This document shows, piece after piece, positions 1 through 33,516 of a DNA stretch of 33,516 nt. The DNA is from Candidatus Accumulibacter adjunctus (lineage in GTDB: Bacteria > Pseudomonadota > Gammaproteobacteria > Burkholderiales > Rhodocyclaceae): NCBI GenBank assembly GCA_000585015.1, contig JFAX01000008.1, forward strand, positions 44,362 through 77,877, written 5' to 3'. The notes under the pieces were generated by a model. That model was not told the origin of the DNA, made no database searches, and was given only the letters and a program-made list of their open reading frames with translations. The translations under genes and the position numbers were made by a program. How positions within the stretch are numbered: the stretch's first letter is position 1; the number at the start of each line of letters is the position of its first letter.

Positions 1-160
1 GACGGTGCTGGCAGTGGCCGCGGGGGGCGTGCTCTTCGTCTTCACCCGTGACAGGCGCTATCTCGCTTTCTCCTGGCGGCTCTTTCGCTACTCGTTGCTC
101 GTCGCGCTGCTGGTCTTTGCGCTGATGATCATCGAGCGTGTCGCCGTCATTCCTGTCTAG
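1..160 (+). CDS. C-terminal end of a small membrane protein (partial)
   Basis: The reading frame is open from the left edge (first full codon at position 2) to a TAG at 158-160, giving the last 52 residues of a protein. The visible part has two hydrophobic stretches: residues 1-14 (TVLAVAAGGVLFVF), then after the basic segment TRDRRY a second segment around SLLVALLVFALMII. This looks like the end of a small integral membrane protein. I do not recognise the family, because the N-terminus lies outside the window. Its last 14 bases overlap the 3' end of the convergent DUF721 gene. Base composition matches the neighbours. Confidence 0.6.
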   Translation, partial: TVLAVAAGGVLFVFTRDRRYLAFSWRLFRYSLLVALLVFALMIIERVAVIPV

Positions 161-581
161 CCGACCGCGCCAGCAGGCGCTCGATGGCCTGGCGCAGGGG
201 AGACGCGGGGAGTGATTCGCGCAGGGCGGCCAATCGCTCGCAGCTGCCGGCTGTGAGCGGCCTCGATTGCGGCGTTGCCGTCGGAATGCGCGCCAGCGGT
301 GCGTGGACCCGGATCTGCAGGCCGCGACAGTCGATGCCCCGTTGCGTGACTTCGTTTGCCAGCGTTGGCGCGAGCTGTCGCAGTTTCGCCGCGACGGCTC
401 CGTTGTGCGCGTGTATGACCAGGATGCCCGACTTGAAATTCGCCAGGTTGCTCGCCTGCACGAGGTGCTCCGGCGCGACACGCCGAAAGACGTCGTCCAG
501 CCGGCGCAACAGTTGCGCGTGCGCCATGACCTTTGCCGCGCCATCTGGCGCGCTGAGAAAGCGGTGCAGGGTTTCGGCCAT
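147..581 (-). CDS. dciA: DciA/DUF721 family protein, putative replicative-helicase loader
   Basis: A 144-residue protein matching the DUF721/DciA family in length and layout. An N-terminal basic helical part contains ...LDDVFRRVAPEHL, followed by the strand-rich core that is the family signature (LANFKSGILVIHAHN, then AAKLRQLAP and GLQIRVH). DciA proteins bind DnaB and are thought to replace DnaC as helicase loader in most bacteria. That role is family knowledge and is not visible here. The start is the ATG at 579-581, just after an AAGG-like stretch. It lies 112 bp downstream of folA on the same strand and overlaps the convergent membrane gene by 14 bp. The tail after residue 100 is Ala/Arg/Leu-rich and poorly conserved, as is usual. 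Confidence 0.72.
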   Translation of the reverse strand: MAETLHRFLSAPDGAAKVMAHAQLLRRLDDVFRRVAPEHLVQASNLANFKSGILVIHAHNGAVAAKLRQLAPTLANEVTQRGIDCRGLQIRVHAPLARIPTATPQSRPLTAGSCERLAALRESLPASPLRQAIERLLARSARQE

Positions 582-613
582 TTGCCGCGGCCTTCACGAA
601 GGACGATGGGCGC

Positions 614-643
614 ATGCTATCCTGCTTGCCGAGCCCTTGGCAA
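614..643 (-). promoter_or_regulatory. possible sigma-70 promoter for dciA
   Basis: On the minus strand TTGCCA (643-638) is followed after 18 bp by TAGCAT (619-614). Transcription would begin about 25 bases ahead of the dciA ATG. Both hexamers are imperfect, so dciA may also be read through from thyA-folA. Confidence 0.25.
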
Positions 644-693
644 TCAGCGCCGCCACCCAGCAACCCCGTTCATCGGGCCGCTGGCAGGGAGAG

Positions 694-1200
694 CTACGGC
701 TGCGCCCGTTCGTAGATGACGAAGTCGAAATCGGGCACGGTGCCATCCTTGCTGCCCTGCGAAGAACCGACGCGGCGTGAAAGCTGCCGCCATTGCCCCG
801 TCGGCAGGTCGGGAAAGAAGGCATCGCCGCTGGCTTCGGCGGCGACCTCGGTCAGGTAGAGACGGTCCGCCAGCGGCAGCGTCTGACGATACATCTCGGC
901 ACCGCCGATGACGAAAACCTCGCCGGCATCGCCGGCGATCTGCAGCGCTTCCGCAATCGAGCTTGCCCGGCTGGCGCCGGACGGCCGGTAGCCCGGATTG
1001 CGGGTGACGACGATGTTGTGCCTACCGGGCAGTGGACGAAACGCATCCGGCAGCGATTCCCAGGTCTTCCGGCCCATGATCACCGGTTTGCCGCCGGTCG
1101 TCGCGCGGAAATGGCGCAGGTCTTCGGGCAGGCGCCAGAGCAACTGCTGACCCCTGCCGATCGCCCGGTTTCGTGCCACGACGGCGATCAACGAGATCAT
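694..1200 (-). CDS. folA: dihydrofolate reductase
   Basis: A 168-residue dihydrofolate reductase that reduces dihydrofolate to tetrahydrofolate with NADPH and so restores the cofactor oxidised by thymidylate synthase. It opens MISLIAVVARNRAIG as in E. coli FolA. The catalytic acid is Asp27 (LPEDLRHF). The NADPH-binding motifs GRKTWES and VIGGAEMY and the C-terminal DFDFVIYE are present. The length is close to the usual 160-170. I chose the ATG at 1198-1200. A GTG three codons upstream (1207-1209) directly abuts the thyA stop and would add only MLA. With thyA it forms a tightly packed operon. Confidence 0.95.
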   Translation of the reverse strand: MISLIAVVARNRAIGRGQQLLWRLPEDLRHFRATTGGKPVIMGRKTWESLPDAFRPLPGRHNIVVTRNPGYRPSGASRASSIAEALQIAGDAGEVFVIGGAEMYRQTLPLADRLYLTEVAAEASGDAFFPDLPTGQWRQLSRRVGSSQGSKDGTVPDFDFVIYERAQP

Positions 1201-1209
1201 CGCCAGCAC

Positions 1210-2031
1210 CTAGACGGCAACCGCCCCCGCAATGTGCGGATGCGGATCGTAGCCTTCGAGCTCGAAATCCTCGAAGCGGAAGGCGAACAGGTCGCTGACT
1301 GCCGGGTTCAGCCGCATCCGCGGCAGGCCGCGTGGTTCGCGGGTCAACTGCAGCCGTGCCTGATCGAAATGGTTGCTGTACAGGTGCGCATCGCCGAAGG
1401 TGTGCACGAATTCGCCCGCACGGTAGCCGCAGACCTGTGCCAGCATCAGTGTCAGCAGGGCGTAGGAGGCGATGTTGAAGGGAACGCCGAGAAAGATGTC
1501 GGCGCTGCGCTGGTACAACTGGCAGGACAATCGGCATCGTTGATCCGCGTCGTCGGCCGGCGCGGGTGCGACGTACAGCTGGAACAAGGCGTGGCAGGGC
1601 GGCAGCGCCATGCGCCCGACGTCGCCCGGGTTCCACGCCGTCACCAGATGCCGGCGTGAGTCGGGATGGCGTCTGAGGCCATCGACCAGTTGCGCCATCT
1701 GGTCGATCTGTCTGCCGTCTGCCGTCTGCCAATGACGCCACTGATGACCGTAGACCGGCCCGAGATCACCGTTCGCGTCGGCCCATTCGTCCCAGATGCG
1801 GACCCCGTTGTCCCGCAGGTAGCGGATGTTCGTCTCCCCACGCAGGAACCACAACAGCTCATGCACGATCGAGCGCAGATGAAGCCGCTTTGTCGTCAGC
1901 AGCGGGAAACCGTCGTCGAGCGCGAAGCGCATCTGCCAGCCAAATACCGACCTCGTACCGGTGCCCGTACGGTCACCCTTTGCGCAGCCTTTGTCCAGAA
2001 CGTGCTGCATCAGCTCCAGATACTGCCTCAT
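1210..2031 (-). CDS. thyA: thymidylate synthase
   Basis: A 273-residue thymidylate synthase that methylates dUMP to dTMP with methylene-tetrahydrofolate. Family signatures run in order: DRTGTGT near residue 20, [13 protein letters not shown] at about 51-63, IWDEWAD at about 79-85, catalytic Cys146 in LPPCHALFQ, the dUMP-binding CQLYQRSAD, and HLYSNH and EGYDPHPHI near the end. The ATG at 2029-2031 lines up with E. coli MKQYLEL; longer reading frames upstream have no family similarity. Between QLYV and SCQLYQ there is an insertion of about nine residues ([11 protein letters not shown]) compared with E. coli. Its TAG abuts folA. Confidence 0.95.
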
Positions 2032-2058
2032 CCCTTGCCCCAGCCGATGTCCCAGGCC

Positions 2059-2156
2059 CAATTGTAATTCATCGTGGCGTGCCGGCCTCCCCAAGCGCCT
2101 GCTGTTGCCGAGCGACATGGTGGCGACCGCGGTCCTGCTGGCATGCATTACAATTG
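2059..2156. promoter_or_regulatory. divergent promoters between thyA and the PilZ-like gene
   Basis: The region contains a 10-bp inverted repeat, CAATTGTAAT at 2059-2068 and ATTACAATTG at 2147-2156. Each copy contains TACAAT, which reads as a -10 box pointing outwards. On minus it lies at 2066-2061, about 30 bases before the thyA ATG; on plus at 2149-2154, about 43 bases before the ATG at 2197. No convincing -35 hexamer accompanies either. The identical arms could instead be a regulator site. Confidence 0.4.
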
Positions 2157-2196
2157 CCCTTCCAACCAGGCGACCCGTGACGAGGCCGGCTCATCG

Positions 2197-3729
2197 ATGA
2201 TTCTCAACCTGTTCCCGCAGCGTCCCGACCATCCGCTGGCTGATGGCAAGGAGTTGAAGCGGATCGTCGCCGAGCTCTTGGTCGCCCGGCCAGCGAACGC
2301 CGTCGAGGAAGTGACGACCTGGTTCGAGTCGCTCAAGCAGGCCCGCAACTTCCGCGTCGATCGCTACTTCGAAGTCCTGCGCCAGCTTGATGAGGCAGCC
2401 CAGCCGCATCTGCGTCGTCTCGGGCGGGACTACGTGCAGTCGCAACACCTCTCACCGGCCGAGCGAGGCCGCATCTGGACGCGCTGCCACGTTTTCTACA
2501 GCGAAGTCGCAGCGAGTTACTCGCTGTGCCTGTCTCGGGCACGGCTGGATCCGCGCAGCAAGGGCAGCGAGGCGCTCAAGCAGTCACTCCCCCTGGTCGA
2601 GGCGCGCCTGCTCGCGGCGTGTCGCTGTCAGCTGAAGTGGCTCGCGTTCCGCTACACGGCCGCCGGTGCGGAAGTCTGGCAGGCGCTCGGGGCGAGCTAT
2701 CTGGCAGCCGAGCAGGGTGGCTACGCGCAGAAGTCGCTGCAGCTCTATCCGGCACAGCACGGTCTGACCAGCGCCCAGCAGCAGTATGTCCATGCCTTGG
2801 TCTTCTGCTCGTCGTCGATGGACGGCCTGTTGCCGGAGCAGATGGAACTCGCCGACCGCCTGATCGCCCACTTCCTCTCCGCTTTCGTCCTCTTGCCGAC
2901 GCCGCGTGCGGACAGTGTCTATTGGGTCGACGCCGCCACTGGCGAGCCGCCCACCCGACTGGGCCGGCGACCGGGCGTGATCCGCCCCAGCCTGCGCTAT
3001 CTCTCCCCCGTGCCGGCATTGACTGCACTCAACGAGCTGATCCACCGCCTTGAACATGGCGAGTTGCCGGCGGACCTCAATCTCGGCGGCGAGTACCCGC
3101 CAAAGACGGTCCTCGCGGTGATGCGCCACCTGCGTCCCTACTGGGCGCTGCAGCCACCGCAGCGGCAGCACCGACGACACGCCATCAGGACGCAGATGAC
3201 GGTGTTCGAGGGCTTCGAGCAGTGCTACATGGTTTTCGCCGGGGCCACCCTGCAGTTGCAGGAGGATCCGGCGCGGCAACAATGGCTGGTCGACGACATC
3301 AGTCTCGGTGGTTTCCGCGCGCTGCTCGACCGCTCGTCCGAGGGCAGCGTGCGCCTGGGCGCCCTGCTCTGCATGCGGGCCGAGGGGAGCGACAACTGGC
3401 TTCTCGGTGTCGTCAGGCGGCTGGGCTCATTGCCCGATGGTACTGCCACGGTCGGCGTGCAGGTGCTGTCGCGGCGGGCAAGAAGCGTCGACCTGCGGCC
3501 GCGGCGCAGCGGCTTCGCCGCCGCCGTGGCCATACCTGGTATCCATCTTGGCGATGAACATGGCGCTGCCGACGTGCTGCGCATCCTCCTGCCGCTTGGC
3601 GGTTTCCAGGTTCGCGACAACCTCGACCTGAGCCTCGATGGCAGCCTCTCTGTGCTCGTGCCGCTGGAGGTCGAGGAGAGCGGTGGTGATTTCGAGATCG
3701 CCCGCTTCCGTCAGGAGCCGGCCGGCTGA
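2197..3729 (+). CDS. PilZ-like domain protein, function unknown
   Basis: A 510-residue soluble protein starting MILNLFPQRP. Residues 1-330 are mostly helical with no enzyme motif I recognise. Residues from about 335 resemble a PilZ-type beta barrel: an Arg-rich lead-in (QRQHRRHAIRTQ), then WLVDDISLGGF, WLLGVVRRLG and VGVQVLSRRA, which follow the usual RR...D-S-GG...W.LG.VRR spacing. PilZ domains often bind cyclic di-GMP, so a regulatory role is plausible but inferred. The ATG at 2197 was chosen because the upstream extension is thyA-promoter DNA of odd composition. It is divergent from thyA, and its 3' end overlaps the convergent mog gene by 19 bp. Confidence 0.6.
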   Translation: MILNLFPQRPDHPLADGKELKRIVAELLVARPANAVEEVTTWFESLKQARNFRVDRYFEVLRQLDEAAQPHLRRLGRDYVQSQHLSPAERGRIWTRCHVFYSEVAASYSLCLSRARLDPRSKGSEALKQSLPLVEARLLAACRCQLKWLAFRYTAAGAEVWQALGASYLAAEQGGYAQKSLQLYPAQHGLTSAQQQYVHALVFCSSSMDGLLPEQMELADRLIAHFLSAFVLLPTPRADSVYWVDAATGEPPTRLGRRPGVIRPSLRYLSPVPALTALNELIHRLEHGELPADLNLGGEYPPKTVLAVMRHLRPYWALQPPQRQHRRHAIRTQMTVFEGFEQCYMVFAGATLQLQEDPARQQWLVDDISLGGFRALLDRSSEGSVRLGALLCMRAEGSDNWLLGVVRRLGSLPDGTATVGVQVLSRRARSVDLRPRRSGFAAAVAIPGIHLGDEHGAADVLRILLPLGGFQVRDNLDLSLDGSLSVLVPLEVEESGGDFEIARFRQEPAG

Positions 3730-4340
3730 GAAACCGCGGTGCCATCGCCGGGCTGCGACCGCTGCGCCGATTTTGGCCGGAAGGCCTTGACGACCTCCGG
3801 TCGCGTCTCGATCCAAGGACCGCCAAGGAGGTCGATGCAGTAGGGAATGGCGGCGAAGATGCCGTTGACCTGGACGCTGCCATCTGCTGCCCGGAGTCCT
3901 TCGAGCGTCTCCCGGATGGCTTTCGGTTGTCCGGGGAGGTTGACGATCAACGCCTGGCGACGAATCACCGCCACTTGGCGTGACAGGATCGCGGTCGGCA
4001 CGAAGTGCAGGCTGATGCGCCGCATCTCCTCGCCAAAGCCGGGCATCAGCCTGTCGGCCACCGCCAGCGTCGCCTCTGGAGTCAGGTCACGGGCGGCCGG
4101 TCCCGTGCCGCCGGTGGTGAGGACGAGATGGCAGCCGAGGTGGTCGACGAGGTCGATCAGCGTCTGTTCGATCGACACGCGGTCATCGGCGATCAGGCGC
4201 GCTTCGCTTCGCCAGGCGCTGCTGATCGCAAGCCGCAACCACTCTTCGAGCGCCGGCAGCCCCTGATCCGGATAGACCCCCTGTGCGGCGCGATCGCTGA
4301 TCGACACCAGGCCGACCAGCAACTGTTCATTCCCGCTCAT
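3711..4340 (-). CDS. mog: molybdopterin adenylyltransferase, MoaB/Mog family
   Basis: A 209-residue MoaB/Mog-fold protein. Mog adenylylates molybdopterin before molybdenum insertion, in the last steps of molybdenum-cofactor synthesis. Diagnostic motifs are LVSISDRAAQGVY at the N-terminus, the substrate-binding loop TTGGTGPAARDLTPEA at about residues 75-90, and NLPGQPKAIRE near 160. The length fits Mog (about 195-215) better than MoaB (about 170). The start is the ATG at 4338-4340, which lies inside the last codons of darP (14-bp overlap), so translational coupling is likely. No other moa or mob genes are in the window. Confidence 0.88.
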   Translation of the reverse strand: MSGNEQLLVGLVSISDRAAQGVYPDQGLPALEEWLRLAISSAWRSEARLIADDRVSIEQTLIDLVDHLGCHLVLTTGGTGPAARDLTPEATLAVADRLMPGFGEEMRRISLHFVPTAILSRQVAVIRRQALIVNLPGQPKAIRETLEGLRAADGSVQVNGIFAAIPYCIDLLGGPWIETRPEVVKAFRPKSAQRSQPGDGTAVSQPAGS

Positions 4341-4884
4341 CGTCCGCCCCCCCGCCTGGCGTTGCCGTCTTCCGATCGATCTCGCGCAGCAACCGGAACA
4401 GCGCACGCTGGCTGCGCGGCGGCCGCCCCTGCTCCTGCTCGGCGAGGGCTGCCCGCCGCAGCGAGCGCAACTGCTGCAGGTCGACCGACGGCGAGCGGCT
4501 GGCGATCGTGAACAGAAGCCTCTCATCGGCGAGAAGCTCGCTGCGCAGTCGCTCGATCCGGTGCAGCGTCGCCGTCTCGTCGGCGGAGTCGCCGCGCACC
4601 GCCGCCAGGACGGCGCGAATCGGCTGCGGGTCGACGGCCCGCATCAGGCGGCCAATGTACTGCATCTGGCGGCGGCGCGCGTCGTCCTGACGCGCCATGC
4701 CGCGTGCCTGCTCGACGGCCAGCCGCAGATCCTCGGGCAGTTCGACCTGGCGCAGGCGGTCGGCGGGCAGTGCGACGAGTTCCTCGCCCAGTTCCTGCAG
4801 TTCCAGCATGGCGCGCTTGCGCCTCGTCTTCGACTGCGGTTGCGGATCTTCGTGTCTGTCTGCGGTTGCGCTATGGCTGCTCAT
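4327..4884 (-). CDS. darP: ribosome biogenesis protein DarP/YjgA (DUF615)
   Basis: A 185-residue DUF615 protein. E. coli YjgA (DarP) binds 50S assembly intermediates. Typical features are the KTRRKRAMLELQELGEELV segment near the N-terminus, AVEQARGMARQDDARRRQMQYIGRLMR in the middle, and a helical Arg/Leu-rich C-terminus ending in SQRALFRLLREI. The ATG at 4882-4884 is preferred to a GTG two codons upstream. It forms a two-gene unit with mog and is divergent from pmbA, an order recognisable in related betaproteobacteria. Confidence 0.88.
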   Translation of the reverse strand: MSSHSATADRHEDPQPQSKTRRKRAMLELQELGEELVALPADRLRQVELPEDLRLAVEQARGMARQDDARRRQMQYIGRLMRAVDPQPIRAVLAAVRGDSADETATLHRIERLRSELLADERLLFTIASRSPSVDLQQLRSLRRAALAEQEQGRPPRSQRALFRLLREIDRKTATPGGGADDERE

Positions 4885-4945
4885 GGTCACCGGGCGATGG
4901 TTGTGGTCGACCGCCGGCTGGCCGGGCGGCGACCACCGGAGCTGC

Positions 4946-4951
4946 TATGAT
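4946..4951 (+). promoter_or_regulatory. possible -10 box of pmbA
   Basis: TATGAT at 4946-4951 matches five of six bases of the sigma-70 -10 consensus and would start transcription about 20 bases before the pmbA ATG. No good -35 lies 16-18 bp upstream, so this is tentative. Confidence 0.3.
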
Positions 4952-4978
4952 AGCGGCTTTCGTCCCACGGCAGACCCC

Positions 4979-6352
4979 ATGTCCCGTCCACAACCGCCCG
5001 CCGGCCGCGAATCACGCTTCAGCCACAGCCTCGATACCTTGCGCGAACTGGCGAGCGATGTGCTCGCGCACGCCGGCCGACAGGGAGCGAGCGCTTGCGA
5101 GGTCGATGTGTCGACCGGCTTCGGGCAGTCGGTGACGGTGCGCTGCGGTGAGGTGGAGACCATCGAGTACAACCGCGACAAAGGCGTCTCCGTGTCGGTC
5201 TACCTCGGCCAGCGCAAGGGGCACGCCAACACCTCCGACTTCTCGCCCAAGGCTGTTCGCGAAACCGTCGAGGCGGCGCTGAACATCGCCCGCTTCACCG
5301 CCGAGGACCCCTGCGCCGGTCTCGCCGATGCCGCGCTGCTGGCGACCGATGCCGACCGCCAGCCGGACCTCGACCTCTACCATCCGTGGATGCTTTCGGT
5401 CGATGATGCCGTCGCGATCGCTCGCCGCTGTGAGCAGGCCGCCTTCGCCGTCAGCCCCGAGATCAGCAATTCCGAGGGCGCCACGGTTTCGCTCCAGGAG
5501 GGGCAGTTCGTCGCCGCCAACAGCCTCGGTTTCATCGCCGGCTATCCGAGTTCGCGCCACTACCTGTCGTGTTCATTGATCGCCGGCACGAACGATGGCA
5601 TGCAGCGGGACGACTGGTATGAGGTCGCACGCGACCCGCTGGCGCTTGCTTCAGCCGAGGCGATCGGCGAGCGCGCGGCGCAGCGTACTCTGTCGCGTCT
5701 CGGAGCACGCAAGATCCGGACCTGCAAGGTGCCAGTGCTTTTCGAGGCGCCCCTGGCGGCATCGCTGATCGGCAACTTCGTGCACGCCGCGAGCGGCGGC
5801 GCCCTTTATCGCCGCACCTCCTTCCTCATCGACAGCCTGGGCAAGCGTATCTTCTCGCGCAGGCTGCACATCAGCGAGCGGCCACACCTGCCACGCGCGC
5901 TTGCCAGTAGCCCTTTCGACAACGACGGCGTCGCCACCCGTGACCGCGAAGTCGTCGAGGATGGACGCCTGCAAGGCTATTTCCTCAGCGCCTACAGTGC
6001 CCGCAAGCTGGGGATGCACACCACCGGCAATGCCGGTGGCTGTCACAACCTGATCGTCCGGCCGGGCAAACGCGATCTGTCGGGGCTGCTGCGCAAGATG
6101 GGGCGCGGATTGCTGGTTACCGAACTGCTTGGCCAGGGCGTCAACTACGTGACCGGTGACTATTCGCGCGGAGCCGCCGGCTATTGGGTGGATGGTGGTG
6201 TCATTGCGCACCCGGTGGAAGGGATCACCATCGCCGGCAACCTGCGCGACATGTTCCGCAACATCGCGGCCGTCGGCACGGACGTCGTCGTTCGCGGCTC
6301 GAAGCAGGTCGGCTCCATCCTGATCGAGCAGATGAAGGTGGCGGGTGACTGA
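4979..6352 (+). CDS. pmbA: metalloprotease-related protein PmbA/TldE
   Basis: A 457-residue TldD/PmbA family protein, close to the usual 450. With TldD, PmbA (TldE) forms a heteromeric cytoplasmic protease acting on modified peptides such as microcin B17 and on CcdA; TldE itself lacks the metal-binding motif. Family blocks are KGVSVSVYLGQRKGHANTSD at about 75-95, the central FEAPLAASLIGNFVHAASGGALYRRTSFL, HTTGNAGGCHNL, and the C-terminal GYWVDGGVIAHPVEGITIAGNL. The start is the ATG at 4979; upstream codons read through the promoter region. tldD is not in the window. A GC-rich hairpin follows the stop. Confidence 0.93.
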   Translation: MSRPQPPAGRESRFSHSLDTLRELASDVLAHAGRQGASACEVDVSTGFGQSVTVRCGEVETIEYNRDKGVSVSVYLGQRKGHANTSDFSPKAVRETVEAALNIARFTAEDPCAGLADAALLATDADRQPDLDLYHPWMLSVDDAVAIARRCEQAAFAVSPEISNSEGATVSLQEGQFVAANSLGFIAGYPSSRHYLSCSLIAGTNDGMQRDDWYEVARDPLALASAEAIGERAAQRTLSRLGARKIRTCKVPVLFEAPLAASLIGNFVHAASGGALYRRTSFLIDSLGKRIFSRRLHISERPHLPRALASSPFDNDGVATRDREVVEDGRLQGYFLSAYSARKLGMHTTGNAGGCHNLIVRPGKRDLSGLLRKMGRGLLVTELLGQGVNYVTGDYSRGAAGYWVDGGVIAHPVEGITIAGNLRDMFRNIAAVGTDVVVRGSKQVGSILIEQMKVAGD

Positions 6353-6374
6353 TCTGCCACGCCGATCAGGGACT

Positions 6375-6394
6375 TGCCGCCGCCTGCGGCGGCA
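6375..6394 (+). terminator. GC-rich hairpin after pmbA
   Basis: A perfect 8-bp stem (TGCCGCCG / CGGCGGCA) with a 4-base loop starts 22 bases after the pmbA stop. There is no T-run behind it, so it could be a weak or Rho-assisted terminator, or only a stable 3' end. Confidence 0.35.
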
Positions 6395-6399
6395 GCTCC

Positions 6400-6430
6400 T
6401 TGCTGCAAGCGCGGCTGCTTTGGCTATAAT
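6400..6430 (+). promoter_or_regulatory. promoter of the TRAP binding-protein gene
   Basis: A perfect TATAAT lies at 6425-6430 with TTGCTG at 6400-6405 (19-bp spacer, slightly long). Transcription would start about 38 bases before the GTG start. The hexamers sit right behind the pmbA hairpin, so the gene has its own promoter. Confidence 0.6.
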
Positions 6431-6474
6431 CGCCGTGCAATTCCCTGACAACAATGCTGAGAGGAGACAAAGTC

Positions 6475-7554
6475 GTGGAAAGACGTTCGTTCTTGAAGAA
6501 TGCCGGTGCCGGCCTGGCCGCCGGCACCATGGCCATGCCGGCGATCGCCCAGAATGCGCCGACGATCAAGTGGCGGTTGGCCTCGAGCTTCCCGAAGAGC
6601 CTCGACACCATCTATGGTGGTGCCGAAGTCATGGCCAAGCGGGTTGCCGAGGCGACTGGCGGCAAGTTCCAGATCCAGGTCTTCGCCGGCGGCGAGATCG
6701 TTCCCGGTCCGGCCGTCTTCGATGCGGTCAAGGACGGCACGGTCGAAATGGGGCATACCGTCTCCTATTACTTCTTCGGCAAGGACCCGACCTACGCGCT
6801 GGAGACTGCGGTTCCCTTCGGCATGACCAATCGCATGATGGACGCCTGGATGCGCCATGGCAACGGCGGCAAGCTGCTTGGCGAGTTCTTCGCCAAGTCG
6901 AACATCATGACCATTCCCTGCGGCAACACGACGACCCAGATGGGCGGCTGGTATCGCAAGGAAATCAAGACCGTGGCTGACCTCAACGGGCTGAAGATCC
7001 GCATCGGCGGCTTCGCCGGCGCCGTCCTCAGCAAGCTCGGTGCCGTACCGCAGCAGATCCCGGGTGGTGACATCTATCCGGCGCTCGAGAAGGGGACGAT
7101 CGACGCGGCCGAGTGGATCGGCCCCTACGATGACCAGAAACTCGGCTTCAACAAGGTCGCCAAGTTCTACTACTACCCGGGATGGTGGGAGGGTGGTCCG
7201 CAAGTGACGGCCTATGTCGGCCTGAAGAAGTGGGCCGAGTTGCCGAAGGAGTACCAGACCATCCTGCAGATCGCCTGTGCCGACGCACACGTGGACATGG
7301 TCGCCAAGTACGATGCCAGGAACCCGACGGCGCTCAAGCAGCTCGTCGGCTCGGGAACGGTGTTGAAGCAGTTCCCGAAGGAAGTCATGGACGCCTGCTA
7401 CAAGGCAGCGATGGAGCTCTACGCCGAGACATCGGCGAAGAATGCCGCGTTCAAGAAGGTGTACGACGACTACAAGAAGTTCATGGACGATCAGATCCTC
7501 TGGATGCGGGTCGCCGAGGGCTCGTACACCAACTACATTTTCAGCAAGCGCTAG
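6475..7554 (+). CDS. TRAP transporter substrate-binding protein, TakP-like (2-oxo acids)
   Basis: A 359-residue periplasmic DctP-type binding protein. The start is the GTG at 6475, placed 7 bases after GAGGAGA; the ATG at 6454 has no ribosome site. A Tat signal (MERRSFLKNAGAG...) ends near MPAIAQ at about residue 25. The mature part closely follows my memory of Rhodobacter sphaeroides TakP, a 2-oxo-acid binder: LASSFPKSLDTI, QMGGWYRKEI, RIGGFAG, GGDIYPALEKGTIDAAEWIGPYDD and YYYPGWWEGGP. Gln155, Arg176, Glu213 and Trp214 fall where TakP places its ligand and cation contacts. Pyruvate or related 2-oxo acids are therefore likely substrates (inferred). The permease genes converge on it from the other strand. 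Confidence 0.88.
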   Translation: MERRSFLKNAGAGLAAGTMAMPAIAQNAPTIKWRLASSFPKSLDTIYGGAEVMAKRVAEATGGKFQIQVFAGGEIVPGPAVFDAVKDGTVEMGHTVSYYFFGKDPTYALETAVPFGMTNRMMDAWMRHGNGGKLLGEFFAKSNIMTIPCGNTTTQMGGWYRKEIKTVADLNGLKIRIGGFAGAVLSKLGAVPQQIPGGDIYPALEKGTIDAAEWIGPYDDQKLGFNKVAKFYYYPGWWEGGPQVTAYVGLKKWAELPKEYQTILQIACADAHVDMVAKYDARNPTALKQLVGSGTVLKQFPKEVMDACYKAAMELYAETSAKNAAFKKVYDDYKKFMDDQILWMRVAEGSYTNYIFSKR

Positions 7555-7615
7555 GAGGTCTTTCGCGCGCCGCGGTCGTTGCTTGCCCGCTGCGCGCAGA
7601 CCGACCGAACAGGAA

Positions 7616-7649
7616 GGGGAGCGGGGCTGTCGCCCCGCTCCCCCTTTTT
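7616..7649 (+). terminator. strong Rho-independent terminator
   Basis: A 12-bp perfect stem (7616-7627 with 7632-7643) with loop TGTC (7628-7631) is followed by C and TTTTT (7645-7649). It ends the binding-protein transcript 62 bases after its stop. It lies 46 bases beyond the convergent dctM stop and may also stop that transcript, though on the minus strand there is no comparable U-run. Confidence 0.9.
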
Positions 7650-7694
7650 CTTGCCGCCGGCGGGTGAGCGCTGCGCTTGCCGGTCGCCGCTCGA

Positions 7695-9194
7695 CTACTT
7701 CGCCTGATCCTGCTTCATCGCATCGCGGATTGCCTTGCTGGCGGCATCCTCCGCGCCGGCAGCCGGGTCCTTCGGCGCTTCGAGCCCGGGCGGGGTGGCC
7801 GGTGCACCGTAGTCAGAGGTTGGCACTTCGATCTGCACCGAATCGAGATCGACCTTGGTGTCCTGGTCGAGGCCGAAGGTCACCAGTTGCGGGAAGAAGA
7901 TCAGGATGCCGACCATGATGATCTGGATGCAGACGAAGGGGATTGCCCCCCAGTAGATGTCGGTCGTCTTGACCGCGGCCGGCGCCACCGAACGCAGGTA
8001 GAAGAGTGCGAAGCCGAAGGGCGGGTGCATGAACGAAGTCTGCATGTTCACCGCCAGCAGCACGCCGAACCAGATCAGGTCGATTCCCAGCGCCTGCGCC
8101 ACCGGCCCGAGCAGCGGCACGACAATGAACGACAGTTCGAAGAAGTCGAGGAAGAAGGCGAGCAGGAAGACGAGCACGTTGACCACGATCAGGAAACCGA
8201 CTTCGCCGCCGGGCAGCCCAGTCAGCAGGTGCTCGACCCAGCGGTGGCCATCGACGCCATAGAAGGTCAGCGAGAACACGCGTGCGCCGACGAGGATGAA
8301 GACGACGAAGGTCGTCAGCTTGGCGGTCGTTTCCATCGCCTGCCGCAGCAGGCTCCAGCTCAGGCGCCTGCGTGCCAGCGCCAGGATCAGGGCGCCCGTC
8401 GCGCCCATGGCGCCGCCTTCGGTCGGCGTCGCGATGCCGAGGAAGATCGTCCCGAGGACGAGAAAGATCAGGAACAGCGGCGGCAGCAGCGTCGTGACCG
8501 CGCGCATCAGCAACCGGGCGCCGTGCAGCGTGCGTGCTTCGACCGGCAGCGCCGGTGCCCAGCGCGGCCTGAAGATGGCGACCAGGACGACGTAGCCGAC
8601 GTAGAAGGCGGTCAACGTCAGGCCCGGCAGGAAGGCGCCCTTGTACATGTCGCCGACCGACTTGCCGAGCTGGTCGGCCATGATGATCAGCACCAGCGAC
8701 GGCGGGATGATCTGCGCCAGCGTTCCGGAGGCGGCGATGACGCCGGTCGCGAGCCTGGTGTCGTAGCCGTAGCGCAACATGATCGGCAGCGAGATCAGCC
8801 CCATCGAGATGACCGATGCCGCGACGACGCCGGTCGTCGCCGCCAGCAGCGCGCCGACGAAGATCACCGCCAGGGCCAAACCGCCGCGCAGTGGCCCGAA
8901 AAGCTGGCCGATGGTGTCCAGAAGGTCCTCGGCCATCCCCGAGCGCTCGAGGATCAGCCCCATGAAGGTGAAGAAGGGGATCGCCAGCAGCGTGTCGTTG
9001 TTCATGATGCCGAAGATGCGATCCGGCAGCGCCTGGAACAGTTGCGGCCCGAGCAGCCCGAGCTCGATGCCGATCAGGCCGAAGACGATGCCGTTCGCCG
9101 CCAGGGCAAAAGCGACCGGGAAACCGACGAGCAGGAAGACGACCATCGAGGCGAAGATGATCGGCGCCATGTTGGCGATCAGGAAGTCGGTCAT
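7695..9194 (-). CDS. dctM: TRAP transporter large permease, DctM family
   Basis: A 499-residue DctM-type permease with about 12 hydrophobic segments, the main sodium-coupled translocation subunit of a TRAP system. Family motifs include the N-terminal GFPVAFALAANGIVFG, LLAIPFFTFMGLILERSGMAEDLLD, GGLALAVIFVGALLAATTGVVAASV, and SGTLAQIIPPSLVLIIMADQ in the middle. The C-terminus carries an unusual soluble tail of about 55 residues (from TKVDLDSVQIEV) rich in Ala, Pro, Asp and Lys. This makes it longer than the typical 425-450 residues. Its ATG overlaps the dctQ stop by one base. It converges on the binding-protein gene across the 7616-7649 terminator. Confidence 0.93.
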   Translation of the reverse strand: MTDFLIANMAPIIFASMVVFLLVGFPVAFALAANGIVFGLIGIELGLLGPQLFQALPDRIFGIMNNDTLLAIPFFTFMGLILERSGMAEDLLDTIGQLFGPLRGGLALAVIFVGALLAATTGVVAASVISMGLISLPIMLRYGYDTRLATGVIAASGTLAQIIPPSLVLIIMADQLGKSVGDMYKGAFLPGLTLTAFYVGYVVLVAIFRPRWAPALPVEARTLHGARLLMRAVTTLLPPLFLIFLVLGTIFLGIATPTEGGAMGATGALILALARRRLSWSLLRQAMETTAKLTTFVVFILVGARVFSLTFYGVDGHRWVEHLLTGLPGGEVGFLIVVNVLVFLLAFFLDFFELSFIVVPLLGPVAQALGIDLIWFGVLLAVNMQTSFMHPPFGFALFYLRSVAPAAVKTTDIYWGAIPFVCIQIIMVGILIFFPQLVTFGLDQDTKVDLDSVQIEVPTSDYGAPATPPGLEAPKDPAAGAEDAASKAIRDAMKQDQAK

Positions 9195-9781
9195 CAGAGC
9201 TCTCCCTTCTGCGCCTTGATCGCCAGCACCAGTTCCTCTTCAGCGGTCGGCTTGTGCCCCTTCTCCGTCGTGTCGGGGCAGAGACCCTGCAGGAAGCCGA
9301 CGCGCTTGATGAGTTCCGAGATTCCCTGCAGGACCAGCAGGAAGAAGCCGATCGGCACCAGCAGGCGGACCGGCCACACCGTCAGGCCGCCGGCGTTGCT
9401 CGACTGCTCGTTGCTGTGCAGGGCGAGAAGGAAGATCGGCCACGACATGTACATGATGGCGACCGCCATTGGCAGCAGGAAGAAGATGATGCCGAATATG
9501 TCGATCCAGGCCTGGCCGCGGCGGCTCAGCCGGCCGGCGATCAGGTCGATGCGCACATGCTCGTTGCGCAGCAGCGTGTAGCCGGCGCCGAGCAGGAAGA
9601 TCGCCGAGAACAGGTACCACTGGATTTCGAGGAAGGCGTTCGAGCTGAAGTTGAAGGTGTAGCGCATGAGGGCGTTGCCGGCGCCGATCAGCGTGACGAC
9701 CAGGACGAGCCAGATGATGGCCTTGCCGACACGCTCGGTGAGTGCGTCGATCAGGCCAGAGAGCTTGAGCAAACCATTCAC
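9194..9781 (-). CDS. dctQ: TRAP transporter small permease, DctQ family
   Basis: A 195-residue DctQ-type membrane protein with four hydrophobic helices. The small permease pairs with DctM and is needed for transport. The family core NALMRYTFNFSSNAFLEIQWYLFSAIFLLGAGYTLL is followed by EHVRIDLI. The start is a GTG at 9779-9781, set 7 bases after GGAGGAGGAA, a very strong ribosome site. A tiny ATG frame, MEEEQP, covers that site and stops inside the GTG (GTGA). The stop overlaps the dctM start. Confidence 0.92.
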   Translation of the reverse strand: MNGLLKLSGLIDALTERVGKAIIWLVLVVTLIGAGNALMRYTFNFSSNAFLEIQWYLFSAIFLLGAGYTLLRNEHVRIDLIAGRLSRRGQAWIDIFGIIFFLLPMAVAIMYMSWPIFLLALHSNEQSSNAGGLTVWPVRLLVPIGFFLLVLQGISELIKRVGFLQGLCPDTTEKGHKPTAEEELVLAIKAQKGEL

Positions 9782-10184
9782 GGTTGTTCCTCCTCCATAA
9801 GCGGGCGAAGCTGCCTCTCCTCCTGAACCCGATCGCTTGCGCCTTGCCTCGATACGGGCAATTCATCGGGTGCTGCCGCCGGACCTGGACGGCGCAGCGA
9901 GCCGCGCCATCCACAAAGATCGATTATGGCACATCTTCGCTCCATGCAGGCGTCCTCGCAGCGTTCGCGACCCGGTCGGGAAGCGGGACGAAAAGTCACG
10001 ACGAATCAGACGGATGGCTCGCGACTGGAATTGCATTCGGCATGACGTGCGAGATCCGGCGGGTCCTCGCGCGAAAACCGGGCGGCTGCACCGCAGCCCG
10101 GGCCGGCCAACAGCGGCTCCGGCCGGGCCCTCGACGATCGCTCAGGCCGGCATCGGGGCCGCTACCTGCGGCCCCGGTGCGGCC
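9782..10184. other. intergenic region between dctQ and the permease gene, no gene seen
   Basis: About 400 bases without a credible gene; the frames crossing it look like Arg/Ala-rich shadows. It must hold the dctQM promoter: on the minus strand CATAAT (9928-9923) is the best -10 candidate, leaving a leader of roughly 135 bases, but no clear -35 is visible. The right end holds the hairpin described separately. Two GGAGGAGG-like stretches lie within the last 45 bases before dctQ. Confidence 0.5.
10154..10176 (-). terminator. hairpin after the permease/CBS operon
   Basis: A 9-bp perfect stem (CGGGGCCGC / GCGGCCCCG) with a 5-base loop begins 8 bases beyond the permease stop. No T-run follows on the minus strand, so termination here is plausible but weak. 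Confidence 0.4.
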
Positions 10185-11522
10185 TCAGAAATAGCGCCAC
10201 CAGACGTAGATGCAGCAGATGGCGACGTGTGCCAGCATCAGCGGGAAGGCGATCATCGTGTAGCGCGCGAAGTGGAACGGGATGCCGTTGCGTTCGGCGA
10301 TGCCGGCGACGGTCAGGTTGGCGCTGGCACCGATCAGGGTTCCGTTGCCGCCCAGACAGGCACCCAGCGAGAGGCACCACCAGAGCGGCAGCAACGCATC
10401 GGCGCCGCCGAAGGCCGGGCCCATCGACTTGATCAACGGGATCATCGTCGCCACGAAGGGGATGTTGTCGACGATCGCCGACAGCACCGCCGAGGCCCAC
10501 AGGACGCTCATGCCGGTGCGCGTGAAATCGCCACCGGTGGCGGCCAGCAGTTGGTCGGCCAGGAGCTGCAGCAGGCCGGCATGCTCGACGCCGGCGATGA
10601 CGACGAACAGGCCGACGAAGAAGAAGATGGTGATCCACTCGACTTCGTTGAACACCTTGACCACCGCCTCCGACTGCTGTTCGGCCGACTTGCCGAGGTT
10701 GTCGAGCATCAGCAGCAGCGCGGCGCCGGCGATGCCGATGGTTCCGGACTCGAGGCCGAGCGTCCGTGCCATGACGAAGGCACCCATCACCAGTGCCAGG
10801 ACGAGCGTCGCCAGTCGCAGCAGGCGCGGGTCGCTGATCGCCTGCCTCTCGTCGAACTGCATGACGCGCGCACGCAGCTCGGGCGAGGCCTGCAGCCGCC
10901 GGCCCCAGATCAGGTGCATCGAGACGACATGCACGAGCAGGATGACGGCGACGACCGGCGCCAGGTTGAGGACGAAGTCGTTGAACGACAGGCCGACCTG
11001 GCCGCCGATCAGGATGTTCGGTGGGTCGCCGATCAGCGTCGCCGTGCCGCCGATGTTCGACGCCAGGATCTGCGAGAAGAGGAAGGGGTAGGGATTGACC
11101 TTCAGCGCCTCGGTGATGATCAGCGTCACCGGGACGACCAGCAGCACGGTGGTGACGTTGTCGAGCAACGCCGAAACGATGGCGGTGACCACCGCCAACA
11201 TCGCCAGGATGCCCGCCGGGCTGGCCTTGACCAGCTTCGCCGACCAGATCGCCAGGTACTCGAAGATGCCGCACTTGCGTGTGATCGAGACGATGATCAT
11301 CATGCCGACGAGCAGGCCGATGGTGTTGAAGTCGATGCCGGCCACCGCCTGCTCCTGTGTCAGCAGGCCGAACAGGATCATCAGCATGGCGCCGAGCAGG
11401 GCGATGATCGAGCGGTTGAGCCGCTCGCTGATGATGACGCCGTAGGTGAGGATCATCACCACCGTCGACAGCCAGAGCGGGTTGAGGCCGAAGAGCACGG
11501 TCGAAGTCGTCGCATGCATCAT
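10185..11522 (-). CDS. ArsB/NhaD-superfamily anion or sodium/proton permease
   Basis: A 445-residue polytopic protein with about 11-12 hydrophobic segments. It has the two half-repeat signatures of the ArsB/NhaD group of the ion-transporter superfamily: SALLDNVTTVLLVVPVTL with SNIGGTATLIGDPPNILIG in the first half, and SAIVDNIPFVATMIPL with SLGACLGGNGTLIGASANL in the second. Members export arsenite, exchange sodium for protons or move dicarboxylates. The substrate cannot be told from sequence, and there is no ars gene nearby. The start is the ATG at 11520-11522 (a second ATG follows directly). It overlaps the stop of the CBS gene (ATGA), so the two are translated together. Confidence 0.85.
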   Translation of the reverse strand: MMHATTSTVLFGLNPLWLSTVVMILTYGVIISERLNRSIIALLGAMLMILFGLLTQEQAVAGIDFNTIGLLVGMMIIVSITRKCGIFEYLAIWSAKLVKASPAGILAMLAVVTAIVSALLDNVTTVLLVVPVTLIITEALKVNPYPFLFSQILASNIGGTATLIGDPPNILIGGQVGLSFNDFVLNLAPVVAVILLVHVVSMHLIWGRRLQASPELRARVMQFDERQAISDPRLLRLATLVLALVMGAFVMARTLGLESGTIGIAGAALLLMLDNLGKSAEQQSEAVVKVFNEVEWITIFFFVGLFVVIAGVEHAGLLQLLADQLLAATGGDFTRTGMSVLWASAVLSAIVDNIPFVATMIPLIKSMGPAFGGADALLPLWWCLSLGACLGGNGTLIGASANLTVAGIAERNGIPFHFARYTMIAFPLMLAHVAICCIYVWWRYF

Positions 11523-12001
11523 CCGATCCTCCCGATGCGCGCCAGCACATCCCAGACCGAGACGATGCCGAGCAACTGGCGGTGCTCGACGACGGGCAGG
11601 ATGTTGCGTTGCCGGTGCAGATAGAGCATGGCGTTCATCAGCGTGCTGTCGGGGCCGATGACCGGCACCTGCGGGTCGATGTGCCGGCCGACCGGGTCGT
11701 TGGCGACGGCGTCGATCCGCTCCTGCAGGTTGGCGAGGGTATCCTGGATGAATCCGCCCTGAACGCGGCTGAACGGATGTTGCGCGTCGTCCAGCCAGAG
11801 GACGCGCGGCATCGCGAGCGCGATCAGGCGGCTGCGCGGCAGCATGCCGACGTAGCGGCCGTCGCCTTCGGCGACCGGCAGCGCCGGCACGCGGTACTCG
11901 ACCATCGCCTGCAGCGCAGAGCGCAGGGTATCGTCAGGTTTCAGGACGACCGGCGGTTGCGACATGACCGATCGACACAGGTTGTCGGGATCAGGTTTCA
12001 T
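11519..12001 (-). CDS. CBS-domain pair protein
   Basis: A 160-residue protein made almost entirely of two CBS motifs (about residues 8-65 and 100-160). Signs are VMSQPPVVLKPDDTLRSALQAMVEYRVPALPV, the second core PVIGPDSTLMNAMLYLHRQRNILPVVE, and the closing LLGIVSVWDVLARI. CBS pairs bind adenine nucleotides and gate attached or partner transporters. The start is the ATG at 11999-12001 behind AGGAGA. Its stop overlaps the start of the permease, which suggests it is a separate regulatory subunit for that transporter (inference). Confidence 0.85.
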   Translation of the reverse strand: MKPDPDNLCRSVMSQPPVVLKPDDTLRSALQAMVEYRVPALPVAEGDGRYVGMLPRSRLIALAMPRVLWLDDAQHPFSRVQGGFIQDTLANLQERIDAVANDPVGRHIDPQVPVIGPDSTLMNAMLYLHRQRNILPVVEHRQLLGIVSVWDVLARIGRIG

Positions 12002-12182
12002 GATTCTCCTGGATTCGGGAAGGGTATGGGTAGGGGATCTGGCGGCAGCAGCGGCGGTGCTGTGCCGGTCGGGACGGGGGGTCCGGTGGTCCGGTGATGC
12101 TCTCCGGGAAGCGGACCGGAACTGCCGACCGCAGTTTGCGCGGCGTTGCCGCAGGCAGTATGCCGAGCCCGTCGCGAAGCTG

Positions 12183-15100
12183 TCAACCGCCCGCGCTGCA
12201 GTCCTCGGCGGCGGCCGGCCGCACCCGATACCACGCCGCATAGAGCGCCGGCAGGAAGAGCAGCGTCAGCAGCGTGGCGACGATCAGCCCGCCCATGATC
12301 GCCACTGCCATCGGGCCCCAGAAGACGCTGCGCGTCAGCGGAATCATTGCCAGGACGGCGGCAGCGGCGGTCAGCATGATCGGCCGGAAGCGGCGCACGG
12401 TCGAACCGACGATCGCCTCCCACGGCGGCTTGCCGGCCTTCTCGTCCTGTTCGATCTGGTCGACGAGGATCACCGAGTTGCGCAAGATCATGCCGGAGAG
12501 CGCGATCACCCCGAGGTTGGCGACGAAACCGAAGGGAACCTGGAAGAGCAGCAGGGCCGCCGCGACGCCGATCAGCCCGAGCGGTGCCGTCAGCAGCACG
12601 AGCAGCGTGCGGCCGACGTTCTGCAGCTGGATCATCAGCAGCGTGATGACGCTGACCAGCATCAGCGGCATCACCGCCTTGATCGAATTCTCGCCCTTCG
12701 CCGACTCTTCGGTCGCACCGCCGGCCTCGATGCGAAAACCCGCTGGCAGGCGCTCGCGCAGCGGGTCGAGGAGCGGATCGATGCGCGCCGTGACGGCGGG
12801 CGCCTGCATGCCGTCGCGGATGTCGGCGCGCACCGTCACCGTCGGCAGCCGGTTGCGGCGGGCGATCACCGGTTCTTCCAGCTCGTAGCTGATCTTCGCC
12901 AGCTGCGCCAGCGGCACGTAACGACCGCTGCCGGTGTGGATGTTGATGTCGGCCAGCGCCGAGATGCGCGCGCGCTCGTCGCCGGCGGCGCGCGCGACGA
13001 CGTCGATCAACTGGTCGCCCTCGCGCATCTGGGTCACCGCGACGCCGGTCAGCATCGAGTTGAGGAAGGCGGCGAGTTCCTGCGAGCTGATGCCCAGTGC
13101 GCGCGCGCGGTCCTGGTCGATGTCGACGCGGATCGACTTGCCGAGTTCGTTCCAGTCGAAATTGACCTCCTTCAGGTGCGGGCTGTCGCGCATCACCGCC
13201 GCCACCTCGGCTGCCACCCGCCGCAACTCGCCGATATCTTCGCCGGAGACGCGGAAGACGACCGGGAAGCCCACCGGGGGGCCGTTCTCGAGGCGCAGCA
13301 CGCGCGTCCGCAGGTAGCTCCATTCGCCACCGGGATCGGCAAAGCGCTGCTCGAGGCGGCGCCGCAGGTCCTCGCGGGCCGCGATGTCGTGCGTCGTGAT
13401 GACGAACTGCGCGAAGCCGTCGTTGAACAGCTGCTGGTCGAGCGGCAGGTAGAAGCGCGGGCTGCCGTTGCCGATGTAGCTCGCGTGGTAGCGGATCGAG
13501 CGCGCCATCTCGGGCTCGGCGAGGAGTTCCTCGACCCGCCTGGCGTAGGACTCGGTGGCCTTCAACGAAGAGCCGTTCGGCAGCCACAGGTCGACCAGCA
13601 CCTCGGGCCGGCTGGAGGCGGGAAAGAACTGCTTCTGCACGCCGAGGCCGAGTCCGGCCAGTGCCGCCACGAAAGCGAGCAGTGTCGCGCCGATGACCAG
13701 CCAGCGATGCCGCAGGCACCAGTCGACGCTGGATCGCACGCGACGATGGATCGGGGTGTCGTAGGGATCCGCGCCATGCTTCGCTGCCGCCCGTTGCAGC
13801 TTCGCCGCATCGAGGACCAGATAGCCGAGGTACGGGGTGAAGACCACCGCCACCACCCAGGACACCAGCAGCGCGATGCTGACGACGGCGAAGATGGAGA
13901 AGGTGTACTCGCCCGCACCCGACTTGGCGAGGCCCACCGGCATGAAGCCGACGGCGGTGATCAGCGTGCCGGTCAGCATCGGGAAGGCGGTCGAGGTGTA
14001 GGCGAAGGTCGCGGCGCGGAAGCGGTCCCAGCCCTGCTCCATCTTCACCACCATCATCTCGACGGCGATGATCGCATCGTCGACCAGCAGCCCGAGGGCG
14101 ATCACCAGCGCGCCGAGCGAGATGCGCTGCAGATCGATGCCGAAGGCGTACATGAGGAGGAAGGTCACCGCCAGCACCAGCGGAATCGACAGCGCGACGA
14201 CGGCGCCGGTGCGCAGGCCGAGGCTGATGAAGGAGACGATGAGGACGATCAGCACCGCCTCGCCGAGTGAGGACATGAAGAGGTGCATCGACTCGCGGAC
14301 GATCTGCGGCTGGTCGGCAACGACGTGCAGGTCGATGCCCAGCGGCAGCTGCCGCTGCAGGCGCTCGCGGGCGGCGTGCAGGCGTTCGCCGAGGCGGATC
14401 ACGTCACCGCCGCGGTTCATCGCGACGCCGATGCCGATCGCATCGTGCCCCTGCACCCGCATGCGCGGCGCCGGCGGATCGGCGAAGCCGCGCTCGACGC
14501 TGGCGATGTCACCGAGGCGGAAGAGGCGGCCGCCGGCCTGGATGCCGATTTCGCGGATGTTCTCGACCGACTCGAAATCCCCCGAGACGCGGATGCGGAC
14601 GCGGTCGGACGGCGTCTCGTAGAAACCCGATGGCGTCATCGCGTTCTGCCGCTGCAGGGCGTCGAAGATGGCCAGCGGATTGAGGCCGAGCGTCGCCAGC
14701 TTGGCGTGCGACACCTCGATGAAGATCTTCTCGTCCTGCACGCCGAACAGCTCGATCTTCTTCACGTCCGGCAGCTGCCGCAGCTCGCGGCCGATGCGGT
14801 CCGCCTCGCGGCGCAGCGCGGCGAGGTCGAAACCGTCGCCGGTCAGCGCCAGGATGGTGACGAAGGTGTCACCGAACTCGTCGTTGAGGAACGGGCCGAC
14901 GACGCCCTGCGGCAGCGTGTGGCGCATGTCGCCGATCTTCTTGCGCACTTGGTACCACGATTCCGGGACTTCCTTCTTCGGCGTGTAATCCTTCAGCAGG
15001 ACGGTGATCAGCGACTCGCCAGGGCGCGTCTGCGAGCGCAGGACGTCCACCCACGGCACCTCCTGCAGCTTCTTCTCGATGCGCTCGGTGATCTGCAACT

Positions 15101-15287
15101 GCACTTCCGGCGCCGTCGCTCCGGGCCACAGCGTGCGCACGACCATCGCCTTGAAGGTGAAGTCCGGGTCCTCGGCGCGGCCCAGCCGGAAGTACGAGAA
15201 GACGCCGGCGAGCATCAGGACGACCATCAGGTAGGCCACCAGCGTGCGGTGGCGCAACGCCCACTCGGAAAGATTCGGCCCTGTCAT
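12183..15287 (-). CDS. RND efflux pump inner-membrane transporter (AcrB family)
   Basis: A 1034-residue proton-driven RND exporter of normal length. Layout: TM1 at about 13-30, a periplasmic porter half, TM2-6 with the proton-relay pair Asp403-Asp404 in ALGLLVDDAIIAVEMM, then TM7, the second porter half and TM8-12 with GFVANLGVIALSGMILRNSVILVDQI. The N-terminus LGRAEDPDFTFKAMVVRTLWPGA marks the subgroup close to TriC/VexK-like pumps rather than AcrB itself (recognition only). ATG at 15285-15287; it overlaps the adaptor stop (ATGA). No outer-membrane channel gene follows, so a channel encoded elsewhere must be used. The substrate is unknown. Confidence 0.93.
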   Translation of the reverse strand: MTGPNLSEWALRHRTLVAYLMVVLMLAGVFSYFRLGRAEDPDFTFKAMVVRTLWPGATAPEVQLQITERIEKKLQEVPWVDVLRSQTRPGESLITVLLKDYTPKKEVPESWYQVRKKIGDMRHTLPQGVVGPFLNDEFGDTFVTILALTGDGFDLAALRREADRIGRELRQLPDVKKIELFGVQDEKIFIEVSHAKLATLGLNPLAIFDALQRQNAMTPSGFYETPSDRVRIRVSGDFESVENIREIGIQAGGRLFRLGDIASVERGFADPPAPRMRVQGHDAIGIGVAMNRGGDVIRLGERLHAARERLQRQLPLGIDLHVVADQPQIVRESMHLFMSSLGEAVLIVLIVSFISLGLRTGAVVALSIPLVLAVTFLLMYAFGIDLQRISLGALVIALGLLVDDAIIAVEMMVVKMEQGWDRFRAATFAYTSTAFPMLTGTLITAVGFMPVGLAKSGAGEYTFSIFAVVSIALLVSWVVAVVFTPYLGYLVLDAAKLQRAAAKHGADPYDTPIHRRVRSSVDWCLRHRWLVIGATLLAFVAALAGLGLGVQKQFFPASSRPEVLVDLWLPNGSSLKATESYARRVEELLAEPEMARSIRYHASYIGNGSPRFYLPLDQQLFNDGFAQFVITTHDIAAREDLRRRLEQRFADPGGEWSYLRTRVLRLENGPPVGFPVVFRVSGEDIGELRRVAAEVAAVMRDSPHLKEVNFDWNELGKSIRVDIDQDRARALGISSQELAAFLNSMLTGVAVTQMREGDQLIDVVARAAGDERARISALADINIHTGSGRYVPLAQLAKISYELEEPVIARRNRLPTVTVRADIRDGMQAPAVTARIDPLLDPLRERLPAGFRIEAGGATEESAKGENSIKAVMPLMLVSVITLLMIQLQNVGRTLLVLLTAPLGLIGVAAALLLFQVPFGFVANLGVIALSGMILRNSVILVDQIEQDEKAGKPPWEAIVGSTVRRFRPIMLTAAAAVLAMIPLTRSVFWGPMAVAIMGGLIVATLLTLLFLPALYAAWYRVRPAAAEDCSAGG

Positions 15288-16396
15288 CGCGTCGCCGCAT
15301 CGGCCGCGCGGCTGCCCGGCGGCGTGCCGCGGCGTTCGGGCTGCTCGATGACGCGCACGCGGTCGCCGTCGCTCAGCTTGTGCACGCCGGCAACGACGAT
15401 GCGCTCGCCGGCCGTCGCACCGCTGGCGACGACGGCGCTGTCCTCGCGGTAGGCAGCGATGCTCACCGGTCGCAGGCTGACGGTCTGCTGCGCGTCCACC
15501 ACCCAGAGGGCCGGCTGCCCGGCGTGCTGGAAGATCGCCGTCAACGGCACGCTCAGCCGCTTGTCGGCATCCTGGCGCAGGAAGCGGACCGTCGCGGTCA
15601 TGCCGAGCAGGACGCGCGCGTCGGGCTCGCGGATCGCCACCCTGGCCGCATAGGTGCGCGTCACCGGGTCGGCCACCGGCGACAGTTCGCGCAGCGTTCC
15701 ACTGTAGCGCGCCTGCGGGTCGGCCCACAGGCTGATCTCCGCGCTGCCAAGCGAACGCAGCTCGGGCATGCGCGCCTCGGGGATCGAGATCGCCACCTCG
15801 AGCGTGTCGGCCCGCGCCAGGCGCATGACCGTCTGGCCGGCCGCGACCACCTGCCCGACCTCCGCCGTCACCAAGCCGATGACCCCGGCCTGCTCGGCGC
15901 GCAGCACGGTGTATGCCGACTGGTTGCGCGCCAGTTCGGCCTGCGCGCGGGCCGCGCGGTAGGCGGTTTCCTTGCCGTCGAGCGCTGCCTGGCTGACGAA
16001 GTTCTGCGCCCGCAGGTTGCGCCAGCGCTGCACGTCGGCGGCGGCGAGTTCGAGTTGTGCGCTGGCGGCTTCGACCGACAGCAGGCTGTCCGCCGGGTCG
16101 ATGCGGGCGACGATCTCACCCGCCTTGACGACGGCGCCGGCATCGACCGGCCGGGCCGTGATCTTGCCGGGAATGCGAAAGGCGAGCGGCGTCTCGTAGC
16201 GCGAGCGGACCTCGCCCGAATAGCTCAGCGTCGCCTCGCCGGCGGTCTCGCCGAGTACCTGTGTCAGCACCGCTCGCGGTGGCTCGGGCGCCGGCGCCTC
16301 GCGGCCGCAGCCGGCGAGCGCGGCGAGCAGCAGCACCGCCGGCAGCAGGGCAGGCAGCAGCGGGGCAAACGCAGAGCGCGCGTCGCCCGCTCTCAC
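15284..16396 (-). CDS. RND periplasmic adaptor (membrane fusion) lipoprotein
   Basis: A 370-residue HlyD/AcrA-type adaptor linking the RND pump to an outer-membrane channel. The start is a GTG (16394-16396) overlapping the tetR stop (GTGA). The signal peptide ends in a lipobox (LAALAGC, Cys30), so it is a lipoprotein of the inner membrane. Then come the lipoyl half (LAFRIPGKITARPVDAGAVVKAGEIVARID), a helical hairpin (about 85-130), the second lipoyl half (VLRAEQAGVIGLVTAEVGQVVAAGQTVMRL), the beta barrel (ARYSGTLRELSPVADPVTRTYAARV) and the proximal domain to the end. All family parts are present. Confidence 0.92.
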   Translation of the reverse strand: MRAGDARSAFAPLLPALLPAVLLLAALAGCGREAPAPEPPRAVLTQVLGETAGEATLSYSGEVRSRYETPLAFRIPGKITARPVDAGAVVKAGEIVARIDPADSLLSVEAASAQLELAAADVQRWRNLRAQNFVSQAALDGKETAYRAARAQAELARNQSAYTVLRAEQAGVIGLVTAEVGQVVAAGQTVMRLARADTLEVAISIPEARMPELRSLGSAEISLWADPQARYSGTLRELSPVADPVTRTYAARVAIREPDARVLLGMTATVRFLRQDADKRLSVPLTAIFQHAGQPALWVVDAQQTVSLRPVSIAAYREDSAVVASGATAGERIVVAGVHKLSDGDRVRVIEQPERRGTPPGSRAADAATR

Positions 16397-17064
16397 GCCT
16401 GCTCCCCGGCCGGCCCGAGGCCGCGCAGCAGCAGCTCGAAATGCGTCTCGAGATAGTCCTCGGGCGACACCTGTTGCCCGCAGAGGCGCAGTGAGGAGCG
16501 CGAGATGGCCAGCATCAGCAGCGGCGCGATGATGACGTCGATCGCTGCCTCGACCTTCAACGGGCGAAACTCGCCACTGTCGATGCCCCGTTCGAGCGCC
16601 TGGCGCAGCAGCGCGCGGCCGCGGGCGATCACCCGGTCGCGATAGTAGTCGGCGATCTCGGGGAAGTTCCGCGCTTCCGAAATGATCAGCTTGCTGACGC
16701 CGGCCAGCGCCGTGCTGCCGATCTGCTGCCACCAGCCGAGCAGCAACTCGTGCAACAGCTCGGCGGCGCTGCCCCGATGGGCCGCCATCCGTTCCTCGGC
16801 GGCCAGCAGCGCCGCCACCATGCCATCCTCGATCACCGCCTGGAACAGCGCTTCCTTGCTCGGAAAGTACAGGTAGAGGGTACCTTTCGCGACCCCGGCG
16901 CGGCGCGCGACATCGTCGAGCCGGGTTGCGGCGAAGCCCCTGTCCACGAAGATCTCCAAACCCGCTGCCAGCAGTTCGGACGGGCGCGCGTCCTTGCGCC
17001 GGCGGCGAGTCGTAGCCGCGCCCGGCGCGGTAGACGAAGGCTCGTGGTGGGCCGTGGGGTGCAT
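16393..17064 (-). CDS. TetR-family repressor of the RND efflux operon
   Basis: A 223-residue TetR/AcrR regulator. The DNA-binding domain spans about residues 28-75: SELLAAGLEIFVDRGFAATRLDDVARRAGVAKGTLYLYFPSKEALF, with the helix-turn-helix in DDVARRAGVAKGTLYLYF. The rest is the helical ligand and dimer domain, with an extended Ser/Thr/Arg-rich leader of about 25 residues. It is the first gene of the operon and its stop overlaps the adaptor start. Directly upstream lies a near-consensus promoter with a palindrome over the start site, so autorepression together with the pump is expected. The inducer is unknown. Confidence 0.92.
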   Translation of the reverse strand: MHPTAHHEPSSTAPGAATTRRRRKDARPSELLAAGLEIFVDRGFAATRLDDVARRAGVAKGTLYLYFPSKEALFQAVIEDGMVAALLAAEERMAAHRGSAAELLHELLLGWWQQIGSTALAGVSKLIISEARNFPEIADYYRDRVIARGRALLRQALERGIDSGEFRPLKVEAAIDVIIAPLLMLAISRSSLRLCGQQVSPEDYLETHFELLLRGLGPAGEQA

Positions 17065-17079
17065 GGGTTCTGGTTAGTG

Positions 17080-17122
17080 ACTGACTGGTCAGTAATATAC
17101 CGTCCATCGCTGCGGCAGTCAA
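17080..17122 (-). promoter_or_regulatory. promoter and palindromic operator of the tetR-adaptor-RND operon
   Basis: On the minus strand TTGACT (17122-17117), a 17-bp spacer and TATATT (17099-17094) form a good sigma-70 promoter. Right behind the -10 lies ACTGACTGGTCAGT (17080-17093), a perfect palindrome with 6-bp arms and 2-bp centre, covering the likely start site about 20 bases ahead of the tetR ATG. This is the usual position for TetR-type autorepression. Confidence 0.75.
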
Positions 17123-17266
17123 ATCCAGCGCCGGGATCACTGGCAGCCACTGCTCGGTGGAGCGTTGCGCACGGCAGCATCGCCGTTCTCGTCGGCAGAA
17201 GTGGCTCCGGACCGTGGCAGGCAGGGGAAATGCAGGCCGCGCTCCGGGTGTCGCCCCGATCTCCAT

Positions 17267-17295
17267 TTGTTTCGGCATCAGTTCTGATGCACAAT
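17267..17295 (+). promoter_or_regulatory. vapBC promoter with palindromic operator
   Basis: TTGTTT (17267-17272), a 17-bp spacer and CACAAT (17290-17295) form a promoter about 30 bases ahead of the vapB start. The spacer is nearly filled by GCATCAGTTCTGATGC (17275-17290), a perfect 16-bp palindrome with 7-bp arms. This is what an autoregulated VapB-type antitoxin operator looks like. Confidence 0.65.
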
Positions 17296-17324
17296 GCCAT
17301 CTGTCGAGATGACGGGAGATGCCT

Positions 17325-17525
17325 ATGAGAACGACCGTGACGATTGATGATGCCCTGTACGAGAGGGCGCTGGAAGTTGCTGATCCGGCGATGGACAAGG
17401 CCGATCTGTTTCGCGAAGCCATCAAGACCTTCGTGCGAGTTCAGGCCGCGAAACGGCTTGCCGCCTTGGGCGCCGAAATGCCGGACATGCAGGAGATTCC
17501 TCGCCGCCGTGAGGAAACCCGTTGA
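17325..17525 (+). CDS. vapB: VapB-type antitoxin (ribbon-helix-helix-like)
   Basis: A 66-residue antitoxin starting [19 protein letters not shown], the standard opening of a VapB family that pairs with PIN toxins. The N-terminal half binds DNA; the Arg/Glu-rich C-terminus ([10 protein letters not shown]) would wrap the toxin. The ATG at 17325 sits about 6 bases after GGGAGA; another ATG two codons upstream is less well spaced. Its TGA overlaps the TTG start of vapC, the usual coupled layout. The reading frame is intact although the toxin behind it is broken. Confidence 0.88.
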
Positions 17526-17901
17526 CAGCTGTACTCGTCGATACCTCGGTATGGGTCGATCACTTTCGCGGACGCAACGACGCGCTGGCCACTCTACTCG
17601 AGCTTGACCGGGTCATGGTGCATCCACTGATTGTCGGCGAATCGCGTGCGGAACGCCACCTCAGCGCAATCGAACACTGCTCGATCTCAACGCCTTGCAA
17701 CCGACCCGGCAGGCCAGCGTCCAGGAAGTCATGGACTTCATCGAGCACGAACGGCTGTTCGGGCTGGGCTGCGGTCTGGTCGACCTGTTGCTGCTCGCCT
17801 CTACCCTGATGACGCCAGGCGCCGAGCTGTGGACGCTGGACAAACGGCTTGGTGCGCTGGCAAACCGTTTTGGCGTGATGCACCGGCCCACCGAGCACTG
17901 A
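17522..17901 (+). pseudogene. vapC: VapC PIN-domain toxin with a one-base frameshift
   Basis: The first frame (TTG at 17522) gives [17 protein letters not shown]... to VGE40, then runs out of family sequence and stops at 17809. From 17641 a second frame continues the family exactly (IACGTPPQRNRTLLDL...) to a TGA at 17899-17901. Adding one A in GAATCGCG (around 17640) restores a 126-residue PIN ribonuclease with all acidic residues: Asp7, Glu40, Asp88 and Asp107. As read, only residues 1-40 are genuine, so the product should be inactive. A sequencing error in a short A run, or ribosomal slippage, are alternatives. Confidence 0.85.
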
Positions 17902-18725
17902 GGCAGTATTGCCCGCGCAGAAGGTTCGTTTGGGGCATCGCGGGAACGAAAGGCGGGGGCGGGCCAGACTCTCATCGCCCGCGGGCGCCGACGCCGCTCC
18001 GGCCGCTTGCTTGTTCAGCTCGATCACACTCTCCTGCGAACTGTACGGCACATTGGCGTAACCGGCCTGGAGCAGCCGCGAGACGTCAGCATCTGGCGCC
18101 CCGCGAGGGGCGCGCGACTCTTGGCCTGCAAGAGCTTGAAACGCCAAGAGGAATTCCCACGCCAACGCGAACGCGGTCTTGGGCCATCCTGCTTGCATGG
18201 ATTGCCGAAGGGTCGGGATCGCTTGTGACGTAAGATCATGATCTTTCGATGTGCGCGAACGCTCTTGGGAAAGGCTGCTCACTTGGCCTTCGCGCATCAT
18301 ATTACCAGCGGTGCGTCAAGATCGGTGGCCTTGAATCGGCCATACTCGCGCACTTCCCAGCCCTGCAGCCTCGTCGGCGGGCAGGCGTCCGACAAACGCG
18401 AACCGGCGGCTTCGCCAGGCCCCCGCAAGCTCGAGGGGGTCGGTGTTCTCCGTGCCCGCGGACGAGCCGGCGATTGGTGCCACTGGCCATGAAGGAGCGC
18501 GGAAAGCCAGATCCGCCAAGGGATCGGGCGCGAGGGCCGCCCGCGAGATGCGACCGCTGGAGCCGCATCAAGGGGGAATCTCGGACAGTGGCCCGTCCAT
18601 TGCGCTGAGTCATTTGCCGAGGAATCTCTCGTCTCCGTGTCGCCCCCGGCTGCTCGCCGAGGCCGGAGCGATGCGCCGGCGAAATCGGTCAACATGCTGC
18701 GTCGCCAAGACTTGGAGACCCTCCG
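17902..18725. other. gene-poor stretch between the two toxin-antitoxin modules
   Basis: About 820 bases without a gene I can support. Long frames exist on both strands: one on minus from about 18200 into vapC reads MQAGWPKTAFALAWEFLL..., and one on plus ends at 18729 with AKSVNMLRRQDLETLR. None matches a family I know, and codon use is less GC-biased than in neighbours. The minus-strand tail LQGWEVREYGRF (to 18297) looks protein-like and may be a remnant. Read as decayed accessory DNA. It contains a 14-bp palindrome at 18232. Confidence 0.45.
18232..18245. repeat. 14-bp perfect palindrome AAGATCATGATCTT
   Basis: An AT-rich perfect palindrome without spacer in GC-rich surroundings, 330 bases beyond the vapC frame. 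It could be an operator left from a lost gene. No promoter elements are clearly associated. Confidence 0.4.
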
Positions 18726-18896
18726 ATGAGCAGATTTCCTCTCCACATGGAGCGCTTCCTGGTCGCGGAAGACGCAGGACGCGAGCAGCGCTTCTGCCGC
18801 CTGGCGCAAGTGCTGTCGGCGCCCCATCCGGACCCTGCCAGTGAGAAACACTGGGTGGACGGGGTGTTGGCACGGAAGAAAAGCCGGGAACTGTGA
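18726..18896 (+). CDS. possible small protein, 56 residues
   Basis: An ATG frame (MSRFPLHMERFLVAEDAGRE...) ending at TGA 18894-18896. GGAGA lies 7 bases before the ATG, and third codon positions are mostly G or C as in real genes here. The ATG overlaps the TGA of an upstream in-phase frame (ATGA), so it could also be the end of a longer gene broken by a shift. It is charged with no membrane segment. I do not recognise it. It lies just before the MntA/HepT module, perhaps in the same transcript. Confidence 0.35.
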   Translation: MSRFPLHMERFLVAEDAGREQRFCRLAQVLSAPHPDPASEKHWVDGVLARKKSREL

Positions 18897-18912
18897 GACC
18901 GAGGTGACGACG

Positions 18913-19203
18913 ATGGTGACGATGGAAACACTGCAGGCGAAGCGCGAACACATCTTGCGCCTGGCTGAGCGCTGGGGCGCGCGCCACGTACGCGTGTTCG
19001 GATCCGTGGCGCGAGGCGATGCGGGGCCGCAAAGCGACGTCGACTTTGTGGTCAACTTCGAGCCCGATCGCAGCCTGCTGGATCACGGCGGTCTGCTCAT
19101 GGACCTGCAGGATCTGCTCGGCTGTGAAGTGGATGTCGTGGACGACGATGCCATGCGACCGCGCTTCCGCGATCGCGTGCTGAAGGAGGCGGTTCCGCCA
19201 TGA
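18913..19203 (+). CDS. mntA: MntA-type minimal nucleotidyltransferase antitoxin
   Basis: A 96-residue MNT-domain protein of the HEPN/MNT toxin-antitoxin type. The active-site motif GS-x10-D-x-D is complete: Gly30-Ser31 in RVFGSVARGD, then Asp42 and Asp44 in SDVDFVV. A third acidic strand lies at CEVDVVDDD. In the characterised Shewanella pair, MntA silences HepT by adding AMP to a Tyr next to its RNase motif. Start chosen at ATG 18913; ATG 18922 and GTG 18904 are possible. Its TGA overlaps an ATG (19200-19202) that begins the hepT frame. Confidence 0.82.
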   Translation: MVTMETLQAKREHILRLAERWGARHVRVFGSVARGDAGPQSDVDFVVNFEPDRSLLDHGGLLMDLQDLLGCEVDVVDDDAMRPRFRDRVLKEAVPP

Positions 19204-19543
19204 GGCTGGATGAGGAGCGCTTGCAATCCTGGAAGCCATCGAGAACATGGAGCGCCACTTGCCTGCGAGCTGGGAGGAGTTCGACGGGAACGAACTGGTC
19301 AGGGTATGGTGTCTGAGACACCTGGAAATCATCGGTGAGGCGGCGACCAGGCTTTCCCAGGATGTGCGGGCCAAGGCGCCGACGATCCCATGGAAGCCGA
19401 TCGTTGGCATGCGCAACACTCTGGTTCACGCCTGTTTCGATGTGAACTGGCGGCGCGTCCGGGAAGTCCTGGCACATGACCTGCGGCCGCTCAAGGCTGG
19501 CGTCGAAGCTCTGCTGAAGGCAATCGAAGAGGGGGCGCCGTGA
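19200..19543 (+). pseudogene. hepT: HepT-type HEPN toxin, frameshifted near the start
   Basis: The coupled ATG at 19200 reads MRLDEERL and then leaves the family frame. From about 19226 another frame reads ILEAIENMERHLPASW... and continues as a DUF86/HepT protein to TGA 19541-19543. Inserting one base in TTGCAATC (about 19221-19227) joins them into a product of about 115 residues. An internal ATG at 19247 could give a 98-residue form lacking the first helix. The RNase motif R-x4-H is present (RNTLVH), but the family's R-x4-H-x-Y reads H-A-C here: codon TGT at 19433-19435 instead of Tyr. Whether the short form is active is unknown. Confidence 0.75.
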
Positions 19544-19623
19544 AACTCGGAGGATGACCGAGGAGGAATTGCGCCGGTGTCACTGGCCATGACAAGGATC
19601 TCGTATCTGTGTCGGGCGTACGC

Positions 19624-22017
19624 TCAGTCGGTCGAACGATCGGGCGCGATGCGGGGCAGGGTGAGGGCGAATCGGACGCCCTTGCCCGGTTCGCTGAATA
19701 CCTGAATCGTCCCTCCGAGCACCCCGGTGACCAGATTGTAGACGATGTACAAACCGAGGCCGCTGCCCCCTTTGCCCAACTGCGTCGTGAAGAAGGGTTC
19801 GAAGACGCGATGCAGTATCGGTGCGGCGATGCCGACGCCGTCGTCAGCGTAGTCGAGCTGGACGCGGGCGGCGTCGCAGCGCGCGGCGCGGATGCAGATC
19901 ACCCCAGCGTCGATGCCGGCGAAACCGTGCAAGACAGAGTTGCTGACGAGGTTGGTGAGCACCTGCTCGAGTGGACCGGGATAACTGTCCAGGTCCAGGT
20001 CCGCAGGGATGTCGAGTTTGACGCGATGCGCGGTGTGCTTGAGCAATGGTTGCAGGGTGACCAGCCACTCCTCGGCGGTCTGCCGCAGCGGGAAACGGCG
20101 GCGACGGACGCTGGCCTGGTCGACCGCAACCTGCTTGAAACTGGCGATCAGATCGGCGGCGCGAGCGGTATTCCGTTCCAGCAGCTCGACAGCTTCCCGG
20201 CTTCGCGTCAGGAACGTGTCCACCTGTGAACGGCGCAGTGCGCCTCCGTCTACGGCCGCGGCGAAGCTGCGCACGTCCACGCCGAGTGCGCTGGCAACGG
20301 TGCGGGCGTTACCAAGTGGCGTGTTGAGCTCGTGCGCCATGCCGGCGACGAGGTGACCCAGCGCAGCCAGCTTCTCCGCCTGCAACAGTTGCTCCATCGC
20401 CTGACGCAGCTCGGCGGTGCGCTCGGCGACCCGCACCTCGAGCTGGTCGCGGTGCCGCGCCAGTTCTTCCTCGATCTGCTTGCGCGCTGTGATGTCCTGA
20501 TAGGTGCCGAGAACGCCAAATACCGATCCATCCGGGTCGCGAAGCGGAATCTTGGAGGTCTGCAGCCAGATACGATTTCCTTCGGGCGTCGTCTGCGGCT
20601 CTTCGTAGCCGATCTTGGGCTCGCCGGACTCCAGCACCCGAAGATCGTCCTGCCGGTAGAGGTCGGCCTGCTCCCGCCAACCAAGCCGATAATCATCGAG
20701 GCCGATGATCTCGTCTGGCGACCGTGCTCCGGCATCCCGCGCGAAGGACTGATTGCAGCCGAGATAACGCAGATCACGGTCCTTCCAGAAGACGCGGGTT
20801 GGTATGGTATCGAGGACCGCTTGCAGCAGGTTTCGCGACGCTCGCAAGGCGGCCTCGGCTCGCTTGCGGTCGGTGATGTCACGATAGATCGCGAAAACCC
20901 CGACCAGCCGCCCGTGCACGATGTTCGGGTAACGGACGAGATGCACGTCAAGCCGGCGCCCATCCCGGCTGTGGCGTACCGCTTCCATTTCGACGACGCG
21001 GCCGGCGTCGCAGGCCGGCAGTGAAACATCCCCGTCAGCGGACGCGTCGTTCTCGCCGGGCAGCAGTTCGTTGATGTCCCGACCCCGCGCCTCACTCTCC
21101 GGGTAACCGAACAGCGTTTCGAAGGATCGGTTGATCTCGAGGATCCGACCGTCACGGTCGAGGATCGAGATGGCGACGGGCGCGCCCTCGAACAGACTGC
21201 GGAACAGGCTCCTCTGCCGGTCCGACTCCTCTTCCACCCGCTTGCGGTCGCTGATGTCGCGCACGATGGCCCACATGCCGGTCGGGTCACCGCTCGCGTC
21301 GCGAATCAGGTAGGTGCGCAGTTCGACCGGCAGAACGGTCCCATCCTTCCGTCGGTACTCCTTTTCGTAGACCTCCGAGTATCCCCGCTCGAAAACCTGC
21401 AGGCGTACGATGGCAGCCTCCATGGGATGCCATTCCTCAGGAGTGAGGTCCTCGTAGGTCAGCTGGCGCAGTTCCTCCTGGCAGTAGCCGAGGAGGCCTT
21501 GGTAGGCCGAGTTGAACTCCTGGAGGCGGCCCTCCAGGTCGACCTGCACGAACCCGTCCCGCATCCATTCGTGCAGACGACGGTATTGCAGTGCGCTGTC
21601 ACGCAACGACTCCTCGACGCGAATGCGGTCGGAGACATCCCGCGCGACGAGGGTCCCGATGAGTTTCCCGTGCACGGCTGACACTCTGGCCCAGCCATCC
21701 ACGGTCCGTTCGGCTCCGTCATCACTCAGAAGCATGGCGCGCGTCGGAATCGAACAGCCCGGATTGGCCGCCGCCGCTCGCGCCGCATCACCGAGGAGGG
21801 GATGGATGGCCGCCAACGGGGCTCCCGGCAGGCTTTCCCGCTCCCGCCCAAGCCATGCGGAGGCTGTATCGTTGGCGACCGCGATCCGTAGGCTCGATGC
21901 GTCGAAGGCAAGGATCAGATCGCTGCTCTGGTCGAGCAGATGGCCAAGATGCTGCAGGTCGACAGACTGTGCCGGCGACGCCGGATGGCGGCGACGGGGC
22001 AACGAACGTCCACGCAC
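19624..22017 (-). CDS. multi-PAS sensor histidine kinase
   Basis: A 797-residue soluble kinase. After a 25-residue leader come four PAS/PAC units (about 26-135, 140-260, 265-390, 390-515), each ending with a DxSDRxxxE- or DITxRKxxE-like linker. Then follow a coiled coil (ARHRDQLEVRVAERTAELRQAMEQLL), the phospho-acceptor His562 in GMAHELNTPLGNA, and the ATPase domain with N box NLVSNSVLHGF, DDGVGI and GGSGLGLYIV. No membrane segment is present. I chose the GTG at 22015-22017 because GAGGGG precedes it by 6 bases. The open frame runs on to a TTG at 22305, but that extension has no family similarity. No response regulator gene is adjacent. Confidence 0.85.
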   Translation of the reverse strand: MRGRSLPRRRHPASPAQSVDLQHLGHLLDQSSDLILAFDASSLRIAVANDTASAWLGRERESLPGAPLAAIHPLLGDAARAAAANPGCSIPTRAMLLSDDGAERTVDGWARVSAVHGKLIGTLVARDVSDRIRVEESLRDSALQYRRLHEWMRDGFVQVDLEGRLQEFNSAYQGLLGYCQEELRQLTYEDLTPEEWHPMEAAIVRLQVFERGYSEVYEKEYRRKDGTVLPVELRTYLIRDASGDPTGMWAIVRDISDRKRVEEESDRQRSLFRSLFEGAPVAISILDRDGRILEINRSFETLFGYPESEARGRDINELLPGENDASADGDVSLPACDAGRVVEMEAVRHSRDGRRLDVHLVRYPNIVHGRLVGVFAIYRDITDRKRAEAALRASRNLLQAVLDTIPTRVFWKDRDLRYLGCNQSFARDAGARSPDEIIGLDDYRLGWREQADLYRQDDLRVLESGEPKIGYEEPQTTPEGNRIWLQTSKIPLRDPDGSVFGVLGTYQDITARKQIEEELARHRDQLEVRVAERTAELRQAMEQLLQAEKLAALGHLVAGMAHELNTPLGNARTVASALGVDVRSFAAAVDGGALRRSQVDTFLTRSREAVELLERNTARAADLIASFKQVAVDQASVRRRRFPLRQTAEEWLVTLQPLLKHTAHRVKLDIPADLDLDSYPGPLEQVLTNLVSNSVLHGFAGIDAGVICIRAARCDAARVQLDYADDGVGIAAPILHRVFEPFFTTQLGKGGSGLGLYIVYNLVTGVLGGTIQVFSEPGKGVRFALTLPRIAPDRSTD

Positions 22018-22491
22018 TCTGATCCCCTCGGCTTGGCTGGCTCGCTTCCGGTGGGGGTTGGAGCTTCCTTTCACCGGCGACCTCCGTGGCCAGCCACGCT
22101 CACGGGAGAGGCCGTCGCAAGCGGACGGGCAGCGGTGCAGGACAGCACCCGGCGGGTGGGTGAAGGCATCATCAGCACGTCGAGCATCGTGAATCTCCGC
22201 CGCCGTCCTCCGGCAACCTGCATGGCCGGCCAGCAGCCGAACTCGAAGGACAAGAAATCCAACGGCACCGACGAAAGTATATGAGCCTTCAGCAAGCAGC
22301 GTCAATGTCGAACTGGGACCCGGAAGCCCCTGAAAAGTCCTCCGAATTCCGCCCGCTCAGTGGCTGCGGTCGTCCGCCGGGGCGGGCCGCCGCGGCGGAT
22401 GACCGCAGCCACGCGTCCCTCTCACGACGGGCCATGGCAGCTCGTCTGGCCTCGATCTCTGTGCTTGTGCCGCTGCGTCGTCCGGGAGTGC
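22018..22491. other. gap between two kinase genes, no gene seen
   Basis: 474 bases on the transcribed strand between the hybrid kinase stop and the PAS kinase start. The PAS kinase frame stays open through part of it but has low-complexity, shadow-like sequence. The region contains the 19-bp inverted repeat at 22360-22412. On the minus strand CATATA and TATACT lie near 22274-22282 and are possible promoter pieces, but no full promoter is clear. Confidence 0.45.
22360..22412. repeat. 19-bp inverted repeat forming a strong hairpin
   Basis: The left arm at 22360-22378 and right arm at 22394-22412 are complementary at 18 of 19 positions with a 15-base GC-rich loop. In plus-strand RNA the odd position is a G-U pair, so that stem is unbroken; in minus-strand RNA it is an A-C mismatch. 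It begins 80 bases beyond the hybrid kinase stop. There is no T-run on either side. It could stabilise or end that transcript, or be a REP-like element. Confidence 0.7.
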
Positions 22492-24246
22492 TCAGAGCCA
22501 GCGCGCGAGGACCGCGTAGAGTTCGTCCCGCGTGAACGGCTTGGCGATGAAGTCGTTCATGCCGCTGCTGAAACAGCGTTCGCGGTCGCCTTCGAAGACG
22601 TTCGCGGTCAGTGCGATGATCGGTATGGCCGCCGTCCCTGTGCTTCCCTGCGACTTTTCGCGCGAGCGTATCTGTTGCGTCGCCTCGAAGCCGTCCAAAT
22701 CCGGCATCTGGCAGTCCATCAGGACGAGATCGAAGGGCTGCTCGGCGGTCATTCTGACGGCCTCGAGACCATCCTTGGCGAGGCTGACCTGCAGGCCGAA
22801 AGCCTGCAGGAAAGCCTGCGCGACCAGTTGATTGACGGCGTTGTCCTCGACCAGCAGCACGTTCCCGTGCAGGCACTGGGGCGGGCTGGCGAGCGGGTCG
22901 GCCGCGGGCGCCGCCGGTTCGTGCTGCGCTGGCTGGAACGGCAGCTTGAACCAGAAGGTCGAGCCCGCGCCCGGGGTACTGTCGACGCCGATCTCGCCTG
23001 CCATCAGCGTGACGATCTGCCGGGAAATCGCCAGGCCCAGCCCGGTTCCGCCATGCCGGCGGGTATGCGAGACGTCGGCCTGGGCAAAGGCGTCGAAAAC
23101 TCGCGCACGTTCCTCGGCTGCCAGACCGATTCCGGTGTCCTGCACGGCAAAGCGCAGCTGTTGCTCGTCGAGCCGTTCGACGGTCAGCGCGACGCGTCCC
23201 GCCTCGGTGAACTTGATGGCGTTGCCGATCAGGTTGGTCAGCACCTGACGCAGGCGTGCCTGGTCGGCGTGCAGCGCGGCGGGAACGTCGGCGCCAAGCC
23301 GCGAGGTGAGAAGCAGACCCTTGTCGGCGGCAGTCGCCGCGAAAGCGTCGAGTACATCACGCAGCATGGCCCGCAGGTCGAAGTCGCTTTCCCGCAGCTC
23401 GAGCTTGCCGGCTTCGATCTTCGAGAAGTCGAGGATGTCGTTGATGACGTCGAGCAGGCTCTGGCCGGAACGGTAGAGCGTCTGCAGGCGGCTGCGCTGC
23501 TGTTCGGCAAGGGGTGTGGCGAGCAGCAGTTCGGCGATGCCGAGCACGCCGTTCATCGGCGTGCGGATTTCGTGGCTCATGTTGGCGAGAAACTGCGACT
23601 TGGCACGGCTCGCCGCCTCCGCCGCTTCCTTGGCGGCACTGAGTTCGATGCGCAGGCGGATCGAATCGCGGGTGATTCTTTCGAAGCGTCGGCCATTCGA
23701 GAAAACGATATAGACGAAGAGGAAAGTGGCGCCGCCGGCGATCTGCAGGCTCGCGACGCCGGAAGCCAGCAGCCACAGGGACATGGGGATCAGGCTCAGG
23801 CCGGCCAAGGGAAGGAATGACCAGAAATGCGCCGACAAGGTGAACATGCCGGTCGCGGCCACACCGACCAGATACATGCCGATGAAGAACTGAACGTCGC
23901 TACCTGGTGGCGGAAAGAGGACCGTACCGACAGTCGCCCAGATCAGGCCGGCCGCAATCGTGCCGATCACGAATCGCCGAGCCCACAATGGCGCGTCCGC
24001 CAGCGGCGGGTCGGCGCGTCGATACGAGCGGATGAGCCGATAGCGGCAGAGCGTGATGAGATGGTGCAGCAGGTACCAGCCGAACAGCAGGGGGAGCGGT
24101 GCTGACGTCCAGAGAGCCACGAGGACCAAGGTCGAACCGATGACCGACATTGCCAGGGTGTGCGGCGTCAGCCGGTAGATCATGGCGATCTGCTCGGCAA
24201 AAACCCGCGCTTCGATGTCGCCCTGCTGCCCGTCCGCGTGAGCCAT
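22492..24246 (-). CDS. membrane-bound hybrid histidine kinase with receiver domain
   Basis: A 584-residue protein. About six hydrophobic helices span residues 30-185 with only short loops, so it has a membrane-embedded sensor (MASE-like) rather than a periplasmic one. A short coiled linker leads to HisKA with His225 ([18 protein letters not shown]). The ATPase domain shows [16 protein letters not shown] and [12 protein letters not shown]-terminal receiver at about 462-584 has acidic Glu467-Asp468, phospho-acceptor Asp511 ([13 protein letters not shown]) and a Lys in IAKPF. There is no HPt domain, so an external phosphotransfer protein is expected. ATG at 24244-24246 follows AGGAAA. Confidence 0.9.
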
Positions 24247-24269
24247 CGACGGCGATTTCCTGTGGTCGG

Positions 24270-24613
24270 CTACAGGACGTAGCCGTAGCGCTTGAGCAAG
24301 CGGGCCGTCTCGCACAGCGGCAGTCCCATCACCTCCGAGTAGCTGCCGGCGAGATGCTCGCCGAACATCGCGGCGGGACCTTGTCTGCCATACCTGCCAG
24401 CCTTGTCGATCGATTCGCCGCTCGCGACATGGTAGCGGATTTCCTGCTCGTCGCGCGTGCGAAAAGGCAGCTCCCTGATCGACAGTGCCAACTCGATGCG
24501 GCTGTCGAAGCCGACGGCGACCGCGTGAGAACGCGACGCGTCTTGCTGGGGAGACTTTGCAGGATAGCCTGCGCAGCCGCGGCGGCCACGAGCTTGGCGA
24601 TCGGTTCGCCGCA
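24270..24613 (-). pseudogene. maf nucleotide pyrophosphatase remnant, 5'-truncated and frameshifted
   Basis: The last 80-odd codons match Maf/YceF proteins well: [38 protein letters not shown] and [18 protein letters not shown]. Just upstream another frame continues the family ([18 protein letters not shown]); one missing base near 24521-24526 would join them as RVLTAVAVGFD. Further upstream nothing resembles the N-terminal half: the catalytic S-x-x-R block and the ADT/V loop are absent. Only about 95 bases separate it from the amine oxidase stop. The gene is therefore broken twice. It sits 23 bases before the hybrid kinase start. Confidence 0.75.
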
Positions 24614-24708
24614 GCCGCTCGAGCGTCTGCTGCTGCGCGCTGCATCCTGGCGGAAAGCGCCCCGCATGGCAGCGCGTGCCATGATGGCGGCAGGGTTCTC
24701 GTGGCGCA

Positions 24709-26355
24709 CTACGCCAGCGACGAGGCGAAGCGCACGCGCAAGCGACGCAGCGTCCGTTCGGCGGCGAGGATGCCGCGGTACTGCGCCTCCTCGAACAACG
24801 ATAGGCCGCTGACATCGGCGTGCGCGAAGCGCAGGCGCTCGCCATCGGCGGCAAAGAGCGCGCGGGCGTCGCTCGAGATCAGTCCGGGCAGCGGTCGAAC
24901 CATGGCGTGCGCATTGCGGAAGACGTCGATGCGACTGCTGATCCGCCGGATGTCGGGGTGCGGCTGCTCGAGTTCGGCGAGAATCTGCTCCGCCCAGACC
25001 TCGCGCGGCGTCTCGCGCAGTGCGGCGCGGGCGGCTTCCGGGGCAAGTTCGTCGAAACTCCGGTACCAGGTCAACACGGTTGCGCCCTGCCAGAGGCGCA
25101 TCTGCTGGTGCGTCGCGACGACGTAGCCGAGGCTCCTGCCGCGATGGAGGACGTTGTCCCAGGCCAGCGGCGCGCCGCTGCGCTCCTCCGGCAGCTGCGA
25201 CAGCGTCAGGTTGGCGATCAGCCACGGGGCGTAGCTGTAGCGGCGCGCGGCGTCCTTGAGCCGGGCGTGGCCGCTGAACACCCAGGGGACGAGAAACAGC
25301 GGTGCGGCCCAGATCAGCTGTTCGGCCAGCACGCGCAGCGTCCGCTGTTCGCCCGGCAGCCAGAGGTCGACCGCCAGCGGGCCGCTGCCGCTCTCGCCGC
25401 CCGCGACGCGGAACGCCAGCGCGCCGGTCAGCAGGCGCTGGCCGACGCGCGCCTCGATCGAGCGCAGCATGCCGCTGGTCAGCCAGGCGTTGCCTTCGGG
25501 CGCAGTGAGGACCGTGTCGCTGGCCGCATTCTCCGCCTCGCCGCTGCGGCTGGCGAAGTAGTGAATCCCGGCCCAGGCCGAAACGGCAGCGCTGGCGGTG
25601 CCGTAGTCGTCGCGGCAGGCGTGGTTCACGTACCAGTGCAGCTGCGGCGAATCGAATCCCTGTGCGAGCAGCCAGTCGCGCATGCTGACGCGATCGAGTC
25701 GCAACAGATCCGGGTCGCGGCTCGACAACGCCATCGGCAGCGCGAAGGCCGGTCGGCCGGCGGCGTCACGCCGCTGCGCGAAGGCCGCGATGGTGTCGGT
25801 GAAGCGGCGGTACTGACGGCGCTCGCCGGCACCGACGCCGGTCAGCGGCAGCAGGCCCTCCTGCCAGCGGCCGTCGAGGTAGAGACGCTCCTGCGGCGTC
25901 GCGCAGAGATGGCGTTCGTCGTACGCGGGGCGCGCGGCGCGGACGTCTCCCCGCAGGACGCCGAGTTCCGCCAGCAGTTCACGCACCGCGGTCGACTCGC
26001 GGGTCGGCAGCGGCAGGTAGTGCGCGCCCCAGGGGTAGGCGCTGACGGCGTTGCGACCGGCGCGCGAGTTGCCGCCGGCTTCGGACTCGAGATCGACGAG
26101 CAGGAAATCAGCGAAGCCAGCCTGCGCCAGTTTCCAGCCGGCGGCCAGTCCGCCGACGCCGGCGCCGACGATCAGCACCGGCACCTTGCGCGTTTCGCCG
26201 GCTGCCGGCAGCGCCTGTTCGCGCAGGCGATGGCCGATGTCGAGCGAGGTTCCCAACAGCTCGCCGGGCGGCAAACTCGGCGTCGGGCTGCGGCAGGCGG
26301 CGAGCGAAGCCGCACCGGCGGCGACGATCGAGGCCAGGAAGTCGCGCCGGTCCAT
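24709..26355 (-). CDS. Tat-exported flavin-containing amine-oxidase-like lipoprotein
   Basis: A 548-residue FAD protein of the amine oxidase/phytoene-desaturase class. The N-terminus MDRRDFLASIVAAGAASLAAC has a twin-arginine motif and a lipobox (Cys21), predicting export in folded form and lipid anchoring. The dinucleotide-binding site is VLIVGAGVGGLAAGWKLAQAG (about 59-79), followed by an acidic strand end VDLE and GGNS. The C-terminal FAD-contact region includes LRFAHADVSGLSLFEEAQYRG. It lies 4 bases after the aminopropyltransferase gene and must be cotranscribed with it. Similar pairs are known in conserved polyamine-type clusters; the substrate is unknown. Confidence 0.8.
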   Translation of the reverse strand: MDRRDFLASIVAAGAASLAACRSPTPSLPPGELLGTSLDIGHRLREQALPAAGETRKVPVLIVGAGVGGLAAGWKLAQAGFADFLLVDLESEAGGNSRAGRNAVSAYPWGAHYLPLPTRESTAVRELLAELGVLRGDVRAARPAYDERHLCATPQERLYLDGRWQEGLLPLTGVGAGERRQYRRFTDTIAAFAQRRDAAGRPAFALPMALSSRDPDLLRLDRVSMRDWLLAQGFDSPQLHWYVNHACRDDYGTASAAVSAWAGIHYFASRSGEAENAASDTVLTAPEGNAWLTSGMLRSIEARVGQRLLTGALAFRVAGGESGSGPLAVDLWLPGEQRTLRVLAEQLIWAAPLFLVPWVFSGHARLKDAARRYSYAPWLIANLTLSQLPEERSGAPLAWDNVLHRGRSLGYVVATHQQMRLWQGATVLTWYRSFDELAPEAARAALRETPREVWAEQILAELEQPHPDIRRISSRIDVFRNAHAMVRPLPGLISSDARALFAADGERLRFAHADVSGLSLFEEAQYRGILAAERTLRRLRVRFASSLA

Positions 26356-26359
26356 CGTG

Positions 26360-27859
26360 TCAACGGATCACCTGGCGCCACTCCTGTTCGAAGTAGCGCA
26401 CGAGAACCTGGTTGTTGAGGCGGTTGACCTCGGCGTCGACACGTTCCATGTCGCGCGGGAAGACGAACAGTGCCGGTGTCGTCTCGCGTGTCAGAAAGCG
26501 GGTGTCGACGGCGTAGGACTGCGGCGGCCGGTACGGACGGCGACCGGCGATGACGAAGCCCCACTCGCCGAACGAGGGGACCAGCGCATGGTAGGGCGTT
26601 GCCAGCAGGCCGACGCTTTCCAGCGTCGTGACGATGCACCAGAACGAGCGGCGGGCGTAGAGCGGCGAGGTCGACTGGATCACCGCGAGACCATTCGCTG
26701 CCAGATGTCGGTCGAGCAGACGATAGAACGAAGCGCTGTAGAGCTTGCCAAGCGAGAAGTTGGATGGGTCGGGGAAGTCGACGACGACGAAATCGAAGCT
26801 TTCGTCGTTCTCCTCGAGCCACTGCAGCGCATCGGCATTGATCACCCGCACGCGTGGCGAGTTCAGCGCGTCCTGGTTGAGTTTGCGCAGCGGCGGCGCG
26901 CTGGCGAACAGGCGCGTCATCGCCGGGTCGAGGTCGACGACGACGACGCTTTCGATCTGCGCGTACTTGAGGATCTCGCGTACCGCCAGACCGTCGCCAC
27001 CGCCGAGGACGAGCGCACGCCGCGCCGACGGCAGGGTCGCCAGAGCGGGGTGCACCAGCGCCTCATGGTAGCGGTACTCGTCGCGCGAGCTGAACTGCAG
27101 GTTGTTGTTCAGGTGCAGGCGCAGATCGTCCTTCCAGCGCGTCAGGACGATGCGTTGATAAGGCGTGCTTTCGGTATGGACGATCTCGTCGGCATAGAGC
27201 TGGCTTTCGGCGAGCGTGGTCAGTTCGCCGGCGGCGGCGAATGCGGCGAGCAGCGAGAGCAGCGCGACACCGCCCTGCGCCCGCAGCCAGCCGGCGTTCG
27301 GCACCTGTTCGCGAAACAGCCACCACGTCCAGAGCGCCACGCCGACATTGAGGACGCCGAAGAGCAACGCGCTGCGGATCAGTCCGAGATGCGGCACGAG
27401 CAGGATCGGGAAGAGGATCGATACTGCGAGCGCACCGAGGTAATCGAAGGTGAGTACGTGTGAGACGACGTCGCGGAAGGCCAGGTCGCGTTTGAGGATG
27501 CGCATGACCAGCGGGATCTCGAGGCCGACGAGCACGCCGACGGCGAAGACCACGAGGTAGAGCAGGAGCTGGAACGGCGCCGGTGACCAGGTGAAGGAGA
27601 AGAACAGCAGTGCCGCCGAGAAGCCGCCGAGCACGCCGACCAGCAGCTCGACCTGGATGAAGCGCTGGATGAGCTGCTGGCCGATGTAGCGCGACAGCCA
27701 GGAGCCGACGCCCATGGCGAAGAGGTAGCTGCCGATGACCGTCGAGAACTGCGTCACCGAATCGCCGAGCAGGTAGCTGGCGAGCGTCGCGGCGATCAGT
27801 TCATACGCCAGCCCGCAAGAGGCGATGACGAAGACCGAAAGGAGCAGCGCCCGTTTCAT
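26360..27859 (-). CDS. membrane-fused spermidine synthase-like aminopropyltransferase
   Basis: A 499-residue protein. Residues 1-212 hold about seven hydrophobic helices; residues 220-499 are a spermidine-synthase-type methyltransferase-fold domain. The SAM-type site is ALVLGGGDGLAVREIL (about 282-297), the acidic strand end VVVVDLDPAM, and the catalytic-loop region VVVDFPDPSNFSLGKLYS. The upstream Tyr/His strand is DEYRYHEALVHP. Standard SpeE transfers aminopropyl from decarboxylated SAM to putrescine; the membrane fusion implies a membrane-near acceptor. No speD is nearby. ATG at 27857-27859 was preferred to a TTG 13 codons upstream. Confidence 0.85.
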   Translation of the reverse strand: MKRALLLSVFVIASCGLAYELIAATLASYLLGDSVTQFSTVIGSYLFAMGVGSWLSRYIGQQLIQRFIQVELLVGVLGGFSAALLFFSFTWSPAPFQLLLYLVVFAVGVLVGLEIPLVMRILKRDLAFRDVVSHVLTFDYLGALAVSILFPILLVPHLGLIRSALLFGVLNVGVALWTWWLFREQVPNAGWLRAQGGVALLSLLAAFAAAGELTTLAESQLYADEIVHTESTPYQRIVLTRWKDDLRLHLNNNLQFSSRDEYRYHEALVHPALATLPSARRALVLGGGDGLAVREILKYAQIESVVVVDLDPAMTRLFASAPPLRKLNQDALNSPRVRVINADALQWLEENDESFDFVVVDFPDPSNFSLGKLYSASFYRLLDRHLAANGLAVIQSTSPLYARRSFWCIVTTLESVGLLATPYHALVPSFGEWGFVIAGRRPYRPPQSYAVDTRFLTRETTPALFVFPRDMERVDAEVNRLNNQVLVRYFEQEWRQVIR

Positions 27860-28008
27860 CTTCCGCCGGTGAGCGCAGTGCGCCGGCAGTTGCGACAACG
27901 GTACGCCCTCGCGCCCCTCGCCAGTGCGCGTGCCACCGCCGGCAGACAGCGGCTGGTGGTACGGACGCGCTGGCGGTGTCGTTCGTGGTCGATCGGTGAA
28001 TAGGGCAT
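27856..28008 (-). CDS. doubtful small Arg-rich ORF before the aminopropyltransferase gene
   Basis: A 50-residue frame from ATG 28006-28008 whose TGA overlaps the next gene's ATG (ATGA). It is very Arg-rich and ends in YRCRNCRRTALTGGR, a single C-x2-C pair. No ribosome site is visible, and Arg-rich frames are common shadows in GC-rich DNA. The stop-start overlap is the only argument in favour. Confidence 0.18.
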   Translation of the reverse strand: MPYSPIDHERHRQRVRTTSRCLPAVARALARGARAYRCRNCRRTALTGGR

Positions 28009-28156
28009 GCCCGGCATTCTATTCGCAGCTGTCATCGGCAGGCGGAAGGCGATGCCGTCGGCCGGCGGGGGGCGTCCGGCAGGCAAGCGACCTATTCCGC
28101 GTGCGCTGCTTCCTGGCGTGCCAGACAGGGGCCCGGCCGCAACGCCTGCCGGATGC

Positions 28157-28750
28157 TCAATACTCCGCTTTCGGCAACCTCTGGGCCAGCTCGTCCCAGC
28201 GGACGGACACCCCCGGCAACACCCCGACTGCCGTTTCCCCGCTCAGCTCGAGGACTTCCGGTTTGCCATACTCGCCATCACGCAGGCGATAGACGGTGAT
28301 CATCCGGTCGATCGGATGGACCAGCCAGTATTCCCGGACCCCGGAGCGTTCGTACACCCGCCGCTTCCACACATGATCGTGGCTGGCGGTCGACGACGAC
28401 GACACTTCCACCACCAGGTCCGGCGCTCCGCGTACGCCGCGGCGGTCGAGGCGAGACGGGTCGCAGACCACCAGGACGTCCGGCTGCACGACCGTATCGA
28501 TCTGGTCGTCGGTCTCGTCGGCCTTCGGCAGGCGGACGTCGACCGGTGCGACGAAGGCGCGGCAGGGTTTCCCTTCCAGGGCCTGCCGGATCTGGAAATA
28601 GATTTCACCGACGACGTCCTGATGTTCCAGCGTCGGCGCCGGAGCCATCAGGTAGGCCGTGCCGTCGATCAGTTCGCAACGACGGTCTTCCGGCCACGCG
28701 AGGTAGTCGGCGTAGGTGTGGTAGCGATCATCGCGAAGTGGCAGGCCCAT
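28157..28750 (-). CDS. Uma2 family (DUF820) putative endonuclease
   Basis: A 197-residue protein of the Uma2/DUF820 group, PD-(D/E)xK-fold nuclease-like proteins common in cyanobacteria and environmental proteobacteria. Typical parts: an N-terminal YHTYADYLAWPEDRRCELIDGTAYLMAPAP, then VQPDVLVVCDP, the core DLVVEVSSSSTASHD with a Lys soon after (VWKRRVYERSGVREYWLV), and a closing LPGVSVRWDEL. Glu-x-(S) and Lys are the likely metal-site residues. Biological role is unknown; these genes often sit in accessory DNA. ATG at 28748-28750 chosen; the upstream extension has no similarity. Confidence 0.85.
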   Translation of the reverse strand: MGLPLRDDRYHTYADYLAWPEDRRCELIDGTAYLMAPAPTLEHQDVVGEIYFQIRQALEGKPCRAFVAPVDVRLPKADETDDQIDTVVQPDVLVVCDPSRLDRRGVRGAPDLVVEVSSSSTASHDHVWKRRVYERSGVREYWLVHPIDRMITVYRLRDGEYGKPEVLELSGETAVGVLPGVSVRWDELAQRLPKAEY

Positions 28751-28784
28751 GCGACCTCTCGTCAATGGCGACGCTGAGCGGCCA

Positions 28785-28790
28785 AGTATA
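28785..28790 (-). promoter_or_regulatory. possible -10 box of the Uma2 gene
   Basis: TATACT reads on the minus strand at 28790-28785, about 35 bases before the start codon. No good -35 lies 17 bp upstream. Confidence 0.25.
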
Positions 28791-28839
28791 GCGCGCCGGA
28801 GAGCCAGGCTGCGAGGTCGATCGGCGCGTCGCCTGGACA

Positions 28840-28875
28840 AGCACGGGCTGGTGTCGCCGACAGACACGCCGTGCT
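28840..28875. repeat. imperfect inverted repeat
   Basis: AGCACGG (28840-28846) pairs with CCGTGCT (28869-28875), and inside it GTGTC (28851-28855) pairs with GACAC (28863-28867), with a 4/1-base internal bulge and a 7-base loop. It lies between the Uma2 promoter region and the ATPase fragment. It may mark the edge of an old insertion or be a terminator-like structure; no T-run follows. Confidence 0.4.
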
Positions 28876-28949
28876 GGATCCGATTCAATGCTTCCTCACC
28901 AGAACACCAACAAAGCCATACAAGTCGCTGGGCTCTCTAGGTGATTTGT

Positions 28950-29105
28950 ATGAATGATCTGCAGGGCATGGTCGACGCGGACCGCCGGCCCGGCCGCTTC
29001 ATCGTTACCGGTTCGCAGCAGTTCGGCCTGCTCGCCGGCGTCACGCAATCACTCGCCGGCCGGGTCGGCATGACGCGGCTGCTGCCGCTTGCGGCAGCGG
29101 AAATC
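28950..29105 (+). pseudogene. fragment of an AAA/DUF4143 ATPase
   Basis: About 52 codons read LQGMVDADRRPGRFIVTGSQQFGLL, then SLAGRVGMTRLLPLAAAEI. This is the internal block around the Walker-B/sensor region of COG1373-type ATPases (family pattern: VDEDPRPGRFILTGS...SLAGR...L.PLS). The N-terminal P-loop part and all of the C-terminal DUF4143 domain are missing. After 29105 the frame continues into unrelated sequence to 29222. The start codon is incidental. Confidence 0.7.
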
Positions 29106-29168
29106 CCGTCCATCGGCAGTGGGCAACTGAAGTCATCGTCCGGCATTCCCCGACCGACGCGGGGCGGC

Positions 29169-30077
29169 TCAGGTGTGTTTCCCCCGCCACGCTGCCAGCG
29201 CGTCAAGGGACTGCTCGAGTGAAGCGAGGAGTTTCACGCCCGCAACCTCGGGCAGTCGCCTGACGCCGCCACCGCCGGCCCACAGTTCCACGTCGGCGGA
29301 CAGGAGCGTGCGCAACTGCTGCAGCAGTCCGGGGATCTGGCGTTGCGGGAAGGCGACCGAGAACGACAGGGTGACGATGTCGGCGCGGTGAGCGCCGGCG
29401 GCGCTGGCGATCTCAAGCAGCGGCATCTGCGTGCCAAGCGGAATGCACTCGGCGCCTTCGAGCGCGAACAGGGCTTCGGCCATCAGCAGGCCGAGGCCGT
29501 GCAACTCGTCCGGGACGCTGGTGAGAATGATCCGCGGGCTTCGCTTGCCGCCGGGCAGGCTGGCGATCGCCTGGCGCAGCAGGCGCATGGTCAGTTCGGT
29601 GAACAGGTGCTCCTCGAAGACCTCGATGCGGCCCTCCTCCCAGGCTGTGCCGACGAGACGGGTGAGTGGAGCAACGGTGTCCTGCACAAAGCGCACGAGT
29701 CCCTGGCGCGCCAATCTCTGCTGCATCGCCTGTTGATAGCTGCCGCCGTCATGCCGCTTGATCAGCGAAATCAGGTCATCGAGTTCCTCTCCGGCGCTGG
29801 CGCCGGCGACCGCCTGCGGCGGTTGCGGACGCCGCGGCGCCAGCGCGTTCAGTTCTTCGGTGGGGGTGGCCAGCAGTTTGCCGGGCCGGTGCCCGGCATC
29901 CATCAGGCGTTTCACCAAGCGCAGACGTTCCACCTGCTCGGCCGGATAGATGCGCTCGCCATGGTCGTCGCGAGCCGGGGCGGGGAAGCCGTAGCGACGC
30001 TCCCAGACACGCAGGACATCTTTCGACAGGCCCGTGTCGCGTTCGACAGCAGCAATGTTGAAGCCGGTATTGACCAT
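29169..30077 (-). CDS. LitR/CarH-like MerR regulator with cobalamin-binding domain
   Basis: A 302-residue regulator. The MerR helix-turn-helix occupies residues 1-70 (FNIAAVERDTGLSKDVLRVWERRYGFP, then RIYPAEQVERLRLVKRLMDAGHRPGKL). A helical bundle follows with the W-x9-EH motif (TAWEEGRIEVFEEH), then the B12 Rossmann domain with E-x-H-x-x-G (PDELHGLGLLMAEAL). The His there is the expected lower cobalt ligand. The residue after the Trp is Glu; in Thermus CarH it is His132, which caps cobalt after light. ATG at 30075-30077. It is divergent from folE2 with tandem 11-bp repeats between, so it probably represses folE2 and itself, depending on adenosylcobalamin and perhaps light. Confidence 0.88.
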   Translation of the reverse strand: MVNTGFNIAAVERDTGLSKDVLRVWERRYGFPAPARDDHGERIYPAEQVERLRLVKRLMDAGHRPGKLLATPTEELNALAPRRPQPPQAVAGASAGEELDDLISLIKRHDGGSYQQAMQQRLARQGLVRFVQDTVAPLTRLVGTAWEEGRIEVFEEHLFTELTMRLLRQAIASLPGGKRSPRIILTSVPDELHGLGLLMAEALFALEGAECIPLGTQMPLLEIASAAGAHRADIVTLSFSVAFPQRQIPGLLQQLRTLLSADVELWAGGGGVRRLPEVAGVKLLASLEQSLDALAAWRGKHT

Positions 30078-30084
30078 AACTGTC

Positions 30085-30169
30085 CTGTACAAAAGTTTGA
30101 CAAACGCTTGACATCTCGAATCGTGCCCAGTACATTACTGACAAACGAAGCAAATGTCCAGGACAAATT
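30085..30169. promoter_or_regulatory. folE2 promoter with tandem 11-bp repeats, predicted CarH-type operator
   Basis: Three head-to-tail 11-mers run from 30085 to 30117: CTGTACAAAAG, TTTGACAAACG and CTTGACATCTC. The third contains the -35 TTGACA (30108-30113) of a plus promoter with a 17-bp spacer and -10 TACATT (30131-30136). A second array follows: ACTGACAAACG (30137-30147), a degenerate 11-mer, and CAGGACAAATT (30159-30169), covering the likely start site. CarH-type tetramers bind tandem repeats of about 11 bp. TGTCCTGTACA (30081) and the palindrome TGTCCAGGACA (30155) also mark both ends. Confidence 0.7.
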
Positions 30170-30244
30170 TGCGATTGGTTGAACAGGGTCATTGACCAGT
30201 GCCGCAAATGGTTCGACCGTTCCCACCCCCAAGGAGCCCATGCC

Positions 30245-31045
30245 ATGAACGCACCCGAACACTTCTTCCTCGCCGACGTCCAGTCGGCCGCCGACAGCCG
30301 CTGCCTGGCCATCCAGAACGTCGGCGTCAAGGGCTTGCGCTATCCGCTGCAACTCGAGACGGCGAGCGGCGAAGTGACGAACACCGTCGCCAACCTGACC
30401 ATGACCGTCGGCCTGCCGCCCGAAGTCAAGGGCACCCACATGTCGCGCTTCGTCGAACTCCTCGAAGTCCGGCGCGGCGCGCTGACGCAGGATGGCCTGT
30501 TCGCCTTGCTCGCGGAGATGCTGCTGCGCCTCGACGCGACAAGCGGGCGCATCGAGATGAGTTTCCCTTACTTCATCCGCAAGACGGCGCCGGTGTCGGG
30601 TGTCGCAAGCCTGCTCGATTACGACGCCACGCTGATCATCGACCGGCCGCAAGGACAACATGCCGCGCTGACGCTGCGCGTGACCGCGGCGGTGACCAGC
30701 CTCTGCCCCTGCTCGAAGAAGATTTCGGACTACGGCGCGCACAACCAGCGCTCGCACCTCACGCTGGAAGCGAAACTGCGCTCGCCGATGACCATCGAGG
30801 AACTCGTCCGCGTAGCCGAGGAAGAGGCCTCGTGTGAAGTCTTCGGCTTGCTCAAGCGCCCCGACGAGAAGTGGGTCACTGAACGCGCCTACGACAACCC
30901 GAAGTTCGTCGAGGACCTGGTGCGCGACATCGCGCTGCGCCTGATGAGCGAGCCGCGCATCGCCGAATGGAAGGTCACCTCGGAGAACTTCGAGTCGATC
31001 CACAACCACTCGGCCTACGCCGAACTGTTCGGTTCGAACGGATAG
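30245..31045 (+). CDS. folE2: GTP cyclohydrolase FolE2 (type IB)
   Basis: A 266-residue GTP cyclohydrolase of the IB class, which makes dihydroneopterin triphosphate, the first pterin precursor of folate. The IB signature is clear: [14 protein letters not shown] near the start, [10 protein letters not shown] at about 63-72, the Cys-containing block [20 protein letters not shown] at about 155-174, [20 protein letters not shown] and the C-terminal [10 protein letters not shown]. Start at ATG 30245, 9 bases after AAGGAG. It is the first gene of a four-gene run and lies about 100 bases after the predicted transcription start under the 11-mer operator. IB enzymes are less zinc-dependent than FolE. 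Confidence 0.93.
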
Positions 31046-31054
31046 GAGGAAAGC

Positions 31055-32365
31055 ATGCAAGACAGGCAACGCATCGCCGTCGTCGGTGCCGGAATCTCCG
31101 GCCTCGCCACCGCCTGGCTGCTCGGGCGCCGGCACGACGTCACGCTGTTCGAGGCGGGCAGCTATCTCGGCGGCCACACCAACACCGTCGACGTCACGCT
31201 CGAAGGCAGGACGCACCCGGTCGACACCGGCTTCCTCGTCTTCAACGAGAAGACCTATCCGAACCTGATCGCGCTGTTCGCGCTGCTCGGCGTCGACAGC
31301 GTCGAGACCGAGATGTCCTTCGCGGTCAGCCTCGAGAGCCCCGACATCGAGTGGTCGGGCAGCAGCCTCGCCACCATCTTCGGACAGAAGCGCAACCTGA
31401 TGCGCCCACAGTTCTGGACCATGCTGTCCGACATCCTGCGTTTCAACCACGAAAGCGTCGCCTGGCTGCTTGCCTACCCCGACAAGCAGCGCAGCCTGCG
31501 CGATTTCCTCAGCGCCGGTCGTTACTCCGCGGCGTTCTCCGAATGGTACCTGTTGCCGATGGCCGCCGCGATCTGGTCATGCCCGACCGGGCAGATGCTC
31601 GATACGCCGCTTGCCACCTTCGTCCGCTTCTGCCGCAACCACGGCCTGCTGCAGGTCTTCGACCGCCCGCTGTGGCGCACCGTCAAGGGTGGCGGCCGCG
31701 AGTACGTGCGCCGGATCGCCGCGCAACTCGACGACATCCGCCTCGCCTGCCCGGTGGCCTCGGTGACCCGTGAGGGTACCGGACTGCACCTGAGCCATGC
31801 CGGCGGCGGCGAGCACTTCGACCAGGTGGTACTGGCCTGCCACAGCGACCAGGCGCTCGCCATTCTCGGCCTCAATGCCAGCGAGGCGCAGCGCGAAGTG
31901 CTGGCGGCGATCCGCTATCAGCCCAACCGCGCCGTCCTGCACACCGATCGCGCCCTGCTGCCGCGCGACGAGAAACTGTGGTCGGCATGGAACTACACGG
32001 CCGGCAGCGGCACGCCGGGCGAGCAACCGGTGGCGGTTTCCTACCTGATCAACCGCCTGCAGCCGCTGCCTTTCGCGACGCCCGTCGTCGTCACTCTCAA
32101 CCCGGCGCGCGAGCCCGATCCAGCCCGGGTCATCGCCGAGTTCGACTATGCCCACCCGATCTTCGACGGCGCGGCCATCGCCGCGCAGCAGCGACTCGAC
32201 GCAGTGCAGGGCGAGGGCGGCATCTGGCTGGCCGGCGCCTGGGGCAGCTACGGCTTCCACGAAGACGGCCTCAAGTCGGCGCTGCGCGTCGCCAACGCCA
32301 TGGGCATTCGCGCCCCGTGGCAGGGCGAGGCGACGGCGGCCGTCCGCGAACTGGCGAGCGCCTGA
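31055..32365 (+). CDS. COG2907 FAD-dependent oxidoreductase
   Basis: A 436-residue predicted flavoprotein of the amine-oxidase-like COG2907 group. The FAD site is RIAVVGAGISGLATAWLLG (about 6-24), then LFEAGSYLGGHTNTVDV, and the C-terminal WLAGAWGSYGFHEDGLKSALRVANAMG. HPVDTGFLVFNEKTYPNL is characteristic of this group. There is no signal peptide. It starts 9 bases after folE2 behind AGGAGG. In many proteobacteria it is found with DUF1365 and a cyclopropane-synthase homologue, as here, which suggests action on membrane fatty acyl chains (inference from context). Confidence 0.87.
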   Translation: MQDRQRIAVVGAGISGLATAWLLGRRHDVTLFEAGSYLGGHTNTVDVTLEGRTHPVDTGFLVFNEKTYPNLIALFALLGVDSVETEMSFAVSLESPDIEWSGSSLATIFGQKRNLMRPQFWTMLSDILRFNHESVAWLLAYPDKQRSLRDFLSAGRYSAAFSEWYLLPMAAAIWSCPTGQMLDTPLATFVRFCRNHGLLQVFDRPLWRTVKGGGREYVRRIAAQLDDIRLACPVASVTREGTGLHLSHAGGGEHFDQVVLACHSDQALAILGLNASEAQREVLAAIRYQPNRAVLHTDRALLPRDEKLWSAWNYTAGSGTPGEQPVAVSYLINRLQPLPFATPVVVTLNPAREPDPARVIAEFDYAHPIFDGAAIAAQQRLDAVQGEGGIWLAGAWGSYGFHEDGLKSALRVANAMGIRAPWQGEATAAVRELASA

Positions 32366-32372
32366 GATCGCC

Positions 32373-33146
32373 ATGCCTGCCCCTCCCCGCCTGCTCATCG
32401 GCCGAGTCATGCACCGCCGCCTGCGGCCGGTGGTCAACGACTTCAGCTATCCGGTCTTCTTCGTCCAGCTGCCGCTGGCCGATCTGGCGGCGGCAAGCGG
32501 CCCACTGTTCTCGGTCGATCGCAACAACCTGCTCAGTTTCCACCAGAAGGACCACGGGCCGCGCGACGGCTCGCCGCTGTTGCCGTGGATCCACTCGCTG
32601 CTGCGCCGCCACGGCTTGCCCGACGACGGCGAGGTGACGCTGCAGTGCTTTCCGCGGGTGCTCGGTTTCGTCTTCAACCCGGTCAGCTTCTGGTTCTGCC
32701 GCAACCGGAACGGCCAGCTGATCGCCGTTCTCGCCGAGGTCCGCAACACCTTCGGCGGTCGCCACAGCTATCTGCTGCACCACCCCGACGGCGCCCCGCT
32801 GCGCGCCGGGCAGACGTTCACGGCGGACAAGACGTTTCACGTTTCACCGTTCTGCGAGGTCGCGGGCGGCTACCGCTTCCGCTTCCTCGTCGAGCGCAGC
32901 TGCCCGCTCATCCGCATCGACCACGACGACGCCGAGGGCGAGTTGCTGCTGACCTCGATCTCGGGCAAGTCGACCGACTGGTCCACCCGTGCCCTGCTCG
33001 GAGCATTCCTGCGCATGCCGCTGCTGACCGCTGGCATCGTCTTGCGCATCCACTGGCAGGCGCTGCGACTCTGGATCAAGGGCGTGCCTTTCGTCGGCGC
33101 GCGCCCATCCCATGCACGGCAACCCCTTGAGGAATCGACCAAGTGA
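32373..33146 (+). CDS. DUF1365 protein
   Basis: A 257-residue DUF1365 protein. Typical opening LLIGRVMHRRLRPVVNDFSYPVFF, then FNPVSFWFCRN and EVRNTFGGRHSYLL, and KTFHVSPFCEVAGGYRFRF. The C-terminal part has a hydrophobic stretch (LLTAGIVLRIHWQALRLWIKG) that may associate with the membrane. Biochemical function is not established. Its position between the COG2907 flavoprotein and the cyclopropane-synthase homologue is conserved in many genomes. ATG 32373 lies 7 bases after the previous stop. The TGA overlaps the next GTG start. Confidence 0.87.
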   Translation: MPAPPRLLIGRVMHRRLRPVVNDFSYPVFFVQLPLADLAAASGPLFSVDRNNLLSFHQKDHGPRDGSPLLPWIHSLLRRHGLPDDGEVTLQCFPRVLGFVFNPVSFWFCRNRNGQLIAVLAEVRNTFGGRHSYLLHHPDGAPLRAGQTFTADKTFHVSPFCEVAGGYRFRFLVERSCPLIRIDHDDAEGELLLTSISGKSTDWSTRALLGAFLRMPLLTAGIVLRIHWQALRLWIKGVPFVGARPSHARQPLEESTK

Positions 33147-33516
33147 ACGACACGATGATCCTGCGCGGCGGCGACGGTCCGGCGCGCGATACCCGCCTGG
33201 TACTCGGGCTCCTCGAACGGATCAGCGGCGGCATGCTGGAGATTCGGCTGCCCGACGGCTCGAGCCGCCTGTTCGGCTCGGGCGAGCACGGCGTCAGCCT
33301 GCAGGTCCATGACGAAGCACTGTTCGACCAGGTGCTGGCGCGTGGCGACATCGGGCTGGCCGAGGCCTATCTCGACGGTCGCTGGGATTCGCCCGACCTC
33401 AGCGGACTGCTGGCGCTGCTGGCGCGCAACCGGGACGTGCTGCGGCAAGCCGTCTATGGTTCGTGGCGCAACCTGCTCGCGGCGCGCTGTCGCCACTGGC
33501 TGAACCGCAACAGCCG
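33143..33516 (+). CDS. cyclopropane-fatty-acyl-phospholipid synthase family protein (5' part)
   Basis: The frame from GTG 33143-33145 (GTGA overlap with the DUF1365 stop) is open to the window end and gives about 124 residues. GDIGLAEAYLDGRWDSPDLSGLLALLARN is the conserved N-terminal-domain signature of Cfa-type enzymes, which transfer a methylene or methyl group from SAM to double bonds of phospholipid acyl chains. The catalytic SAM domain lies beyond the window. In the Cfa family some members make cyclopropanes and others branched or furan precursors, and the fragment does not decide which. Confidence 0.85.
   Translation, partial: MNDTMILRGGDGPARDTRLVLGLLERISGGMLEIRLPDGSSRLFGSGEHGVSLQVHDEALFDQVLARGDIGLAEAYLDGRWDSPDLSGLLALLARNRDVLRQAVYGSWRNLLAARCRHWLNRNS

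Follow-up and report, generated by a model that had tools for sequence, protein, structure and literature searches.

Positions 30079-30167 of the window, by which we mean the whole 33,516-nucleotide stretch of Candidatus Accumulibacter adjunctus DNA analyzed in this study, most likely form a composite operator of a CarH/LitR-type MerR-B12 dark repressor for a photo-oxidative-stress operon (probability about 0.74), and this operator probably keeps genes that protect against light damage off in the dark. The sites, their conservation and geometry, the gene content of the locus and the joint occurrence of sites and regulator were all observed. The regulator and the elements of the region are:

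29169-30077, minus strand: CarH/LitR-type regulator of 302 amino acids with MerR helix-turn-helix, B12-binding_2 and B12-binding domains (Pfam, phmmer, NCBIfam)
30079-30093, no strand assigned: upstream palindrome IR1, ACTGTCCTGTACAAA in the window and most commonly TTTGTCCTGAACAAA in relatives (conservation profile and counts)
30085-30095, plus strand: direct repeat DR1, CTGTACAAAAG, with TnnACA in 73 of 81 aligned spacers (the window and the best 80 of 119 loci)
30096-30106, plus strand: direct repeat DR2, TTTGACAAACG, an optional 11-bp unit, with TnnACA in 63 of the 81 spacers
30107-30117, plus strand: direct repeat DR3, CTTGACATCTC, which includes the -35, with TTGACA in 77 of the 81 spacers
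30108-30136, plus strand: promoter, with -35 TTGACA at 30108-30113, 17 bp, and -10 TACATT at 30131-30136 (conserved alignment columns)
30140-30145, plus strand: half-site GACAAA at the predicted start site, mostly GAACAAA in relatives, with ACA in 71 of the 81 spacers
30153-30167, TnnACA on the minus strand: downstream palindrome IR2, 15 bp, AATGTCCAGGACAAA in the window, with TGTC at 30155-30158 in all 81 spacers

The core of the operator is a run of three tandem nnnnTnnACAn repeats at 30085-30117, with TnnACA at an identical offset in each. Three or four tandem 11-bp repeats of this form, with the -35 inside one of them, are what characterizes a CarH-type operator, and here the -35 TTGACA falls within DR3. 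An earlier note on this DNA had proposed three contiguous 11-mers at these positions with the -35 embedded in them, and both points are confirmed, with the array being unique in the window and in the genome. It is the sole run of three TnnACA at 11 bp on either strand of the 33.5-kb window (0.01 expected), shuffling the window produced such a run in 1 case out of 100, and the exact triple-repeat pattern has a single match in the organism's own 4.4-Mb genome (93% complete). TTGACA-N17-TACATT was the only promoter-like site detected in 29980-30300, and transcription would start near 30143. On the other side, the regulator ATG lies at 30077 and is separated from DR1 by 7 bases.

CarH operators built of tandem 11-bp repeats have been described in Thermus, Bacillus and myxobacteria, according to the available sections of PMC9304148. 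The crtB-carH spacer of T. thermophilus HB27 contains TGTACAAAAGCTTGACAAAACCTATACA, which is the sole triple in that spacer, and we infer that it is the footprinted operator from the three tandem repeats, one with the -35, described in the same sections (PMC9304148). The 28-mer from the window is identical to the Thermus triple at 23 of 28 positions, and the consensus of its relatives at 20. For comparison, the window's own array displaced by one repeat matched at 17 positions, the best unrelated stretch of the window at 16, and other stretches of the organism's own genome at no more than 17 in 83,550 positions. Both operators have three tandem 11-bp nnnnTnnACAn repeats, a -35 inside one of them and a divergent carH-type gene. 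However, in T. thermophilus TTGACA is in the middle repeat and crtB lies opposite carH, whereas here it is in the third repeat, palindromes bracket the promoter, and the targets are folE2 and ufa genes.

Conservation was assessed in 81 spacers: that of the window and those of 80 loci, the best 80 of 119 at which a scan of genome contigs found a relative of the regulator. The alignment was built without selection for repeats, and four spacers were offset by 13 bases beforehand. The earlier note had asked if the 11-bp periodicity is kept in orthologous litR-folE2 spacers. It is, as exact TnnACA at 11 bp was found three times in 58 of the 81 spacers (best 80 of 119 plus the window), twice in 6, once in 15 and not at all in 2, and of all periods from 7 to 22 only 11 gave a run of three TnnACA in these spacers. 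In 18 of the 81, DR2 is lacking or has degenerated. The most conserved parts were, from 5' to 3', IR1, DR2 (somewhat less), the -35, the -10, GAACAAA and IR2; positions 30115-30121 and 30146-30152 were near random, and 30122-30130 ahead of the -10 was partly conserved.

This profile led to a different view of the downstream half of the region. A second array of 11-bp direct repeats had been proposed at 30137-30169, and this was rejected: plus-strand TnnACA occurs at the three copies in only 6, 1 and 2 of the 81 spacers, and ACA by itself in 71, 1 and 81. What is conserved there is the palindrome IR2, which mostly reads TTTGTCYAGGACAAA in relatives and has TGT-N5-ACA in 81 of 81 spacers. The earlier description therefore stands for the CarH-like array over the -35 and falls for the second array, and it missed the mirror-image palindromes, which are the best-conserved part. 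IR2 is of odd length with A as its central base in 98 of 100 loci, which puts its TnnACA on the minus strand (98 of 100 loci). The central base of IR1 is T in 89 of 98 loci and its TnnACA is on the plus strand in 88 of 98. IR1 and IR2 are thus mirror images that bracket the promoter and point toward it, and in two loci (L077 and L079) both orientations are reversed. The right arm of IR1 is DR1, and the left arm sits at the expected ribosome-binding site of the regulator gene. The window's own palindromes are imperfect, with 3 and 2 mismatches, and the palindrome at no more than 2 mismatches was not enriched in the organism's own genome (11 strand matches, versus 13 for a reversed control). A wider regulon in that genome was rejected on this count and on the single match of the exact repeat pattern. 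The GAACAAA half-site at the predicted start lies 22 bp from the right arm of IR2.

Spacing was measured in 106 non-duplicate loci, comprising the 81 and a further 25 that are more distant (49-73% identity) and came from searching 150 family genomes; L082, L085, L086 and L089 were dropped as duplicates of L011, L028, L039 and L055. Taken between the ACA triplets of IR1 and the -35, the spacing was 22 bp in 80 loci, 11 in 13, 23 in 4 and 26 in 1, with 8 unscored (among the unscored loci is L107, which has almost no upstream DNA). From IR1 to IR2 it was 74 bp in 79 loci, 63 in 10, 75 in 4, 62 in 2, 77 in 1 and 73 in 1 (9 unscored), and from the -35 to IR2 it was 45 in 96 and 44 in 4 (6 unscored). 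These spacings indicate that the upstream part varies by one 11-bp unit, DR2, while the distance from promoter to IR2 is constant; the 13 loci out of 106 whose spacing is 11 bp have no DR2. On a tree of 109 regulators, whose Thermus branch is very long, the 11-versus-22 spacing changed at least twice over 98 rows. The triple gained or lost its intact state more often, 16 times in 85 rows with 23-bp loci counted as non-intact, and the spacing was maintained.

The geometry bears on the most serious alternative, in which the regulator binds chiefly as inverted dimers at IR1 and IR2, in the classical MerR style, and the direct repeats are by-products, DR1 being an arm of IR1 and DR3 being the -35. 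IR2 and IR1 are indeed among the best-conserved elements, and the 13 of 106 loci at 11-bp spacing have no room for DR2. Against it stand the 11-bp phase of IR1 with the -35 (22, 11 or 23 bp in 97 of 98 scored loci), the presence of DR2 in 63 of 81 spacers and the resemblance of the array to the Thermus operator, and we consider this account unlikely. The myxobacterial systems offer a parallel, since the CarA/CarH operators of Myxococcus and Cystobacter also have direct repeats, one with the -35, and Myxococcus has inverted repeats as well, as far as the available text of PMC9304148 goes. That text describes the Myxococcus-type inverted repeats as degenerate in other genera, whereas the palindromes here are among the best-conserved parts. 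It also reports that Cystobacter CarA and CarH recognize direct repeats and not inverted repeats (PMC9304148).

As the earlier note had said, a LitR/CarH-like regulator is encoded alongside. It has MerR and B12 domains and is present in one copy in its own genome. Its MerR_1 (50.2 bits) and B12-binding_2 (28.5 bits) domains score above the Pfam cut-offs, and its best phmmer match to LitR/CarH chains has an E-value of 5e-27. The protein is named CarH/LitR-type here and not filed as CarH because its Pfam B12-binding score (28.3 bits, cut-off 32.1) and its NCBIfam CarH score (115.7 bits, equivalog cut-off 400) fall below the cut-offs. The recognition helix RxWERRYG was found in all 81 regulators (the window and the best 80 of 119) and the Wx9EH motif in 80, the sole miss being the broken frame of L051, a locus that was left out of the tree and the 108-row counts. 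In that locus, from Dechloromonas SSB2 (6001 onward), the regulator frame ends after 88 amino acids and the spacer keeps all three repeats; the break could be a sequencing error. Equivalents of W131, E141, H142 and H177 are present in 108 of 108 relatives; the first three belong to Wx9EH and the last is the lower-axial His. The lower-axial motif D/ExHx2G/P-x41-SxT/V-x22-27-GG reads ELHGLG-41-SFS-27-GG in the window, with Ser replacing T/V, and a relaxed form was found in 79 of 81. Its own genome also encodes a PF01923 adenosyltransferase, for adenosylcobalamin. It is plausible that the regulator is a B12 photoreceptor.

There are some notable differences from T. thermophilus CarH. Where T. thermophilus has His132, the window regulator has Glu. 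None of 108 relatives has His there: 83 carry Glu, 13 Met, 7 Leu, 3 Ala, one Val and one Thr. A His at this place has been described for many CarH proteins, though not for all of them. From the published light signature of GxxW, EH, GxxH and GxxxP, GTAW and EH are present and the GxxH position reads DELH. His132 forms the light-state ligand in T. thermophilus CarH, and the H132A protein was mostly tetrameric after light in one report, whereas an earlier report found disassembly (both as given in the accessible part of PMC10442372). CtMerR, a light-responsive protein, has Arg at this position according to the available part of PMC11796333. This suggests that a light response is possible without His132, although the chemistry here would differ.

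The absence of His132 is one of the arguments for a second alternative, in which the operator is the same and the signal is something other than B12 photolysis, with another sensor steering the regulator as a short LOV protein steers class II LitR. The target genes are also similar to those of Pseudomonas class II LitR. In the available text of PMC9758184, PplR1 and PmlR2 have, as here, one site over the -35 and one after the start, and ufaM of Pseudomonas mendocina is light-induced and lies beside LitR genes. However, those regulators recognize TGTACA-N12-TGTACA, have a LOV partner and are without a full B12 domain, unlike the system in the window. The core B12-binding residues are invariant here (108 of 108), and none of the 81 spacers has a TnnACA pair set 18 bp apart as in PplR sites, so the class II TGTACA-N12-TGTACA arrangement is not seen. 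Short LOV proteins carry a GxNCRFLQ-type motif, and no exact match to it was found in the organism's own genome (93% complete), which leaves no class II LOV partner by this motif. Control by another sensor therefore appears quite improbable, and B12 photolysis is retained as the predicted signal.

The operator also tends to occur together with the regulator. A sequence-only profile, R1, was made from 42 spacers and run on 150 family genomes. Among the 60 regulator-bearing genomes, 48 gave an R1 match immediately upstream of the regulator, although this score is partly circular beside close relatives, which share sequence with R1 since R1 was built on relatives' spacers, and its weight rests on the distant relatives; 12 of 60 had no upstream match. 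In genomes without the regulator, any R1 match was found in 2 of 90, one of them at a contig end before folE2. A stricter pattern requiring TTGACA in the third repeat gave 9 matches in the 150 family genomes, 6 of them beside the regulator, compared to 1 for the reversed control; the matches in G111, G045 and G078, which have no regulator match, are probably due to chance.

Nine R1 matches lay away from the regulator and seven of these were examined, leaving out those in G082 and G013, both below 19 bits. Four of the seven are away from the regulator start and ahead of folE2 (L163), ufaD (L165 and L168) or ufaO (L169), with folE2 following 0.8 kb on from the L163 operator with an open frame between. 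Of the other three, two are at contig ends: L166, which is a regulator spacer, and L164, which lies before folE2. The third, L167, has an FAD oxidoreductase downstream and a divergent SDR gene. The spacing is 22 or 11 bp in each of L163, L165, L166, L168 and L169 (L164 and L167 unscored), and L165 also has a poorer upstream palindrome with a spacing of 24. The L163 operator, at 2674-2763, belongs to a genome of the window's genus (G018), which has one operator at the regulator and this additional one in front of a separate folE2-ufaD locus.

These sites away from the regulator matter for a third explanation, that the conservation reflects a ribosome-binding site and a sigma-70 promoter with no operator at all. 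Such a view is helped by the IR1 left arm lying at the expected ribosome-binding site of the regulator and by DR3 being the -35. However, IR2 is conserved past the promoter, the operator co-occurs with the regulator, and the IR1 geometry is held in L163, L165, L168 and L169, and this explanation is accordingly very improbable. IR1 as a mere ribosome-binding site was rejected because it recurs away from the regulator start. Chance origin of the repeats, which the lack of conservation of the second array as direct repeats might suggest, can be dismissed for the first array since the triple appeared in 0 of 1000 dinucleotide shuffles of the 130-bp window spacer and in 0 of 8100 spacer shuffles, compared to 58 of 81 real spacers.

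The genes downstream of the composite operator are consistent with a function in photo-oxidative stress:

30168-30211, plus strand: leader in which both ends of a lost glutathione-peroxidase-like gene seem to survive as remnants, at 30168-30185 and 30191-30211 (alignment with L003; weaker with L002 and L004)
30245-31045, plus strand: folE2, GTP cyclohydrolase (NCBIfam FolE2 267 bits, cut-off 215; Pfam GCHY-1)
31055-32365, plus strand: FAD oxidoreductase, likely UfaD (Pfam Amino_oxidase; adjoins a DUF1365 gene as in R. sphaeroides, from the available part of PMC7380195)
32373-33146, plus strand: DUF1365 protein, likely UfaO (Pfam DUF1365 254.7 bits; UfaO carries DUF1365, same part of PMC7380195)
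33143-33516, plus strand: start of a CMAS-type methyltransferase, likely UfaM, that runs off the window (the L111 open frame resembles the L013 CMAS by eye)

The UfaD, UfaO and UfaM roles are likely for the window genes, judging by domains and gene order. Furan fatty acids are made in R. sphaeroides by the joint action of the desaturase UfaD, which is related to phytoene desaturases, the DUF1365 protein UfaO and the methylase UfaM (PMC7380195, in part). An FAD oxidoreductase was found near the regulator in 74 of the best 80 of 119 loci, a DUF1365 gene in 71 and folE2 in 37, with short contigs counted, and folE2 is thus an inconstant target. The first gene after the operator is glutathione-peroxidase-like in 52 of the best 80 of 119 loci (GSHPx in L013; with a secretion signal as judged by eye). 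In the close relatives L002, L003 and L004 such a gene lies between IR2 and folE2, and no glutathione peroxidase match was found within the window. Elsewhere in the window, 24709-27898 codes on the minus strand for another FAD-binding protein and for a spermidine-synthase-like protein whose N-terminus is long and hydrophobic as judged by eye, and 28157-28888 holds a Uma2-family putative nuclease gene (Pfam).

The same genes are known from R. sphaeroides, where folE2, RSP_1087-1091 and a fasciclin gene belong to the RpoE singlet-oxygen regulon (available part of PMC7074977). The RpoE-ChrR regulon resembles the locus described here in having folE2 and the ufaD/ufaO operon, and it also includes cfaS and the fasciclin gene (PMC7074977 and PMC7380195, both in part). 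However, that regulon is under a sigma factor and anti-sigma factor, whereas here a MerR-B12 regulator is the proposed controller. In Eleftheria terrae (L129, 3409-3995) both palindromes lie between the regulator gene and a fasciclin-domain gene that is divergent from it.

A model can be proposed in which binding, oligomeric state, B12, light, the direction of control and autorepression are all carried over by analogy from the families named above. In the dark, the adenosylcobalamin-bound regulator would sit head-to-tail on DR1-DR3, like T. thermophilus CarH, covering the -35, and would also occupy the mirror-image site IR2 just past the start site. Occupation of both would keep RNA polymerase off, leaving the folE2-ufaD-ufaO-ufaM promoter closed in the dark, and the regulator would repress its own divergent gene. 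Light would break the Co-C bond and the regulator would release the DNA, after which FolE2 and furan fatty acids would be made against photo-oxidative damage. We counted in favor of this CarH-type dark-repressor reading the 23/28 Thermus match, the triple in 58/81 spacers, the fixed spacing, the co-occurrence, the B12 residues and the gene set. Against it we counted Glu at His132, DELH, the sub-cut-off scores, the DR2 gaps in 18/81, the 12/60 genomes without an upstream match, the imperfect window palindromes, the inconstancy of folE2 and the direct-repeat reading in Cystobacter, the last from a source available in part. A broader proposal is more tentative, and we hold it as a possibility that may well be wrong: that this is a distinct and widespread betaproteobacterial CarH-like light switch, with convergent mirror palindromes, whole 11-bp units between the upstream one and the -35, a photocycle without the His132 ligand, and direct control by light of a part of the singlet-oxygen genes (those for furan fatty acids and often folE2).

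The earlier note had been aware of no account of the operator in this lineage, and none in Rhodocyclales was found in the literature searched, in which the CarH/LitR subscription literature was covered in part. The kind of operator is known, and its layout and the genes it controls look new. As far as the searches show, this applies to the operator in Rhodocyclales, to mirror palindromes with an 11-bp step, and to furan-fatty-acid genes under a full MerR-B12 regulator. If the reading is correct, the natural series of operators differing by one 11-bp unit would allow tests of how CarH-type oligomers read DNA, and the relatives would provide a natural set of regulators without His132, a residue whose need for light release is disputed in the available part of PMC10442372. 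It would also mean that B12 light sensing governs furan-fatty-acid and folE2 genes, not carotenoids, in many Rhodocyclales, and that the Rhodocyclales with B12-light control include relatives of wastewater bacteria.
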